Below, piece after piece: positions 1 through 64,000 of a stretch of DNA of 64,000 bases (positions within the stretch are counted from its first letter, which is position 1; each line of letters starts with the position of its first letter). Source of the DNA: Poriferisphaera corsica (GTDB taxonomy: Bacteria; Planctomycetota; Phycisphaerae; Phycisphaerales; Phycisphaeraceae); the NCBI RefSeq assembly GCF_007747445.1, contig NZ_CP036425.1, positions 2,278,175-2,342,174 of the forward strand, read 5' to 3'. Both the position numbers and the translations under genes were made by a program. The notes under the pieces are model-generated. The model was not told the origin of the DNA. It saw nothing but the letters and a program-made list of their open reading frames with translations, and did not search any database.

Positions 1-267
1 GAGTTCATGGTCGTCACCCCAGCCATCGCGAACCTCGTCCGTGAAGGCAAAACCTTCCGTATCGACTCCGCCATCCAGACCGGTAAAAAATTCGGCATGC
101 AGTTGCTAGACGACCACCTCTGGGATCTTTACGAAAAAGGCTGGATCGATGCAGGCGATATGATCGACCGCGGCAAAAACGCTTCCTCACTCATCGAGAA
201 AGTTCACCGTGCAGGCGGAACCGTCGGCCGCGTCGAACTCGACGAAGCAGAAGAAGCAACCGCATAG
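1..267 (+). CDS. pilT: Twitching-motility retraction ATPase PilT, C-terminal end (partial)
   Basis: These are the last 88 codons of a pilus retraction ATPase whose 5' part lies outside the window. The segment with RIDSAIQTGKKFGMQLLD followed by LWDLYEKGWID matches the C-terminal helices of PilT, the hexameric ATPase that depolymerises type IV pili at the inner membrane; the PilB extension ATPase has a different tail. The catalytic Walker motifs are not visible here. The protein ends in an acidic stretch (VELDEAEEATA) and the gene is followed at once by a bidirectional hairpin terminator. Its presence near the pilus-like operon at 7010-19895 suggests a true type IV pilus system in this organism. 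The family call is firm, but PilT and PilU cannot be separated from the tail alone. Confidence 0.88.
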   Translation, partial: EFMVVTPAIANLVREGKTFRIDSAIQTGKKFGMQLLDDHLWDLYEKGWIDAGDMIDRGKNASSLIEKVHRAGGTVGRVELDEAEEATA

Positions 268-287
268 GTTCCTTCCAAAATCAAAAC

Positions 288-327
288 CAAAAAAAACGCT
301 GACCTTCATGGCCAGCGTTTTTTATTC
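288..327. terminator. Bidirectional hairpin terminator between pilT and the acetylation pair
   Basis: The arms at 295-304 and 310-319 pair over 10 bp with one mismatch around the loop TTCAT. An A-run (291-296) precedes the hairpin and a T-run (318-323) follows it, so it can stop transcription from both convergent genes. The minus-strand stop codon (322-324) overlaps the T-run. Confidence 0.85.
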
Positions 328-1464
328 TTTCGTCTTATGCTTGCGTTTTTCCCATCGTTCATATTCACCCCTGACCCGCATCATCTGTGAATCCAGCTTG
401 GCTTGCGAATCAATCCGAACTCCCGCAACACCCTTAGAATCTAAACTTTGATCATGAATCCTTGCAAGCAGCATATCACCCAAATCACCTGTCATATGCA
501 GCGGATCCCAAAAATACTTCATACGAGTTTCGCGATCCTCGTAGGCTGGCACACGTTCCGTTGTGTACTCATTCACTCCAGCAAAATCCCAGATCTCGAC
601 GTCCCAATTTTCTTGCTCTTCTGCCAAATCTTGAACCATCTCAACCAATCGTCTTTTGCCAGCTTCCCAGATCGGCCACAAACCATCCTCATCCATCATC
701 TCAAAATATGACACATGCACTGGCGACAAAACAATCTTCACCGAGATACCTTGCTCACGACAAATGCTTAAAAAATCCTTTAAATAAGCCAAGCTCTCTG
801 CCTGCAATCGATAGGATTCTTCCTCCGGCCTGTCGTAATGCACCCGCGCAAAAGCATTCGCTTGCGATCGCCCCTCACTCACGATCGGCTTAACTCGTTG
901 ACCACCCGCATTGTAAGCAGGCGCCCCGTCATCCAACCAGCGCTGTACCACATTATTACTATTCTCAATCGATCCAAAACCCAGTATATTCGAAGCATGG
1001 TAATCAACCCACGAATAATCCGGATTCAATAACGATTCGCGGTAACCACGAGGCTGATCCTTGTGGAACCAAAACCAATGATTGTCATAATTCAAGACAA
1101 CACGCTTGACCGGATGCCCCATATCAATCAAGTATTTTAAAGCCTGTGTTACCTCAAACATCGCATTACCATTCAGCGCAACATTCGCAGCATTCTGCCC
1201 ATCCAATGACGCATGCCCCGCATCATAGCCCACCTCCATAATCGACGAACCCATCAACAATGTTTCCCAGCGATTTCGCTGATAGGATTCCACCCGCCCG
1301 CGCACATAAGCCAACGAATGTCTCGCATCATTCAACGCACTCAAATGCACCGCAGGATATGCATTGTAAGGATCAACAAGCATGTTATACCCACCAACCA
1401 ATCCCGCCAGCAGCGCCGTGATTACCAAGAGTCCTATCAGATATTTTTTACCGAATCGATCCAT
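322..1464 (-). CDS. SGNH-fold acetyltransferase-like protein, partner of MBOAT
   Basis: Membrane-anchored protein of 380 residues with one N-terminal hydrophobic helix (YLIGLLVITALLAGLVGG) and a presumed extracytoplasmic domain. A GSS motif (TLLMGSSIMEVG, near residue 73) and a DPLH motif near residue 340 fit the Ser and Asp-x-x-His of the SGNH hydrolase fold used by AlgJ/AlgX/PatB-type polysaccharide O-acetyltransferases. It lies 9 nt behind the MBOAT gene, so the two probably act together: MBOAT moves acetyl across the membrane and this protein transfers it to a glycan. ATG at 1464 was chosen because AGG lies 8 nt upstream; a TTG at 1470 is an alternative. The family is inferred from context and motifs, and the acceptor glycan is unknown. 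Confidence 0.72.
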   Translation of the reverse strand: MDRFGKKYLIGLLVITALLAGLVGGYNMLVDPYNAYPAVHLSALNDARHSLAYVRGRVESYQRNRWETLLMGSSIMEVGYDAGHASLDGQNAANVALNGNAMFEVTQALKYLIDMGHPVKRVVLNYDNHWFWFHKDQPRGYRESLLNPDYSWVDYHASNILGFGSIENSNNVVQRWLDDGAPAYNAGGQRVKPIVSEGRSQANAFARVHYDRPEEESYRLQAESLAYLKDFLSICREQGISVKIVLSPVHVSYFEMMDEDGLWPIWEAGKRRLVEMVQDLAEEQENWDVEIWDFAGVNEYTTERVPAYEDRETRMKYFWDPLHMTGDLGDMLLARIHDQSLDSKGVAGVRIDSQAKLDSQMMRVRGEYERWEKRKHKTKE

Positions 1465-1473
1465 TAGCAATAC

Positions 1474-2976
1474 CTAAAAGCGGTAGTAAATAAACTCGCC
1501 ACCGCGTGAGATCTGCACAAGACACACCACAAATAATGCGCCCTGCACAACCATCCAGAACATTTCTGGTCGCCATCGCCAAGTTCCCAACCCCCGAATG
1601 CCATCCCATCCCAATCGCTTCCCAAACTGCGGCCGATACTTCCGCATCATCACCTGTACATTCGGCAACACAAACACAACACCTAACAACACCACAATCA
1701 AGATCACTTGAAGCGGCTTGTAAATATGTTCACCCCCATCCAAACCATTCATTCCACTCATCGCCGTTAAGAACCGCCCTGCCTCCCCCAAATCAGCAGC
1801 CCTAAACAGTACCCATGCAATCACAACCGCCACAAAGGTGATCCCCCTGCATGTAATCAATCCCGTAAGCCCCATATCTCGTTTCCCAAACACCGCCCGC
1901 CACGCATGGTTCACCATCAAATAAAATCCGTGCATCCCTCCCCAAAGCACAAACACCCATGACGCGCCATGCCACATCCCACCCAGCAGCATGGTCATAA
2001 TAAGGTTCCCATATCGCCGCACTTTCCCCTTCCGGTTTCCGCCCAACGGGATATATAAATAGTCTCGTAAAAACACCGACAATGTAATATGCCACCGCCG
2101 CCAGAAATCAATAATATTCGTCGCGCGATACGGCGAATTAAAGTTCAAGGGCAATTTCACCCCAAATAAACGACCCAACCCCATCGCCATATCCGAGTAC
2201 CCCGAAAAATCAAAGTAGATCTGCAATGTATAAGCCACCGCCCCAAGCCACGCAGTCCCAAACGTCAGCAGCTCCGCCTCCCCTACTCCCCCTGCCCCCG
2301 CGGCGCCCGGACTCCCTGTAAAAGCTCTACCAACCAGGATGGCTAATTCATCTGCAATCAAAACCTTCTTCGAAAGCCCAAATACAAATAGCGACACACC
2401 TATCGCCAAGTTAGATGAATCAAATGACAACCGCCTGCCATAAAACTGCGGCAATATATCCCGATGATGAACAATCGGCCCCGCAATCAATTGCGGGAAA
2501 AACGTCACAAACAAACAGTAATCAATAAACTGATGCTCACGCGTCAAACCGTTTTTCGCATCAAATAAATACGCGATCTGCTGGAACGTGTAGAACGATA
2601 TCGCAATCGGCAGCACCACCGCTGGTACATGCCAACTGAAACCAAACAGCGTATTGACCGTATCTGAAAACATCCCCGCATATTTAAACCAACCCAACAT
2701 TCCCAGATTGAAGATCAGGCCAACGGAAAAAATAAGCCGTTTGTAAGTATCGGCCAACCCATCTTTTACAAGTACCCGTCCAACGCTGAAGTTCACCAGA
2801 ATCGATACCGCCAGCGGCAGCAGGTCATTGAGTCGCCAATAACCACAGTAGATCAGTGAGCATAAGATCAGCCAGACGAAAGGGATACGGCGGCTGGGTA
2901 GTTTCGTCGCAATAGCAAAACCAGCCAATACAATCGGCAGAAAAAGCAACAAAAATGAGTACGAACTAAAAACCAT
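1474..2976 (-). CDS. MBOAT-family O-acyltransferase (AlgI-like)
   Basis: Integral membrane acyltransferase of 500 residues with many hydrophobic helices. The start MVFSSYSFLLLFLP is typical of AlgI/DltB-like proteins, which set the ATG at 2976 rather than the GTG at 2994. The centre carries the family block DFWRRWHITLSVFLRDYLY with its conserved His, and the second His lies in LLGGMWHGASWVF. Such proteins pass acetyl groups from cytoplasmic acetyl-CoA to an extracytoplasmic acceptor for O-acetylation of exopolysaccharide or peptidoglycan. The downstream SGNH-like gene begins within 10 nt, which marks a two-gene operon ending at the terminator near 300. The family is certain; the acetylated polymer cannot be read from the sequence. 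Confidence 0.88.
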   Translation of the reverse strand: MVFSSYSFLLLFLPIVLAGFAIATKLPSRRIPFVWLILCSLIYCGYWRLNDLLPLAVSILVNFSVGRVLVKDGLADTYKRLIFSVGLIFNLGMLGWFKYAGMFSDTVNTLFGFSWHVPAVVLPIAISFYTFQQIAYLFDAKNGLTREHQFIDYCLFVTFFPQLIAGPIVHHRDILPQFYGRRLSFDSSNLAIGVSLFVFGLSKKVLIADELAILVGRAFTGSPGAAGAGGVGEAELLTFGTAWLGAVAYTLQIYFDFSGYSDMAMGLGRLFGVKLPLNFNSPYRATNIIDFWRRWHITLSVFLRDYLYIPLGGNRKGKVRRYGNLIMTMLLGGMWHGASWVFVLWGGMHGFYLMVNHAWRAVFGKRDMGLTGLITCRGITFVAVVIAWVLFRAADLGEAGRFLTAMSGMNGLDGGEHIYKPLQVILIVVLLGVVFVLPNVQVMMRKYRPQFGKRLGWDGIRGLGTWRWRPEMFWMVVQGALFVVCLVQISRGGEFIYYRF

Positions 2977-3093
2977 ATACCGACTGTAAACCACGTAAAA
3001 ACAAGTGCTTGCAGTCGGCTATTCTAACGCCAGCAATGATCGCCCGCAATCAAACCTAGATTGTTTATGTTGTCGCTTGCGATGGGTGGTCAA

Positions 3094-3576
3094 TCACGAC
3101 ATCAAACAGACGGAACTTGCGATTAAGTCGGGTGTGACACTCGCGTTCGATGTTTCCACGACTTCATCAGCCATGTCCCAATCGTACCCTTCGGGAAGCT
3201 CAGCAAAGCACCACATATCACGCTTATTACATGCGAGGTCAACGACTGTTCCGTCCTGCATTTTGACTGAGAATGCGACTTCGCCAGACCACATGCGGCC
3301 TTTCATAACATTCACTCGTTGTTGCACTTGCGCGGGAACCGCATATTTGGATTTACGGATCGATTTGATGTGCCCCAGAGCCAGTGGCGTCCAAGGCAGG
3401 TTGTAGCCGTCATTCTGTTGACGAATATCAGATTCACAGACAAAGACGCATTGAATGATTTTGCCGTTTTTGAGTTCAACTTCCGCTAGCCGCATTTCGG
3501 GTCGCCAATGCGTTGCTTTAATGTGTTCACACGCTTCCAACTGCTTTTGTAAATCATCACTTAGAACGGCTGACAT
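3094..3576 (-). CDS. Hypothetical protein, 160 residues
   Basis: I do not recognise this family. The start at 3576 (MSAVLSDDLQKQLEAC) is supported by an AAGGAG ribosome site at 3584-3589; a longer frame begins at 3597 but places the ribosome site inside the coding part. The protein is soluble, with no signal peptide or membrane helix, and has scattered Cys (CEHIKA, CVFVCES, CNKRDMWC) and Trp residues. Its middle reads as short beta strands (AEVELKNGKIIQCVFV, VAFSVKMQDGTVVDL). It stands alone, divergent from the acetylation pair, with repeat copy A about 200 nt upstream. Coding status is likely from the good ribosome site and codon pattern. Confidence 0.6.
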   Translation of the reverse strand: MSAVLSDDLQKQLEACEHIKATHWRPEMRLAEVELKNGKIIQCVFVCESDIRQQNDGYNLPWTPLALGHIKSIRKSKYAVPAQVQQRVNVMKGRMWSGEVAFSVKMQDGTVVDLACNKRDMWCFAELPEGYDWDMADEVVETSNASVTPDLIASSVCLMS

Positions 3577-3780
3577 GTTGCGTCTCCTTGCACACACATA
3601 TACGAAATGACCAAACTGCCAAGCATATCAGGCTAAAGCAGAAGATTTAAATATCTTTTACGTCCCTCCCTATTTTTTGATAAGTGTCATACTGTGTATC
3701 ACAGGCTTGTGAAGAGGTTCGGCTGCACGCAAGGTCGTGGCTTGTTGTTGATACTGAGTTGCTGCGGCGCGACAAGTTTT

Positions 3781-3938
3781 TGCGCACAAAAACTCAAAAC
3801 CGGTGATTTACCCGTAGTTAAAACCTGTTAGAAATGAAGAGAAATAGCCAAAAAGTTGAAAGCTTCGGGTGATAACCACGCGCTAAACGAATATTCCGCG
3901 CGAGCGAGAAAAGCATCAAATGCGCGTTTGTGCGCGCC
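3781..3938 (+). repeat. Interspersed repeat, copy A (TGCGCAC-N15-GTGATTTACCCGTA)
   Basis: The left block TGCGCAC (3781-3787) is followed after exactly 15 nt by GTGATTTACCCGTA (3803-3816). GAAATGA and GATAACCACGCGCTAA (3871-3886) follow, and a GTGCGCGCC-containing end lies at 3930-3938. The same blocks recur at 37174 and 55106. A 61-codon open frame on the minus strand covers much of this copy and is probably a by-product. The copy lies upstream of the gene at 3576 and downstream of the one at 4279, both on the minus strand. Confidence 0.75.
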
Positions 3939-4019
3939 GAAAGTTTTTTCCCAAAAACCGTTAGCATGGCATGGTATTTGCAGTGCAATCTCGATGCATA
4001 TACCCAAACACACCGCTTA

Positions 4020-4278
4020 GCATAGCGTATTCTAATCGTTGATTAGCACAGCCAATAATCAACATGAAACTGAAGACAAGATATGATTTGCGGTGGTGAG
4101 TGTAGTTGAAGTTTTTTGTTTTTTTTTGGGGGGGGTGACTGAGATTACTAACTGTGGATTAGAAATAGCATTAGCTTCGAAGTCGTCTGGACTGCGAAGA
4201 TGCTTGGAAGTTTATGTGCGTGCGTGCGTGTGTGAGGAGGGGGAGGTGGTGAGGATGGGGGGAGGATGAGGGGGAGGA
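4020..4278. other. Intergenic low-complexity, G-rich tract
   Basis: No gene is seen here. The stretch holds a T-run joined to a G-run (about 4112-4132), a GTGC tandem (4216-4234) and an almost pure purine tract with G-runs of three to six (4234-4278) that reaches the stop of the following minus-strand gene. On the transcribed minus strand this is C-rich and G-poor, the composition favoured by Rho loading sites. On the plus strand it could form G-quadruplexes. Function is unproven. Confidence 0.5.
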
Positions 4279-5472
4279 TCATGCATTGGCGAAACGTACG
4301 TGCTTTATGATTCGCATATTGATGAACAGGTAATAAATCAACGCGGGCAGTAAAGGCATGACGATTGATATCAACCCAACGATTTCTTCATCGATACTGT
4401 AGTCGCCGAAAAACCAATCTGTTCTAAAGAAATAGCGATATTCTGAAAAGGTGATTTCAAAAATCACCCACAGTGACCAGAGTATTGCGGGCATAAGCAG
4501 GAGTATCAAAGCAGGATACGTATTAGATATGACTCTATGCGCATGATAGAGTGTTTTCTGGCTATGAAGCAAGCGATAATAGATTGCTATGACGAGGGTT
4601 ATCAATTGATAAAGAACAACGGCTGCGATCCAGGCTAAAAGGCCGACTATCAATGCGGACGGGATTGTGAATCTGGCAATTTCAACCGCAGAAAAATAGG
4701 TCGTTACGTTTTCATCCGTTGCCAAATCATAGACCATTTTCCCCGGATATATAACGCTATATTGAAGAATGCTTAGCGTGACCATAACAGCCAAAGAGGT
4801 CAACGCAATCGCGAAGGCGGTGAGGTATGCGATGTATTGATGATGGCAGCTACCATCATGCAATTTTAGTGAATATCCGAAACGTGAAGGTTTGATGATG
4901 GGGTTGATGATATTTTTAATGAGTGCTGCAAGAAAGCGGATTGGATATTTGAAAATTGTGAACAAAGATAGAGTATTGGGGAATGCTTTTTGAAGGGGCG
5001 AGCCTGTGCGTTTGTTTTGAGAGAGATTGGCGGGGATGGATTGAGAGATGACTTGGCCGCATTCTGAGCAGGATTGTGATGGGGTTTTAGAGGTAAAAAT
5101 GTTGTAGCCGCAACGCTCACAGGTAGCAGGCCATGGTGAGGCGTGCGGGAGGTCGCGGTTAGGTGTGCTTCGCAGGATGATAGCGATCGGGATGAAGAAA
5201 AAGCCCGTAAACACCATTGGGATCTCTATGAGAGCAGAAACGGTTTTCTTTGCGAAGAAGGGAGCGATTTGATCCAGTTGTTCGGATTCACTGGTCTTAC
5301 GAGCAACAAATCGGCTATATGCACGATTTGCTTCTTCATATGCGGTTTGTATTTTTTGGAATTCATCCGGTTTTGACTGCTGGAGATTAACCGTCGTTGC
5401 GTTGTTCAAATCTTGATACGCTTTGTTCTGCGAATCGTTGATGACGCTGTACTCGGCGTATAGGCTTGCCAA
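4279..5472 (-). CDS. Multi-pass membrane protein with zinc ribbon, downstream part of a split gene
   Basis: This 397-residue frame opens with a TTG and no good ribosome site, and overlaps the upstream frame by 67 nt in another phase. It holds a hydrophilic helical segment (residues 1-75), a membrane helix, a zinc ribbon CERCGYNIF...CSECGQ near residues 130-150, and then about five more membrane helices. The ribbon is of the kind common in planctomycete membrane proteins. Its second half resembles the layout of the upstream frame (amphipathic start, helix, long loop, paired helices), which suggests one protein of about 610 residues built from two similar halves and now broken by a frameshift near 5410-5500. 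Function is unknown. Translational coupling of two genes is the other reading. Confidence 0.62.
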   Translation of the reverse strand: MASLYAEYSVINDSQNKAYQDLNNATTVNLQQSKPDEFQKIQTAYEEANRAYSRFVARKTSESEQLDQIAPFFAKKTVSALIEIPMVFTGFFFIPIAIILRSTPNRDLPHASPWPATCERCGYNIFTSKTPSQSCSECGQVISQSIPANLSQNKRTGSPLQKAFPNTLSLFTIFKYPIRFLAALIKNIINPIIKPSRFGYSLKLHDGSCHHQYIAYLTAFAIALTSLAVMVTLSILQYSVIYPGKMVYDLATDENVTTYFSAVEIARFTIPSALIVGLLAWIAAVVLYQLITLVIAIYYRLLHSQKTLYHAHRVISNTYPALILLLMPAILWSLWVIFEITFSEYRYFFRTDWFFGDYSIDEEIVGLISIVMPLLPALIYYLFINMRIIKHVRFANA

Positions 5473-6068
5473 TACGCGCTTCGGTATGCCGAATAGCTGG
5501 TGAGAATGGTGGCTGTCGTCAAGATTGTGAGGAGGATGACAGGGTACAGGAGAACTAGCCGCTTGAGGGCGTGGCTGATGGCGGAGAAGAGGGACTGATG
5601 AGGCTTTGCAACTGCGGAGGCAAAGAGGAGGCAGAGTAGGAGATGGATGGCTGCGGTACTGAGGAGGGTGATGATGGGGAAAAGGCCGGGGATGCCGATC
5701 TCGTCGTAACCCTCACGAAGGAAACGAATGTAGAAAGTGTAGTGACTGTCGGCGAGGTAAGTCAGGATTGATTGATCGCTATTCAGGAAGCTGGGTAATG
5801 TGGTCGCCCAAAAAATGAGATAGGGCGCGAAAAGCGTGAGCAGGAAAGCAAATAGGATCAGGTGTTTGTGGGGGTAATTGTGAGCGAGCGAGGCTGCGCG
5901 GGTGGGGCGGAAGGCAGCGGTGAAAAACAGGCGTCGAAGACTGGGGTAATCTCTCTGCTGTGAATTTTGCGGTGAGCATGGATTGGCTACCGCTTCGAAT
6001 TGAGCTTGGCGATCAATAATTTGAGGATGAGTTGGTGAAGATTCTGTTGTTTGGATGTGTTCGCTCAT
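5406..6068 (-). CDS. Multi-pass membrane protein, upstream part of a split gene
   Basis: This frame has 220 residues from ATG 6068, with AAAGG 11 nt upstream. A polar N-terminus of about 65 residues is followed by a membrane helix (LILFAFLLTLFAPYLIFWA), a loop of about 40 residues, and two more helices (PIITLLSTAAIHLLLCLLF and LVLLYPVILLTILTTATIL). After SAYRSAYW the frame runs into a basic, unlikely tail (TASSTIRRTKRIKI) and stops, while the next frame continues with a sensible sequence. That pattern points to a frameshift, either real or from sequencing, joining it to the frame at 4279-5472. No family is recognised beyond the planctomycete zinc-ribbon membrane type. Confidence 0.6.
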   Translation of the reverse strand: MSEHIQTTESSPTHPQIIDRQAQFEAVANPCSPQNSQQRDYPSLRRLFFTAAFRPTRAASLAHNYPHKHLILFAFLLTLFAPYLIFWATTLPSFLNSDQSILTYLADSHYTFYIRFLREGYDEIGIPGLFPIITLLSTAAIHLLLCLLFASAVAKPHQSLFSAISHALKRLVLLYPVILLTILTTATILTSYSAYRSAYWQAYTPSTASSTIRRTKRIKI

Positions 6069-7009
6069 GGGATAAACATGCCTTTGGTGTATCAAAATAA
6101 TCGGGTGAAATTTGAGTGTTGCGATCCTCCAGGCGAGCGGCCAGCTATGCGAAACGTTTGGTTGCTATATGGAATAAAGACGTCACCGAACCAAGATTAT
6201 CTCAGAATTTTCGCGGCTGTAGATGCGATTTTGATGACACGACACGGCTAATCTCTGGGGTGTGAATTTGATGTAAGTCGTGTGATTTATTCTCATTGCG
6301 GTGCAATTGTCAGGTTATCGGAAGCATCTGCCATGCCATCCATATCCGTTTTCCAATTGTCTTGTTCCAATTATGCGTTTTTTTGCGTTGCAGTGAGGTT
6401 TTTTTACCGATAACATGGTAACTGTCTTATGAGGCAGAACGAATGTCCCGATTATGACGATCGTAACCCCGCCTTTTTGTTACGAGTAAATTCTCAGCAT
6501 TAGCCATGAATTTGGCAAATAAAGAAAGCTGGGAAAATGGGACATTTGGAAATTCGTTGAATTTAGCGCAATGTAATTTCCGTATTCTGCAAGGCGCTGC
6601 TGCTGAGAACCTCGTGAGGTTAGCCGAGAATTTGGGATGAAGCGTGATGAAATTAATCGAAGCTTCATCTATATAGGTTAGTCTGAATGATCTGAGCAGA
6701 GTCAGGATTTTGGGGCGTGAGGATTGAGGAAATGGCGTGTTTGGATTGGTCTTCAGCATGCCACGAAGCAAACTGAGATTGCCGCTGTTAAAAGTGGTGA
6801 TTGAACGCAAGATATCGAAGGGCTTGAGATGCTCTTTATATAGATGGGGCGGTTGGGAGAAAGCTGGGTGACGGCTGGATCAGGAGGGGAGAAAAGGGGA
6901 AAAGGTTGAGCGTGTGTGGTTGATCGTGCACGGTAGTCGGTTTAGCGGCCGACATTGACATTCCAAACCCGGTCTTGCGAGGGCGAGACCACGCTGAACT
7001 GGAGTATTC
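6069..7009. other. Long intergenic region ahead of the pilus-like operon
   Basis: About 940 nt without a gene I can support. A 127-codon minus-strand frame at 6427-6810 has no ribosome site and an unlikely composition. The region must hold the promoters of the divergent genes at 6068 and 7010, but I could not pick a clear -35/-10 pair or a sigma-54 site. Two small hairpins lie just before the operon and are listed separately. Confidence 0.5.
6937..6997 (+). promoter_or_regulatory. Two hairpins in the leader of the pilus-like operon
   Basis: GTCGG...CCGAC with an 8-nt loop lies near 6937-6954. GGTCTTGC/GCGAGACC, with one G-U pair and the loop GAGG, lies near 6971-6990. They end about 20 nt before the start codon at 7010, so they may shape the 5' leader of the operon mRNA. 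I could not match them to a known riboswitch. Confidence 0.35.
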
Positions 7010-8749
7010 ATGAGCAGCGATCTGAACGAGCTGAAGGGACGCCGCATTGGGCGCATCTTAAATAAGATGGGCAAAGTGACGCGCGATCAGGTTCAGGAAG
7101 CATTGGCGCTTCAGAAGGAACAGAAGGGGTCATTACCTCTTGGTCAGCTTCTGATTGATTTGGGCTATGTGGCGCAGGATGATGTAAATCTGGCGTTGGC
7201 GGCCCAATCGGGTATGGAGATCATCGATCTGGATGATTTCGACATCACAGAGGATGTTGCGCATGTGATCCCGGCAGAGACGGCGGAAGCGTACCAGATC
7301 ATCCCCACTTCTTACGAAAAAGACACGAACACCATCAGTATTGCAATCAAATCGGCGGATAATTTCCGTGCGATTGACGATTTGCAGTTGTTGATGGGTT
7401 TTAATGTTAATGCGGCGGTTGCTCCGGCGGAGCAGATCGATAAACGGCTGAAAGCGTTTTACGGCGAAGACGAGGAATCGTTGGCATCGCTGATTACAGA
7501 TCTGGCGGCAGATGAAGATCTGGAGATGCTTGAGGATCGCGGTCAGTCGATCGACCTGGATGAGTTGTTGCAGGCGGCGGATGACAACAAGGTGAAACGA
7601 TTGTTGAACCTTGTTTTGATGCAAGCGATTAAGGATAAGGCGTCAGACATTCACTTTGAGCCGTTCGAAGATGAATTCAAGATGCGTTATCGAATTGATG
7701 GTGTGTTGTATGAGATGATTCCACCACCACGTCATCTTGCGATGCCGATTGTTTCACGTATCAAGGTTATGGCGAAGCTGAATATTGCTGAGAGGCGAGT
7801 TCCGCAGGACGGCCGTATTGAATTGATGGTGAACGGTGAACCGGTCGACTTACGTGTAGCTGTGTTGCCGACGATGTTTGGTGAGTCGGTTGTTATGCGT
7901 GTGCTTGACCGCGGCAACGTTTCGCTGGACTTGGATAAGGTTGGAATGCGATCGGATGACTTGGATTCGTTCCGTCAGCTGATCCGCAAGCCGAATGGTA
8001 TTGTGATCGTGACCGGGCCGACAGGTTCTGGTAAGACGACGACGCTTTACTCGGCGTTGCAAGAACTCAATGAAATTACTGAAAAAGTTTTGACGGTTGA
8101 AGACCCGGTCGAGTATGACATCGATGGGTTGTGCCAAGTGCAGGTGAATAGTGAAGTCGGCTTGACGTTTGCGTCGGCATTGCGTTCATTCTTGCGTCAA
8201 GACCCTGACATCATTCTTGTTGGTGAAACGCGTGACCTTGAAACGGCTCAGATTGCGGTGCAAGCATCATTGACGGGCCACTTGGTGTTTACGACGTTGC
8301 ACACGAATGATGCACCTTCGTCGATTGCACGTTTGCTTGACCTTGGTTTGGAGCCGTTCTTGCTGACGGCAACGATCGAGGGGATTGCGGCACAGCGATT
8401 GATTAGAAAGGTGTGCCCGAGGTGTAAAGAAGAATACACGCCGAGCGAAGAAGAATTGATGCGTTTACAGTTGACGCATGAAGATCTTGGCGGCCGCAAG
8501 TTGTTCCGTGGTTTGGGTTGTGATTACTGCAACTCGTCAGGGTACAAAGGCCGGATGGGTCTGTTTGAAATTATGGTTTTGGATGATGGGCTTCGTGAGC
8601 TGATTATTCAGAATGCATCGACACAGGTTTTAGCGGCAGCATGTCGTAAGCGTGGAATGAGAACGCTGCGTCAGGCAGGTTTGCTGGCTTTGTACGACGG
8701 TCTGACGAGTGTAGACGAAGTCGTACGTGAAACCGTGTTAGAAATGTAG
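7010..8749 (+). CDS. pilB: Assembly ATPase of type IV pilus / type II secretion (PilB/GspE)
   Basis: Cytoplasmic hexameric ATPase of 579 residues that drives pilin or pseudopilin polymerisation. The N-terminal MshEN-type domain (residues about 10-150) with LGQLLIDLGY is followed by the linker and core. The core shows ASDIHFEP (211-218), Walker A GPTGSGKTT (336-344), Walker B region DPDIILVGETRD (398-409), the His-box LHTNDAPSS (430-438) and a zinc site CPRC/CDYC (469-472, 504-507). Zinc CxxC pairs mark PilB/GspE and not PilT. It is the first gene of a 13-kb operon followed by the platform protein and pseudopilins. Whether the machine is a pilus or a secretion system cannot be decided from the ATPase. 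Confidence 0.93.
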   Translation: MSSDLNELKGRRIGRILNKMGKVTRDQVQEALALQKEQKGSLPLGQLLIDLGYVAQDDVNLALAAQSGMEIIDLDDFDITEDVAHVIPAETAEAYQIIPTSYEKDTNTISIAIKSADNFRAIDDLQLLMGFNVNAAVAPAEQIDKRLKAFYGEDEESLASLITDLAADEDLEMLEDRGQSIDLDELLQAADDNKVKRLLNLVLMQAIKDKASDIHFEPFEDEFKMRYRIDGVLYEMIPPPRHLAMPIVSRIKVMAKLNIAERRVPQDGRIELMVNGEPVDLRVAVLPTMFGESVVMRVLDRGNVSLDLDKVGMRSDDLDSFRQLIRKPNGIVIVTGPTGSGKTTTLYSALQELNEITEKVLTVEDPVEYDIDGLCQVQVNSEVGLTFASALRSFLRQDPDIILVGETRDLETAQIAVQASLTGHLVFTTLHTNDAPSSIARLLDLGLEPFLLTATIEGIAAQRLIRKVCPRCKEEYTPSEEELMRLQLTHEDLGGRKLFRGLGCDYCNSSGYKGRMGLFEIMVLDDGLRELIIQNASTQVLAAACRKRGMRTLRQAGLLALYDGLTSVDEVVRETVLEM

Positions 8750-8839
8750 ATTGTTTTGGAACTAACGAGCGCTTAGGCGTTTTAGACAATAAGAGATTGA
8801 TCACTAAGCATTTTTTGCTCTGTATACAAGGATACGATC

Positions 8840-10138
8840 ATGCCAACGTACCAGTACGAAGCGTTAAACGACGCGGGCAAGCCTCATAAGGGCACCATTT
8901 CCGCTGCGAACAGCGAGGAAGCGATCGCACGTATCCGTAGCCAGGGATATTTCCCGACTTCGGTACGTGAACAGAAAGTGAAGAAGAAAGGCGGCGGCGG
9001 TGCTGCGGCTTCAGGCAAAGCAGTTACAGCGAGTGCTCCAAAAAAGAAGGGGCAGACGTTTGCGATTGGTGGTGTGAGTGGCAAACTGCTGACACTGTTT
9101 ACACGCCAATTGTCGACGCTACAGGACGCTGGTTTGCCGATTTTGCGTTCATGCGCGATTCTTGAACAACAGGCTAAACCGGGGCCATTGAAAAATGCGT
9201 TGATTGATGTTCACGAAGACATTTCTTCGGGTTCATCATTGTCGGACGCGATGGCAAAGCACCCCAAAGCGTTTGATACTTTGTACTGCAAGATGATCAG
9301 TGCGGGTGAGGTCGGCGGTGTGCTTGACCTGATCTTGCAACGTTTGGCTGAATTCCTTGAAAAGGCTGCTAGGCTGAAACGTCAGATCATTGGTGCGATG
9401 ATTTATCCTGCAGCGGTTATCTCTGTTGCAGCACTGATCGTGCTTGGGATCATGGTGTTTATCGTGCCTAAGTTCGAAGATATTTTCGAAGACTTTGACA
9501 CGGATATGCCTGCTTTGACGGTTTTCCTGATCGACTTCTCGAAGTGGATTGGTGGGCGTCATCCGGTGTACTCGAACTTTGCAGGTGAAGGATTGCTTTA
9601 TCTGTTAATTTCGCCAATTGTCATCTTCTTCGCATTTAAGCTTTTCCGCAAAAGCTCGATTGGCAAGTATATCTCTGACTGGGTTGCATTGCGGTTGCCT
9701 GTTATGGGCCAACTTGTCAAGAAAACAACGATTGCTCGTTTTACACGTACATTAGGTACGTTGATCAATGCGGGTGTTCCAATTCTTGATGCGATCAACA
9801 TTACACGCGATACAACTGGTAACCAGATTTACGCAAATGCGTTGGATGCTATTCATGACTCTGTTCGTCAGGGTGAATCGTTTGCTGAGCCACTACGTGT
9901 TTCGAAAGTGTGTGACACTCTCGTGATCAACATGATTGATGTCGGTGAAGAAACAGGTGACCTCGATAAGATGCTTCTTAAGATCGCAGACAACTACGAT
10001 GAGGAAGTTGACGTAGCGGTTGCATCGCTGGTCTCACTACTTGAACCAATCATGGTTGTGTTGCTCGGTGGTATCGTTGGTTTCATCGTGCTGGCATTGT
10101 TCCTGCCGATGATCAAGTTGATGCAAGCGGTGATGTAA
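8840..10138 (+). CDS. pilC: Inner-membrane platform protein PilC/GspF
   Basis: Polytopic platform protein of 432 residues on which the assembly ATPase acts. It opens with the family motif MPTYQYEALNDAGKPHKG and has two repeated GspF cytoplasmic domains, FTRQLSTLQDAGLPIL (about 85-100) and FTRTLGTLINAGVPIL (about 300-315). Each is followed by membrane helices, and the end LALFLPMIKLMQAVM is typical. A Gly/Ala/Lys-rich stretch (about 48-70, KKKGGGGAAASGK) links the N-terminal part to the first domain. An AAGGA ribosome site lies before ATG 8840. It follows the ATPase by 90 nt and precedes the pseudopilin run by 50 nt, giving an E-F-pseudopilin order. Confidence 0.93.
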   Translation: MPTYQYEALNDAGKPHKGTISAANSEEAIARIRSQGYFPTSVREQKVKKKGGGGAAASGKAVTASAPKKKGQTFAIGGVSGKLLTLFTRQLSTLQDAGLPILRSCAILEQQAKPGPLKNALIDVHEDISSGSSLSDAMAKHPKAFDTLYCKMISAGEVGGVLDLILQRLAEFLEKAARLKRQIIGAMIYPAAVISVAALIVLGIMVFIVPKFEDIFEDFDTDMPALTVFLIDFSKWIGGRHPVYSNFAGEGLLYLLISPIVIFFAFKLFRKSSIGKYISDWVALRLPVMGQLVKKTTIARFTRTLGTLINAGVPILDAINITRDTTGNQIYANALDAIHDSVRQGESFAEPLRVSKVCDTLVINMIDVGEETGDLDKMLLKIADNYDEEVDVAVASLVSLLEPIMVVLLGGIVGFIVLALFLPMIKLMQAVM

Positions 10139-10188
10139 ATTGTGTTCCGTACGGATCGTCAATCTAACTCACTCATAGGGTTAAATCT

Positions 10189-10734
10189 ATGCAGCGAAGT
10201 GACAGACACGAGCCGAATAAGGGAGGGGCCGCGAGAGTACATCGAAGTATGGGCTTATCGCTGGCGGAAACTTTATTTACGGCTGTTGTACTCGCTATCG
10301 TTTTAGGCATTTTGGTATTCATTAGCCAAAACGTCAGGAAACGAGGTGAGATTGAAGAAACAGAATATCGTCTGTCGGCATTAAATAGTGCATTAAAGGT
10401 TTTTTACGAAAAGCCGAATGCCATGTTACCCGCAGATACCTCGAATGTTTTGATTCAACTGCTTGATGAGCCGAGCTCAGCAAAACTATTGAAGGACATT
10501 CCCATTAACGTTGTATCTGAAGGGGACACTGGCAGACAGCGAGTTGAGATCCTTGATGGTTTTGACAACCCAATTCGATACATCACGCCGGAACAGCGTG
10601 GAAATGAGATAGGGGATTTTGTTTCGGCTGGTGCGGATCGGATGTTTGGAGATTCGACGAATCAGACACAGCATGGCTCGAAACAAAGCGTCGACAATAT
10701 GTTCGGTTCTGAAACAGAGACGAAGATGGAATAA
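10189..10734 (+). CDS. Prepilin-like protein 1
   Basis: Protein of 181 residues with a 21-residue basic leader and a prepilin peptidase site, G|LSLAE, in MGLSLAETLFTAVVLAIVL. Leu replaces the usual Phe at +1, while Glu at +5 is kept. After processing, the hydrophobic helix would place it in the inner membrane and in the pseudopilus. The C-terminal half is soluble (VEILDGFDNPIRYITPE, FVSAGADRMFGD); the phrase FVSAGADRMFGD resembles the C-terminal loop of major pseudopilins of the GspG type, where calcium is bound. That makes it the best candidate for a G-like subunit, although the similarity is short. Ribosome site AGGG precedes ATG 10189, and the next gene follows within 2 nt. Confidence 0.8.
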   Translation: MQRSDRHEPNKGGAARVHRSMGLSLAETLFTAVVLAIVLGILVFISQNVRKRGEIEETEYRLSALNSALKVFYEKPNAMLPADTSNVLIQLLDEPSSAKLLKDIPINVVSEGDTGRQRVEILDGFDNPIRYITPEQRGNEIGDFVSAGADRMFGDSTNQTQHGSKQSVDNMFGSETETKME

Positions 10735-10736
10735 CC

Positions 10737-11543
10737 ATGATACGAAACATTAATAACATAAAGCGAAACGCTGGCTTCTCATTGATGGAGCTGCTGGTTG
10801 TGGTTGGGATTGTGGGTGTGATTATGGGTATCGCATTTACCGGGTATATTGGCATGCTGAATCAAGCTTCTTCGTCACAGATGAAGAACACGATGGGCGC
10901 GTTAAATGCGGTTGCTGCGAAGTATGAGCTTAAAACCAAAAAGCCTATTGATACATTTGCGGGAATGGGACGCAGAGCGTCTTGGTGGGATAGAACCGCC
11001 GATGCTTCAGTCAAAATCAGGAAGAATGTGGTGAAATTGCCTGAACATCCCAAAAATCATGAAGATTTTTTACGAGGCAATTTAACTCCTGAAGAAAAAA
11101 TTGAAAACGCATCTCAAAATACAGAATATTTTGACAATAATGCAAAATGTGAACTTGCTAATTTATTAAGCGAGCGATTTGTTTGGCAAGTTTTACGTAT
11201 GCCAGAAACTAAAGACATGGTCAATAATGCAGCAAAGCATTTTTTAGTAGATATTGATGTTGATGAAGAAACCGGTGATGGTTTTCTGGAAATCCGAGAT
11301 CCTTGGAACCAATGTGTTCTCTATGTATTTGAACCTCATCAGCGAAATACAGAAGGCATCAATTTATATTGGCTTCCTAATCGATCTAATCCATATTTTG
11401 CGTCAGCTGGCCCTGATGGATACTGGGGCATTGACCCTAATTCTCCAGCTTTTGAATCTCTTAGCGGTGATGAAAAATTACTTGCCCGCAAGCTTTCATC
11501 GGACAACATTTATAGTTTCGAGCTAGATAAGGCGGCGAATTAA
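10737..11543 (+). CDS. Prepilin-like protein 2
   Basis: Prepilin-like protein of 268 residues with a short leader and the cleavage site G|FSLME in NAGFSLMELLVVVGIVG, a textbook N-methylation motif with Glu at +5. The soluble part contains WNQCVLYVF and, near residues 220-230, ASAGPDGYWGID, a loop again like the GspG/H C-terminal region. It is longer than typical GspG or GspH (about 140-170 residues). It sits 2 nt after the preceding gene and 2 nt before the next, so translation is probably coupled. The exact subunit (G- or H-like) is not settled. Confidence 0.8.
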   Translation: MIRNINNIKRNAGFSLMELLVVVGIVGVIMGIAFTGYIGMLNQASSSQMKNTMGALNAVAAKYELKTKKPIDTFAGMGRRASWWDRTADASVKIRKNVVKLPEHPKNHEDFLRGNLTPEEKIENASQNTEYFDNNAKCELANLLSERFVWQVLRMPETKDMVNNAAKHFLVDIDVDEETGDGFLEIRDPWNQCVLYVFEPHQRNTEGINLYWLPNRSNPYFASAGPDGYWGIDPNSPAFESLSGDEKLLARKLSSDNIYSFELDKAAN

Positions 11544-11545
11544 TC

Positions 11546-12706
11546 ATGTATAAATCATTATCAGATAACGGGATGATTCCCATGCCTGATCAAGAATATA
11601 AGCATCATCTTGCTGCGTTTACGTTAACTGAACTGATTGTTGTTGTTGGTATCATTTCATTGATTATTGGATTGACGTTTCCAATGATGCGGATGATGAC
11701 TCGATCAAGCAGTTCGCAAATGGGTGTAAACACAGTCTCTATAGCGATACAAGCGACACAATCATATTCATTTAAAGATGATAACGTTCCTTTCTTAAAG
11801 TCTGACTTGTATCCCAATCCTGGTGTACAACCGTCTGCTCGTGCTGCTGATTCTTTTTCAGAAAATGGTAGCTTCTCCGGGTATGCTGCAATGTTTACGC
11901 CCACCGGACGCATTGTCTTTATGGCCAACGATCTTGGTGCTGCAACGACAGAGACTTTGTCAGCTAGAACGGCTGCAGGTGAGCCGTTTGTCCTAAGCTT
12001 AGAATTGCGTGGCCCAGGGATTGGTACCAATACTCTTGAGAGAAGAACCTACAGTCATGTTGGCCCTACTTCCGTTGATAAATACGAGATGAGAAGATTG
12101 AATGGGTTCAAATCAATTAGTGGCAATACAAACAATTCATTAGATCCATTAGAGCTCCCCAAAGACACTGGTGTCTGCGGAATACTCATGCCTATAAGTA
12201 ATCAAAAGCCGGTGTTAATTCCACCACCGTTTGTAGTTTGGTATGACAAAGGAACACTCTTTATTACATTGCCATATTCTGCAAGTGGTAATGGGCCAAC
12301 GGATTATTCCTACGTTTATATTAATGAGGGGACACCGATCAATGCAGATAGTTACAAATACTACGAACTCGATCGTGCGCGGCCAGCAGGTTACAACCCA
12401 TACTTGTTTGATCAGAATGATGAGTTATTTGACTCCACAAGATTAAACCCAGCAACCGAAAGACCCTATTTACCTTTTGAGAAGGTAGAAGCTGTGATCG
12501 GTGTGTTCACATATTCTAAAACCGATTTCCGTGAAGCTACCTCGGAGGGTAGCGAGCAGTATGATGCGGGATTAAGGGATTGGGGGCAAGGAAATCCATT
12601 AAATTCTGCTGATAATAATTTGCGGTGGGAATGGATGAAGAAAAACGGACGCATGATTATGTTCAGTAAACAGTCAGGCAACTCACTTCGGAGTGAAGCC
12701 CAATGA
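11546..12706 (+). CDS. Prepilin-like protein 3
   Basis: Protein of 386 residues with a 28-residue leader and the site A|FTLTE in LAAFTLTELIVVVGIIS. Ala replaces Gly at -1, a substitution that prepilin peptidases sometimes tolerate. The mature N-terminal helix is intact with Glu at +5. The rest is a large soluble domain, more than twice the length of GspH, rich in Ser, Asn and Pro, with no domain I can name. Its stop codon overlaps the start of the next gene (ATGA), which indicates translational coupling. From its place in the series it would correspond to an H-like minor pseudopilin; this is inference. Confidence 0.78.
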   Translation: MYKSLSDNGMIPMPDQEYKHHLAAFTLTELIVVVGIISLIIGLTFPMMRMMTRSSSSQMGVNTVSIAIQATQSYSFKDDNVPFLKSDLYPNPGVQPSARAADSFSENGSFSGYAAMFTPTGRIVFMANDLGAATTETLSARTAAGEPFVLSLELRGPGIGTNTLERRTYSHVGPTSVDKYEMRRLNGFKSISGNTNNSLDPLELPKDTGVCGILMPISNQKPVLIPPPFVVWYDKGTLFITLPYSASGNGPTDYSYVYINEGTPINADSYKYYELDRARPAGYNPYLFDQNDELFDSTRLNPATERPYLPFEKVEAVIGVFTYSKTDFREATSEGSEQYDAGLRDWGQGNPLNSADNNLRWEWMKKNGRMIMFSKQSGNSLRSEAQ

Positions 12707-13875
12707 AAAACGATCAAAGCAAAATCTGGCGTCGTTTGATGCATGACAATCGCGGCTTTACGCTAATGGAAGTTTTGATAGCACTTGGCATCTTTTCAAT
12801 GGGGATGATGGCTGTGGCTATGATTTTTCCTGCGGCAATCTCAATTCAGCGTGATACTGTCGAGACTACAGATGGACGACGTATTGCACAAAGCGCTCAG
12901 GTGATCATGCAGAGTTACGCACGATCCGCTGGCTTGCCTACAACCCCACCATCAGAGATCAAAGGCTTTTTTACATTTAATTATGATACCAAAGCGTTGA
13001 CAGATCCTGCGAAAACAGAAAATGATCCGTATCAGGGAACGCTCGGTAAATGGCTTATCACCAATGATGAGGGTGATGCAGCAGAAAAAGCAAGTGCAAA
13101 GCGTAATGAAGATTTCAACACAAACTATATAGGCAGCAGTGTTCGACCGATGACTGGCGTGCTGCAAACAGCGTCGGTCATGTCGCATGAAGATGTCGAG
13201 GATCAACCATTCGCGCCGCTTCAGCATCCATTAGGTGAGCGTATGGGTGTTGTTGAGATGACCAGAGATCAGTGGTTTTCATTTTCACCAACAACGCCAA
13301 CAGATCAGGTTCTATTTACACCAGAAACGATGACGTATCCTAGTAGCACAGCCGAACCTTGGGCTCGTGATTATATTTGGTACCCATTCCTATCTCATGT
13401 TGGGGAAAATGGCTGGCGAGTGTTTATCATCGTCGCGAAAAACACATACAGTCCTGATGAAGAATATTTCCCTGTACCCCTGAAACTTGATGTAATTATT
13501 GATCAGCCAAATGATGATTTTTATACCGTCATGAATACTGGCGACAATCAGCTACTCGATTCATCACCCATTTCCGGAAATGGCACAACAGCGAATGATA
13601 ATGATGGTGATGGTGCCTCCGATCTGATTCACATTGGTGACCAAATTTTAGATAGCCTAGGCAATACGCATACTGTGATTGATGTTCAAGGTGATCGTAT
13701 TTATACCGATTATATGGTCACGATCAAGCAGCAAATGCTTTGTTTTTACTTTATTGCGAGACTTGATAACACAAGTGGATCTAAGAGTGCTGGAGAGCGT
13801 TTGATACGTGAAGTCCGCTCTCCACTAGTTGGTATCTACACATACCCTCTGTTCCCAGCTAAGCCTATTAATTAA
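12703..13875 (+). CDS. Prepilin-like protein 4 (PilV/GspI-like)
   Basis: Protein of 390 residues with leader and cleavage site G|FTLMEVLIALGIFSMGM, the pattern of PilV/GspI minor pseudopilins (the V-L-I-A-L-G helix start is typical). The C-terminal part is long and soluble. It carries DNDGDGASD near residue 300, a calcium-loop motif of the thrombospondin/dockerin kind, and a late strand IKQQMLCFYFIARLD. The start overlaps the preceding stop by 4 nt, and the next gene follows after 23 nt. In a type II system GspI nucleates the tip complex with J and K, which fits the gene order here. Confidence 0.8.
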   Translation: MKNDQSKIWRRLMHDNRGFTLMEVLIALGIFSMGMMAVAMIFPAAISIQRDTVETTDGRRIAQSAQVIMQSYARSAGLPTTPPSEIKGFFTFNYDTKALTDPAKTENDPYQGTLGKWLITNDEGDAAEKASAKRNEDFNTNYIGSSVRPMTGVLQTASVMSHEDVEDQPFAPLQHPLGERMGVVEMTRDQWFSFSPTTPTDQVLFTPETMTYPSSTAEPWARDYIWYPFLSHVGENGWRVFIIVAKNTYSPDEEYFPVPLKLDVIIDQPNDDFYTVMNTGDNQLLDSSPISGNGTTANDNDGDGASDLIHIGDQILDSLGNTHTVIDVQGDRIYTDYMVTIKQQMLCFYFIARLDNTSGSKSAGERLIREVRSPLVGIYTYPLFPAKPIN

Positions 13876-13898
13876 TAACCAATCCAAAGAATGACGCT

Positions 13899-15755
13899 AT
13901 GAAAACGAATCAGAAAAAACAGTATGGTTTTACGTTGACTGAGTTGTTGGTTGTGATTGGTATCGTAAGTATTGCGATGGTAGCCATAAACCAGCTTTTC
14001 CAAGAGGTCACTGCCACAGTTCGCCGTACGACACAGACTGGCGAAATCATCCAGAAGGCGAGATCAATTGCAGACCGTGTGAATGCAGACTTTACAATTA
14101 AAGATATTGCGAACGATCCTGCCAGTGCGACGACATCTGATTGGGATAGTCGAATGGTTGGGCCAATGGGAGTTGATAGTGTTATCGAGACAAGTGGGGA
14201 TCCGGGCGAACCGGGTGGTTTTATCGTAGTGATTCAGCATGCGGTCAATGCTTGGGAAACAGTTGAAGACCAAGACAACGACGATTTATCGGCACCAAGT
14301 CTGATTAAGCGAATTCGATCTGACCAAATTTTATACTTTGTTCAATCAAACCAAAATGACTATACACCCTACCCTGCATTAGCTCCCTCGATGCCAAATA
14401 CATATAGCGGCGATCAATCGAATGCCGAAAAAGCGACATATGCAAGAGTTTGGATGGGGCATACGATGAAGCTTCCAGTAGAGGGGCTTACGGGTATTAC
14501 TGCAGCACGATACCCTCTGCTTAATCTTGGCGTTCCTTCCGTATTACCAGATGGCACAACTCGTGAAAATAACCCAAATGAATTTGCATCACAATGGATG
14601 TTAGGACGGCATGTGATGCTTCTTACAGGACTGGATTTGGATAATCCGTCGCCAACTGGAGGTGCCCCCAACGAATATCCATTTAAGCCGCATGGCTTTG
14701 CATCATTCCGTCAAGGTGGTGGGCCATCATGGGATCAATTAGATCCTGATGATAATTCCTCAGGTATTGAGGTTGGCGCAAATTCACTCATCAAAATGGT
14801 TACGAATCAAAGCCCTGAGGCCAGTGCAACAGATGTCTCATACAAAGTTTTTATGGGGCTGACAGATATTGCAGCTGTTGAACTGGAAGATATTACAGGG
14901 AAGCGAGACAAGAGCCCCAGCATTACATTCTCGTATCTCTCGGATAAGGGAAGCGAACTACCAGATAATGGGGATTACAAGCGGCGCGTTCTTGGCCTTG
15001 AAAATCAGGGTGAATCCGTCATATTTAACAAAGTACGTATGTTCACCTCTGTACAACCTACAGATACAGATATGGGGACTTACGATGTCGCTGCAACGCA
15101 TACTGGTTTTGCAAATAACGTCAGTGACTTCATTGTTGAATTTGCAGGGGATTTGTACAGCGTCAGATCGCCAGCCGGTTCGAACTTTTTTACCTATGTA
15201 GAAGCAAGAGCCGATGGCGCAGCTCCTACAGATGCAGCAAAGAACACCTTACCACCAACGAATATGGAACCAGATGGGCGATTAGACATTGATGCCAATG
15301 GCCGCATCATGTGGTATGCAGCTCCACAATTTGCGAACCATCCGCTTCTAAAGAATCTCTCAGCCACCTTGCCTGCATTTGATCCATCTAGTCCGATCGT
15401 ATACCCAACGCCTCCGGCACAGGCGAATTTGGACGATGCAGAATCAACAGCAAGTTACCGACCTCTGGCTGAGCAAACAGGCTCGTTTGTATTGGGAGGT
15501 ACTACAGATCTTGGCCCTTATGCAACAGCGGCGTTTGTCTGGGAAGATTATTACAACACGAAAGTTGATACTGCTTTTGATGACCCTGACGAGCGGGCGA
15601 CGAAATGGCCTTGGCTTATCCGCATTCGGTACCGTTTGCATGATGAGCGTGGCCAATTTGATGGACGTACGGTTACAAATACAGTGACAGGTAAAGATGA
15701 ACGTGAACGTGGCAAATGGTATGAAATCATCGTACCGGTCAATCACCAGCCGTAA
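13899..15755 (+). CDS. Prepilin-like protein 5 (PilW/GspJ-like)
   Basis: Protein of 618 residues with leader and cleavage site G|FTLTELLVVIGIVSIAMV, then a long helix with QTGEIIQKARSIADRV, as in PilW/GspJ. Usual GspJ proteins have about 200 residues, so roughly 400 residues of extra soluble domain are present, rich in Asp, Asn, Pro and Thr. A late segment reads as a strand pair with an RYRLHDERGQFDGR motif, which often closes planctomycete prepilin-like proteins. It lies between the I-like and K-like genes, and the gap to the next gene is 69 nt. The assignment as J-like comes from order and helix type. Confidence 0.78.
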   Translation: MKTNQKKQYGFTLTELLVVIGIVSIAMVAINQLFQEVTATVRRTTQTGEIIQKARSIADRVNADFTIKDIANDPASATTSDWDSRMVGPMGVDSVIETSGDPGEPGGFIVVIQHAVNAWETVEDQDNDDLSAPSLIKRIRSDQILYFVQSNQNDYTPYPALAPSMPNTYSGDQSNAEKATYARVWMGHTMKLPVEGLTGITAARYPLLNLGVPSVLPDGTTRENNPNEFASQWMLGRHVMLLTGLDLDNPSPTGGAPNEYPFKPHGFASFRQGGGPSWDQLDPDDNSSGIEVGANSLIKMVTNQSPEASATDVSYKVFMGLTDIAAVELEDITGKRDKSPSITFSYLSDKGSELPDNGDYKRRVLGLENQGESVIFNKVRMFTSVQPTDTDMGTYDVAATHTGFANNVSDFIVEFAGDLYSVRSPAGSNFFTYVEARADGAAPTDAAKNTLPPTNMEPDGRLDIDANGRIMWYAAPQFANHPLLKNLSATLPAFDPSSPIVYPTPPAQANLDDAESTASYRPLAEQTGSFVLGGTTDLGPYATAAFVWEDYYNTKVDTAFDDPDERATKWPWLIRIRYRLHDERGQFDGRTVTNTVTGKDERERGKWYEIIVPVNHQP

Positions 15756-15824
15756 GTCGATCTGTTCAGTGAGATGTGTGCGAGGGATTTGAAACGAGAC
15801 ATTACTTAGTGTGAGTAACACGAA

Positions 15825-18800
15825 ATGAATAACATGACAACAACAAGCAAACAACATCGTCAACAGGGTTCTCTGCTCGTTCTGTGCGTAATCGTGCTTG
15901 TCATCATTGCTTTGCTTGGTTTAGCGACCCTGCAACAAGTCAAGATGGATTCATTTTCCGTCAAGCGACATAAGCGTGAATATGTTGAACAAGTTACCGA
16001 TCAAATGATTGATCATCTGACTTACGTGATTGGCGAGAATGGTGAAGCTCAGATTCGTGATATGGCCGCTTACGCTGATTACCCCATGACCAATGACGAT
16101 GCAAGCGATCGTGTCCCGGTGCGTGGAGAGTATGCTAACCGAACGGCAATCAATACTAACCCAATGCTTGTCCCGGCTAACGCTGTTTATCTCAACAGAC
16201 AAGCTGAACAGCGGCCTGCTCCTCTCCTCTCGCTTACCTCTGGGCAAAGAGAAACCGCTAATAGTCGAGCTGCGAAAGGTGATCATTATTTAGCTTCCAC
16301 GATGCCTGAAATCGGTTTTTATGGCAGCTCTGAACTTGATAACATCGACAGCAGCGATCATATCTGGCCGCACCTCACTAATATTACTGGTATCTGGCTT
16401 GACCTTCCGGTTTATAATCCAGATCCTTCACTTGCAGTTGAATACCGCAGACCGTTTGAGACCGCAATCGATTCTGATAATTACAGTGGCAGCCCATCTA
16501 CATCAAGAGATAACCGTGATACAAATGTGGACATGGAGTATCTCTTAGATTCGCGAAGTGCGGACTTCATGCCCCGTGGCGCTGATACTGATGGTGATGG
16601 CATCCCTGATGCACGCTGGCAGTGGGTTCCTGAAGGCGTTAGAGATATTGGTGGGCGTAAGTATGTTATGGCGTTACGCATTGTTGACTTGAACTCACTT
16701 GTCAATGTGAATACGGGAACTATTTTGCCACTAACTAGCGGGAATGACTACGCAATCACAACGTCCAGCACCACAGCCAGTAACATCGATTACGGCTACT
16801 CTCCAAGCTCAGCTGTGCTGAATCGCCTGTTTTTATCCGCAGAAGAGGGGTTAGTAGCCACGCCCCATGTTTCAACCGATGTTAGTGTTCGTGAAAGCGA
16901 AGATGCAGCTGAAAGCCTGATGCTCCGCCGCTTTAGTTTTAAAGATGATGATTCCAAAATACAAACCAGCGCCAATATATCGAACGGTGACTTCATGGGT
17001 TATGAAAGCCGTGAAGATCTTTGGAAATCTCAAGCTTCAATGTATGGCAACATTGGTTTGAACTATAGCACTTTGTCAGAAATTGAATTGCGTCGCTATG
17101 GCGGTCTAAATGTTGATGAAACTGAAGCTGAAATTGAATCCAAAGAAGCGAATCCGCATGGCACAGCCGTAACAACGCCAACACTTGGCATGGCCAACAT
17201 TCTACGTAACAATCCATACAGTTACGTCCTGCCTGAATCCAGCATCCGATACGTTCAGAATGTTGATTCATTTTCCAAATGGTTCACAGGCGTTGATTAC
17301 CGTGAAGAAAGTATCGCATCTGGCATAACAGCAGGAAGCCGTACCGCACTTGACGACTCGTATGGGCTTCCAGGAATTCGCCATATGCTGACCACAGCGT
17401 CTGGGGCGTCAGTTGTTTCACGAGCACTCGGTAGCACGCCAGAAGCTCAAGGTACAGGGCCATCAGGCACTGTTACCGCTATAGGTTTAAACCGTCAATA
17501 TAAACATGACCTCCGTGAAGAAACGCAAAGCTTTGCGGATATGGAAAATATCGCACATCGCGTGGCACAAGCTTTTAAGCACCCCATTACTGGCGCCGTA
17601 TCAACTCCTAGCATGTGGTACCTTGGCGAATCCGATGAAGTAGCTCTTGATGATATCGCATCACAGTTTGCTCTAAATGTGTCAGACTATGCGGATGTCG
17701 ATATCCAACCCGAAGTTTTGACAGCCGGCGCATTTATTTCGCCAAGTGGTGGATCTCCCGGTATACCCACTCAAACATATTATGGCATTGAGCGTTTACC
17801 TTACATTCGAGAAGTCTATCTACAGGCTCTTTATGCTGATACAACAGCACCAAACATGAAGTATCAAGATACTAATAGTAACGGTAAGCCTGATAGTAGT
17901 GAAGTATTTGATTCATTAGATCCAAGATTTACCGATCCTTCGTCCTTGGTATATTACGATCGTTGGCAAGTCCAAGCAGACTCTGTCAGCTTCGCGATCG
18001 AACTTGGCAACCCGTTCTCGCAGTTAATCGATGGCACGAATACCACAAGCGCGAGCGGCTCACTGAACGACGGTATTGAAGGCAATGTGCGGATTGTCGT
18101 TGAAGTAAATGGCGGTCCCGCTGGTGCGATGATCTTTGACCTTGATCCAGCAGATGTTGGAACTACCCATAATAACAACACGACTGGTACATTAGCCGCA
18201 AATTCGTTCTATATCAGGCCGCGAAATGACAATAACGCATCTGATTCGCTAATCCTGGTTTTTAACCAGAGTGGCGCTCTAGCTACTTTAGACGCCGATA
18301 ACAATGGTGCAGATCTTGTCACCGACTTGAATCTTCCCATCAGCGGAGCAACTGAATCACGCATCATGGTGATGAATGGTACCGCGCAAGCGCACTTCCC
18401 TGATCTGCAGGCAACGACATTGGCAGCTCACAACAACATCACTGTGTCACTTGAAGTGCTTGAAGAAGGCACCACAGACCAGTGGATTGAGTACGACAAA
18501 ATCACCACTAATATTGAACTCGACGCGACAGTTAATCGTCACGAAAGTAAATGGCTTGACCTTGCCGACACATTGGGACGCCGCTTCGCTCAGCTCACAG
18601 CTTCGCGCTATTCAGAAAAGGCGCATTTCTTCTGGGATAATGGCAACAACGTGTTGACATTCGAGAAAAGGCCCGACACTGCAGCGCTGCCTACACCAAC
18701 AGTGCCTCCTGCGCCTACTGCCATAGACTGGTCTCTCTTCACCAATCCTACCTACACACAGTACGACACTGATGTTCCTGCAATGGAAAACCAAAGTATA

Positions 18801-19895
18801 GATCTATCACAAGATGTTAAAGCAGGTACAAGCATCCCATCATCAAATCCTCTTGATGATAATCAATTCCAGTTACACTGTGCCAATGATGAAATCCGTA
18901 GTATCACTGAACTGATGCTGATCCCTCAATTTGCAGGTATCCTCGGCGGAGCCGGTACTACACATACCCCAATATCTGAACGCGTGACACAAATCAATGA
19001 GGGGGAGCGTTTCATCGTTATTGATCCACAATTAAATGGCCGTTATCCGCCAAATCAAACATTCGTTGATATCAGCAATAGTGTTTATCCAGTCGCCGGC
19101 CTAGGCGTGCCTCATGCCGCGATCATCATGGACCAATTTACAGTAAACAGCCCTCTGAATGATGGCGTCGATAACGATGTTGATGGCACAACCGACGCCG
19201 CAGCAGACCCTGATGAAGTGTTCATCCCTGGGTTGATCAATATCAACACAATGCCGATGCATTTGCTAGCTCTATCGTCACCAATCCCAGAGGATTTGCG
19301 AGATATCGAATCGCTTTACAGATCTATTGTTGCGTATCGCGATGCTCCACTTTTCCAGAGATTTGATCGCACAGGCCATTTTTTCGACAATCCAACGCTT
19401 ACTGGCTTGAGATACGATACGATTCGTAATGATATAGCGACCAGTGATTTCTCAATCAGTGGCAGGAGAGAAATCACGCCCGGTATTGCATCGTTAGGTG
19501 AATTGCTATATATCAATCCGAATCCAACGAATTCAGTACTTAATATGATGTTCTATGGTTATGACGGAAGCCAAGAAAATGGCACATCGGATCTTGATCT
19601 CAATCCATTCCCAATTAACCGTTCTGGTTCAACACAAACGACTGATAGTACTGAAGAGATACTGTATCGTTTCCAATACCTTGCGCAGCTATACACAATC
19701 CGCAGTGATAGGTTTGCGGTCTATGGTATCGTTAGAGGTTATGAGAATGATCAATTTAATCAATCACCTGCCGAAGAATTAAGATTCATTGCTATCCTTG
19801 ACCGTAGTAACGTTTTCGATGCAACAACAACAGCGCTTGGATCACCGGCACCTTATCTGCCACCTCGCGTTCTTGAATATACCCGTATTGATTAA
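15825..19895 (+). CDS. Giant PilX/GspK-like minor pseudopilin
   Basis: Protein of 1356 residues, about four times the usual GspK length. The N-terminus QQGSLLVLCVIVLVIIALLG has a Gly before the helix but no Glu at +5, as is normal for GspK/PilX tip subunits. Near residue 1133 it has GLININTMPMHLLALL-like sequence (GLININTMP is present), the helix-hairpin-helix signature of GspK. Calcium-loop motifs occur as DTDGDGIPD (about 254), DTNSNGKPD (about 682) and DNDVDGTTD (about 1116). It ends the operon at a strong terminator. The extra length suggests a large exposed domain at the tip of a pseudopilus. Function of that domain is unknown. Confidence 0.8.
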   Translation: MNNMTTTSKQHRQQGSLLVLCVIVLVIIALLGLATLQQVKMDSFSVKRHKREYVEQVTDQMIDHLTYVIGENGEAQIRDMAAYADYPMTNDDASDRVPVRGEYANRTAINTNPMLVPANAVYLNRQAEQRPAPLLSLTSGQRETANSRAAKGDHYLASTMPEIGFYGSSELDNIDSSDHIWPHLTNITGIWLDLPVYNPDPSLAVEYRRPFETAIDSDNYSGSPSTSRDNRDTNVDMEYLLDSRSADFMPRGADTDGDGIPDARWQWVPEGVRDIGGRKYVMALRIVDLNSLVNVNTGTILPLTSGNDYAITTSSTTASNIDYGYSPSSAVLNRLFLSAEEGLVATPHVSTDVSVRESEDAAESLMLRRFSFKDDDSKIQTSANISNGDFMGYESREDLWKSQASMYGNIGLNYSTLSEIELRRYGGLNVDETEAEIESKEANPHGTAVTTPTLGMANILRNNPYSYVLPESSIRYVQNVDSFSKWFTGVDYREESIASGITAGSRTALDDSYGLPGIRHMLTTASGASVVSRALGSTPEAQGTGPSGTVTAIGLNRQYKHDLREETQSFADMENIAHRVAQAFKHPITGAVSTPSMWYLGESDEVALDDIASQFALNVSDYADVDIQPEVLTAGAFISPSGGSPGIPTQTYYGIERLPYIREVYLQALYADTTAPNMKYQDTNSNGKPDSSEVFDSLDPRFTDPSSLVYYDRWQVQADSVSFAIELGNPFSQLIDGTNTTSASGSLNDGIEGNVRIVVEVNGGPAGAMIFDLDPADVGTTHNNNTTGTLAANSFYIRPRNDNNASDSLILVFNQSGALATLDADNNGADLVTDLNLPISGATESRIMVMNGTAQAHFPDLQATTLAAHNNITVSLEVLEEGTTDQWIEYDKITTNIELDATVNRHESKWLDLADTLGRRFAQLTASRYSEKAHFFWDNGNNVLTFEKRPDTAALPTPTVPPAPTAIDWSLFTNPTYTQYDTDVPAMENQSIDLSQDVKAGTSIPSSNPLDDNQFQLHCANDEIRSITELMLIPQFAGILGGAGTTHTPISERVTQINEGERFIVIDPQLNGRYPPNQTFVDISNSVYPVAGLGVPHAAIIMDQFTVNSPLNDGVDNDVDGTTDAAADPDEVFIPGLININTMPMHLLALSSPIPEDLRDIESLYRSIVAYRDAPLFQRFDRTGHFFDNPTLTGLRYDTIRNDIATSDFSISGRREITPGIASLGELLYINPNPTNSVLNMMFYGYDGSQENGTSDLDLNPFPINRSGSTQTTDSTEEILYRFQYLAQLYTIRSDRFAVYGIVRGYENDQFNQSPAEELRFIAILDRSNVFDATTTALGSPAPYLPPRVLEYTRID

Positions 19896-19917
19896 TTCAA
19901 ATGACTTCCGCTAATAC

Positions 19918-19945
19918 AAACCCACTCAAGTGAGTGGGTTTTTTT
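19918..19945 (+). terminator. Terminator of the pilus-like operon
   Basis: AAACCCACTC (19918-19927) pairs perfectly with GAGTGGGTTT (19932-19941) around a 4-nt loop, followed by a T-run to 19945. It lies 22 nt after the last stop codon of the 13-kb operon. Confidence 0.92.
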
Positions 19946-20007
19946 ATGCCATCTCACTGCGTATACTAGTTTCATAAGCTCAGATAATTGAGATATGGAG
20001 ACAAGCG

Positions 20008-20439
20008 ATGGCAAATATTCATGACGACAACTGCATCTTCTGCAAAATCATTGCGGGTGAAATCCCTTGCCATAAGATTTTTGAGGATGAGCATGTGTTA
20101 GCCTTTCTTGATATTGGCCCGATCGCGAAAGGTCATGCCTTAATCATTCCCAAATACCATGCGTCTGAAATCACAGAACTACCTTCTGATTTCAGCGCCG
20201 CTTGTGGTCGTGTACTGCCCAAAATTTCTACAGCTATTCAGACTGTAACAGAATGCCCCGCTTTTAATGTTCTTCAAAACAACGGCGCACTTTCAGGCCA
20301 AGCAGTCATGCATGTACACTTCCATATCATCCCTCGATACACCACCGAAACCGGGTTGAAATACAACTGGACACCCGGCCAATTATCTAGTGATTTTGCA
20401 TTAGAATTGCGAGATAAAATCATCGCCAAACTTTCTTAA
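20008..20439 (+). CDS. HIT-family nucleotide-binding protein
   Basis: Histidine-triad protein of 143 residues. It has CIFCKIIAGEIPCHKIFED at the start, the strand GHALIIPKYHASEITEL in the middle and the catalytic triad HVHFHIIPR near residues 107-115. HIT enzymes hydrolyse or transfer nucleoside phosphoramidates and dinucleotides; the natural substrate here is unknown. The N-terminal CxxC, with other His, can bind zinc in HinT relatives. Ribosome site GGAGAC lies before ATG 20008. The stop codon shares bases with the stop of the convergent GNAT gene (TTAA at 20436-20439), leaving no room for a terminator. Confidence 0.9.
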   Translation: MANIHDDNCIFCKIIAGEIPCHKIFEDEHVLAFLDIGPIAKGHALIIPKYHASEITELPSDFSAACGRVLPKISTAIQTVTECPAFNVLQNNGALSGQAVMHVHFHIIPRYTTETGLKYNWTPGQLSSDFALELRDKIIAKLS

Positions 20440-21308
20440 CCAGCCTCAACTAGCCATGTCGCATAAGTATCACGCAAATGAATGTTTGGCTTGCCACCTT
20501 TATACATACGACCAAAACACCAAATTTTCTCCATCCCTAGCCGCTTGACTAAGGCAATCCCATCCAGATTGACCTCAGGCACATCAATAATAACTTTCTG
20601 GCCTTGCTCAATACTGGCTAACAGCCCATTGATCAAAATAGATGTATGCTCGGAACTCGTTGAGTAAATGGGTCCTATACGATATCCCTCTGTTGATGGA
20701 CCTATAGAACCAAAACCTACAATCTCGCCATGTTCACGCACCACACAATGTTTTACGTGTGAACAGCCAAGCCATTGTTTGACGAATCTTACTCGTGGCT
20801 CAGGTAAATATGGTTTCAAAAACCGATTCAATTCGTCAACCTCATCTACACGAACTGATTCACAAGCAAAATCTTTTCGTTGTTTTTCAGTTATCAATTG
20901 ATACCGTGCAATTGTACAATCGAACACATAACCATTCTGCTCATATTTTTTCACATTCTCCGGGACACCATCACATCCAAAAATTCTAGCCCCTCGTTGC
21001 CTAGCGTCATCAATTGCAATTTTTGCAAGATTTGTTCCAATGATCCCTCCTCGATACTCCGGCAAAACAATATACAAACCAATAAACGCATAAAACTTCT
21101 CATAAATTAATACGGATATGCTTGCAATAATGTGATCGCCTACCCTGCTAACCCAAAATCCTCTTGGATCAATCTCATAAACAGCATTCTCAATACCAAC
21201 AAAAGGGTTCCATCTTTCTCCATCCGCCATCCGATACATTTGACGAACATCTTCCAATGTTGCTCGCTCAATACACACATCTTTGGCTGAAACCTCGCTA
21301 CGATCCAC
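20436..21308 (-). CDS. GNAT N-acetyltransferase, tandem copy 1
   Basis: Protein of 290 residues with an N-terminal GNAT domain (about 10-145) and a C-terminal domain of the YitH/Acetyltransf_18 type (about 150-285). The acetyl-CoA pyrophosphate loop, normally RxxGxG/A, reads YRGGIIGTNLA, so Ile stands where Gly is expected. The C-terminal half contains VVREHGEIVGFGSIGPSTEG and a late LGMEKIWCFGRMYKG. GTG 21308 was chosen because GAGG lies 6 nt upstream; no ATG fits. It begins 16 nt after the stop of a paralogous gene with the same two-domain layout (both keep ARMYKGG or GRMYKGG near the end). Substrate unknown. Confidence 0.82.
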   Translation of the reverse strand: MDRSEVSAKDVCIERATLEDVRQMYRMADGERWNPFVGIENAVYEIDPRGFWVSRVGDHIIASISVLIYEKFYAFIGLYIVLPEYRGGIIGTNLAKIAIDDARQRGARIFGCDGVPENVKKYEQNGYVFDCTIARYQLITEKQRKDFACESVRVDEVDELNRFLKPYLPEPRVRFVKQWLGCSHVKHCVVREHGEIVGFGSIGPSTEGYRIGPIYSTSSEHTSILINGLLASIEQGQKVIIDVPEVNLDGIALVKRLGMEKIWCFGRMYKGGKPNIHLRDTYATWLVEAG

Positions 21309-21324
21309 AATGACCTCATACCAA

Positions 21325-22203
21325 CTAGCCTATTTTTACCGAGAAAAGTCCGAACATTTCATTCATTCTTTCGGGTGGTGTCCCTCCCTTGTACATCCTA
21401 GCTAATTGCCCTTTGATATCACCACAACGACTGCGCATTAACCGCGAGCCAGCTTGATTATTTTCTGGCACATCGATCATTAACTGTGCACCGTTTCTTG
21501 CTTTACTACCCAAAGCCTCAAATATTTCTGAAGCAATCGTGATATCATGAGCGTAAAGTGGGCCAACACGATAACCTTCAGCCGCTTCACGGATAACGCC
21601 ATAACCTTTGATTTCTCCGTGGATCTTGTCTGACCAGTAAACAGCTTCAACACCTGGAATTCCAAGCCAATTACGCGTAAAACCCTTTCTTGCCTCTACA
21701 TCAAACATGTCATCATATGCACAAACATCATCAATCGATTCTTCTGTGACATCCCATACTTTAGCTGTTTGCCTTTCGCCACCATTGACATCATAGATAA
21801 ATCGATCATGCATATAAGCAACATCGAATCCAGAAGATTGAAATCGTTCAACTTGAGGTAATGTTGCTTCCATAGCAATAACTTCGACTGAACTGACTTC
21901 TAATCGTCGCATAGCCTCTTGCCATATCGCATAGCCATATCCCATACCACGATATTTTGGGTGCACGATATACATTCCCATAAACGCATAGCGTTTCTGG
22001 TAAATGATTGCGGTCACACTACTGACTAATTCTTCCCCGATCTTACCGATCAGATACCCTTCAGGTGCAGCGTCGTATAAAACCCTTGCATCATTGATGC
22101 CTGGATTCCAACCCTCATGCTTTGCCCACAGGATAACCTGTTGAAATTCTTCAAAAGTCATATGATCAATATGAAAATTTTTATCCAACCGTTTTGTACG
22201 CAT
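21325..22203 (-). CDS. GNAT N-acetyltransferase, tandem copy 2
   Basis: Protein of 292 residues with the same layout as its downstream neighbour: an N-terminal GNAT domain and a C-terminal YitH-like domain. Here the acetyl-CoA loop is canonical, YRGMGYGYAIWQEA. The C-terminal part keeps GYRVGPLYAHD and ARMYKGGTPPERMNEMFG. ATG 22203 has AGGTGG directly upstream; the longer start at 22209 would overlap that site. The tandem pair probably arose by duplication, and divergence of the cofactor loop in the other copy suggests different roles. Substrate unknown. Confidence 0.83.
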   Translation of the reverse strand: MRTKRLDKNFHIDHMTFEEFQQVILWAKHEGWNPGINDARVLYDAAPEGYLIGKIGEELVSSVTAIIYQKRYAFMGMYIVHPKYRGMGYGYAIWQEAMRRLEVSSVEVIAMEATLPQVERFQSSGFDVAYMHDRFIYDVNGGERQTAKVWDVTEESIDDVCAYDDMFDVEARKGFTRNWLGIPGVEAVYWSDKIHGEIKGYGVIREAAEGYRVGPLYAHDITIASEIFEALGSKARNGAQLMIDVPENNQAGSRLMRSRCGDIKGQLARMYKGGTPPERMNEMFGLFSVKIG

Positions 22204-22309
22204 AACCACCTACTCATATCAAAACAGAATCGTGACATGAGTCTATATCGACTTACCGCGAAATCAACATCAGCATCACTGTTCAGCTAGACGTGAAACC
22301 CCCAATAAT

Positions 22310-23266
22310 TCAAGCATCAAGCATCCTCAAGCGATCTCCTGCTCCCAATTTATGGCCTTTAGCGAACTCTTCTACGCTCATCAATTTCGTACCTGCTGCT
22401 TGCACTTCCAATAACTTGATGACTTCCCCTTGTCCGACCACGACAAACATATCTTCAAGAACCATCCCCACTTCAGCTCTTTCTTGCGCCCGCATCTCAC
22501 AGTTATCTGTCACACGTCTTAGAAACAGAATCTGCGACTTACCCGTTTCCATACATTCCCACTGCACTCGACATCCAGGCCAAGGCGTCAACCCATGCAC
22601 TCTACAACGCACCGCTTTTGCACTCAGATTCAAGTCAACCGTACCATCAGATTTCTTAAACTTAGGTGCTCGTGTAGCTTCCATGTGATCTTGTTCAAGT
22701 GGCTTCAAATCACCACTCTTCAAATCCTGTAGAACACGCAGTACCACATCAGGCCCAAGCTCCGACAAACGATCATGTAATTCCCCAGCAGTTTCTTCTC
22801 GATGAATCTCTAACGACTCAACCCCATAAACCTCCCCCGCATCCATTCGCTGAGCCAAACCAATCACACTAACCCCAGTTACATCCTCACCTTGAATCAT
22901 CGCCCAGTTAATCGGAGCTGCACCGCGATACTTAGGCAAAAGCGATGAATGCAAATTAACAGCTAACTTACCTAGCTGCCCAATCAATTCTGGTGACAAC
23001 TTCTGACCAAACGCAATCACAACACTAGCATCGACTTCGTATTCGCCAATTTTCGCAACAAACTCAGGTGTATTAACATCGTCGGATTTTAGAACCTCAA
23101 TCCCTTGCTCTGTTGCCCATTTAGCAATCGCCGTTGGCGTCATCACACGCTTTCGACCCGCAGGCTTATCCGGCTGCGTCACAACCGCCACAATTTCATG
23201 TTCAGCATGCAATGCCTTCAGCGTCGGTAACCCAAACTCGCCTGCGCCCAGATACATCAACCTCAT
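22310..23266 (-). CDS. fmt: Methionyl-tRNA formyltransferase
   Basis: Protein of 318 residues that formylates Met-tRNA(fMet) with 10-formyltetrahydrofolate for translation initiation. The N-terminal Rossmann-like domain (MRLMYLGAGEFGLPTL) carries the catalytic block LHSSLLPKYRGAAPINWA near residues 108-125. The C-terminal OB-like tRNA-binding domain begins near 205 (VDLNLSAKAVRCRVHGLTPW). Length is normal. It follows def by 68 nt on the same strand, the common def-fmt order in which the deformylase acts on the formyl group this enzyme adds. No hairpin terminator is visible after the stop. Confidence 0.96.
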   Translation of the reverse strand: MRLMYLGAGEFGLPTLKALHAEHEIVAVVTQPDKPAGRKRVMTPTAIAKWATEQGIEVLKSDDVNTPEFVAKIGEYEVDASVVIAFGQKLSPELIGQLGKLAVNLHSSLLPKYRGAAPINWAMIQGEDVTGVSVIGLAQRMDAGEVYGVESLEIHREETAGELHDRLSELGPDVVLRVLQDLKSGDLKPLEQDHMEATRAPKFKKSDGTVDLNLSAKAVRCRVHGLTPWPGCRVQWECMETGKSQILFLRRVTDNCEMRAQERAEVGMVLEDMFVVVGQGEVIKLLEVQAAGTKLMSVEEFAKGHKLGAGDRLRMLDA

Positions 23267-23334
23267 TGCTCAATCCGATCTTCTAATCTACTATTAGCCT
23301 TCGTCACATCAACACTTATATCAACTTCAACAGA

Positions 23335-23853
23335 CTAACGATCAATACTTTCCAACTCTTTAATCAGCTTACGATTTGCCATCTTGTCCATCATTTTCAT
23401 CTTATCAATGATCAATACACCATCGAGATGATCGTTTTCATGCTGCCACACGCGAGCTGGAAAATCGTCTGATTGGAGCGCAAATTCATTACCATGCTCA
23501 TCTAATGCTGTAATCGTCACACCAATCGGCCGATTCACCTCACCACGAATCTCTGGCAAGCTCAAACACCCCTCATCCATCCACTCCATTTCCTTGGTCG
23601 CATCAGATATAACTGGGTTAATGAACACCATATCATCACCAGGCTCAGCAGTCGGGTTACACACGAATAACCGCCAATCCAGCCCGACCTGTGGAGCTGC
23701 CAGCCCCACGCCACGATTCTCGTGCATCAGCTCTATCATCCGTTTTGCGACTTCCTTCACCTCGTCATCAATCATCTCGACAGGCTTCGCCTTCTTCCTG
23801 AGAACCGAGGCAGGATAATTCACGATCTTCAACTTTGATGCTTCTACACTCAT
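23335..23853 (-). CDS. def: Peptide deformylase
   Basis: Metalloprotease of 172 residues that removes the formyl group from nascent proteins. The three family motifs are present: GVGLAAPQVG (about 49-58), EGCLSLP (about 93-99, with the metal-binding Cys) and QHENDHLDG (about 135-143, the HExxH metal site). The length is typical of bacterial type I enzymes. It is upstream of fmt in an operon. No strong ribosome site precedes ATG 23853. Confidence 0.97.
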   Translation of the reverse strand: MSVEASKLKIVNYPASVLRKKAKPVEMIDDEVKEVAKRMIELMHENRGVGLAAPQVGLDWRLFVCNPTAEPGDDMVFINPVISDATKEMEWMDEGCLSLPEIRGEVNRPIGVTITALDEHGNEFALQSDDFPARVWQHENDHLDGVLIIDKMKMMDKMANRKLIKELESIDR

Positions 23854-23926
23854 GCCACGATGTTAGATTGAACGCTCTGTGACGGCAAGCAGAGAAGTAA
23901 ATCTTCACCAATACAGGATTTGGGGC

Positions 23927-23955
23927 TTGACCCAGCCATAGACAATTGGCATACT
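23927..23955 (+). promoter_or_regulatory. Candidate sigma-70 promoter of the HU gene
   Basis: TTGACC (23927-23932) and CATACT (23950-23955) are separated by exactly 17 nt, close to the -35/-10 consensus. Transcription would begin near 23962 and leave a leader of about 108 nt before ATG 24070. Confidence 0.55.
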
Positions 23956-24069
23956 GCTATTAGAATTTGGGGAGGTCATTGGGAGCATGGGCTCAGAATA
24001 GACCTGTCACCGGGGCTGAAAACAAGTCTGAACCCGACTTACTGAAACGCAGATTGAGAGGCTAGATTC

Positions 24070-24405
24070 ATGGCCAGAACTGTCACAAAAAAAGAACTTG
24101 TAGATCGCATCGCTGACGCAACCGGTCAGAAGCGCGTTGTCGTTAAGAAAATCGTCCAGACTTTCCTCGATAACATCACCATCGAGCTGGGCAAAGGCAA
24201 TCGTCTTGAATTCCGCGACTTCGGTGTATTCGAAGTCAAGCAACGTCAAGCACGCATGGCTCAAAACCCTAAAACGCTCGAACGCGTTGAAGTCCCTCCA
24301 AAACGCACCGTCAAATTCAAAGTCGGACGCGTGATGAAGCAGGTACTCTCAGGCGAGATCTCCGAAAGCGAATACATTAGCAACATCGATGACTTCGATG
24401 CATAG
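24070..24405 (+). CDS. HU/IHF-family DNA-binding protein
   Basis: Protein of 111 residues. The first 90 form a complete HU fold: MARTVTKKELVDRIA, dimer helix, beta arms with RLEFRDFGVFEVKQRQAR, and AQNPKT at the DNA-bending tip. The usual GRNP of the tip is replaced by AQNP; the Pro is kept. An acidic C-terminal extension of about 20 residues (SGEISESEYISNIDDFDA) is beyond the usual HU length. HU-like proteins bend and compact DNA and can act at replication or recombination sites. Ribosome site GAGAGG lies before ATG 24070; a promoter and a strong terminator frame it as a single-gene unit. HU and IHF subunits cannot be told apart here. Confidence 0.92.
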   Translation: MARTVTKKELVDRIADATGQKRVVVKKIVQTFLDNITIELGKGNRLEFRDFGVFEVKQRQARMAQNPKTLERVEVPPKRTVKFKVGRVMKQVLSGEISESEYISNIDDFDA

Positions 24406-24442
24406 CCTTGTCATTCGCTAAACCACTATCCAATAGCACGTT

Positions 24443-24470
24443 AAAGCCCGCTTTTTAGCGGGCTTTTTCA
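24443..24470 (+). terminator. Terminator of the HU gene
   Basis: AAAGCCCGCT (24443-24452) pairs perfectly with AGCGGGCTTT (24457-24466) around TTTT, followed by further T residues. It lies 38 nt after the stop codon. Confidence 0.93.
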
Positions 24471-24588
24471 TGCTTTATCAAACCTCATCCAAACCCAAGC
24501 GTACCACTATCAACGACGCTTCACAGCCAATCACCAACACAATCCGTTATACTCAGCCTTTTAAACCGTAATCACCACAAACAACACG

Positions 24589-25863
24589 ATGGATAACACC
24601 ACCACTCAATCCAACCTTAACTTACGCGAACAACTACAGTTGGAACTCGATCATCGAGACAGCTTTGCGATGAAGCGGCAGCTCCGTACCATCCACGGCT
24701 CAGGCCGCATCGTTCAACATCAAAACCAATCACTCATCAACCTCGCCAGCAACGACTACCTCGCACTTGCAAACCACCCCCATCTCAAAGAAGCCGCAAT
24801 CAACGCAACCCTCAAGTACGGCACGGGTTCCGGCGCATCCAAAATCGTTACAGGCCATCTCGACATCCATCAACAAGTCGAATCCAAATTCGCCGCCTTT
24901 AAGCATGCCCAATCCGCCCTCCTCTTCCCCACCGGTTACGCCGCCAATTTCGCCGTCCTCACCTCCCTTGCAGCTCCCGGCGACCTCATTTGTCTCGATA
25001 AACTTTCACATAACTCCCTCATCGACGCTGCAAATGCCTCAAATGCCACCGTCCGCACCTTCCCACACCTGCAAACGGACAAACTCCACAAGCTTCTCAG
25101 CCGTCACATGGGCATTTCCAGCTCACCAGAGCCGAAGATGCCCCCTATCGCACAACAAACCGCCTACAAGCCTCTGCAACGCCCTTCACGCCGCTTTATC
25201 GTCGCTGACGCCATCTTCTCCATGGACGGCGACGCCGCCAACCTCAACGAGCTCATCGCCATCGCAGAGCAATACGATGCCACCCTCATCGTTGACGAAG
25301 CCCACGGCACCGGAATCCTCGGTAGGAATGGCTCGGGCCTCTGTGAAGCACAAAATCTATCCGGCCAGATCGATATCGTCATCAGTACCGCCAGCAAAGC
25401 CCTCGGCTCTCTCGGTGGTATCGTCACCGCCGATCGTGTCATCACCGACACCATCCTAAACCTCGGCAAAACCATTATTTACACCACTTCAGTCCCTCCC
25501 GCGCAAGCCGCAACCATCGGTGCCGCAATCGATATCATCCAATCTGAGCCCAAGCGTCGACAAGATCTCCAGCAAATGTGCCTCCATTTCCGCACTAAAC
25601 TACTCAAAATGGGTTGGCAACTCCCACTCCTCCGCTCAGATCTCGAAATCACACCCATTTTCCCACTCATCCTCGGCTCACCCCAAGCAGCACTCGATGC
25701 TGCTCAATCCCTCCAAAATGCAGGCTTCCTTGCCTTCGCTTCACGCTACCCCGCTGTCCCACGAGGCACAGATCGTGTCAGAATCAGCCTGCGTGCAGAC
25801 CTCACGCCAGAAGATATTGATCGCTTACTCTTGGCCATCAAAACACTTACACCTGCCCAGTAA
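24589..25863 (+). CDS. bioF: 8-amino-7-oxononanoate synthase family (BioF-like) PLP enzyme
   Basis: PLP-dependent alpha-oxoamine synthase of 424 residues. Recognisable blocks are INLASNDYLALANHP (about 45), GTGSGASKIVTGHL (about 80), the PLP-phosphate region, IVDEAHGTGILG (about 237) and the Schiff-base Lys in STASKALGSLGG (about 266). BioF condenses pimeloyl-ACP with alanine in biotin synthesis; 2-amino-3-ketobutyrate CoA ligase and serine palmitoyltransferase share the fold. No other biotin gene is adjacent, so the biotin role is the likely but not proven one. A proline-rich insertion of about 25 residues precedes the IVADAIFSMDG motif. The top strand is strongly C-rich here. Confidence 0.82.
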   Translation: MDNTTTQSNLNLREQLQLELDHRDSFAMKRQLRTIHGSGRIVQHQNQSLINLASNDYLALANHPHLKEAAINATLKYGTGSGASKIVTGHLDIHQQVESKFAAFKHAQSALLFPTGYAANFAVLTSLAAPGDLICLDKLSHNSLIDAANASNATVRTFPHLQTDKLHKLLSRHMGISSSPEPKMPPIAQQTAYKPLQRPSRRFIVADAIFSMDGDAANLNELIAIAEQYDATLIVDEAHGTGILGRNGSGLCEAQNLSGQIDIVISTASKALGSLGGIVTADRVITDTILNLGKTIIYTTSVPPAQAATIGAAIDIIQSEPKRRQDLQQMCLHFRTKLLKMGWQLPLLRSDLEITPIFPLILGSPQAALDAAQSLQNAGFLAFASRYPAVPRGTDRVRISLRADLTPEDIDRLLLAIKTLTPAQ

Positions 25864-26193
25864 ATACCATTCCATCGCTTCCAAGAGCAATTTGTATGAA
25901 TATACTTAGGCCTTGCCTGCAAATAATGTCAGTAAAGGATCGATAAAATACCTTCGACTTGCACAATCGACCCTCTGATCAACGCATGAATAATTACGCA
26001 AGACGCTTTAAAACTCCCTATTTGTCACTTCAGGCCCATTTAACCCGCTCATTTTCTTTTCCACTTTCGATCGCAATTTCAATATTTCCACAATTTTCTA
26101 AACATTTACTTGTTATATCACGATACTTTGATATATTGATATTGTAATGTTTTGATTATTACAGGCTCACCCCAAAAACAATGGAGCTTGAAA
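25864..26193. other. Intergenic region upstream of the sulfur-response operon
   Basis: About 330 nt without a gene, becoming AT-rich towards 26194. It contains the candidate ArsR operator at 26114-26135. I see no terminator for the preceding gene and no convincing sigma-70 pair. Confidence 0.5.
26114..26135 (+). promoter_or_regulatory. Inverted repeat, candidate ArsR operator
   Basis: TATATCA (26114-26120) and TGATATA (26129-26135) are perfect inverted arms separated by 8 nt, about 58 nt before the regulator's start codon. AT-rich palindromes of this kind are bound by ArsR/SmtB-family repressors that control their own operon. The position suits an operator overlapping the promoter. Confidence 0.5.
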
Positions 26194-26517
26194 ATGCAAT
26201 CAGCCTCGAAACCAACCGAACAGGAACTCGAACTCAAAGTTCTTGAAATGGCCGCCGACGTCCTCAAAGTCCTCGCACACCCATATCGCCTCAAGATCGT
26301 CGAACTTCTGAGCGAAAACCGTCTCTCCGTCGGCGATCTTGCCGAGCACCTCGATCTTGCACACAACGCTGTCTCTCAGCATCTCAGCCAGATGAAAGCG
26401 CACGGTATCCTCGACGTCGTACGTGTCGGCAGAACCGCCTACTACCACGTCATCAATCCCAACGCGACTAACGTCATCAAGTGCATCAAAGAGCACGGCT
26501 GCGGTCGGAAACAATAA
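26194..26517 (+). CDS. ArsR-family transcriptional regulator
   Basis: Winged-helix repressor of 107 residues from ATG 26194, which has GGAG 7 nt upstream; a longer frame from 26152 lacks a site. The helix-turn-helix reads LSVGDLAEHLDLAHNAVSQH (about 45-64), followed by the wing VVRVGRTAYYHV. The only two cysteines are C97 and C103 in the C-terminal helix (IKCIKEHGCG), a pair placed differently from the CVC metal site of ArsR and from the two distant Cys of BigR/SqrR. It is the first gene before a persulfide reductase and a rhodanese, so it probably senses sulfane sulfur or a related thiol stress and represses the operon. The sensing role is inference. Confidence 0.85.
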   Translation: MQSASKPTEQELELKVLEMAADVLKVLAHPYRLKIVELLSENRLSVGDLAEHLDLAHNAVSQHLSQMKAHGILDVVRVGRTAYYHVINPNATNVIKCIKEHGCGRKQ

Positions 26518-26584
26518 CATCTTCTTCCCACACACATCTCACACGCCTGTATCGATCATTCACCAGTAACAAAAAGGCAAGACC

Positions 26585-28327
26585 ATGAACAACCGGGATA
26601 ACAATACAAGCGCATCCACAATCGTCATCATCGGCGGCGTTGCCGGCGGAGCATCCGCAGCAACACGCGCTCGCCGTATCAACGAACACGCAAACATCAT
26701 CCTCCTCGAAAAAGATGGCTACGTCAGCTTCGCAAACTGTGGTCTTCCCTACTACATCGGCGGTGAAATCCAACAGCGAGAAAAACTTCTCGTTGCCAAA
26801 CCCGAACTTCTAATCAACCGCTACAACATTGACGTTCGCGTCCACAACAAAGCCACTGCAATCGACAAGCTCAACAAGCAAATCACCGTCGAAAATACAC
26901 AAACCGGTGAAACTTACACCCTGCCCTACAATCAACTCATCCTCTCACCCGGCGCACGCCCCATCGTTCCACCAATCCCCGGCATCGAAACCGAAAACGT
27001 CTACACACTACGCAATGTCGAAGATACCGACCGCATCAAATCCTTCCTTGACCTCAACCCCAACATCAAGCACATCACCGTCGTCGGCGCCGGTTTCATC
27101 GGCCTCGAAATGGTTGAACAACTCCACAACCTCAACATCGCCGTCACTCTCATCGAACTCCAACCACAAGTCCTCCCCCTCCTCGATCCTGACTTCGCCA
27201 TCATGCTCGAAGACGAACTCACACAAAACAACATCGACGTCCTCACCGGTGATGGCCTCCAAACCATCAACCCAGACGAACAAAACAAAATCGCCAGCGT
27301 CACTCTCAACAGCGGCAAAACCATCGACACCGACATGGTACTACTCGGCATCGGTGTTGCACCTAACAATGAGTTAGCCACTGATGCAAACATACCCATC
27401 GGCGATCGCGGCGGTATCAAGACCAATCTCAAACATCAAACCGCAGACCCCGCCATCTACGCCGTTGGTGACGTCGCTGAATATGTCTACAAACCTACTA
27501 ACCAGACCATGCGCGTCCCACTCGCAGGCCCAGCCAACCGCGCAGGACGCATCGCAGGCACCTACGCCGCCTCATACAACCCCGACAACGAAAAACGCTA
27601 CACACCACATGATGCTCACAAGCTCGACATGTCGCCAGTCCTCGGCACATCCGCCGTCCGCGTCTTCTCCCTCACCGCCGCAATGACAGGTCTCTCACTG
27701 AAAATGGCACGAAACACCGACCAAAATATCGCTAGCGTCACCGTCACCGCCAACCATCACGTCGGTTATTACCCCGGCGCGACCCCCATCACACTCAAGC
27801 TCGTCTACAACGCCGACACCGGCCTCATCCTCGGCGCGCAAGCCATCGGCAAAAACGCTGTCGATAAACGCATCGACGTCATCGCCACCCTCATGCACAT
27901 GAACGGCACCGTCCACGACCTCATCGGCCTCGACCTCGTCTACGCACCTCCTTTCGGCGCCGCCAAGGACATCGTCCATCAAGCCGGCTTCGCCGCGACC
28001 AACCAACTCAACAACATCGTCAACGTCATACAGCCCGATGAAATCTCATCCGAAATGCAAATACTCGACGTACGCACCGATTCAGAGCACGCCGCCAATC
28101 AAATCCCCAGCTCTCTCCACATCCCACTCGACGATCTGCGAAACCGTATCGATGAGCTCAATGCCGACATAACTTACGCCGTCATCTGCGGCAGCGGCCT
28201 ACGCAGCTACATCGCCACACGCATTCTCACACAACGCGGCATCGAAAATGTACACAACGTATCAGGCGGCATGACCTCATGGCTCCGTCACCAAAAAGCA
28301 GCCAAACCCCAGCAAGCCACCGTATAA
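26585..28327 (+). CDS. CoA-disulfide/persulfide reductase with C-terminal rhodanese domain
   Basis: FAD- and NAD(P)H-dependent flavoenzyme of 580 residues. The FAD site is IIGGVAGGASAATRAR (about 15-30), the single redox Cys is C52 in SFANCGLPYYIGG, a second dinucleotide fold starts at VVGAGFIGLEM (about 165), and a dimerisation domain follows. A rhodanese domain fills the last 100 residues with the active Cys in ICGSGLRS (C535). Fusions of this type (CoADR-RHD, Npsr) reduce CoA-disulfide or CoA- and glutathione-persulfides. Ribosome site AAAGG precedes ATG 26585. It lies 67 nt behind the ArsR gene and before a second rhodanese protein, which supports a role in sulfane-sulfur detoxification. 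Confidence 0.9.
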   Translation: MNNRDNNTSASTIVIIGGVAGGASAATRARRINEHANIILLEKDGYVSFANCGLPYYIGGEIQQREKLLVAKPELLINRYNIDVRVHNKATAIDKLNKQITVENTQTGETYTLPYNQLILSPGARPIVPPIPGIETENVYTLRNVEDTDRIKSFLDLNPNIKHITVVGAGFIGLEMVEQLHNLNIAVTLIELQPQVLPLLDPDFAIMLEDELTQNNIDVLTGDGLQTINPDEQNKIASVTLNSGKTIDTDMVLLGIGVAPNNELATDANIPIGDRGGIKTNLKHQTADPAIYAVGDVAEYVYKPTNQTMRVPLAGPANRAGRIAGTYAASYNPDNEKRYTPHDAHKLDMSPVLGTSAVRVFSLTAAMTGLSLKMARNTDQNIASVTVTANHHVGYYPGATPITLKLVYNADTGLILGAQAIGKNAVDKRIDVIATLMHMNGTVHDLIGLDLVYAPPFGAAKDIVHQAGFAATNQLNNIVNVIQPDEISSEMQILDVRTDSEHAANQIPSSLHIPLDDLRNRIDELNADITYAVICGSGLRSYIATRILTQRGIENVHNVSGGMTSWLRHQKAAKPQQATV

Positions 28328-28386
28328 CGAAAACAAAGACGAACCAACGTCTATTTTAATTTCACAAAAGAACAACGCGAGAACAA

Positions 28387-28420
28387 GCGAGATGGGCTTT
28401 TTGGAGATCGCCCATCTCGC
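28387..28420 (+). promoter_or_regulatory. Perfect 11-bp intercistronic hairpin
   Basis: GCGAGATGGGC (28387-28397) and GCCCATCTCGC (28410-28420) pair without mismatch around a 12-nt loop. The hairpin lies between the reductase stop and the next ribosome site, with no T-run after it, so a simple terminator is unlikely. Attenuation, mRNA processing or 3'-end protection of the upstream message are possible. Confidence 0.6.
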
Positions 28421-28438
28421 CTAAGGGACAAAATCAAG

Positions 28439-29005
28439 ATGAACACGATCAATCCAACCGAATGCTACAAACAAATCACTGATAGCCCCACCACATCACA
28501 CCTCATCGATGTTCGCACACCCGGTGAACACGCTCAAATCCACGCCAATAACGCGCAACTATTCCCACTCGACAAACTCAACCCCGAACAAGTGATCAGC
28601 ACCCTCGGCTGCGCAGATTGCGACACCATCTACATCCTCTGCCATTCCGGTGCACGCGCTCAAAAAGCACAAGCCAAATTCCAAGCCGCCGGCCACGCCA
28701 ACACCGTCGTCGTCGATGGCGGCACACAAGCCTGGGCAGCAGCCGATCTACCCATCGAAAAAGCTGAAAAACAAACCATGTCCCTTCAGCGCCAAGTTCA
28801 AATCGCAGCCGGCGCGATGATCACGCTCGGCGTTGTCTTGGCGTTTTCACTTCACTGCTCATTCATCGCCATCTCCGCTTTCGTCGGACTCGGACTCATG
28901 TTTGCAGGCCTCACCAACACCTGCGGCCTCGCCATCTTTCTCGCCAAAATGCCATGGAACAATCCCAAAGGCTGTGTCACAAACTGCTCATGCCCCATCA
29001 ACTAA
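28439..29005 (+). CDS. YgaP-like rhodanese with membrane anchor
   Basis: Protein of 188 residues. A rhodanese domain (1-110) with catalytic Cys C68 in ILCHSGARAQKA is followed by two hydrophobic helices (about 120-165, AGAMITLGVVLAFSLHCSF and FVGLGLMFAGLTNTCGLAIF) of the DUF2892 type. This is the layout of YgaP, a membrane sulfurtransferase. The C-terminus has three Cys (NPKGCVTNCSC). It is the third gene of the ArsR-reductase-rhodanese operon and ends at a strong bidirectional terminator. Its likely role is sulfane-sulfur transfer at the inner membrane. Confidence 0.88.
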   Translation: MNTINPTECYKQITDSPTTSHLIDVRTPGEHAQIHANNAQLFPLDKLNPEQVISTLGCADCDTIYILCHSGARAQKAQAKFQAAGHANTVVVDGGTQAWAAADLPIEKAEKQTMSLQRQVQIAAGAMITLGVVLAFSLHCSFIAISAFVGLGLMFAGLTNTCGLAIFLAKMPWNNPKGCVTNCSCPIN

Positions 29006-29024
29006 TACTTGATTAGATTTAATT

Positions 29025-29064
29025 AAAAAAAAGCTCAACGTGAAATACGTTGAGCTTATTCTTT
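29025..29064. terminator. Bidirectional terminator after the sulfur operon and mrp
   Basis: AAGCTCAACGT (29031-29041) pairs perfectly with ACGTTGAGCTT (29047-29057) around GAAAT. An A-run lies on its left and a T-rich run on its right, so it can serve both the plus-strand operon and the minus-strand mrp gene. Confidence 0.9.
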
Positions 29065-29082
29065 TTCACTTATTTAATCAGA

Positions 29083-30222
29083 TCAGCTAATGCTAATCGA
29101 AGGAGTCCAATCCTCCGGCCCACTCAATGACACCTGATGCGTCAGCCGTTTCGCAACATTCATCAATTCTTCACCCAACTTAGAATCCTCAAAATTCGCC
29201 GTCGGATCACCCGCATCAGAATTCTTCCGCAACCCCATATTAATCGGGATCGAACCCAGGAACGGCACACCATTCTCTTGAGCCATCATCTCCGCCCCAC
29301 CTCTCCCAAAGATATCGTACTCAACCCCATCATTCCCAATAAAATACGACATATTTTCAACCACGCCCAAAATATTTATATCCAATTGCTCGAACATTTT
29401 CAGCGCTCTAACAGCATCATCCTGCGCCACCTTCTGAGGCGTACACACAACCACTGCCCCAGCCAATGGCAACAACTGCGACAGGGTTAACGGTACATCA
29501 CCCGTTCCCGGCGGTAGATCGATAATCAAATAATCCAAATCACCCCAATCCGTCTGCGTCGCCAATTGTTTAAACGCGCCATGCGCCATCGGCCCGCGCC
29601 AAATCAAAGGCTTATCATCCTCCACCAATGCCCCAATCGTCGTCACCTTCACACCGTGCATCTCAAACGGCACGATCATATTCCCTATTGTCTTTAATTC
29701 CAATTTATCCGTCCCCAACATTGTCGGCAGTGACGGCCCATAAATATCACCATCCATTATCCCAACCTTCGCGCCACTCCTCGCAAGCGCCACCGCCAGA
29801 TTCACTGACACCGTTGATTTACCAACGCCGCCTTTGCCTGCACCCACTGCAATCACATGCTTCACGCTCGGCAACGGATTGCTCGCCCGCGCAACATCCT
29901 GTGGCGACTGTTCCGCTTGCTCTTCAGCTTGCTCCTGACCACCACCATTTGCCGTAGCTGCTTCCTGCTCCGCAGCCGTCAACCGATAAGCAAAGCTCAC
30001 TTCCACCTTCGCAAGATTAAGCTCACGAAGTGCCTCACGAATCCGCCCTTCGAGCATCTCCTTAATCCCAGCGGCCGACTTCGGAAGTGTCACCGTAATA
30101 TCTGCCAACCCATCACAATATGCGACATTCGTGACCATATTCAGCGTCACAATATCCCGGTGTAACTCCGGATCCATCACAGTCTTCAATCGCTCTAAAA
30201 TTGCTGCTTTATCGATCGCCAT
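29083..30222 (-). CDS. mrp: Mrp/ApbC-type P-loop ATPase, iron-sulfur cluster carrier
   Basis: Protein of 379 residues from ATG 30222, which has AGGGAG upstream; the longer frame from 30243 overlaps that site. The N-terminal MIP18/DUF59 domain (1-80, VMDPELHRDIVTLNMV) is followed by a Gln/Glu-rich linker (about 93-115) and the deviant Walker A GAGKGGVGKST (127-137), then DLPPGTGD. Mrp proteins carry or insert Fe-S clusters with ATP hydrolysis. The CxxC usually found after VENMSYF is absent here (IGNDGVEYDIFG), so cluster binding must differ or be lost. It is a single-gene unit. Confidence 0.92.
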   Translation of the reverse strand: MAIDKAAILERLKTVMDPELHRDIVTLNMVTNVAYCDGLADITVTLPKSAAGIKEMLEGRIREALRELNLAKVEVSFAYRLTAAEQEAATANGGGQEQAEEQAEQSPQDVARASNPLPSVKHVIAVGAGKGGVGKSTVSVNLAVALARSGAKVGIMDGDIYGPSLPTMLGTDKLELKTIGNMIVPFEMHGVKVTTIGALVEDDKPLIWRGPMAHGAFKQLATQTDWGDLDYLIIDLPPGTGDVPLTLSQLLPLAGAVVVCTPQKVAQDDAVRALKMFEQLDINILGVVENMSYFIGNDGVEYDIFGRGGAEMMAQENGVPFLGSIPINMGLRKNSDAGDPTANFEDSKLGEELMNVAKRLTHQVSLSGPEDWTPSISIS

Positions 30223-30455
30223 GCTTAATGACTCCCTGTCCATGCTTATTCAATCGTTACAGATCAACATTCTACCCAAAACCAACATCTCACGCCCAAC
30301 ACACCCTTTCGCGTAATTTTTTCTTCCGAATCTTGCAATATCTCACCGCACCCCCCGTTATCCCATTCAGAAAAGCATGACACATTGCATCGCCCGTTTC
30401 AGTTTCCAAGGTTCCCCCAACCAACTAATATGGGCCAATAAAAAGGATGACTACG

Positions 30456-31721
30456 ATGCGCTACAAAACGATAACACTCGTCTGTGCACTACTGATGACA
30501 ACCTCACTCGCAACATCATCAGCTTTCGCACAACAGCAATGTGAAACCAAAGATTGCCCCGCGCAAACCGCTCGGCAAGGTCAGAAAAATTTCAAACAAC
30601 AACGTCACTTCCAAGACGGTAAACAAAACAGACCTCAATTCTCTCAAAATAAACGCATGTTCGAAAAAGCGCTGATGAGAGACATCAACCTCACCGCTGA
30701 ACAAAAAGCTGAAATCGCCGAAATCAAAGAACAATCCATCAGTGATCGCAAAGATTGGTACAAAAAAAATACTAAAAAGATTGACGCACTCGAAGAAGAA
30801 ATCCAAACCGCCAAAAAGACCGGCGACAAACAAGACCTCGCCAAGCTCCGCTACCAGCTCCGCGATCTCATGAACAACGCCCCCACACCGACCGACACAC
30901 TCAAAAAAATCAGCGGCGTACTCACCCCCGAGCAACGCAAAGATTTCAAACGTAACCACTCCTCCATCAAAGACAATTGGCAGGGCAAGCACGGCAACCG
31001 CGAACAAGCTCGTAGCCGCAGTAATAAAGATTCCTTCGGCTTCAATAGTTTCGAAGGCGATGATCGCGGTTCAGAAAAACGCATGCGTGACCGTGATGGC
31101 GACCGTGATCAGCGCATGAAACGACGCGGTCACAACGACTCCGACGGCGATCGCGGCCCCCGTATGCATGACCGTGATAATGACGATCGTGGACCACGCA
31201 GCCGCATGAACGATGACAGTAGGCAAGAAAACAGGCACGGCCCCGGCTCCATGCTCCGCTCCTTATTCCGTGATCTTGACCTCACCAGTGATCAAAAAGA
31301 ACAAATCCGTGAGATCGTAGAATCTGGACGCGAAGAGCATCAAGCATGGCGTGAAGAAAATCAAGACGATCTCCGCGCCCTCAAAGAAGATATGCGTGAA
31401 GCGATGCAAGACAAAGATCGTGAAGCCGCTCAAAGCATCCGCGAAAAAATGAGTGACCTCATGTCCTCCGCTCCAAGCCCACGTGACGGCCTCAATGAAA
31501 TCAAGTCCGTACTCACCAAGAAGCAGAAAAAGCAGCTCGAAGAAAACCTCTCCGAATTGCGTCCCCCACGCGACCGCATGGATCGCCCAAGGCGCGGTGA
31601 TGATCGTGATGATGACGACCGCCCTCGCGCAAAACGTTCAAGACGCGGCGATGACAACAACGAGCAAGATCGCCCACATAAAAAACGCAAACAACGCCGT
31701 CAAGATGACAGCGATTCATAA
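30456..31721 (+). CDS. Secreted Spy/CpxP-like protein with two domains and a charged linker
   Basis: Protein of 421 residues with a signal peptide (ITLVCALLMTTSLATSSAFA) and therefore periplasmic. Two similar helical segments, each with an LTxEQK/LTSDQK start and an LTPEQR or LTKKQKK end (about 70-165 and 265-360), resemble the LTxxQ motifs of Spy/CpxP chaperones and metal-resistance sensors. They are separated by about 90 residues rich in Asp, Arg and Gly (RDRDGDRDQRMKRRG), and a similar charged tail closes the protein. ATG 30456 was chosen because AAAGG lies 9 nt upstream; the ATG at 30447 would touch it. The chaperone or sensor role is inference; a strong terminator follows. Confidence 0.7.
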   Translation: MRYKTITLVCALLMTTSLATSSAFAQQQCETKDCPAQTARQGQKNFKQQRHFQDGKQNRPQFSQNKRMFEKALMRDINLTAEQKAEIAEIKEQSISDRKDWYKKNTKKIDALEEEIQTAKKTGDKQDLAKLRYQLRDLMNNAPTPTDTLKKISGVLTPEQRKDFKRNHSSIKDNWQGKHGNREQARSRSNKDSFGFNSFEGDDRGSEKRMRDRDGDRDQRMKRRGHNDSDGDRGPRMHDRDNDDRGPRSRMNDDSRQENRHGPGSMLRSLFRDLDLTSDQKEQIREIVESGREEHQAWREENQDDLRALKEDMREAMQDKDREAAQSIREKMSDLMSSAPSPRDGLNEIKSVLTKKQKKQLEENLSELRPPRDRMDRPRRGDDRDDDDRPRAKRSRRGDDNNEQDRPHKKRKQRRQDDSDS

Positions 31722-31744
31722 ATCTAACTACGCGTTAGCACCAG

Positions 31745-31779
31745 TAGAAAAACCCGATCGTTCTGATCGGGTTTTTCTT
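31745..31779. terminator. Terminator of the Spy-like gene
   Basis: AAAAACCCGATC (31748-31759) pairs perfectly with GATCGGGTTTTT (31765-31776) around GTTCT. The A/T runs on both sides let it also serve the ABC ATPase gene on the other strand. Confidence 0.92.
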
Positions 31780-31811
31780 TATCATTCAATATCAATCATC
31801 CACCCCATTTT

Positions 31812-32753
31812 TTACTGAACCAAACCCTTCGTCAATCGCATAAACGCTGTCTCCAGATTCACCTTCTCTTCTTCCAGCCGCGTCAACGCAAAACCATTCT
31901 CAATCAACTTCTGTGCAATCACCGGCGCTCCACACAACTCCGCATCAAGATCTACCTTGATATGCTCGTTATGCAACTCTGCATCATGCACGCCCGGCAA
32001 ACCCTTCAACATCATCATCGCATCAGCCCGACGCTCCGCAACGTCAATATGCAGCACCGCCCCCGTCTTCGCACGCTCAATGATCTCATCAATCGTCCCA
32101 ACAAAACGCAACTGTCCTTGCTCGATAATCCCAACCTTATTACACAAATCCGCAAGCTCCAGCAAAATGTGCGACGAAATCAAAATCGTCTTCCCCATCC
32201 GGTGCAATTCCTTCAAAAGCTCACGCATCTCAATACGCGCTCTCGGGTCAAGACCACTCGCCGGCTCATCCAAAAGCAGTACCTTCGGATCGTGCAACAA
32301 CACACGCGCAACCGACAACCGCTGCTGCATCCCGCGTGATAACGAGTTCACCTCAGCATCAATCTTGTACGACAAATCCGTCAGATCAAGCACGTCCTTA
32401 ATGATCCGCTCTCGCTGCTCGCCATTAATGTCATACGAAGCCGCAAAAAATTCCAGATACTCCTTCACCACCATATCCTGATACGAACCAAAATAGTCCG
32501 GCACGTAACCAATGATCGAACGCACCGCACGCGCATTCACCGGCCCAACTGACAACCCATCAATACGCGCCTCGCCCCATGTCGGCTTCAGCAACGTCGC
32601 CAAAATCTTGATCGTCGTCGTTTTCCCCGCACCGTTCGGCCCAATAAAGCCAAAACAGTCACCCTGCTCTATCTCAAGATTCAAATTCGCAAGCGCCATC
32701 AATTCACCATAACGCTTCGTCAAATTAATCGTTTGAATCATAGCCATCGACAT
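31812..32753 (-). CDS. ABC transporter ATP-binding protein
   Basis: ATPase subunit of 313 residues. It has Walker A GPNGAGKTT (about 38-46), the signature LSRGMQQRL (about 139), Walker B VLLLDEPASGLDP (about 158-170) and the switch His in ISSHIL. A C-terminal extension of about 90 residues (after 220) is typical of ABC-2 exporters of the CcmA/NatA type. GGAG precedes ATG 32753 closely, and the in-frame ATG at 32747 has better spacing. No ABC-2 permease lies next to it. The only partner is the large membrane protein encoded 51 nt upstream, so the two may form one export or gliding-type complex (inference). Confidence 0.9.
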   Translation of the reverse strand: MSMAMIQTINLTKRYGELMALANLNLEIEQGDCFGFIGPNGAGKTTTIKILATLLKPTWGEARIDGLSVGPVNARAVRSIIGYVPDYFGSYQDMVVKEYLEFFAASYDINGEQRERIIKDVLDLTDLSYKIDAEVNSLSRGMQQRLSVARVLLHDPKVLLLDEPASGLDPRARIEMRELLKELHRMGKTILISSHILLELADLCNKVGIIEQGQLRFVGTIDEIIERAKTGAVLHIDVAERRADAMMMLKGLPGVHDAELHNEHIKVDLDAELCGAPVIAQKLIENGFALTRLEEEKVNLETAFMRLTKGLVQ

Positions 32754-32804
32754 ATATCTCCAAAATCTTCCCAGAATAAGTCAACCATCTTCACATCCAA
32801 CACA

Positions 32805-35129
32805 TCATTTCACAATCGGTAACCACCATCTCACTACCGTCGTCCCCTTCGACGGCAACATCGTTCCATCCACACTTAGCGGCAACGGCAACGAACCGTC
32901 ATCCATGTACCCAATCACAATCAAGCCTCGCTGTTTCGTCCAGTCTGAAATATCAAACTCACGACCCAACGCACGCGAAAAATAGTTCGCATCCTTATTG
33001 TTCTGCACCCTGAAATCAGGCGTCGGCAACATCGCATAAAAACTCAACATCTCAAGCCGCTCTGTCACCTCCACCTTGCCCGGTTCCGAAATGCCGCCTC
33101 CCTGAAAACCTCCCAGACCAAGACCTCGGCCAGCATGCTTCACACTTAATTTGCCCAAATAACCTTCCTGTCGCAATATCCGCTTGTCATATCGCGCAAT
33201 CGGCATAATCAACGGCTGCGCCCCCTTCTCACGCTTCTCAAACTTCAGCGTCTCACCGCTAAACCATTTCTTATCCGTCTTCTGTAATCGCCAAAACCAA
33301 AACTCTCGCCCATTCCCTTTAGAATACACAAACGCAACATCTCTTAGCGCAAATGGCAACGTATTTTTCAACTCACCAATCGGCCACCCACGATCATCTA
33401 ACCGTAAGTTAGCCGTAGGTGTCGGCCAGATATCCTTCAGACCACTCTGCTCCTCACTCAACTCACCATAAAAATCCGCCTCAAGCATCTTCGTCGTCGA
33501 ACGGAAAGGAACCACGGCCCGGTGCGGCCCACTCGACCTCACATCATAATTCTGCGGATCCAAAAACCTTGACCGCAATTTATCCGAGCTAACCCCAGGC
33601 GAACTTAACAACTCACGATTATCCGCCACACCCATATCCGGTGCGACATCCAACTCGACATTCCCAAACGTCGGCATATAAACACTCATCCAAGATTTCA
33701 CCCGCGATTTACCCGTCACCGAATCCATATCCAACAACGTCAAGTGCGTAATCGACGCATCCGTTGGCCGAATCATGTACGCACCGCCCCACGCAATCCC
33801 CACAAAAATAAGGACCAAACCCGAAAACACCACCCATGAATATTTGTGTTTCTTCCTCGCCTTTAGCACAAAGAAACTGATCGGCCCAGCCACCAGCCAA
33901 TAAACCGCAAACACTAACAACGCCAACAACAACGCTGGCCCCGTCGTGTTTTTCATCGTAATCATCGAACCCCAAAAATCCGTCAGATCGTTCCCCGTGT
34001 AGCTCGACGTAATCCGCCCAGCCTTAACCTCTTCCTTCACGAACGCATTGCGATACGTCGGAGATTGCCAACCAAAAATACGATTCCAAATCGGATACAA
34101 CTCTCGTCCCGGCAAACCCATCTGCCGCAAAGACGCACTATTCATATCAATCCCAAACACCGTCACCGTACCAAACCCATACCGCTTCGACACGATCAAC
34201 GCATTACCGTTCACATCACGCCCAATCACCGATACCAACGGATCACGCTGATCAACATCAAGCGCCAACATCTGTATCTCACTCGCCACCCTGCCCACAG
34301 GCGGACGCCCAACAATATTCTGTGGCGGCTTCGCCGTAATCAATCGCATCCGCGTTTTATCTACCGGCAACAAATCGGCCAAACCACTCGATGTCCACTG
34401 CTGACCCACCGGCGGCAACATCACCACCAAATGACCACCACGTTCAACCCACTCACGCACCGCCTGCAACATCGCATCATTCACACGCGATCCGCTCGGC
34501 GATCCACCATTCGGATTCCAGATCATCGTATTCAACAACGACAACCCATACCAACGATCAGGCAGTCGATCGAACGACAAATCTCGCACCTGCAAAAAAT
34601 ACTCATGCTGCGTAAAGTACGGCTTATCATTCCCCAACCCCCAACTCTCGTTCGAACTCTCACCCATGTAGGCATTCAAACCCATTGAACCGCCCGCCCC
34701 CATCACACCGATCGCACTCGACCGTTCATACAAAACCTTTTGCGGCTTCTCCTCCACTCGCGCCAGCATCACCCCGCTTTCCTTATCCAACACCTCAATC
34801 TGAAACGTATCGTTCCGATTGAACGTCATCACAGGCTTCCCATACAACCACATCGACTGCTGCACCTGTGCCTGAAGCGTCACTTCACGCTGCATCAAGA
34901 CGACGTCACCACCATCATCGCGCATCCGCAACTGACAGATCACTGCGCGCGGCTCGGCCGCATTGCTGACCAGATTCAAACGCACCGGCGTCCACGTACC
35001 TGGGCGCACAATACCACCCAAGCCGATATCCGAAGCCTGCACGCTCAGATCAACCGTGTCTAACTGGCCAAACGCATTACTGCTAACAAAGAGCAGCCCG
35101 ATCAAAATCGCAAACAAATAACGTTTCAT
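32805..35129 (-). CDS. Large secreted/membrane protein, probable partner of the ABC ATPase
   Basis: Protein of 774 residues with a signal peptide (MKRYLFAILIGLLFVSSNAFG). An N-terminal extracytoplasmic part (25-370) includes a region WVERGGHLVVMLPPVGQQW and GFGTVTVFGIDMNS that reads like the class I glutamine-amidotransferase-like fold found in many planctomycete surface proteins. Two membrane helices follow (about 395-455, LLLALLVFAVYWLVAGPISF and WVVFSGLVLIFVGIAWG), then a long C-terminal extracytoplasmic part. ATG 35129 was chosen for the signal peptide; the frame is open back to 35153. It precedes the ABC ATPase by 51 nt. I cannot name a function; it may replace or regulate the missing permease. 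Confidence 0.65.
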   Translation of the reverse strand: MKRYLFAILIGLLFVSSNAFGQLDTVDLSVQASDIGLGGIVRPGTWTPVRLNLVSNAAEPRAVICQLRMRDDGGDVVLMQREVTLQAQVQQSMWLYGKPVMTFNRNDTFQIEVLDKESGVMLARVEEKPQKVLYERSSAIGVMGAGGSMGLNAYMGESSNESWGLGNDKPYFTQHEYFLQVRDLSFDRLPDRWYGLSLLNTMIWNPNGGSPSGSRVNDAMLQAVREWVERGGHLVVMLPPVGQQWTSSGLADLLPVDKTRMRLITAKPPQNIVGRPPVGRVASEIQMLALDVDQRDPLVSVIGRDVNGNALIVSKRYGFGTVTVFGIDMNSASLRQMGLPGRELYPIWNRIFGWQSPTYRNAFVKEEVKAGRITSSYTGNDLTDFWGSMITMKNTTGPALLLALLVFAVYWLVAGPISFFVLKARKKHKYSWVVFSGLVLIFVGIAWGGAYMIRPTDASITHLTLLDMDSVTGKSRVKSWMSVYMPTFGNVELDVAPDMGVADNRELLSSPGVSSDKLRSRFLDPQNYDVRSSGPHRAVVPFRSTTKMLEADFYGELSEEQSGLKDIWPTPTANLRLDDRGWPIGELKNTLPFALRDVAFVYSKGNGREFWFWRLQKTDKKWFSGETLKFEKREKGAQPLIMPIARYDKRILRQEGYLGKLSVKHAGRGLGLGGFQGGGISEPGKVEVTERLEMLSFYAMLPTPDFRVQNNKDANYFSRALGREFDISDWTKQRGLIVIGYMDDGSLPLPLSVDGTMLPSKGTTVVRWWLPIVK

Positions 35130-35329
35130 AATATTTTCTAGGTATCCCGGCATGCCATTTAGTTTACTTAAATCTCTGAATTTTCACAGTCTTACAATTC
35201 AAATTTCAACACAACTCATCCCCCGTCATCCTGCTCCAATTGTCCACAAAGACCGATAAGACAACCTCCTCATCACACCACATACTCATCTCAATTCTGG
35301 TCGATAAATACTCTGTGGATTCACAAGCA

Positions 35330-35539
35330 ATGCAATTCGTCATAATCGTCACGCTCATCTGCTCCTACCTGTTGGTTCAGCGGATTCTGGGCCTGCTCGC
35401 CAAATTCGCATCCCAAAACGTTGAACGCCATGACCTCATGGTCGATGCCCTCCAGATGCGAAAGAACTACATCGAAGCGATGCAGAAGTGGACACAAGTT
35501 GACGAAGAAGATCACGACATCAACGTCGACATCATGTAA
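35330..35539 (+). CDS. Small membrane protein, unknown
   Basis: Short protein of 69 residues: one N-terminal helix (QFVIIVTLICSYLLVQRIL), then an amphipathic helical part (LMVDALQMRKNYIEAMQKW) and an acidic tail. The frame is open back to 35240, but the membrane helix favours ATG 35330. No family is recognised. It lies alone between divergent neighbours, so coding status rests only on its sensible composition. Confidence 0.45.
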   Translation: MQFVIIVTLICSYLLVQRILGLLAKFASQNVERHDLMVDALQMRKNYIEAMQKWTQVDEEDHDINVDIM

Positions 35540-35732
35540 TCCGCATCCCCCCCTGTTTCGTCTCATTCAATTTTCATTTTCGCCTTGATTTGTAGTGCAT
35601 TGCTGATAAATGACACTCAACTCAATGATCAGCAAGCACATATCGTTCGTAACCGCCGCTTGCGTCTAGCACTCATACGTTGAAAACTGGTGGCTGTGCG
35701 AATGTTGTGCGTGTGTTTGATATCATGATCGC

Positions 35733-37103
35733 ATGGCAACAATTACGATCAAAAACGGACGCGTCATTGACCCCCTCAACCAAGTAGACGAAGTCACTGA
35801 CGTTGTGATTCACAACGGAAGCATAAAAAAAGTCGGAAATGAGCCAAATCCCGCTACCGGCGAGGATTGCATCACCATCGACGCGGGTGGCTGCATCGTC
35901 GCGCCGGGTCTGATTGATGTTCACGTCCACTTCCGCGAGCCGGGTCAGGAAGAGAAAGAAACCATCGCTACCGGCAGCGCCGCAGCCGTCGCAGGCGGCT
36001 TCACCTCGGTCTGCTGCATGCCCAATACACAACCCACACTCGATGACGATGTGCAAGTCGATTTTGTATACCGTCAAGCAGAACGAGCGAATCTCGCGAA
36101 CGTTTACCCAGTTGGTGCTGCGACTAAAGGACGACTAGGCAAAGAGTTATCCGAAATGGGCTTGATGGATCGCGCGGGCGCCGTTGCGTTCTCCGACGAT
36201 GGATGCGCCGTCGCCAACCCTGCGGTGATGAATAAAGTGCTCATGCAAGCGGCCATGCTCGGCAAAGTCTTCATGCAGCACTGTGAGGATCCAGACATGG
36301 GCGGTGGTGCGATGAACGCGGGCGTCACCTCAACGAGATTGGGCCTAAAAGGTTGGCCGCGCGTTGCGGAAGACCTGATTATTCAACGAGATATATTGCT
36401 GAACAAGTACATGGGTTTCAAAGCTCAATGGCATGCTCAGCACATGAGTAGTGCAGGCGGGATCGAGATGATCCGCGAAGCCCGCAAGCAATCGGTCAAC
36501 ATCACTGGCGAAGCCAGCCCGCATCATCTTCTCCTAACTGATGATATGTGCGGCAATTATGACACGAACTTCAAGATGAATCCGCCGCTGCGTGGCAAAG
36601 ACGACATCGCGGCGATCATTGAAGGCATTGTGGACGGGACGATCACGATTCTTGCAACCGACCACGCCCCGCATACACGCGAAGAGAAAGAACTCGAGTT
36701 CGCGGCCGCACCGTATGGCATCATCGGCCTTGAAAACGCCCTCGCCTGCTACGCCAAGGCATTGATTGAGAGTGGTGCGATCGATTGGCCTCAGATGCTG
36801 GCGATGATGACGATCAATGGCGCAAAGCTTGTTGGGTTAGAGAGTAAGGGTCACCTGAGCGAAGGCGCGGACGGTGATGTGGTATTGATTGATCCGGAGA
36901 TGGCTTGGACGATTGATGTGAATAAATTCGCAAGTAAAGGCCGCAACTGCCCGTTTGACGGCTGGGATGTGAAAGGCCAAACGATTGGCACGATCGTCGG
37001 CGGTGAGCTGAAATTACTTCGTGAGGATGAACGTTTGAAGGCCGGCCAGAGTGGCGCGGTGAGCGATCCGCAGCAACTTCTGAATGCCTTTTACAAGAGC
37101 TAA
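35733..37103 (+). CDS. pyrC: Dihydroorotase
   Basis: Zinc amidohydrolase of 456 residues that closes N-carbamoylaspartate to dihydroorotate in pyrimidine synthesis. The metal site DVHVHFREPG has H64 and H66, and the active-site loop reads LATDHAPHT (about 307-315), with SPHHLLLTDD between. The layout is the type I (PyrC-class I, DHOase multifunctional) form. The start ATG 35733 fits the first strand MATITIKNGRVID. No other pyr gene lies nearby. A hairpin terminator follows, with repeat copy B directly attached. Base composition shifts from C-rich at the 5' end to G-rich at the 3' end. Confidence 0.95.
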   Translation: MATITIKNGRVIDPLNQVDEVTDVVIHNGSIKKVGNEPNPATGEDCITIDAGGCIVAPGLIDVHVHFREPGQEEKETIATGSAAAVAGGFTSVCCMPNTQPTLDDDVQVDFVYRQAERANLANVYPVGAATKGRLGKELSEMGLMDRAGAVAFSDDGCAVANPAVMNKVLMQAAMLGKVFMQHCEDPDMGGGAMNAGVTSTRLGLKGWPRVAEDLIIQRDILLNKYMGFKAQWHAQHMSSAGGIEMIREARKQSVNITGEASPHHLLLTDDMCGNYDTNFKMNPPLRGKDDIAAIIEGIVDGTITILATDHAPHTREEKELEFAAAPYGIIGLENALACYAKALIESGAIDWPQMLAMMTINGAKLVGLESKGHLSEGADGDVVLIDPEMAWTIDVNKFASKGRNCPFDGWDVKGQTIGTIVGGELKLLREDERLKAGQSGAVSDPQQLLNAFYKS

Positions 37104-37141
37104 AACACTCTGCTCCGGACTAAGATTAAACTGAAACGATA

Positions 37142-37172
37142 ACACCGCCGGCTTACCAAAGTCGGCGGTGTT
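37142..37172 (+). terminator. Hairpin terminator of pyrC, T-run missing
   Basis: AACACCGCCG (37142-37151) and CGGCGGTGTT (37163-37172) pair perfectly around an 11-nt loop. The expected T-run is absent, and repeat copy B begins at 37174, immediately after the stem. Confidence 0.75.
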
Positions 37173-37173
37173 G

Positions 37174-37328
37174 TGCGCACGATTTTTCGATTTTAGTGAT
37201 TTACCCGTAGGCGTTTTGGTTCACTTTTCGCCAGCTTTGATGCGTTTTCGATCAGATTTGGTCAGAAATGATGAAGAAAATGCGCATTTTGATTCACCAA
37301 AACCGCTGCATTTTCGTTTTTGTGCGCA
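37174..37328 (+). repeat. Interspersed repeat, copy B
   Basis: TGCGCAC (37174-37180), an exact 15-nt spacer and GTGATTTACCCGTA (37196-37209) match copies A and C. GATCAGATTTGGTCAGAAATGATG follows as two related CAGA blocks. A second GTGCGCAC closes the element at 37321-37328, giving a 155-bp unit with the same palindromic octamer at both ends. It fills the spacer between two convergent genes. Confidence 0.78.
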
Positions 37329-37351
37329 CCTAAAAATTATTTCTCACATAA

Positions 37352-37705
37352 TCAGTTTTCAGATGATCCAGATTGTTTTTGCAATCGTGCCAAATGAAGC
37401 TGCGTGATTTGATTGTCGCGATCACGTTTGAGCTGGCTGTTTGCGTTGAACTGCCCGAAGCCAAAGAAGGCACATGCGATCATAAAAGCAATGGATTTGA
37501 TCTGTATGTTGCTACCTAAAAAAAGTGCAGGGATGAAGATCACCCAGATAAAGATCCACCAGAACAGGAAGCGATTATTGATCGTCTTTCGGTTTTTCTC
37601 GTAATTTGAAACGATTGATTCGGTGAGCTTGACCACCTTGGGATCATCATGGGATGCGTAATCACGGATCAGCTTTTCGATATGATCGTTTTCTGCGTCG
37701 AACAT
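37352..37705 (-). CDS. Small membrane protein A of the sigma-factor cluster
   Basis: Protein of 117 residues from ATG 37705, with GGAGG 5 nt upstream. A cytoplasmic helical head (MFDAENDHIEKLIRDYASHD) is followed by two adjacent membrane helices (FLFWWIFIWVIFIPALFLG and IAFMIACAFFGFGQF) and a helical tail. It resembles the next gene in layout (helical head, two helices, tail). It is the third gene downstream of the ECF sigma gene. No family is recognised. A role as a regulator of the sigma factor or of the envelope is possible but not shown. Confidence 0.6.
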   Translation of the reverse strand: MFDAENDHIEKLIRDYASHDDPKVVKLTESIVSNYEKNRKTINNRFLFWWIFIWVIFIPALFLGSNIQIKSIAFMIACAFFGFGQFNANSQLKRDRDNQITQLHLARLQKQSGSSEN

Positions 37706-37798
37706 GCATGCCTCCGGTTGTGTGAGTTCAACACTTAACGCTAATAATTTAGCGTATGCCAGAGGATATTGCAATGCTTATCGCTAATTTTTTAGTTT

Positions 37799-38161
37799 TT
37801 ACTTTTCAAGCTTGCCTGCTAAGTCAGCGATCTGGATTTGGATCAGTTTTAGTTCTTTTTGAACACTCAATTTTGCAATCGTAATGTAGTACCTGATATA
37901 GCCGCCTAATGAGTTCAAGATGATGAGCAAAGCCCATATTTCATTGTAGGTTTTATCTTCGAGGATATATGTTTTGAAAAGAATGGCTGAGATTCCAAAC
38001 AATCCCCAGCCATAGACCCATACACAGATCCAAAAGGTTGTTCGTTTCTTCTGCTTTCTGAATTCATCAAGAACACTCTCGTGCTTCAAATCATCATCGT
38101 CTATCTCAATATCGATTTCATCAGTCATCCAACGTTTCAATTTGGATTCATGTTCCTGCAT
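37799..38161 (-). CDS. Small membrane protein B, possible anti-sigma partner
   Basis: Protein of 120 residues whose ATG (38161) lies 1 nt after the sigma-factor stop, with GGAAC upstream, so translation is coupled. The cytoplasmic head (about 1-45, MQEHESKLKRWMTDEIDIE) is acidic. Two membrane helices follow (FWICVWVYGWGLFGISAIL and EIWALLIILNSLGGYI), and the tail LQIQIADLAGKLEK-like sequence is helical. A small membrane protein directly behind an ECF sigma gene is often its anti-sigma factor. No zinc anti-sigma motif (HxxxCxxC) is seen, so this is only positional inference. Confidence 0.62.
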   Translation of the reverse strand: MQEHESKLKRWMTDEIDIEIDDDDLKHESVLDEFRKQKKRTTFWICVWVYGWGLFGISAILFKTYILEDKTYNEIWALLIILNSLGGYIRYYITIAKLSVQKELKLIQIQIADLAGKLEK

Positions 38162-38162
38162 G

Positions 38163-38708
38163 CTAGTTCCTTTCAAACTGGTGTTTGAACTTGTTTCTGG
38201 CGTGATAGAGGCGAGATTTTGCGGTTCCCGGTGGAATGTTCAATGATTTGGCTATCTCATGGATAGACATTTCATGAACATATTTCATGATGAGGATAGC
38301 CCGCGATGGGCCATCGAGCTGCTGCATGATTTCATCAAAAAATTCGCTCTCGGTTTGTCGTCCACGTTTTGCCTGAGAGGTATTAGTTTGTGTTTGGTGT
38401 TGCGTGATGTGTTGCTGGTATGTCTCTTCTTTTCGCCAATGGTCGCGGCAATTGTTATTGAGTATGCGCAGAACCCAAGGTCGAAAACGATTGATTTCCT
38501 GCAGGGATGTAATTTTTTTGATGACGGTGACCCACGTTTCCTGCACGATGTCATGCGCGAGGTGTTCGTTACGGGTGACCTTGAATGCGTATTGAAGAAG
38601 TTGCTTGTGCCAGCGTTTGATGAGTTGGGACATTGAATCCCTGCAGCCTTGTTGAGCTTTGATGATGAGCAGCTCATCGACGAGGTTTTGCCGGAATTTC
38701 CTGGACAT
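38163..38708 (-). CDS. ECF-type RNA polymerase sigma factor
   Basis: Sigma-70 family protein of 181 residues with region 2 (about 15-85, LIKRWHKQLLQYAFKVTRN then DIVQETWVTVIKKI) and region 4 (about 120-175, LDGPSRAILIMKYVHEMS, then IHEIAKSLNIPPGTAKSR). It would direct RNA polymerase to a limited regulon, perhaps including its own cluster. The linker is Gln- and Thr-rich. The downstream gene for a small membrane protein overlaps closely and may encode its anti-sigma factor. I could not identify the cognate promoter motif. Confidence 0.92.
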   Translation of the reverse strand: MSRKFRQNLVDELLIIKAQQGCRDSMSQLIKRWHKQLLQYAFKVTRNEHLAHDIVQETWVTVIKKITSLQEINRFRPWVLRILNNNCRDHWRKEETYQQHITQHQTQTNTSQAKRGRQTESEFFDEIMQQLDGPSRAILIMKYVHEMSIHEIAKSLNIPPGTAKSRLYHARNKFKHQFERN

Positions 38709-38749
38709 GACAACTAAGAGACGGGTGTGATGCGATCGTGGTTCAATAT

Positions 38750-39745
38750 TTATTCGATATCAAAGTGATTTGGCAAAGGATTGACCTTATTCGTCGCAAA
38801 ATCAATCTCGCTGGATCGCATCCGAATCCAAGGCTCGGAAAAACCTTGTTTCTCGATGATCACAGTTTCATGCAAAATTGGTTTGTCCTCGCGATCTTCG
38901 ATGACCAGCTTTCTGTATGACCTCTCCTCGCCTGGATCTGAGCTATCCTCAATATCTCGCGCTGATGCGTTGTACAACCATTCTAAATTTGCCGCATTAT
39001 AAATTTTATAGTTTTGCGAAAGTACACCAAAACCTAAATCCCAGATTGCGGTAACAATGAGTAACGTATGCTCGGCTTTGGGTAATGGACGGATTTGTAA
39101 TTTAGTAATCGCGTTTGTTTTAACGGATTTAATCAATTTCATGTCGACATCAAATAGAGCGACAACCCCAGTACCATTTGGATCAGACGTCGACCTGCTT
39201 ACGATGTAGAATTTCTGATCGTTCTCAACAAAGGAATATCCTTCTGATTCAAAGCCTGAACCTGTCAGTTTTTGACTTAAATCTAGCTTGGTAATGAGTA
39301 TGTCTATCTGTTTCTGAGACACGGCTTCTGGTCGATAAAGATAAGGGCTTTGCTTTGCCTGTGCTAGTAATTGACTGATAAGAATATCCCGATCAGCGTT
39401 TGTCTGATCATAAATCTGAAATGCGATAGGTACATGAGATAAATCGGAAAGAAGTGCTGCCCATAAATCTCGTATACACAGGTCATCATCGTACTGATCA
39501 TAACCTTGATCCGATTCGAGCGCATCTATCAGCAGCCATGCAACTTCTAGATTCTGACTGTAATCTTTTGGTATAAAGCCAAATTGCGGTTCAAAATGTT
39601 CAACAAAAATTATGGGCGACATCACCTGATAAAATTGCCCGATTTCCCGGTTATAGTCTTCTGTGGTAAGCTCAGCAGCGTATGTTGATGTAAACAAAAA
39701 AGGTAACAAGAAAGCAAAGACCAAGGTTTGTTTGAGTTGATTCAT
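38750..39745 (-). CDS. Secreted protein of unknown function
   Basis: Protein of 331 residues from ATG 39745, with GGGG upstream and a signal peptide (QLKQTLVFAFLLPFLFTSTYA). The mature part starts with a helical region (about 25-110) and continues into strands (FYIVSRSTSDPNGTGVVALF, TLLIVTAIWDLGFGVLSQNY). No family is recognised. It lies upstream of the ECF sigma gene on the same strand, 42 nt apart, so it may be an envelope component linked to that regulator. Confidence 0.6.
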   Translation of the reverse strand: MNQLKQTLVFAFLLPFLFTSTYAAELTTEDYNREIGQFYQVMSPIIFVEHFEPQFGFIPKDYSQNLEVAWLLIDALESDQGYDQYDDDLCIRDLWAALLSDLSHVPIAFQIYDQTNADRDILISQLLAQAKQSPYLYRPEAVSQKQIDILITKLDLSQKLTGSGFESEGYSFVENDQKFYIVSRSTSDPNGTGVVALFDVDMKLIKSVKTNAITKLQIRPLPKAEHTLLIVTAIWDLGFGVLSQNYKIYNAANLEWLYNASARDIEDSSDPGEERSYRKLVIEDREDKPILHETVIIEKQGFSEPWIRMRSSEIDFATNKVNPLPNHFDIE

Positions 39746-39802
39746 TAGATACCCCAAATCATTTACTTTAAAATTACTTTTTATGTGCATACCGGATAAC
39801 AC

Positions 39803-39835
39803 AAAAAAGCCCACACACATCGTATGGGCTTTTAG
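39803..39835 (-). terminator. Terminator of hpnH
   Basis: AAAAGCCCA (39805-39813) and TGGGCTTTT (39825-39833) pair perfectly with an 11-nt loop. The T-run on the minus strand comes from the A-run ending at 39808. It lies 20 nt after the hpnH stop. Confidence 0.85.
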
Positions 39836-39852
39836 TTAAATTATGAAGTGTT

Positions 39853-41094
39853 TTATGCCGACTGCTTGGATTTGAGATCCTCGGCACTGACTTTTTTACC
39901 GTTGACTTCAATACCGAGTTGGACGACGTGGCTCATCGGGCCGTGAAGTTTTTGGGTTTCAGCTTCTAACTGTTGCTTAGCCTTCTGAGATGGGTACTTA
40001 TTAAATACCATTGCCTTAATCGTGGCGAACATCCCCATCGGCGAAGCAAAGGTATGGTCGACGGCTGAAGGTTCGTAGCCGCAGTGAACCATGCACTGTT
40101 GGCAGTTGGTATTGCCGGAGGCGCGGCCGTAGCTGTCCCAGTCGGTTGTCTCCATCAATTCCTTAAAGGATTCGACGTAGCCATCTTGGATCAGGTAGCA
40201 AGGCTTTTGCCAACCGAAGATCGAGAAGGTTGGGTTGCCCCAAGGGGTGCATTCGTAGTCGCGTTTACCCATGAGGTATTCGAGGAAGAGTGGGGACTGG
40301 TTGAACTTCCAGCGTTTTTTGCGGTTTGAGAGAAGCGTTTCGAATGCGTCAGTCGTATTCTGACGTTCTCGAAGGAATGAGGCTTGGTCGGGTGCTTTAG
40401 GATAAGCGTAGCCGGGTGAAACCATCATGCCTTCAACGCCGACGTCCATCATCTCGTCAAAGAAGCGACGGGTGGAGTTGGGGTCAAAGTTGTCGAAAAG
40501 GGTGGTATTGGTGGTGACACGGAACCCCATCTCGACGGCAAGCTTGATGCCAGCGTGAGCTTTTTGATAAGTGCCTTCACGGCAGACGGCGAAGTCGTGG
40601 TGCTCTTCCTGGCCGTCCATGTGGACAGAAAAAGTGAGGTACTTGGAGGGCTTGATGCGGCCTTCTTTGAGTTTCTTTTCGAGGAGGATGGCGTTGGTGC
40701 AGAGGTAGATGTATTTGCGTCGAGCGATGAGGCCTTCGATGATTTCTTCGATATTGGGGTGAAGGAAGGGTTCGCCGCCGGGGATGGAGACCATGGGGGC
40801 GCCGCATTCATCGACAGCTTTGAAGCATTGTTCGGGGGTCAGCTCACGCTTGAGGATATGCGCGGGGTATTGGATCTTACCACAGCCTGCGCATGCGAGG
40901 TTGCAGCGGAACAGTGGCTCGAGCATGAGGACGAGGGGGTACTTCCTGTTGCCTTTGAGGCGGTTTTTGAGGACATAGGTTGCGACAGTCCACATTTGCG
41001 AGATCGGTACGCCCATAGTGTTGTAATCCTTTTCAGGGAGATGCAGCGGCACGGGATTGCGTGGTGATTCGCTGCGGGGGTTGATACCATCCAT
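39853..41094 (-). CDS. hpnH: Adenosyl-hopene transferase (radical SAM)
   Basis: Radical SAM enzyme of 413 residues that joins the adenosyl group of SAM to diploptene, the first step of extended (C35) hopanoids. The cluster motif CNLACAGC (C64, C68, C71 from this start) lies in the strongly conserved LEPLFRCNLACAGCGKIQY; PGGEPFLHP follows. The C-terminus has a Cys-rich region CQQCMVHCGYEPSAVD near residue 350. ATG 41094 is used; a GTG at 41103 is possible. No squalene-hopene cyclase or other hpn gene is in the window, so its partner genes must lie elsewhere. A terminator follows. Confidence 0.94.
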   Translation of the reverse strand: MDGINPRSESPRNPVPLHLPEKDYNTMGVPISQMWTVATYVLKNRLKGNRKYPLVLMLEPLFRCNLACAGCGKIQYPAHILKRELTPEQCFKAVDECGAPMVSIPGGEPFLHPNIEEIIEGLIARRKYIYLCTNAILLEKKLKEGRIKPSKYLTFSVHMDGQEEHHDFAVCREGTYQKAHAGIKLAVEMGFRVTTNTTLFDNFDPNSTRRFFDEMMDVGVEGMMVSPGYAYPKAPDQASFLRERQNTTDAFETLLSNRKKRWKFNQSPLFLEYLMGKRDYECTPWGNPTFSIFGWQKPCYLIQDGYVESFKELMETTDWDSYGRASGNTNCQQCMVHCGYEPSAVDHTFASPMGMFATIKAMVFNKYPSQKAKQQLEAETQKLHGPMSHVVQLGIEVNGKKVSAEDLKSKQSA

Positions 41095-41360
41095 GTAGCC
41101 CACATGTTAGCAATTGCCGAGGGAATAGCGTAGGGGGCAATGACCAGTTGTGGCAAATCAGCGTTTTAGTTTAATCGCGTGCGATTGAAGCTGCAAAGGT
41201 TTTGAAAGTCTTTTGTGGTATGTGAGTTAGCCCAATTTTCGTACGTTTTACGAATGTACCTAGAGCGTTGAGCAATGGGTCGTTCGCTGTAATCAGCCAT
41301 TAAACAGGCTGACTGCTGATCACCCACTTTCAGGGTGTACCGGGAAAACACGAAATTGGT

Positions 41361-42095
41361 CTATAGCGGACACTGCTTGGGGATGCCGGGAAGGCGGGGA
41401 TAGTCCTTGGGGGTGGGGCTTTCTTTAAGAACCGAAACCACGACGAGGTTGTTGTCGAAGGATTCGGGGTATGCGTCGAAGATGAATAACTCGCCAGCTC
41501 CGAGGATGGAAAGTGCGTCAGAGGCGACAGCTAATTCCTGTTCAACGGCTGGACCCTTCATCGCCAACATGCGGCCCCCCACTTTGAGAAGGGGGAAAGA
41601 ATATTCGAGAACCTCGGAAATTTTGCCAATGGCGCGGGAGACAGCGAGATCATATTGGGCACGGTGCTGCTTCTCTTGGCCGAGGGTTTCGGCACGGTTT
41701 TGGATGGATTGGCAGTTATTGAGTTCGAGGGTGGTGATCGCTTGATTGTGGAAGTCGACTTTCTTGCCGGTCGCATCGAGGAGTGTGATGTTGAGATCAG
41801 GGCGAGCGATGGCGAGGGGGATGCCGGGGAGTCCGCCGCCTGAGCCGATGTCGATGACTCGTGAGCCTGCTTCGACGTTTTCGAGGCCTGGAAGGAGAGT
41901 GAGTGAATCAATGATCATGCGTGACCAAGCAGCGTCACGGTCGCGGATGGCGGTGAGGTTCATGCGGGTGTTCGCATCAAGGAGCATATCGAGGAATTGA
42001 GCGAGCTGAGTCAGCTCGGACTCGTCGATTGAGATTTCAAGGCGAGCGAGGTCGTCACGGACAAATTGTGGGATGTTTGAAGAAGATTCAGTCAT
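41361..42095 (-). CDS. rsmG: 16S rRNA (guanine527-N7)-methyltransferase RsmG
   Basis: SAM-dependent methyltransferase of 244 residues that modifies G527 of 16S rRNA; its loss gives low-level streptomycin resistance in many bacteria. The SAM-binding motif reads DIGSGGGLPGIPLAIARP (about 76-93), followed by LLDATGKKVDF and the AVSRAIGKISEV region. Length is normal. It is the third gene behind mrdA and rodA, 45 nt after rodA, an unusual partner set. No strong ribosome site precedes ATG 42095. Confidence 0.94.
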   Translation of the reverse strand: MTESSSNIPQFVRDDLARLEISIDESELTQLAQFLDMLLDANTRMNLTAIRDRDAAWSRMIIDSLTLLPGLENVEAGSRVIDIGSGGGLPGIPLAIARPDLNITLLDATGKKVDFHNQAITTLELNNCQSIQNRAETLGQEKQHRAQYDLAVSRAIGKISEVLEYSFPLLKVGGRMLAMKGPAVEQELAVASDALSILGAGELFIFDAYPESFDNNLVVVSVLKESPTPKDYPRLPGIPKQCPL

Positions 42096-42140
42096 GCGGG
42101 GAATTGTAGCAGGAATAGAGCCATAGAGGGCTGGATAGAA

Positions 42141-43340
42141 TTACTGGTAGATCGCATCGGCGTTGTCGTATTCGAAGGATGGGCGGGCGAGGATGGCATT
42201 GGGGCGGGCGGCGAAATTTACGATCAGCCCGGTGATGATGAAGAGTGAGAGAACTGAGGAGCCGCCGTAGGAGATGAATGGGAGGGTGATGCCGGTGATG
42301 GGGAGCAAGCCGAGGCACATGCCGATATTGACTGTTGCCTGAGTAAAGATCATGGCGGCGAATCCGACGCAGGATAGCCTGACAAACGGGTCTTTGGATC
42401 GAGCTGCGACGAGCAGAGCCGAGCTGATGAAGACAAAATACAGGCCAAGGATGGCAAAGATGCCGCAGAACCCCCAACGGTTTACAAGCACAGGGAAGAT
42501 CATGTCGTTGTGCGGCTCGGGGATGCGTGAATACTTAATGATCGTCTGAGATTCTTCCTTTTGGTTCCCAAAGAAACCTGCTTGTGCGATCAGACGCATA
42601 CCGGTTGCTTGCTGGAAAGCATCGTCCTTATTTGCGGTCATATCGCCTTGCGCGAGCGAAAAGACCGATCGAATTCGGACTTGCTGGTGCGGCTTTAGCA
42701 GCTGCATGTTTTCTGGAGCAAGCAATGTAATGGCAACGACGATCACGATCGCCATGACACCTAGTGCAACTAACGAGAACAGATGCCGCAGTTTTGCACC
42801 GGCGGCAACAAGCATAGCGAACAAGGTTGGTGCAAAGAGTAATGCTGTTCCGAGGTCAGGCTGCTTGAGGATCAAGACCAGTGGCACAAACATCAAAAGA
42901 AATGGCGTGAACAATCCTAAAAATGTTCGATATGAATTGCGATAGCGTAGATAACGGGCCAAGCCAAGCACATATAGAATCTTTACAAACTCGGCAGGCT
43001 GCAGCCCCATTCCTGGTAATGAAATCCATGACCTCGCGCCATTGATCGGCCTCACCAACGGCACACCCGGTATCAATAAATATACGAGTGATAATACCGA
43101 CACCACCAATAGCGGATACGAAGCTAATCCCATCCATCTTGGATGCGGCACCATCACGATAAGCATCGTGATCATCGCAATCGGCAGCCAAATATGAGTT
43201 TGCTTCCACGCGTATAACGGCTTGACCGTGTCAATCGCGTATGATCCAAAAATCGTCAACAACACCGCAGCAAAAAGCGTGAACCAAGCTGGTGAAGGCT
43301 TGAACAAAGCTCGCAAGTTATCAAACAATGCGTCGGTCAA
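42141..43340 (-). CDS. rodA: Rod-shape SEDS glycosyltransferase RodA/FtsW family
   Basis: Polytopic peptidoglycan polymerase of 399 residues. Family landmarks are GARSWISLPGMGLQPAEFVK (about 110-130), KQPDLGTALLF (about 166) and the C-terminal FISYGGSSVLSLF (about 365). It pairs with the transpeptidase encoded just upstream to build side-wall peptidoglycan. The start is a TTG at 43340 that overlaps the mrdA stop (TTGA) and has a G-run 5 nt upstream, so translation is coupled. Reading strand composition, the 3' half is G-rich and the 5' half C-rich on the same strand, an abrupt change inside one gene. Confidence 0.92.
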   Translation of the reverse strand: MTDALFDNLRALFKPSPAWFTLFAAVLLTIFGSYAIDTVKPLYAWKQTHIWLPIAMITMLIVMVPHPRWMGLASYPLLVVSVLSLVYLLIPGVPLVRPINGARSWISLPGMGLQPAEFVKILYVLGLARYLRYRNSYRTFLGLFTPFLLMFVPLVLILKQPDLGTALLFAPTLFAMLVAAGAKLRHLFSLVALGVMAIVIVVAITLLAPENMQLLKPHQQVRIRSVFSLAQGDMTANKDDAFQQATGMRLIAQAGFFGNQKEESQTIIKYSRIPEPHNDMIFPVLVNRWGFCGIFAILGLYFVFISSALLVAARSKDPFVRLSCVGFAAMIFTQATVNIGMCLGLLPITGITLPFISYGGSSVLSLFIITGLIVNFAARPNAILARPSFEYDNADAIYQ

Positions 43341-45754
43341 TGATTCCCCCCCTGCTGATTCATCTCATCTTTCGTATTTCTACGCTTCCCTGTGAGATAT
43401 CCCTCAGCCTTCATCGCGTGCAGCACTTGATTGACAATCGGCCCAGAAGCGCGGCCACCTGACCCACCGTAATCTGTCACAGCAAGCACCACATATTTGT
43501 AATCCCGATCATCTTTACGCTTCACCAATGAAATAAACCAGCCATGATCGCCACGCTTGAGAATCTCGCCCCATCCTGCAATCTTGCCATTCTCATCGTA
43601 AATCGGTTGTCGCTGATGCCATGATTGAGCTGTCCCTGTTTTGCCTGCAATATCCAAATCGGGCTGGTCAAAGATTTTCTCTCGCACCTGCTGACCAGAT
43701 GCATCATCATACACCAGTGTGTGACCGCCTCCCTCATTCGTGTTCACCACGCTATGCAATCCCATCAATGCTGTTTTGTAGGCTGTTGATTTGAGGCCAA
43801 GCGAACGTGTCGTCTGCGGCTTATCCTTTGGGCGATCTTCAGGCACGACAAATGTAGGAGAAATATATTCGCCGCCTCTTGCAAGCGCGGCGTATGCACC
43901 GGCAGCTTGAACGGGCGACCAGCTCATTGGCCCCTGCCCGATCCCCATATTGATCGCGTCTGAAACCGAATAGTTCTTGGATAAATCAGGCAACCCGCCA
44001 GCGGTCTCGCCATTCACTAATGTGTTCGGTTTTTCACCAAGGCCAAAACGCTTGAACCAGTTCACAATATTCACCACACCAAACCGTTGGCCGAGTGTAT
44101 AAAAATAAATATTGCAAGAAACAGCAAGTGCTGTCACCCCAGTTCGGTTTTTGTGTTCGCTCATGAACTGTTTGTGAATCCAGCAGCGGAACTGCTCCGG
44201 GCGATCTTTATTAAACACACCGTTGCAATAGATAGACTCTGTTGCCCCAATAATGCCATCAGTCACCGCGGCTGCGTAAATCAACGGCTTCACCGTTGAA
44301 CCTGGCGCATATGGTTGAGCGATCGGCCTGAATCTTGTCGGTAGATTGTAGTAATCCTCAAGGATCTGCTTACGCTTGATCGGGTCTCGCCACTGTTCTA
44401 ATGAATAGTTAGGCGCTGACACCGCGGCCAAAATTTCCGAGGTCTCAATATCAAGTACCACCACCGAACCCGCTAGTGGTGTCCCCTTCGGCTGAGGATA
44501 ATCATCAAATTTATGCCATTGTTGTACCTGGAAAAAACCATACTGAGGTGAAAGCAGCGCTTGAATCCGTCCCTGTAACAGGATATCCAAACTCAAACGG
44601 ACATCTTTTCCTCGCAATGGCTGCTGTTCTTCGACAACCTCTCCCAATTCCTTAATCTGATAGCCACGCTTCCCACGAAGCGTATCTTCCATTGTCGCTT
44701 CAATACCCGTCAAACCCGCGCTATCATTGTTCGCACTATAGCCCCACCAATCGATTTGGCCATCACTCTTACGGAACGGCTTACGTTTGATATCCGTCGA
44801 GCTTGTATTCCTCAAGTTCCCGACAATATGCAGTCCAACACCCGAGACGGTGATATCTTCTGTCGCATCCGCTCGGATCGGTATTGGCAACGTCGAACGA
44901 TCCAACGTTAACTGCTGTGTTTCGTGTGGGTATTCACGCCGCCGCGGCCTTTGGATTTTTAATTCTGACCAGATCTGTAATTCTTCATATTCAAGCCGCT
45001 TGTCTAATAGGTCTGAACTATCCTCTCGCTTGGCTTCTTCATAGGCATACTTTGCGAGTTCTGCCTCTGCCGCCAGACTGCGGATCGTAGCCTGCATATG
45101 TTCCGGGATGTTCTCCAAAACGGTGTGCTTGTAGTACGCAGTCTCTTCAGCCGTCTGCACCTCAGCCTCGCGCCAGGTGATTTCTTGATTCCATTTTTTT
45201 TCAAGCACGTACTCACGCCGCCGCATAATGTTGGATGTGTTTTTTTGCAGCCGTGCCAAGATTGCTGTCCTGCGTGATTCCAGTTCGTCCTTGGGCAAGT
45301 TTGCCAGCGTGCTTAGGTCATACCACAGCCGATCGAGATATTGCTGAAAGCGTTCAAGCTGTTGGTTATAAATGTCGATTTCATCTTTCTTCGACAGCCC
45401 ATAATTGTTCGGGTCCGCCACGTACTTGATATAGAACGACGTCGCATCCTTCGCTTTGTTGATTTCCCATTCTCTTGAAAGCAGTTGATAGGACAATGCC
45501 AAATCAAACCCCGACACATCTCTCGCAATGGTGAATCCATTACGATCAAGTATACGACCGCGTACGGTCGGGACGAGCGTCGTTGTCTCTAGCGATCGTT
45601 GCGTCTGGTCAATCGCAATCTGCTTTGACTCGCCTGAGCCAAGTGAGATCGCACGAGCCATGAGAATGAAAAAAATTGCGCAAACCAATACACCCAGCAG
45701 AAGCAATCTGCGATGGAACATGCTGGGAATGAGCTGGCGCAGAGCGCGGCGCAT
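43337..45754 (-). CDS. mrdA: Penicillin-binding protein 2 (class B transpeptidase), enlarged
   Basis: Class B PBP of 805 residues, clearly longer than the usual 600-650. It has an N-terminal membrane helix (17-36) and the dimerisation or pedestal region. It has the transpeptidase motifs SxxK (S486-K489 in GSTVKP), SxN (S546-N548 in VSCNIYF) and KTG (705-707 in AGKTGTAQ). An inserted charged helical region of about 150 residues (about 122-270, IYNQQLERFQQYLDRLWYDL and EEELAK-like repeats) looks like a coiled coil inside the pedestal. AAGGA precedes ATG 45754. It overlaps rodA by 4 nt and forms the elongasome pair. Confidence 0.93.
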   Translation of the reverse strand: MRRALRQLIPSMFHRRLLLLGVLVCAIFFILMARAISLGSGESKQIAIDQTQRSLETTTLVPTVRGRILDRNGFTIARDVSGFDLALSYQLLSREWEINKAKDATSFYIKYVADPNNYGLSKKDEIDIYNQQLERFQQYLDRLWYDLSTLANLPKDELESRRTAILARLQKNTSNIMRRREYVLEKKWNQEITWREAEVQTAEETAYYKHTVLENIPEHMQATIRSLAAEAELAKYAYEEAKREDSSDLLDKRLEYEELQIWSELKIQRPRRREYPHETQQLTLDRSTLPIPIRADATEDITVSGVGLHIVGNLRNTSSTDIKRKPFRKSDGQIDWWGYSANNDSAGLTGIEATMEDTLRGKRGYQIKELGEVVEEQQPLRGKDVRLSLDILLQGRIQALLSPQYGFFQVQQWHKFDDYPQPKGTPLAGSVVVLDIETSEILAAVSAPNYSLEQWRDPIKRKQILEDYYNLPTRFRPIAQPYAPGSTVKPLIYAAAVTDGIIGATESIYCNGVFNKDRPEQFRCWIHKQFMSEHKNRTGVTALAVSCNIYFYTLGQRFGVVNIVNWFKRFGLGEKPNTLVNGETAGGLPDLSKNYSVSDAINMGIGQGPMSWSPVQAAGAYAALARGGEYISPTFVVPEDRPKDKPQTTRSLGLKSTAYKTALMGLHSVVNTNEGGGHTLVYDDASGQQVREKIFDQPDLDIAGKTGTAQSWHQRQPIYDENGKIAGWGEILKRGDHGWFISLVKRKDDRDYKYVVLAVTDYGGSGGRASGPIVNQVLHAMKAEGYLTGKRRNTKDEMNQQGGNH

Positions 45755-46066
45755 GGGCGATTCCTTGCGGGATTCGGTTGAGTTTCATCCAGCCCCACAC
45801 AGTGAGGATCAGGCCGCATCTGCGCGAATATCAGAATATCCGCGCATTAAATAATTACAGCAACCTATTGTCTGGTTATCGGCCAGAAGATCAAACAGGC
45901 TGCAGTTTGATGGAAACGAGTTACAACCAATTGTGTCCGCTCAATATCTCACGTGACCCAGCGAGGAACGATAAGTTATCTCGCGCATGGCAATCCCTGG
46001 CGTGATCGCTTAAAAATCACATCAATCGCAGGTTAGCATTGTTAAAACAAATGCAGTGAGATGGTA
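45755..46066. other. Intergenic region between mrdA and atpC
   Basis: About 310 nt without a supported gene; a 75-codon plus-strand frame here lacks a ribosome site. It should hold the mrdA promoter and the end of the atpC transcript, but I see neither a clear -35/-10 pair nor a hairpin terminator. Confidence 0.4.
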
Positions 46067-46474
46067 TTAGTTCGTTTTCGCAACAGCCACACGAGCACGC
46101 GCGCGTTGGACACTCTTGTCGTGTTCGTCTAGCTCAGCACCGGTCTTCGCTTCTTCAGCTAATAGCGATTCGAGCTGCTGCTCGGCTTCGGTGACAGTTA
46201 ATTCCGTTGCCAGCGTTGCTTCGTCAGTGATGATCGATAGGACATCATCCTTCACTTGAACGAATCCGCCACCGATGAAATACGAATCAGACGAGCCATC
46301 CGCCAGATCTAGACGCAGGTGGCCATAACCCAGTTTAATCAACATGGGCGCTTGGAGATGCTCAACACCTATCTTGCCATCATGTGCAGGAATGGAAGCA
46401 TAGACGATTTTCTCATCGAGAATTGCTGCGCCCGGGGTTACAAGCGTGCACTGAAAGGTTGCTTTGGAAGCCAT
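46067..46474 (-). CDS. atpC: F-type ATP synthase epsilon subunit
   Basis: Subunit of 135 residues of the F1 central stalk, which can inhibit ATP hydrolysis. The N-terminal beta-sandwich (1-88) has FQCTLVTPGAAILDEKIVYA and the FIGGGFVQVKDDVLSIITD motif; the C-terminal helical part (90-135) follows with LLAEEAKTGAELDEHDKSV. ATP synthase genes usually lie in one operon, with atpC after atpD. Here it stands alone, with uvrA upstream and mrdA downstream, so the remaining subunits are encoded elsewhere. No promoter was identified. Confidence 0.92.
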   Translation of the reverse strand: MASKATFQCTLVTPGAAILDEKIVYASIPAHDGKIGVEHLQAPMLIKLGYGHLRLDLADGSSDSYFIGGGFVQVKDDVLSIITDEATLATELTVTEAEQQLESLLAEEAKTGAELDEHDKSVQRARARVAVAKTN

Positions 46475-46640
46475 GGGTGAATCTCCGTATTCGAGTCTGA
46501 TGTGGCTTATGATATCGAGGAACCCCGCTTGGGTCTAGATCCTGCTGCATAACCAAACGAACCTAATTCACCTATCCCAATCACTGATCAACAGAGTGAC
46601 CTGTCGTGTGAATATCACTGACCTCCTCCAACGCAGCAGC

Positions 46641-49574
46641 TTAAAGGTGATCACGGAGGAATTTGCCTGTGTATGACTTCTTGTGTTTCGCAACCTGCTC
46701 AGGGGTTCCTTCAGCCACAATATTCCCGCCCTTATCACCGCCCTCAGGGCCAAGGTCAATAATCCAATCCGCACATTTGATCACATCCATATTATGCTCG
46801 ATGACCACCACCGTATTCCCCGCATCCACCAGCCGATCCAGCACATGGATCAACTTCTTCACATCGGCGAAATGCAGTCCTGTTGTGGGCTCATCTAATA
46901 CAAACAACGTATTACCAGTCGATCGTTTGCCTAATTCTGTTGCCAACTTCACACGCTGCGCTTCACCACCTGACAGCGTTGTCGAAGCCTGTCCAAGCTG
47001 GATATACGAGAGCCCCACATCATTCAACGCTGTCAAAACCCGCTTCACATCCGGGAATGCGTCAAAGAATTCAAGCGCCTGCTCAACTGTCATCTCAAGC
47101 ACATCTGCAATCGTCTTGCCTTTGTAATGCACTTCCAGCGTTTCGCGGTTATACCGATGCCCTTTGCACTCATCACATTGAACATATACGTCAGGTAAAA
47201 AGTGCATCTCGATCTTCTTCGTTCCCTGCCCCTGACATGCTTCGCATCGCCCACCTTTAACATTAAACGAGAATCGACCTGGCTTGTACCCGCGAATTTT
47301 CGATTCTTTTGTTTTCGAGAACAAATCACGTACCGAGTTAAACACGCTCGTATAAGTAGCTGGATTCGACCGTGGTGTCCGCCCAATCGGCGACTGATCC
47401 ACTTCAATAATCCGGTTAATGTGCTCAACACCCTTTAGCCCCGCATGCAGTCCCGGCTTCTCCTTCGAACCCAACAATTCTCGTTTCGCGGATCGCAGCA
47501 AAATACGATTCACCAACGTCGATTTGCCCGAACCCGACACCCCCGTTACTACAACCAATCCGCCCAATGGGAAACGCACATCAACATCATTCAGGTTATT
47601 TTGCGCCGCCTTCTTCACTGTCAGCGCAGGCCCCTTTCCATTCAACGGCCTCCGCTTATCCGGCGTATGAATCGCTTCCATCCCATTCAAAAATTTAGCC
47701 GTCAACGATTTCTTATTCTTAAGCACTTCATCCAATGTTCCCTGCGCCACAATCTCGCCGCCATGCACACCAGGCCCCGGCCCAATGTCGATCAGATGAT
47801 CCGATGCGCGAATCGTATCCTCATCATGCTCAACCACCAGTACCGTATTCCCAATATTCGTCAGATGGCGTAACGTCGTAATCAGCTTCTGATTATCCCG
47901 TTGATGCAGCCCGATCGTCGGCTCATCCAATACATAACAACAACCCACCAAACCTGAACCCACCTGCGTTGCCAATCGAATCCGCTGCGCTTCGCCACCC
48001 GACAATGTTCCTGTCCCACGGTTCAAATTCAAATACCCCAAACCAACCGACAACATAAACCCAAGCCTTGCCCGTACCTCTTTCAAGATTGGCTCTGCAA
48101 TAATCGTTTCCTCATCCGAAAGCTTCAAGCTCTCAAAAAATTCCGAGGCATGTTCAATCGTCATCGTCACCACATCATTAATGTTGTACGACTTTACGAC
48201 TTTTTTATTTCTGACCTTTGTCTCTGTATCAAGAAACACATTGAGTGATTCTTCACGTAGCCGCGCTCCATCACACGTCTCGCACGCCGCTTCCGACAGA
48301 TACGCTGCAATAAAATGCTTAAAATTCTCTGACTCCGTGTTCTCAAGCCGCCTCTGCAAGTTCGGGATCACTCCTTCAAAAAACGAGCCATACTTCGACT
48401 CATCGCGTGAGTTGGTCCCATGCAACAAAATCCGCTGAATCGGCTTCCCCAACTTCTTCCAAGGTGTCTCCGCATCAACCTCAAAATCCTTACAAAATTT
48501 CCGGATCGCCCGTGCGTAATAAATCTTCATCCGCTTCCCACCAAACCGCCACGGCTCAATCGCCCCTGTACTCAGCGTCTTATCCTTATCCGCTACCACC
48601 AACTCAGTATCAAACTCAAATCGGATCCCCAGTCCTGAACACGACGGGCAAGCACCATACGGCGAGTTAAACGAAAACAGCCGCGGCTCCAAATCCTCAA
48701 GCGCGCACTCCGGGTGCTTCGGACACGCATACTTCTCCGAGTACAACGTGTCATGCCAAACCTCCCGATCCTCTGCATCATTCACCGTCACAACAACCAA
48801 TCCATCCGCTAACTTGAGCGATAGCTCCGTCGAATCCGCGACCCGTGAACGCACACCGCTTTCCGGATCATCTTTCCCCTCGTCACGGATCACAATCCTG
48901 TCCACGATCGCTTCGATCGTGTGCTGCTGATACCGCTGCGTCTTCGTCGTGAACGGTGTCCCTGCTTTTGACTCCGCAATCTCCCGTAAATCCATGATCT
49001 CGCCATCCACCCGCGCCCTCACAAACCCCTGCCGCGTCATCGCCTCAAAGATCTCTTTATGATGCCCCTTCTTCCCCCGAATGATCGGCGACAAAATCAT
49101 GATCCGCGTACCATCCGGATTATCCAAAATATGATCCACAATCTGCGTCGCTGACTGGGATGCAATCGGATCACCACACACCTTCCCCGTCTTCTCATCC
49201 TTATGCCAACACCGCGGATGCCCTGCCCTTGCAAACAGCAACCTCAGATAGTCATAAATCTCAGTCGTCGTTGCGACCGTCGATCTTGGGTTGTGCGAAG
49301 CCGACCTCTGCTCAATCGCAATCGTGGGTGGCAACCCTTCAATCGACTCAATATCTGGCTTCTGCAACTGATCCAAAAACTGACGCGCGTACGCCGACAG
49401 CGACTCCATATATTTACGCTGCCCCTCAGCATAAATCGTGTCGAACGCCAGCGACGATTTCCCCGAACCGGACAACCCCGTCACGACCACCATTTGATCG
49501 CGTGGGATGTCAATATCCACCGACTTAAGATTGTGCTCCGAGGCACCACGTACTGAGATCTGGGTCTTGGCCAT
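46641..49574 (-). CDS. uvrA: Excinuclease ABC subunit A
   Basis: Nucleotide-excision-repair ATPase of 977 residues that finds DNA damage with UvrB. Two ABC modules are present: GLSGSGKSSLAFDTIYAEGQ (Walker A, about 33) and GVSGSGKSTL (about 675), each with LSGGEAQR signatures. Zinc modules read CPKHPEC with CPSC, and CEAC with CDEC. The start ATG 49574 gives MAKTQISVRGASEHNLK, the usual N-terminus; the frame is open for 19 more codons. It is a single gene, convergent with nothing close, 167 nt before atpC. No strong ribosome site precedes it. Confidence 0.97.
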   Translation of the reverse strand: MAKTQISVRGASEHNLKSVDIDIPRDQMVVVTGLSGSGKSSLAFDTIYAEGQRKYMESLSAYARQFLDQLQKPDIESIEGLPPTIAIEQRSASHNPRSTVATTTEIYDYLRLLFARAGHPRCWHKDEKTGKVCGDPIASQSATQIVDHILDNPDGTRIMILSPIIRGKKGHHKEIFEAMTRQGFVRARVDGEIMDLREIAESKAGTPFTTKTQRYQQHTIEAIVDRIVIRDEGKDDPESGVRSRVADSTELSLKLADGLVVVTVNDAEDREVWHDTLYSEKYACPKHPECALEDLEPRLFSFNSPYGACPSCSGLGIRFEFDTELVVADKDKTLSTGAIEPWRFGGKRMKIYYARAIRKFCKDFEVDAETPWKKLGKPIQRILLHGTNSRDESKYGSFFEGVIPNLQRRLENTESENFKHFIAAYLSEAACETCDGARLREESLNVFLDTETKVRNKKVVKSYNINDVVTMTIEHASEFFESLKLSDEETIIAEPILKEVRARLGFMLSVGLGYLNLNRGTGTLSGGEAQRIRLATQVGSGLVGCCYVLDEPTIGLHQRDNQKLITTLRHLTNIGNTVLVVEHDEDTIRASDHLIDIGPGPGVHGGEIVAQGTLDEVLKNKKSLTAKFLNGMEAIHTPDKRRPLNGKGPALTVKKAAQNNLNDVDVRFPLGGLVVVTGVSGSGKSTLVNRILLRSAKRELLGSKEKPGLHAGLKGVEHINRIIEVDQSPIGRTPRSNPATYTSVFNSVRDLFSKTKESKIRGYKPGRFSFNVKGGRCEACQGQGTKKIEMHFLPDVYVQCDECKGHRYNRETLEVHYKGKTIADVLEMTVEQALEFFDAFPDVKRVLTALNDVGLSYIQLGQASTTLSGGEAQRVKLATELGKRSTGNTLFVLDEPTTGLHFADVKKLIHVLDRLVDAGNTVVVIEHNMDVIKCADWIIDLGPEGGDKGGNIVAEGTPEQVAKHKKSYTGKFLRDHL

Positions 49575-49924
49575 GTGCAGGATTGTATCTGGGTGTTTCG
49601 TTCGGGTAAAGTTTGGGTATTGATTCGTCAATCAACACCAAGTTCTTGCTGGTAAAACTAACCCCACAGCCCCGTATATTATTCGCAGCCAACACCAGCT
49701 CTCTCTCACCAGAATCTAATCGTTGATAAGCCCATTCATTACCCCATCAGCATTCACAAAAAGCTGCACGATTTTGCAAAAAGCCGATTGTCAGTTTCCT
49801 CCCAATCTACTAACCTCTCCTGATATCGCTTTTGATGCTCCTTTTACCATCTGGGCGGTTGATAAAACTCTCGTCGTAGAGTTCACTTTTTATGGATCTA
49901 TCGGGCTGAGGAAAGGTTTGAATA
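49575..49924. other. Intergenic region between uvrA and the oxidoreductase gene
   Basis: 350 nt between divergent genes, which must hold both promoters. AT-rich stretches lie near 49670-49760 and 49860-49925, but no promoter pair or operator is clear. I see no gene. Confidence 0.4.
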
Positions 49925-50947
49925 ATGGCTAAAGTGAAATATGGATTTATCGGTGCGGGCTCAATTGCGCGCTGGCGGCACCTTAACGAATGCGCCAAAA
50001 TCAACGGCGCTGAGATCGCAGCCATCTGCGATATTGACAAAAAGCGCGCCCAAGAGCGAGCCGAAGAATTCGGTGGCACCGTCTACACCGATTACAAAAA
50101 AATGCTCAAAGACGCTGACATCGACGCCGTTATCGTCAGCACACCCAACAAACTCCACGCACCCATGACCATCGCAGCGTTCAAAGCAGGCAAGCATGTT
50201 CTTGTCGAAAAACCCATGGCCACCACGCGCCTCGAAGCCAAGAAAATGATCGAAGCCGCCAAGGCCGCTCGCAAGTATCTCATGGTAGGCCAAAACCAGC
50301 GTCTCATGCCACCTCACGTCCGAGCTAAAGAAATCCTCAAATCAGGACGAATCGGCAAAGTGGTTTCCTTCCGTTCTGAATTCCAACACCCCGGCCCAGA
50401 AGGCTGGTCGATTGACGGTGCAAAATCTTGGTTCTTTAAAAAGAAGGACGCTGTCATGGGCGCACTCGGCGACCTCGGCGTTCACAAAGCCGACCTCATG
50501 CGTTGGCTCCTCGATGATGACTTCGTCGAAGTCTCTGCATTCGTCTCAACGCTCCAAAAAAAATCTGACGTCGATGATCACGGCATGATCCTTCTTAAAT
50601 CCAAGAAAGGCATCATGGGCCAAATCACCGCAAGCTGGGTCAACCGAGGCCCTGAAAACAACCAGACCGTCATCACCTGCACCAACGGCACCATCGAGAT
50701 CGGCACCAACCCCGACTACCCCGTCGTTGTCACTTACGCCCACGGCGCAGGCCGCGAACTCCATGAAGTCGGCGCCATCGCAAGCAATACCAACCAAACC
50801 GGCTCTGGCATCATGGACGCGTTCCATGAATCCATCACCAAAAAACGCAAACCCGAAATCGATGGCAACGAAGGCTACGCATCCGTCGCCACAATCCTCA
50901 CCGCCATGGAAGCTGCAAAGCAACGCAAAACACTTAAAGTCAAATAA
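49925..50947 (+). CDS. Gfo/Idh/MocA-family NAD(P)-dependent oxidoreductase
   Basis: Protein of 340 residues. The N-terminal Rossmann fold starts with VKYGFIGAGSIARWRHL, the EKPMATT block (about 95-101) is the family signature with its conserved Lys, and the C-terminal sheet domain carries the GxxxDxGxHxxD-like GALGDLGVHKADLMRWL (about 180-195). Such enzymes oxidise or reduce sugars and polyols, often in glycan breakdown. ATG 49925 is used. It is a single-gene unit with a strong terminator. The substrate cannot be inferred; no transporter or glycoside hydrolase lies nearby. Confidence 0.9.
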   Translation: MAKVKYGFIGAGSIARWRHLNECAKINGAEIAAICDIDKKRAQERAEEFGGTVYTDYKKMLKDADIDAVIVSTPNKLHAPMTIAAFKAGKHVLVEKPMATTRLEAKKMIEAAKAARKYLMVGQNQRLMPPHVRAKEILKSGRIGKVVSFRSEFQHPGPEGWSIDGAKSWFFKKKDAVMGALGDLGVHKADLMRWLLDDDFVEVSAFVSTLQKKSDVDDHGMILLKSKKGIMGQITASWVNRGPENNQTVITCTNGTIEIGTNPDYPVVVTYAHGAGRELHEVGAIASNTNQTGSGIMDAFHESITKKRKPEIDGNEGYASVATILTAMEAAKQRKTLKVK

Positions 50948-50972
50948 CGCAACGATCATTACAACAACAAAC

Positions 50973-51006
50973 AAGGTGTCAGGTCAAAAACCTGGCACCT
51001 TTTCTT
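50973..51006 (+). terminator. Terminator of the oxidoreductase gene
   Basis: AAGGTGTCAGGT (50973-50984) and ACCTGGCACCTT (50990-51001) pair with one G-U pair around CAAAA, followed by TT and CTTT. It lies 26 nt after the stop codon. Confidence 0.88.
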
Positions 51007-51130
51007 TGACCTCACATACGCCTACATGCTTAAAAACCCATTGCACAAAGGCTCCCGCCGCGCCTTCATCATGGATACACAATCACTCTTTGATGAAATC
51101 AAAAGTACATGACATATAAGGTTTACTTGT

Positions 51131-51958
51131 TTACCTGCAATTTGCTGACCATAGCACCAACCCATCGTTTGCACTCGGCCATAGTGATTCACATTGCACA
51201 TTACAAAAACCAGCATCCTCAAACATCTCAATTAAAGCCGTGTCTGGATAAGCCTGTGTTGTACTTGTATAAGTTTTAGTTTTCTTACACTGATCCTCTG
51301 TTATATGAAAACGTTGTACCGCTATTTGCTGCTCTGAAAACCACTCATTTTTGATGCAACAACGATGTGGCTGATCGGAGAACAAACCACATTCATAATG
51401 CTGTTCGGCACCAAAAGACATACCGATGCCTTGAATAGCTTTGAAAATCTGTAATTCAACAAGCAATCGTCCTGTTGACCGCAACGACTCTCGTATATTC
51501 TTCAGGATCAATCTCATTTCAGTAGGTGAAAAAACATTAAACTCACCATAAAGAAATATGACCAAATCATAATTCATCCCATAATCACCTGCCCTTATAT
51601 CTTCCTGACTGAAAGCACATCTTTCCTGCCAACGATTATGCCTTTTCGCATACCCGATTGATGCAGGTGAAAAATCAATCCCCTTTATCTCATGCCCTTT
51701 CTTCGCAAGACGGTGTGCATACAACCCGGGCCCACAGCCAAGATCAAGAATTTTGAGGAATCTCTCATCGCCTGCAATCTGATTAATCCATTCCACCTGC
51801 CGCCCAATGATTTCGAGTCGCCGACTGGCAAGATCATGTTCTTGGGTTAAATGCTCACGAAGCATACGCTTACTAAAATCCGCTTCATGCCATGGGATTT
51901 TATACTCATGATCCCAGAAAGAATGTGAGATTGTATCTTCAAAATTATCAGTGTTCAT
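51131..51958 (-). CDS. Class I SAM-dependent methyltransferase
   Basis: Protein of 275 residues from ATG 51958, which has GAGGAG 9 nt upstream; the frame extends to 52021 without a site. The SAM motif reads ILDLGCGPGLYAHRLAKKG (about 70-88), then GIDFSPASIGYAKRH. A stretch of Cys (CGLFSDQPHRCC) lies near residue 190. The fold suggests a small-molecule methyltransferase, but the substrate is unknown. It stands alone. A 10-bp inverted repeat lies 140-190 nt upstream. Confidence 0.85.
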   Translation of the reverse strand: MNTDNFEDTISHSFWDHEYKIPWHEADFSKRMLREHLTQEHDLASRRLEIIGRQVEWINQIAGDERFLKILDLGCGPGLYAHRLAKKGHEIKGIDFSPASIGYAKRHNRWQERCAFSQEDIRAGDYGMNYDLVIFLYGEFNVFSPTEMRLILKNIRESLRSTGRLLVELQIFKAIQGIGMSFGAEQHYECGLFSDQPHRCCIKNEWFSEQQIAVQRFHITEDQCKKTKTYTSTTQAYPDTALIEMFEDAGFCNVQCESLWPSANDGLVLWSANCR

Positions 51959-52355
51959 AGGTATGAACTCCTCGACTGAATAATGATTCAGTGAAAATTG
52001 ACATCGAATATGAATAGCCACGTCATCTATCGTGGCATCGATATAGAAAATGTAAATGTGCGATCATGAACCACGCTAGTGGATATGAAAACATACAAAC
52101 GCAATGGATTTTATAACGCTATCTTGAAATCCATTGGGCGAATTGATTCATTAGTATTCTGAATGTATTGATTAGCGATTCATAACAAGCTCATACTAGC
52201 ACCAGACCAGATGAAACACAAAGCTTAAACAAAGCAATTTCACAAGTTCATTTGAATATTGAATTCCCACAACACATCCTAATATGAAAACTCAAACCAC
52301 CAACATCCCACACAAAATATTTCGAATTCGACAGTTTATACGCCCACAAAAAAAC
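51959..52355. other. Intergenic region between the methyltransferase and rpsR
   Basis: About 400 nt of mainly AT-rich sequence without a gene. It holds the 10-bp inverted repeat at 52102-52146 and runs into the rpsR terminator. It must also contain the methyltransferase promoter, which I could not place. Confidence 0.45.
52102..52146. promoter_or_regulatory. Perfect 10-bp inverted repeat upstream of the methyltransferase
   Basis: CAATGGATTT (52102-52111) and AAATCCATTG (52137-52146) form perfect arms separated by 25 nt. It could be a repressor site or an RNA hairpin in the leader. No other evidence. Confidence 0.35.
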
Positions 52356-52381
52356 AAGGCCGACTCAATGAGCCAGCCTTG
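52346..52381 (-). terminator. Terminator of rpsR
   Basis: On the minus strand the arms at 52380-52369 and 52367-52356 pair over 12 bp, with two G-U pairs that become mismatches on the other strand. A run of T follows on the minus strand (52354-52348). The asymmetry shows that it is meant for rpsR. Confidence 0.85.
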
Positions 52382-52407
52382 CATTTATTCTTTCGTCTAA
52401 TCAACAA

Positions 52408-52650
52408 CTAGAGAGTCGCGGATGTGTATGGCAGAAGTGCCATGTAGCGAGCACGCTTGATCGCTTGAGCCATCATACGCTGTTCGCGAGCGGTCAGACC
52501 AGTTTTCTTACGACCCTGGATCTTACCGTTAGGTGTCATGAAACGACGCAGATCGTCAGCACGCTTGAAGTCAATGAAGTACTTGCCGTTGGTTGAACGT
52601 TCTGCAACTTTGAACTGGCCTTTAACGCCGAATTTCTTGAAATCTGCCAT
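52408..52650 (-). CDS. rpsR: 30S ribosomal protein S18
   Basis: Ribosomal protein of 80 residues. The core reads FIDFKRADDLRRFMTPNGKI, then GRKKTGLTAREQRMMAQAIK and RARYMALLPY, a complete S18 signature. ATG 52650 has GGAG 8 nt upstream; the frame runs open to 52806 but is not likely translated from there. In many bacteria rpsR lies with rpsF, ssb and rplI; here it stands alone with its own terminator, so it must have its own promoter in 52651-52891. Confidence 0.96.
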   Translation of the reverse strand: MADFKKFGVKGQFKVAERSTNGKYFIDFKRADDLRRFMTPNGKIQGRKKTGLTAREQRMMAQAIKRARYMALLPYTSATL

Positions 52651-52891
52651 GGGTAAATCTCCGTCTTGGCTTTGTAGCTCCGATCCTTGCTTCCCAATCA
52701 CATCCGGCAGTCGTGCTTCACAACTGGGGAAAAAGGGGGGATGGAGCGACGGTTTATGGTTTGTTTGAGAGCGAAATATAATACCCGACAGCCCGTAGGA
52801 GGACAAATCGCCCTTCCAATGGGGCTAAATTGTGGGTATTCAAGGGTTTGGATCCCCCCAGCCCCTGATACACCATCTCACTTCCTCCCGA

Positions 52892-54073
52892 TCACACGAC
52901 CTCTCCCGGCGAGCGATCCGCCTTCGAGATCACCCATTCCACATCCCCCCTGCCCATTTCCCGCGTCTGTGCCTTGATCTGTTTCCTGTAATCCGCCAAA
53001 AACGGCCGCTCTGTCCGCGTGTGACCCGCCAAAATCACCGCTAGCCCCGAACAAACCGCCGCCAACGTGTCATGATGCCGCATCTCACCTGTAAAAAATA
53101 CATCAAGGCCTTCCCCTTCCCCAGCATCCTGCTTCACTGCGGCTCTTGCTTCCTCAATCAGCGACTGCCCTGCACCAGCGCAAAGCCCGATCCGCTGGAT
53201 ATTCTTCTTCGCCATCGTCGAACCCTCAGCAGGTGCTACTTCGAGGTAATCGAGCTTTAATATTGCCTTGATCCGGGTCACGAGCGTTTTGAGCGAAATC
53301 GGCTTCGCCAACTCGACCACCCTCCCTTGACCTGTCATATCACCCGATTTTGATGTGGGGCCAGCGATCATTGGATACACATCAAACGCAGGTTCTTCGT
53401 AGGGGTGAATATCCCGGAGTGCAGTAACCACTGCTACCAGCTTGTTTTTGGGCAACACCATTTCAACGCGCATCTCAGCAACCGATTCGAATTCAGTCGC
53501 TTGTCCGATGGCTGGATTCGTGGATTCATTACCTTTGAACGTACCATGCCCACGTGAGGTGAAGGAACACTCGGAGTAGTTGCCAATATTTCCAGCCCCA
53601 GCTTCTGAAAGCGATTCGCGGATTGCATGAACACTTGCTTCAGGTGCAAACGTGACGAGTTTGTATTGCTCTGCTCGATTATCGTGCGGCCGAATGGGCC
53701 TGATAAACACAGCATCATCGCCTGCAATGCCTTCTGCTAGAAATTGATTCACGCCAGTCGAGGCCGCGTCAAGTGCGGTATGCGGCGAATAAATTGCGAT
53801 ATTGTTCCGTGCTGCCAGCAGGATGATGTTCTGTTTGTAATCACTGCGAGTAAGTGCGGTTAGCGGCGCAAAGATCGGTGGATGATACGCAACAATCAAG
53901 TTCACTTTCTTCTCGATCGCTTCCTGCATGACGGATTGCGTGAGGTCGATGCAGAGCATGGCGCGTTTGATGCGTGCGGTGGACTCGACATGCAGCCCAA
54001 CCTTGTCCCATGATTCAGCCAGGGATTCGGGGGCGATTGAGCGGAGAACGGTAAGCAAATCGTTGAGCTTCAT
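52892..54073 (-). CDS. Nif3-like dinuclear metal-centre protein
   Basis: Protein of 393 residues of the Nif3/YqfO (GTP cyclohydrolase 1 type 2 family) group. The two-metal site is formed by LIVAYHPPIF (about 65), SPHTALD (about 97) and the late GHTRTERP (about 360). Between the halves lies a PII/CutA-like insertion (about 135-270, YKLVTFAPEASVHAIRESLS and IHPYEEPAFDVYPM), typical of the long Gram-positive YqfO form. Biochemical function in bacteria is not settled. The start is ATG 54073. It is divergent to a coiled-coil gene. Strand composition changes along the gene, from G-rich at its 5' end to C-rich at its 3' end. Confidence 0.9.
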   Translation of the reverse strand: MKLNDLLTVLRSIAPESLAESWDKVGLHVESTARIKRAMLCIDLTQSVMQEAIEKKVNLIVAYHPPIFAPLTALTRSDYKQNIILLAARNNIAIYSPHTALDAASTGVNQFLAEGIAGDDAVFIRPIRPHDNRAEQYKLVTFAPEASVHAIRESLSEAGAGNIGNYSECSFTSRGHGTFKGNESTNPAIGQATEFESVAEMRVEMVLPKNKLVAVVTALRDIHPYEEPAFDVYPMIAGPTSKSGDMTGQGRVVELAKPISLKTLVTRIKAILKLDYLEVAPAEGSTMAKKNIQRIGLCAGAGQSLIEEARAAVKQDAGEGEGLDVFFTGEMRHHDTLAAVCSGLAVILAGHTRTERPFLADYRKQIKAQTREMGRGDVEWVISKADRSPGEVV

Positions 54074-54181
54074 GGGATTAGGATATCAGGTGCTACCTAA
54101 AATTGCAGCCGCTAGTTGGGGAATGTCGATAGAACTATCGGACGTTTGTATGCCCGTACTTTGTTGATGTGAGTCATCCTT

Positions 54182-54991
54182 ATGAATCAGCAAACTGAAG
54201 TCATGAAAAATAATGTTGTGAAGGTTGCCGCGCAGAGCGGCCAGCTCAGCGAGATGTTGCCGGGCAATCGCCTGCCTATGGATACTGGGGAGCAGAAAGC
54301 CGCCTTGAAAAAGGCTCAGCAGGCGGAGAAGCGGGTCAAATTGGGGATGGAGCTGCTTAAGGCATCGGAAAGCCGATTGTCAGCGCAAACGCAGATGCTC
54401 AATGCGGTGCGGCGAGAACAAAAACAACTCCGCGAGCAGGTGCATGGCGACATGGCCAAGAGCCTGCAAAGCTACGATCAGTGGCTCGGACAGATCGATG
54501 AGAGTTTTAGCAAAGCGATCCAAATGCTTGAAGAGAAGGTCGATACGGTGATGGGGTTGTGGGAGAAAAAAGAAAAACAGCTTGATGATATGACCCGCCG
54601 ATTTGAGCGTTTGTTCGAGCAAAATCAGCGTACGCTGATGGATATCAAGATGCATCATGCTGCGGGAGCGAATGGCGGCGAGGCGATGGGATCAAGTGGA
54701 AGAGATCGCAGCATGGGCGATGAAGAGGAGATGACAGCAGAGGAAGAAGCAGAGATCGAGATGATTTTGAAAGGTGAGTTGGTCGTTGAAGCTGGGGCGA
54801 GCGATCCGGCTGAAGAGGTAACGGAACCGATTGAGGCGGAAGAGGTCGTTGCTATGAATGATGAGGTCGTGATCAAGAAAGACCCGGCAGCGGCGCTGGC
54901 TGAACTGGCCGAGAAACGAGAAGAAGAAGCGATCTTTTCGACGGTATTGCGAGACATGAAGAACGCTCGAGAGCAGGAATCTGACGACTAG
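54182..54991 (+). CDS. Coiled-coil protein of unknown function
   Basis: Protein of 269 residues, nearly all helical and highly charged. Residues 35-160 form long heptad-like stretches (KAQQAEKRVKLGMELLKASE, LREQVHGDMAKSLQSYDQW, LEEKVDTVMGLWEKKEKQLD). Residues 175-235 are very acidic (GDEEEMTAEEEAEIEMILKG), and a last helix closes it. No signal peptide or membrane helix is seen. No family is recognised. It lies 108 nt from the divergent Nif3-like gene, with repeat copy C downstream. Confidence 0.7.
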   Translation: MNQQTEVMKNNVVKVAAQSGQLSEMLPGNRLPMDTGEQKAALKKAQQAEKRVKLGMELLKASESRLSAQTQMLNAVRREQKQLREQVHGDMAKSLQSYDQWLGQIDESFSKAIQMLEEKVDTVMGLWEKKEKQLDDMTRRFERLFEQNQRTLMDIKMHHAAGANGGEAMGSSGRDRSMGDEEEMTAEEEAEIEMILKGELVVEAGASDPAEEVTEPIEAEEVVAMNDEVVIKKDPAAALAELAEKREEEAIFSTVLRDMKNAREQESDD

Positions 54992-55060
54992 ATTTCTCTG
55001 ATGTTCATTTCAGGTTTGTGCGTAAAAAGGGTTTTATTTAACAGTGATAAATTGAGATGA

Positions 55061-55211
55061 ATGCGCGCACAAAGGCGCGTTTTTTTGTTGTTTGTGCCGG
55101 GTATGTGCGCACAAAATCTTCAAATTAGTGACTTACCCGTAATTAAAATGAGCGCGTTTTGATCAGAAATGATTGGAAAACGCAAAGTTTTCTGCGATAA
55201 CCGCGCGCTAA
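55061..55211 (+). repeat. Interspersed repeat, copy C
   Basis: TGCGCAC (55106-55112), an exact 15-nt spacer and GTGACTTACCCGTA (55128-55141) match the other copies. GATCAGAAATGATTGG and GATAACCGCGCGCTAA (55196-55211) follow. From TGCGCAC to GCTAA it measures 106 nt, the same as in copy A. A further CGCGCAC block precedes it at 55063-55070. The right end lies inside the 3' end of the Nudix frame and provides its stop codon. Confidence 0.75.
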
Positions 55212-55477
55212 CTGATCTCAGGCAGATTGAGGACCACGGATCGAGTGTCGAGATGATCAAGAATCTGGATTTTCTGTATAGCGAGTTCCTCATGGAGTTC
55301 TCGCTTGAGTGCTTGATGATGTGTTTCGTCAGGTTCGAGTCCGCCGCCGGGTGTGATCCAGTAGTGATTGATGTGTGGCGTTTTTGGGTTGACGGGCTGT
55401 GTGTCTTTACATTCGAGTAAGAGGACGTTGTTATTTTCATTGAGGATGACGGCTCGGGCTGCGTATCGTTGCTTCAT
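55208..55477 (-). pseudogene. Nudix hydrolase, truncated at the C-terminus
   Basis: Frame of 89 residues that starts well (MKQRYAARAVILNENNNVLL) and carries an almost complete Nudix box, GGGLEPDETHHQALKRELHE and then ELAI, with Ala in place of the last Gly. The catalytic Glu residues are present. After VVLNLPEIS it stops at a TAG whose bases belong to the GCGCTAA end of repeat copy C. Normal Nudix proteins of this type have about 130-150 residues, so about 50 C-terminal residues are missing. It may be inactive or a residual domain; expression is unknown. No alternative frame carries the missing part. Confidence 0.72.
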
Positions 55478-55624
55478 GGTTTTGCCTTTGATGGATAGAA
55501 TTGACTGGATGGATTATATGAGAAAAATATGTTTTGAATTGAACGATAGGTGAGATGAGCGGATACAGGAGTTCCCGACAATCGGTGTTGCTGACTATTG
55601 GTGTTGGAAAATTTGTGTTGATGG

Positions 55625-55655
55625 CAAAACCCCACGTTGATTGGCGTGGGGGTTG
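55625..55655 (-). terminator. Hairpin terminator of the AlaC-like gene
   Basis: CCCCACG (55630-55636) and CGTGGGG (55645-55651) pair around an 8-nt loop, with one extra G in the right arm. On the minus strand a short T-run (TTTT) follows. It lies about 30 nt after the stop codon at 55684. Confidence 0.7.
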
Positions 55656-55683
55656 CGGTCTATTCGATTGATAGGTTGTTGCA

Positions 55684-56871
55684 TCAGTTATTGAGGACGC
55701 GGGTGAGTTGGCGGATGGCTTGGCGAATGCGCTGGTCGTTTTCGACGAGTGCCATGCGAACGTAACCTTCGCCGAGGTCGCCGAAGGCGGCACCGGGGGT
55801 GAGGGCGACTTCGGCTTGATCGACCATTGCTAAGCAAAAATCGTTGGTGGAGCCGTTGTATGGGATAAGGTGTTTGGGGTTGACCTTGGCCCAGACGAAC
55901 ATGGAAGCTTTGGGGGTATCCACTTGCCAACCGAGCTTACGGAGGCTTTTACATAGGAGCTCACGGCGTTGAGCATAAACACGATTTTGCTGTTCGATGT
56001 GCTTATCGCCTTCACGCATAGCAACAATGGCGGCGATCTGGACGGCTTGGAATATGCCGTAATCGTAGTAGCCTTTGACGGTGGAGAGGGCTTTGATCAT
56101 TTGAGGGTGACCGCAGCAGAAGCCGATGCGCCAGCCGGCCATGTTGTAGGGTTTTGAGAGTGTGGTGAATTCGACGCCGTATTCTTTTGCGCCGGGAGCT
56201 TGGAGGTATGAGGGGGCTTTGTAGTTATCGAAGCAGGTCTCGCCGTAGGCGAAATCGTGAAGGATCATGACTTGATGCTTGGCTGCAAGATCGACGACTT
56301 TGGCGAAGAAGGTATCATCGACGGTCATGGTCGTTGGGTTGTTGGGGTAGCAGAGGATGATGACTTTGGGTTTGGGCTGGAGGTGTTTGAGGACGTCGTC
56401 GATGCGCGCGAGGAATGCTTCGTCGTTGCCAACGGGTACGAGGAAGACGGAGCCGCCGGCGAGGATAACGGCGGTGGTATGGATTTGGAAGGCGGGGTCG
56501 GTCACGACAGCGCAGTCGCCGGGGCCCATGATGGCGAGGCACATGTGTGAGAAGCCTTCTTTTGAGCCGATGGTTGCGATGACTTCGGTGTCGGGGTCGA
56601 GTTCGACGCCCCATTTGCGTTCGTACTTGCGGGCCATGTCGCGGCGGAGGTTGTAGACGCCGGCGGAAGCGGAGTAACGAGAGTTGCGGGGGTCGGTGAC
56701 GGCTTCGCGGATCTTATCGACGACGGGATCGGGTGGGGCGTCGGAAGGATTGCCCATGTTCATGTCGATGATATCGGCGCCGGCTTTACGGCGTTCGTAG
56801 ATCAGTTGTTTGAGTTGGCCTAATACATAGGTAGGCAGCCGCTCTATGCGAGAGGCAACGTTGATATCCAT
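55684..56871 (-). CDS. PLP-dependent aminotransferase, AlaC/LL-diaminopimelate type
   Basis: Class I/II aminotransferase of 395 residues. ATG 56871 has AGGTGG 8 nt upstream; a GTG at 56883 is possible. The blocks DMNMGNPSDAPP (about 40), SRYSASAGVYNLR, YPNNPTT (about 180) and the Schiff-base Lys in TLSKPYNMAGWRIGF (about 240) are typical of alanine-synthesising AlaC and related enzymes. It would pass amino groups between glutamate and pyruvate or similar keto acids. Similar genes often precede a homoserine dehydrogenase; none is present here. Exact substrate is uncertain. Confidence 0.88.
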   Translation of the reverse strand: MDINVASRIERLPTYVLGQLKQLIYERRKAGADIIDMNMGNPSDAPPDPVVDKIREAVTDPRNSRYSASAGVYNLRRDMARKYERKWGVELDPDTEVIATIGSKEGFSHMCLAIMGPGDCAVVTDPAFQIHTTAVILAGGSVFLVPVGNDEAFLARIDDVLKHLQPKPKVIILCYPNNPTTMTVDDTFFAKVVDLAAKHQVMILHDFAYGETCFDNYKAPSYLQAPGAKEYGVEFTTLSKPYNMAGWRIGFCCGHPQMIKALSTVKGYYDYGIFQAVQIAAIVAMREGDKHIEQQNRVYAQRRELLCKSLRKLGWQVDTPKASMFVWAKVNPKHLIPYNGSTNDFCLAMVDQAEVALTPGAAFGDLGEGYVRMALVENDQRIRQAIRQLTRVLNN

Positions 56872-57015
56872 GTTGATGTCCACCTGTTCAATCTATGTCC
56901 CCTGCCCTACTCATCCCAATGAAACAATCCCAATCTGATTCACAAACCTTGGGGGTGATCTGTGAGGAATTATTATACCAATCATGTTTTTATGCGGTCA
57001 CCCGAAGCGTTTGGA

Positions 57016-57051
57016 CTCAAACACCCTGCCACCGGCGATGGCAGGTTTGAG
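57016..57051 (-). other. Imperfect hairpin downstream of the parvulin-like gene
   Basis: CTCAAAC and CTGCCA on the left pair with TGGCAG and GTTTGAG on the right around CCGGCGA. No T-run follows on the minus strand, so it may be a Rho-assisted end or an RNA 3'-stabilising structure. Confidence 0.4.
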
Positions 57052-57080
57052 GAGTATTTGTAGTTAAACGATGATGGATT

Positions 57081-58082
57081 TTATTGACCGGAAGGCGCGT
57101 CGGTGTACTCATTTTTCTTGCGTAGCCAACTGTCGTGGAGTTCGGGCTGGAGGACTGTGACTTGCGAGGAGGCGATGTATTCGGAGGCCTTTTGTCGCAT
57201 GAGTGTGGCTTGTATGCGGAGACGGAGTGACTTGGCGATCTGGTCTTTTACCTGGTCATATTGTAGCTCGGATTGGGGTATGATGCGCTCAAGCTTGAGG
57301 AGTGCGTAGCTGTTGTCGAGGACGATGGCTTGGGAGATTTGGCCGGGCTGGAGCTTGATGAGTTCCTGAAGGATGACTTGGGGGTAGTTCGCATCGACAG
57401 GGGAGATCGGTGAGAGGAGGCCGCCTTGACGGTTGCTGATGTCGGTGGAATTGGCACCTGCAAGGTCGGAGAAGGATTCACCTTTATCAAGCTGGCTATG
57501 GATGCGTTTGATATCGCGGAGGTTGGGCATGACGATGATGCGGGGTTGGTATTTGGGGCCGAAACGGAGTTCGTATTCCTGCTGGAGGAGTTGGGGGTTG
57601 AGGTTGACCTTGGCAGCGATGATAGCGCGAAGGGCTGCGTTGCGGTGTAGCATTTTGTTGAAGTTGTACTCACCGAGACCACGATCAAGACGGAGTTGCG
57701 AGAGAAGACGGACGGCTTCGTCTTCGCTGGAAGGCGAGAGCGCATCGATGATGAGCTGCTTTTCGGCTTGCATCATCTCGGGGGTGATGTTGATCTTGCG
57801 GAGCGCGAGATCTTCAGTGATCGAGGCGTCGATGACGGCGTTGGCGAGTGCTTCGCCGCCGGCGAGTTCGTACATGGATTTGAGTAGCGAGGATTGAGAG
57901 ATCGGTTGGCCGTTGACGTAGGCGACGTTCTGGCTGACTTTTGCGACAGATTTAGGGGCTGTTTTAGTACGATTAACGGCAGGCGTGGATTTGGGGGATT
58001 GTTTGTATGGGTATGTTGAGGCGCACGCGGAGAGTATGAGAGTGGCAGAAAGCAACAGAATACTGGTGGCTGTATATTTCAT
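57081..58082 (-). CDS. Lipoprotein peptidyl-prolyl isomerase (parvulin/SurA-like)
   Basis: Lipoprotein of 333 residues. The signal peptide ends in the lipobox LSAC (LILSACASTY, Cys near residue 20). The N-terminal helical SurA-like part (about 50-190, VAYVNGQPISQSSLLKSMY) is followed by a short parvulin domain (about 190-270, RIIVMPNLRDIKRIHSQLDK, then GGLLSPISPVD and IVLDNSYALLKLE). Such proteins fold outer-envelope proteins in the periplasm. The PPIase domain is degenerate, lacking clear active-site His pairs, so chaperone activity is more likely than isomerase activity. It is divergent from the class V aminotransferase gene. Confidence 0.8.
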   Translation of the reverse strand: MKYTATSILLLSATLILSACASTYPYKQSPKSTPAVNRTKTAPKSVAKVSQNVAYVNGQPISQSSLLKSMYELAGGEALANAVIDASITEDLALRKINITPEMMQAEKQLIIDALSPSSEDEAVRLLSQLRLDRGLGEYNFNKMLHRNAALRAIIAAKVNLNPQLLQQEYELRFGPKYQPRIIVMPNLRDIKRIHSQLDKGESFSDLAGANSTDISNRQGGLLSPISPVDANYPQVILQELIKLQPGQISQAIVLDNSYALLKLERIIPQSELQYDQVKDQIAKSLRLRIQATLMRQKASEYIASSQVTVLQPELHDSWLRKKNEYTDAPSGQ

Positions 58083-58228
58083 GCAGCCACGCTAAAGGCT
58101 GAACGAAACCCTGTCAACATGCAGATGCGACACTAGTATTGAGTATGTTAAGATTTGCAGAATATGGGGTAGTGGTTAGTCTGGATATTGCGTTTTGACG
58201 AGGAAAATGGACAAAGAGGAGCTTTGTC

Positions 58229-59446
58229 GTGAGCAAGCGGATTTATATGGATAATGCGGCGACGTCGTTTCCCAAGCCGAGTGCGGTGATGGAGGCGATG
58301 ACGGATTACGCGACGAGGTTGGGTGCGAGTCCGGGGCGAGGTGCGTATGCGGAGGCGCGGGAGAGCGGGGAGTTGATGTATCAATGCCGCGAGCGGATAT
58401 GCGAGTTGATTGGTGGGGACAATCCGGATCATGTGGTGTTTACGCTGAATACGTCGGACGCGATTAATCTGGGGATCAGAGGCTTGATCCACCCTGGAGC
58501 TAAGAAACGGCATGTGATCACGACGTGGTTGGATCATAACTCGATCTTGCGGCCATTTAATATGATGTCGGAAATGGGGGATCTTGAGCAGACGCGAGTC
58601 GAGTGTGATCCGATGACGGGGTTGGTGGATCCTGATGATATTAAGAAGGCGATCCGGCCTGACACGGGTTTGATTGCGCTTTTGCATGGGTCTAATGTGA
58701 GCGGGACGGTACAGCCTATCCGAGAGATAGGTGCGATTGCGAAAGAGCATGGTGTGCCGTTCTTGGTGGATGCGGCGCAGAGTTTGGGACATATGCCTTT
58801 GGATATTGAGGCGGATCATGTAGATTTGCTGGCGTTTCCGGGGCATAAAGGATTACTTGGGCCTTTGGGGACAGGTGGTTTGTATATCAAGCCGGGGCTC
58901 GAGAGGTTGATGCGAACGGTGAAGGAGGGGGGCACAGGGTCTGTGAGTGAGTTAGATGTGCAGCCTGAATTTATGCCGGATCGGTTTGAGCCGGGGAGTC
59001 ATAATGCGATTGGGATTATCGGGTTGTCGGAAGGTGTGAAATGGATTTTAGATCAAGGGGTTGAGACGATCTGGGCTCATGAGCAGAAGCTGATGAAGGT
59101 GATGGTTGAGGGGTTACAGGATGAAGAGCGGATGCCGAATTTGACGTGGTATGGGCCGCAAGGCGTGGCGGATCGGTGTGGGGTGTTTTCGATTCGGATA
59201 CAGGGATATGATCAGCCTGTGACGCTTTCGGATGTGCTGGAGAAGCGGTATGGGATATTGACGCGATCAGGGATTCATTGCGCACCGTTGGCACATAAGA
59301 CGATTGGAACGCATGAGCTTGGTGGAACGACCCGGTTTAGTTTCGGGCCATTTGTGACGGTGGAAGATGTTAGGGCGTCACTGGATGCGATACATGAGAT
59401 TTGTCTTGAGACGAAAAAACGTGGGACGATCTCTGCTGGGACATAG
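58229..59446 (+). CDS. Class V aminotransferase, cysteine desulfurase-like
   Basis: PLP enzyme of 405 residues. GTG 58229 has AGAGGAG 7 nt upstream. The start RIYMDNAATSFPKP is the family signature. It has TSDAINLGIRGL, LVDAAQSLGHMPLDIE (about 190) and the Schiff-base Lys in FPGHKGLLGPLGTGG (about 215). The Cys in SGIHCAPLAHKTIG (about 352) could be the persulfide-bearing residue of the TIGR01977-type desulfurase-like family. No isc or suf scaffold gene is adjacent, so the role may be selenocysteine or cysteine breakdown, or a thiol-modifying step. A strong terminator follows. Confidence 0.85.
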   Translation: MSKRIYMDNAATSFPKPSAVMEAMTDYATRLGASPGRGAYAEARESGELMYQCRERICELIGGDNPDHVVFTLNTSDAINLGIRGLIHPGAKKRHVITTWLDHNSILRPFNMMSEMGDLEQTRVECDPMTGLVDPDDIKKAIRPDTGLIALLHGSNVSGTVQPIREIGAIAKEHGVPFLVDAAQSLGHMPLDIEADHVDLLAFPGHKGLLGPLGTGGLYIKPGLERLMRTVKEGGTGSVSELDVQPEFMPDRFEPGSHNAIGIIGLSEGVKWILDQGVETIWAHEQKLMKVMVEGLQDEERMPNLTWYGPQGVADRCGVFSIRIQGYDQPVTLSDVLEKRYGILTRSGIHCAPLAHKTIGTHELGGTTRFSFGPFVTVEDVRASLDAIHEICLETKKRGTISAGT

Positions 59447-59473
59447 AACAATATAAAACTGAAGTAAAGAAAG

Positions 59474-59502
59474 AACGTCCGATATGTCGGGCGTTTTTTT
59501 AT
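59474..59502 (+). terminator. Terminator of the class V aminotransferase gene
   Basis: AACGTCCGA (59474-59482) and TCGGGCGTT (59487-59495) pair with one G-U pair around TATG, followed by a T-run. Confidence 0.9.
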
Positions 59503-59592
59503 TTTGGATGGTTAGGTCTAAATAACTGTTCTCATCGTGTCGAAAAGTTGGATTGTAGGGGCTATGCCGTTTAACCAGTATTAGTGTGTACT

Positions 59593-61110
59593 ATGAATAA
59601 AATTGCAGCATTAACAACGACGTTTTTAATTGCCGGTTTGTTGGCGGTGTTGCTTTTGTTTTGGCATGGCCAGCCTGCGAAGCAGATGATTTTCATGCTG
59701 GGGGTAACCATCGCGTGTGGGTTTGCAGCGTTTAAGGTGCCGTTTTGGGGTTTTTTCTTGTATTACTTTTTCGCGGTGCTTAGGCCTCAGAATTTGTGGG
59801 AATGGGCTTTGCCTGGTGGGATACGCTGGTCGCTTTTTGCGTCTTTGATTGCATTGGGCGGCGTTGCACTACATTACAACAAGATATTTAAAAATGGCCA
59901 GGTTACGGGGATGTTTCGATTGATGGTCATGTTTGCAATACTGATCTTCATCAGTATTGTGCTCGCATATGATCCGATGGTCGCACAGAGATGGGGAATT
60001 GACTACGCGAAGATTTTCGTCATTGCGATCTTGATGCTGTTTATCGTCAACGAAGTTTGGCAGGTTCGTGCACTAGCCACCATGATTGGGCTGTCGATAG
60101 GATACATCGCTTGGGAAATCAACTATTTATATTTCTTCCAGAATGGTCGGTTGGATATTCTTAATTATGGTTATGGTGGCTACGACAACAATGGTGCTGC
60201 ACTGCTGATTGCGATGGGTATGCCCTTTGCGTATTACATTGGTGTATGTAAATGGGAACGCTTTCCGAAATTATCGCTGGTGTTTGGTGGGTGTATTGGA
60301 ACGCTCATGCTTCACGCAGTGATGATGAGTTACTCTCGTGGTGCAATGGTTGCATCACTTGTAGGCATTGTGTGGGTGATATTAAGACATCGATCCAAAG
60401 CTCAATCTGCAATTATCATTGCTATTCTTGTGGTTATAACCTCGGTTCTTGCAGGTAATCAAATTCGCGATCGTATTGTATCGACAGCCAATTATCAGCA
60501 AGATGCCTCTGCACAATCACGATTTGAGGCATGGGGAGCGGCATGGAAAATTGCGTGGGACCATCCATTCTTTGGGCAGGGTGTCAGGAACTCTAATTTG
60601 TTCTCATTGAACTATGGTGCTGACCGGGCTGGCCGTACGATTCATAATCAATATTTGCAAATCGCTGCGGATTCTGGAATCCCTGCAATGATCGTATTTA
60701 TTATGATGATTGTTATGTCACTTCACAATTTAGGAATGACAAGAAATCGTTGCATACGACATATTAAATACGATTTAAGTTCTGATTCTTCAAAGAATAA
60801 ATTAGATCATATAGAAAAAATATGCCTTGCTACACAAGGTTCGCTAATCATATTTGCGATCGACAGTATGTTCCTGTCTCTGGAATTATTCGAATTACCT
60901 TGGTTGCTCTTTATCTTAGCTGGCGTCATTGGCATTATCACTAGCCCTGTCATCAATGCTAGTGCGGTTGAAAACATGAATGCGATCAAGTCAATGTCTA
61001 AGAATCCTGTACGCGTTCCCCCACGTAAAAAACGACATTTACAAAAGAAATCTAAGCGGACAGATAAAACTGACCCAATAATCCTGCCGGGATACCTTAG
61101 TACGGAATAG
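59593..61110 (+). CDS. O-antigen ligase/polymerase-like membrane protein
   Basis: Protein of 505 residues with 10-12 membrane helices and a large periplasmic loop, of the Wzy/O-antigen ligase (Wzy_C) group. The loop has the late QGVRNSNLFSLNYGADRAGR region, and its RxxxxHNQYLQIAADSG block (about 350) carries the conserved His and is followed by IPAMIVFIMM. RFEAWGAAWKIAWDHPFFGQ, a typical segment before the loop, is present. The C-terminus is basic (KKRHLQKKSKR). It joins or polymerises lipid-linked glycans at the outer face of the inner membrane. ATG 59593 is used. The next two genes encode a radical SAM protein and a glycosyltransferase, which suggests a small surface-glycan cluster. Confidence 0.82.
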   Translation: MNKIAALTTTFLIAGLLAVLLLFWHGQPAKQMIFMLGVTIACGFAAFKVPFWGFFLYYFFAVLRPQNLWEWALPGGIRWSLFASLIALGGVALHYNKIFKNGQVTGMFRLMVMFAILIFISIVLAYDPMVAQRWGIDYAKIFVIAILMLFIVNEVWQVRALATMIGLSIGYIAWEINYLYFFQNGRLDILNYGYGGYDNNGAALLIAMGMPFAYYIGVCKWERFPKLSLVFGGCIGTLMLHAVMMSYSRGAMVASLVGIVWVILRHRSKAQSAIIIAILVVITSVLAGNQIRDRIVSTANYQQDASAQSRFEAWGAAWKIAWDHPFFGQGVRNSNLFSLNYGADRAGRTIHNQYLQIAADSGIPAMIVFIMMIVMSLHNLGMTRNRCIRHIKYDLSSDSSKNKLDHIEKICLATQGSLIIFAIDSMFLSLELFELPWLLFILAGVIGIITSPVINASAVENMNAIKSMSKNPVRVPPRKKRHLQKKSKRTDKTDPIILPGYLSTE

Positions 61111-61120
61111 ATACACGGAC

Positions 61121-62359
61121 ATGTCAATATTAACAACACAAATCGATCGACATCTAGCGTATGTCACACAGAAAACGCAACGTTTCCATAAGCGTGCGAG
61201 TCACAAGCGATATATAAGTAAATTCACATATGTCGTTGATTATGCTTCTCGTGGTGTACATTATGTTTGGCGTAACTATCGTTATCTTTCGGTACGTAAA
61301 GTGCTAAACATTGGCTTGTCCAAAGTTGAGTATAAATTAAAACGTGAGAAACTATATAGTTTGCCTTATAAGTTTAAGATTGAGTCGACAAATATATGTA
61401 ATACGCAATGCCAGCTATGCCCTACCGGAATTGGCTTAAAGGGGCGTTGTAAAGGTAAGCTTGATCTTCAGACATACAAGGGCTGGATCAGTAATTTGAA
61501 GTGGCACATGCTTGATCTTGACCTATCAATGTGGGGTGATCCGCTAATTGTGCCTGAGATTTACGATATGATTGCGTATGCGAGAAAGAATGGCATTTGG
61601 ACGTATATCAGTTCGAATTTGCATGCATTCAAAATTAAACCTGGTCGCAATGAAAGTAAAGATCAAGCTACAAAGTTAATTGAGTCTGGTTTGGAATTGC
61701 TGACATGTTCACTACATGCAGCCACACAAGAAACATATGAACAATATCAGCCTGGTAAAAAGCTTGATGAAGTCATTACAAAGATCAAACATATCATTGC
61801 TACAAAAAAACGATTGAACAGTAAGTATCCACAGATCCAGCTCAACTATGTTGTTACAAAATACAACGAGCATGAGATTGATGCTTTCAAAGCATTAGCA
61901 AAAGAATTAGGTTGCAACCCGGTTATTAATAAAGCCTCATATAACACTCGCTTTCTAGGTCAAGATAAAAACCTGCAATCATTAGGCCTAGCCAAAGACA
62001 TTTTGGCGAAAAAAACTACTGATCATATAGAAAGTTGGATGCCTTCAAACAAAGAATATGTGCTTGAATCATATGTTGATTTGGCTAATGGATCATCTAA
62101 ACACAGTAATTACAATGGTAAAAAACAATACGATTGTTCATGGCCTTGGACATCCTGTGTCGTCAATTGGGATGGTAGTATTTCTACGTGCTGTGGTTCA
62201 TTTGATCCCAAACATGATTTTGGGAAGATTGATTCTGACCAATTCAGACGTCTTTGGAACAGTCCCAAGTATCGAAGCGCGAGACGTAGCTTCAAATCAA
62301 CTGTTACAGAGAATGTAAAAGATAATCCTTGTATTCACTGCCCTGGATATATGCTATAG
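61121..62359 (+). CDS. Radical SAM/SPASM-domain protein
   Basis: Protein of 412 residues. The cluster motif CNTQCQLC (C93, C97, C100) follows a basic N-terminal region of about 80 residues. The C-terminus has Cys in YDCSWPWTSCVVNWDG, STCCGSFDPK and NPCIHCPGYML, consistent with a SPASM-type second cluster site. Such proteins modify sugars, lipids or peptides by radical chemistry. It starts 10 nt after the upstream gene, and its end lies 2 nt before the next gene. In this context a modification of a glycan building block is likely but unproven. Confidence 0.85.
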   Translation: MSILTTQIDRHLAYVTQKTQRFHKRASHKRYISKFTYVVDYASRGVHYVWRNYRYLSVRKVLNIGLSKVEYKLKREKLYSLPYKFKIESTNICNTQCQLCPTGIGLKGRCKGKLDLQTYKGWISNLKWHMLDLDLSMWGDPLIVPEIYDMIAYARKNGIWTYISSNLHAFKIKPGRNESKDQATKLIESGLELLTCSLHAATQETYEQYQPGKKLDEVITKIKHIIATKKRLNSKYPQIQLNYVVTKYNEHEIDAFKALAKELGCNPVINKASYNTRFLGQDKNLQSLGLAKDILAKKTTDHIESWMPSNKEYVLESYVDLANGSSKHSNYNGKKQYDCSWPWTSCVVNWDGSISTCCGSFDPKHDFGKIDSDQFRRLWNSPKYRSARRSFKSTVTENVKDNPCIHCPGYML

Positions 62360-62361
62360 AA

Positions 62362-63465
62362 ATGTCACGCATCAACGTTTTACATGTCAGAGTTATAGCT
62401 AATGCTGGTGGTGGGCCAGACAAGACTATTCTTAGAAGTGAACGATACATCGATTCACAAAAGTTTAATCTTCAAGCTGCCTATATCTATCCAGCTGGGA
62501 CTGATTGTTTGGAACAATTACAACAATCATATTGTTCAAAGATGGAGATATTTGGCATACCTGAGAACAATGGTTTTTCACTAAAAACGATTAAAAATCT
62601 AATTCAGATTTGCCGCGATAACCACATACATATTTGGCATAGTCACGATTATAAAACTGATATTCTTGGTCTAATTATTAAACGATTCCATCCCATGAAG
62701 CTTGTAACAACAGTTCACGGATTCACTTGTGAGAATATGAAAACACGTTTTTATGCATGGCTAAACAAACAAGTCTATCGATACTATGATCATGTAATCT
62801 GTGTTAATGAGCAATTACGAGAACTATGTCTTTCAAAGCGTTCGAACGGATCAAATACCACATATATACCCAACGGTATTGATACCAAAGAGTACTTGTG
62901 CATCAGCGATTTAGCGAAACCGAAAAAAAACCAATTGAATATTGGCGTTGTTAGTCGTTTTAGTGCAGAAAAAGGTGTGGAACGATCACTGCTGTGTTTA
63001 CGCCGACTATTAGATAATGGTATAGATGCGAAATTGCATTTGGCAGGTGATGGGCCTGAGAAAGAGAATCTAAAGAAGATCGCTCGTGAACTTGATATCG
63101 AAAGCAACATCGTATGGCGAGGTTGGCTGAATGATCTGCAAGCATTCCATACTTCTCTAGATTTACTTTTAATACCGAGCTACACAGAAGGTTTTCCGAA
63201 TGCTATCCTTGAGGCATTGCTACTGAAAACGCCAGTTGCGGCTACTAATGTTGGTGCAATACCGGAAATTCTTGATGGAGAATGCGGATTGTTGCTGGAT
63301 AATAACGATGCACCGCAGACATGGGCAGATCAAATCAAAACAATTTATCATGCGGGATTGTTCTCTGAATATGTACAGCGCGCATACGAGAAAGTTACGA
63401 GCAAATATACATTTCAAAAACGATGCCACAGAGTCGCTAACGTATATGAGACTGTTCTGACGTAG
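62362..63465 (+). CDS. Glycosyltransferase family 4 (GT-B)
   Basis: Protein of 367 residues with the GT-B fold. INVLHVRVIANAGGGPDKTI at the start holds the glycine-rich acceptor loop. The C-terminal donor domain has the block NIGVVSRFSAEKGVERSL (about 205), HLAGDGPEKENLK and the E-x7-E region SYTEGFPNAILEALLLKTPV (about 280-300). Such enzymes transfer sugars from nucleotide donors to lipid-linked acceptors. The ATG at 62362, 2 nt after the preceding stop, is preferred to the overlapping start at 62329. The stop lies 6 nt from the stop of the convergent ATPase gene. Confidence 0.9.
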   Translation: MSRINVLHVRVIANAGGGPDKTILRSERYIDSQKFNLQAAYIYPAGTDCLEQLQQSYCSKMEIFGIPENNGFSLKTIKNLIQICRDNHIHIWHSHDYKTDILGLIIKRFHPMKLVTTVHGFTCENMKTRFYAWLNKQVYRYYDHVICVNEQLRELCLSKRSNGSNTTYIPNGIDTKEYLCISDLAKPKKNQLNIGVVSRFSAEKGVERSLLCLRRLLDNGIDAKLHLAGDGPEKENLKKIARELDIESNIVWRGWLNDLQAFHTSLDLLLIPSYTEGFPNAILEALLLKTPVAATNVGAIPEILDGECGLLLDNNDAPQTWADQIKTIYHAGLFSEYVQRAYEKVTSKYTFQKRCHRVANVYETVLT

Positions 63466-63471
63466 TAATAT

Positions 63472-64000
63472 TTAAATTGATTTTTCTGTTACTCGCATCA
63501 CTTCTTCAACGGTCGTGAAACCTTTAACAACTTTTTTCAAGCCATCTTCACGGAGTGTGGTCATACCGCTCTCAATGCACATACGCCGGAACTGAGAAAC
63601 ATTTGGGTTATTAGATATTTTGTCTCTTAAATTATCGTTCATAACAAGAAGTTCATAAATACCGACTCGACCTGAGTAGCCAGTTCCGCGACACTTGTCA
63701 CAGCCTTCCCCTTGCCAAATTTGATCAATGCCTATGCCGTACATGGCTAGATGTTCGGAAACAGCATCTGTTGGCTGGATCTGTGTTTTACAGTGATCAC
63801 AGATTTTTCGTACAAGACGCTGAGCAAGTGTCGCATTGACTGAGGCACCTATCAGATAAGGCTCAACGCCGATATTAATCAGACGTGTCACAGAACTTGG
63901 GGCATCGTTTGTGTGTAGTGTTGAAAGTACTAAGTGACCTGTAAGTGAGGCTTGGATAGCAATACGCGCGGTTTCAGTATCACGTATCTCACCAACCATA
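63472..64000 (-). CDS. Second GspE/PilB-type assembly ATPase, C-terminal part (runs off the window)
   Basis: These 176 codons are the end of a secretion or pilus ATPase; the 5' part lies beyond 64000. Visible are the Asp/Walker B end [10 protein letters not shown], the His box [10 protein letters not shown], a zinc site CDHC/CDKC (ICDHCKTQI and [10 protein letters not shown]) and the tail [15 protein letters not shown]. Zinc pairs and the tail fit GspE/PilB. It is clearly a paralog of the ATPase at 7010 and not a copy of it, since the sequences differ throughout. Other parts of its operon lie outside. Confidence 0.9.

Follow-up and report, generated by a model that had tools for sequence, protein, structure and literature searches.

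Dispersed repeats of the MITE and REP types are short, intergenic and present in many copies, and they carry inverted boxes. The Qrr small RNAs of Vibrio are driven by sigma-54 from enhancer-dependent promoters, with several copies in some species. For Proteobacteria only, PMC1569441 outlines a sigma-54 cis-regulatory region that accompanies PEP-CTERM genes and has a spacer of about 63 bp, and PMC12316311 reports, in outline, predicted sigma-54-dependent promoters in Planctomycetota, including Phycisphaerae. The repeat analysed here is best read, from its sequence and distribution, as an intergenic module found in the genus Poriferisphaera. At the level of titles and abstract openings the literature held no description of it, which does not prove it unpublished.

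The genome of Poriferisphaera corsica is a single contig of 4,291,168 bases, of which we analysed one 64-kb stretch (hereafter the window). The sister species, the sole other Poriferisphaera genome compared, is genome G001 (5,234,020 bases), taken as P. heterotrophicis ZRK32. The window holds repeat copies A, B and C, and copy C meets a truncated Nudix gene at a joint. The features, in window positions, are as follows.

3769..3984, plus strand: repeat copy A, complete, with a sigma-54-like site, TGGCATGGTATTTGCA, at 3967-3982
37163..37361, plus strand: repeat copy B, with both boxes and without a strict sigma-54-like site
54182..54991, plus strand: upstream neighbour, 269 aa; its sister ortholog has 61% identity and is likewise followed by a module
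55015..55079, no strand: outer part of copy C, common to some other copies
55015-55022: box TTTGTGCG, in the outer part of copy C
55036-55052: near-palindrome ATTTAACAGTGATAAAT, in the outer part of copy C
55062-55079: inverted box TGCGCGCACAAAGGCGCG, in the outer part of copy C
55102..55215, plus strand: core of copy C from the first box to the joint, the module's left half, located with a profile built without copy C
55102..55115, plus strand: first box TATGTGCGCACAAA, a near-palindrome
55127..55141, plus strand: conserved motif AGTGACTTACCCGTA in copy C
55196..55215, plus strand: subfamily motif GATAACCGCGCGCTAACTGA in copy C
55208..55477, minus strand: Nudix gene fragment, 89 aa, with the Nudix box kept and the C-terminal half of the domain missing
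55215..55216, no strand: joint between the module and the Nudix gene, uncertain by about one base
55242..55307, plus strand: expected place of the second box and promoter (+140 to +205), both absent, with Nudix coding sequence instead
55684..56883, minus strand: downstream neighbour, a class I/II aminotransferase whose sister ortholog is 95% identical

The first-pass annotation described the Nudix frame as ending at 89 residues with its Nudix box kept, and both points hold. The frame at 55208-55477 matches the Pfam NUDIX profile at 2e-13 over profile positions 2-69 of 134 only, which leaves the domain incomplete, while the Nudix box, judged by the pattern that we take to define it, is intact except for A in place of G at one position. 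The translation ends ...LNLPEIS*. Its last two codons, I and S (55216-55211), and its TAG stop (55210-55208) fall inside the repeat's CTAACTGAT, in line with the earlier placement of the stop within the repeat's end; read from the module, CTAACTGA of the subfamily motif and the next T make up these two codons and the stop. All of the aligned Nudix relatives (20/20) extend beyond the point where the fragment ends. This, together with the partial profile coverage, speaks against a normal short working enzyme that overlaps the repeat by chance, an explanation that would suit the nearly intact Nudix box and the open frame and that we find scarcely credible.

The missing half was sought with the C-terminal halves of seven relatives, which returned nothing convincing in the window (best E 0.032) and so bear out the earlier claim that it is absent nearby. 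As a control, the N-terminal halves of the same seven relatives all matched the fragment (7/7) at 2e-9 or better. In a genome-wide search with one relative's Nudix domain (155 aa), the fragment was matched only over query residues 1-58, and the missing half was not found elsewhere in the P. corsica genome with this query; the search gave four further matches (E 4e-5 to 0.11), in frames of 142-229 aa that are presumably other Nudix genes. Searches for a source of the gene gave one distant match in GTDB contigs and two weak matches among solved structures; none of four candidate stretches in viral contigs proved to be a relative (0/4), and none of 43 plasmid records covers 80% of the query.

Two other copies in the genome match copy C far beyond chance, with 80% and 76% identity over 181-186 bases (E 1.9e-38 and 7.9e-32). 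A sequence-only profile of 247 positions, built from 59 copies with copy C left out, matches 55094-55215 at 3.4e-19 (best reversed-control match, 0.46), and its match to copy C stops at profile position 124 of 247. The subfamily marked by the CGCTAA motif comprises 11 copies (10 in P. corsica, including C, and 1 in the sister species), of which ten continue into a common stretch and copy C alone departs, at once. Because the other ten run on, copy C is itself truncated, and the end of the profile match taken with the departure from the subfamily indicates that the joint at 55215/55216 cut both the module and the gene. The second box is missing in 5 of the 60 P. corsica copies, copy C among them, and no strict sigma-54-like site was found at +165 to +205 of copy C, which is left with neither the second box nor the -24/-12 element of a sigma-54 enhancer-promoter region.

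Complete modules share a layout of two TTTGTGCGC-type boxes about 150 bp apart, with A-tracts between them in helical phase. The A-tracts recur with a period of 10-11 bp in both species and are absent in control segments of the window. With at most one mismatch allowed, the box GCGCGTTTGTGCGC occurs 65 times in the P. corsica genome, against 2 for the reversed pattern, and several of these boxes form direct pairs about 150 bp apart. Genome-wide, model R2 gave at least 61 matches in P. corsica and at least 64 in the sister species; among 36 further relatives outside these two Poriferisphaera genomes, 4 gave weak matches, six in all (E 0.001 to 0.009). Copies L002 and L004 have DNA in common well beyond the module, in the flanks past the second box, and a frame in L004 (2099-2461), judged by eye, resembles a transposase remnant.

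A sigma-54-like site was sought with the strict pattern TGGYAYG-N4-TTGCW. Model R1 was built from eight copies, each cut off before any sigma-54-like site, and carries a consensus RNA fold. In the 60 loci chosen with it (191 kb), all 20 strict matches on the module's strand fell between +177 and +201, counted from the first box, and one further match lay on the opposite strand. The set used for site comparison consists of 60 copies from P. corsica and 63 from the sister species. In these 123 modules, a selection biased towards the promoter region because the model behind it includes that region, 60 of 61 same-strand strict matches lie at +169 to +198, and 16 of 60 copies in P. corsica and 44 of 63 in the sister species carry the site. 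A -24/-12 element at a set place and strand is a property of the family, not of every copy; in the window, TGGCATGGTATTTGCA of copy A is the only strict match.

A looser GG-N10-GC test detected 47 of 63 copies in the sister species (controls 6-17) and gave a weak signal in P. corsica (26 of 60 copies, controls 11-18). At the peak positions in both species the remaining -24/-12 letters are conserved while the spacer and flanks vary, a pattern that mere common ancestry of a repeat would not produce. Because the -24/-12 pattern is conserved at a set distance, we call the family a sigma-54 enhancer-promoter module, and it is best read as an enhancer-promoter module with, in part of its copies, a putative sigma-54-like promoter a short way past the second box. 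In seven G001 loci (L291, L293, L296, L297, L308, L310 and L322) a palindrome, CTACTG-N-CAGTAG, lies at +173 to +194, about where other modules carry the sigma-54-like site, and is perhaps a second kind of promoter or operator.

The palindromic boxes, and a minus strand of copy C that folds better than its shuffles (z -2.8), might instead suggest a structured RNA or terminator whose sigma-54 likeness is incidental. However, the plus strand gave a z of only -0.95, no Rfam match was found in 54900-55700, and conservation near +180 tracks the -24/-12 positions. In the consensus fold of eight copies compensatory changes occur in just 2 of 24 pairs (covariation term +1.31), and for this reason the explanation was set aside as very improbable.

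The sister species carries, just downstream of the ortholog of the upstream neighbour, a full-length repeat copy in the same orientation as copy C. This copy was found at 1.6e-17 by the sequence-only profile and at 1.9e-18 by model R2 genome-wide, and neither it nor copy C was in the training set of either; model R1 gave only a 13.4-bit match with a 148-position deletion and did not list it genome-wide. Between the orthologous neighbours the sister locus has two other long frames and no recognisable Nudix gene (best E 1.9). The sister locus has the repeat and yielded no Nudix gene, which makes the repeat the probable older resident, present before the gene fragment joined it, and the Nudix gene a newcomer or the survivor of a deletion at this locus; a Nudix gene could also have been lost in the sister lineage, for which one genome was compared.

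Shared sites are common in the family as a whole. Specifically, 27 of the 60 P. corsica copies have a flank, side and orientation in common with one of the 63 sister copies, and 24 of these 27 pairs differ in spacing by less than 200 bp. The flank comparison had yielded 28 pairs, from which P_3632390 with H_1526795 was left out, the partner having a better pair; two pairs of loci in the two species align in opposite orientation. An earlier comparison on smaller sets, made without the test of side and orientation and leaving out one weak pair (L085) and three secondary matches, found a shared site for 15 of 30 copies, and four of the 33 copies now without a partner (33/60) were paired in it. 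The repeat behaves like an inherited fixture at many sites.

These results bear on the proposal of the first-pass annotation that the element had moved into, or recombined with, the Nudix gene, for which an uninterrupted, repeat-free gene in a relative would be the proof. Recombination is upheld by a real joint. Movement into the gene is unsupported, because a simple insertion leaves the remainder of the gene beyond the element, and neither the search of the window nor the one-query search of the genome recovered it; only one half of the target gene was seen at copy C. No intact, repeat-free Nudix gene was found at the sister locus, which shows the reverse, a repeat with no Nudix gene found at the orthologous place. 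A mobile repeat inserted into an intact Nudix gene would explain why the gene ends, and finds its stop, within the repeat, and spread within the lineage is indicated by the 10 copies of C's subfamily here versus 1 in the sister species and by the two copies that share DNA beyond the module. The loss of copy C's own right end and the site and orientation shared with the sister species by 27 of 60 copies nevertheless add to the evidence against insertion, and we consider it improbable.

Sequence similarity supports descent at the site weakly, because, when the 63 sister copies are ordered by likeness to C, the one at C's own site comes 53rd (51st before the joint), and the 27 site-sharing pairs have a median rank of 17, against 32 expected by chance; orthologous copies would appear to be each other's closest relatives only weakly, and not in the case of copy C. 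The near confinement of the CGCTAA subfamily to P. corsica is evidently a sign of copying or conversion in that lineage, and where copies spread or are converted in this way, C's present sequence may derive from another copy, although C's own site looks old. On this basis, homologous exchange or conversion might have brought in a Nudix fragment that had earlier been joined to a different repeat copy, and so have replaced the resident module. Copy C is indeed nearer to other P. corsica copies (76-80%) than to the sister copy at its own site, and its subfamily is concentrated in the P. corsica genome. No second Nudix-repeat fusion was found, however, the Nudix query matching one place in the genome at E 0.001, and in the 100 bases that immediately precede the first box the orthologous sister copy ranks 2nd in likeness to C, these bases being closer to it than to 61 of 62 others. 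We regard such an exchange as unlikely.

The explanation that we favour, and hold to be probable, is that copy C is the left half of an older enhancer-promoter module, fused to a Nudix fragment by deletion or illegitimate recombination. The site would be ancestral, the sister species carrying a module at the same place. In the P. corsica lineage, a deletion or illegitimate recombination would have fused the module, cut directly behind CTAACTGA, to a Nudix gene of the opposite strand, midway along that gene. The module would thereby have lost its second box and promoter region and the enzyme its C-terminal half, and the Nudix stop would come from the repeat by happenstance. The joint, both truncations, the sister module at a locus where no Nudix gene was found and the family's motif layout are read directly from the DNA; the order of events we infer. 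Both partners have most likely lost their function, as we likewise infer, which would make the Nudix fragment a dead gene and copy C a dead module. A module would work by looping and by activation through an enhancer-binding protein.

The neighbours of the 123 modules were surveyed with a crude frame call, taking the next frame of at least 100 aa downstream. It is convergent with the module at 61 of the 123 and co-directional with it at 62, and 34 of the 123 modules are overlapped by some frame of at least 100 aa. Eight neighbour proteins scanned with Pfam had no function in common. At 5 of the 123 modules the next frame is co-directional and has PEP close to its end, and 3 of the 5 pass TIGR02595; PEP-CTERM regulation as a general role was set aside, such neighbours being too few. 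Loci L204 and L268 hold an orthologous PEP-CTERM gene pair, and upstream of each of the two genes lies a module that carries a strict sigma-54-like site.

Further downstream, at +200 to +700, the motif TTTCACTnnARCGTRTCGT (up to three mismatches) occurs in 37 of 63 sister modules versus 2 of 60 in P. corsica. Over the 123 loci it has 122 matches on the module strand (84 within +200 to +700) and 1 on the opposite strand, many of them in tandem about 50 bp apart, as at the sister loci L311 (9 copies), L302 and L315. With up to two mismatches it was found genome-wide 239 times in the sister species versus 4 for the reversed pattern, and 11 times versus 1 in P. corsica; the motif is common throughout the sister genome and so occurs outside modules as well. 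At locus L219 of P. corsica (G000:C1:720985-725285), tandem units of about 72 bp, in which the TTTCACT motif is joined by a GC-rich palindrome, CCGCACCAGCGGTGCGG, lie downstream of the module.

The next downstream frame of at least 100 aa at copy A is convergent and about 300 bp away, so the predicted transcript could be non-coding, and that the modules may drive non-coding transcripts is a fair guess. A wider reading, which we offer tentatively as possible rather than probable, takes the family as a network of about sixty related sigma-54 switches, each with two protein sites on pre-bent DNA, that would mostly fire non-coding transcripts. One signal, acting through one activator, would then trigger dozens of RNAs simultaneously, about half of the switches would point towards the tail of a neighbouring gene, and copy C would be a switch lost when a deletion fused it to the Nudix gene.

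PMC10945688 names RNA-seq projects on the sister strain (PRJNA768630 and PRJNA694614), so existing data would serve to check the predictions of promoters and non-coding RNA. It is tempting to suppose that a repeat has jumped into any gene that ends in it, but this need not be so, and here a single sister genome suffices to point to the repeat as the older of the two. The joint is a minor event, and the interesting part is the module family behind it, through which a repeat that was anonymous becomes a regulatory module open to testing, in a class, the Phycisphaerae, that has been little studied.

Like MITE and REP elements, the Poriferisphaera repeat is short, intergenic and multi-copy, with inverted boxes; unlike them, it shares site and orientation with the sister species in 27 of 60 copies and has a -24/-12 pattern at a set distance. 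It resembles the Vibrio Qrr genes in having enhancer-dependent promoters for non-coding RNA, putative in the modules, but the Qrr genes number a handful, whereas the modules number about sixty and their RNA is only predicted. With the system outlined in PMC1569441 the family shares many intergenic copies in which an activator-site motif, sometimes repeated, is followed by a -24/-12 site, and a few modules do precede PEP-CTERM genes. It differs from that outline in the 150 bp that separate its boxes, in the phased A-tracts and in its neighbours, most of which are unflagged as PEP-CTERM, a place upstream of PEP-CTERM genes being the exception for the modules (5/123) rather than the rule. The promoters predicted in PMC12316311 are, in its outline, those of protein genes grouped by function, whereas the putative promoters described here belong to a dispersed repeat module.
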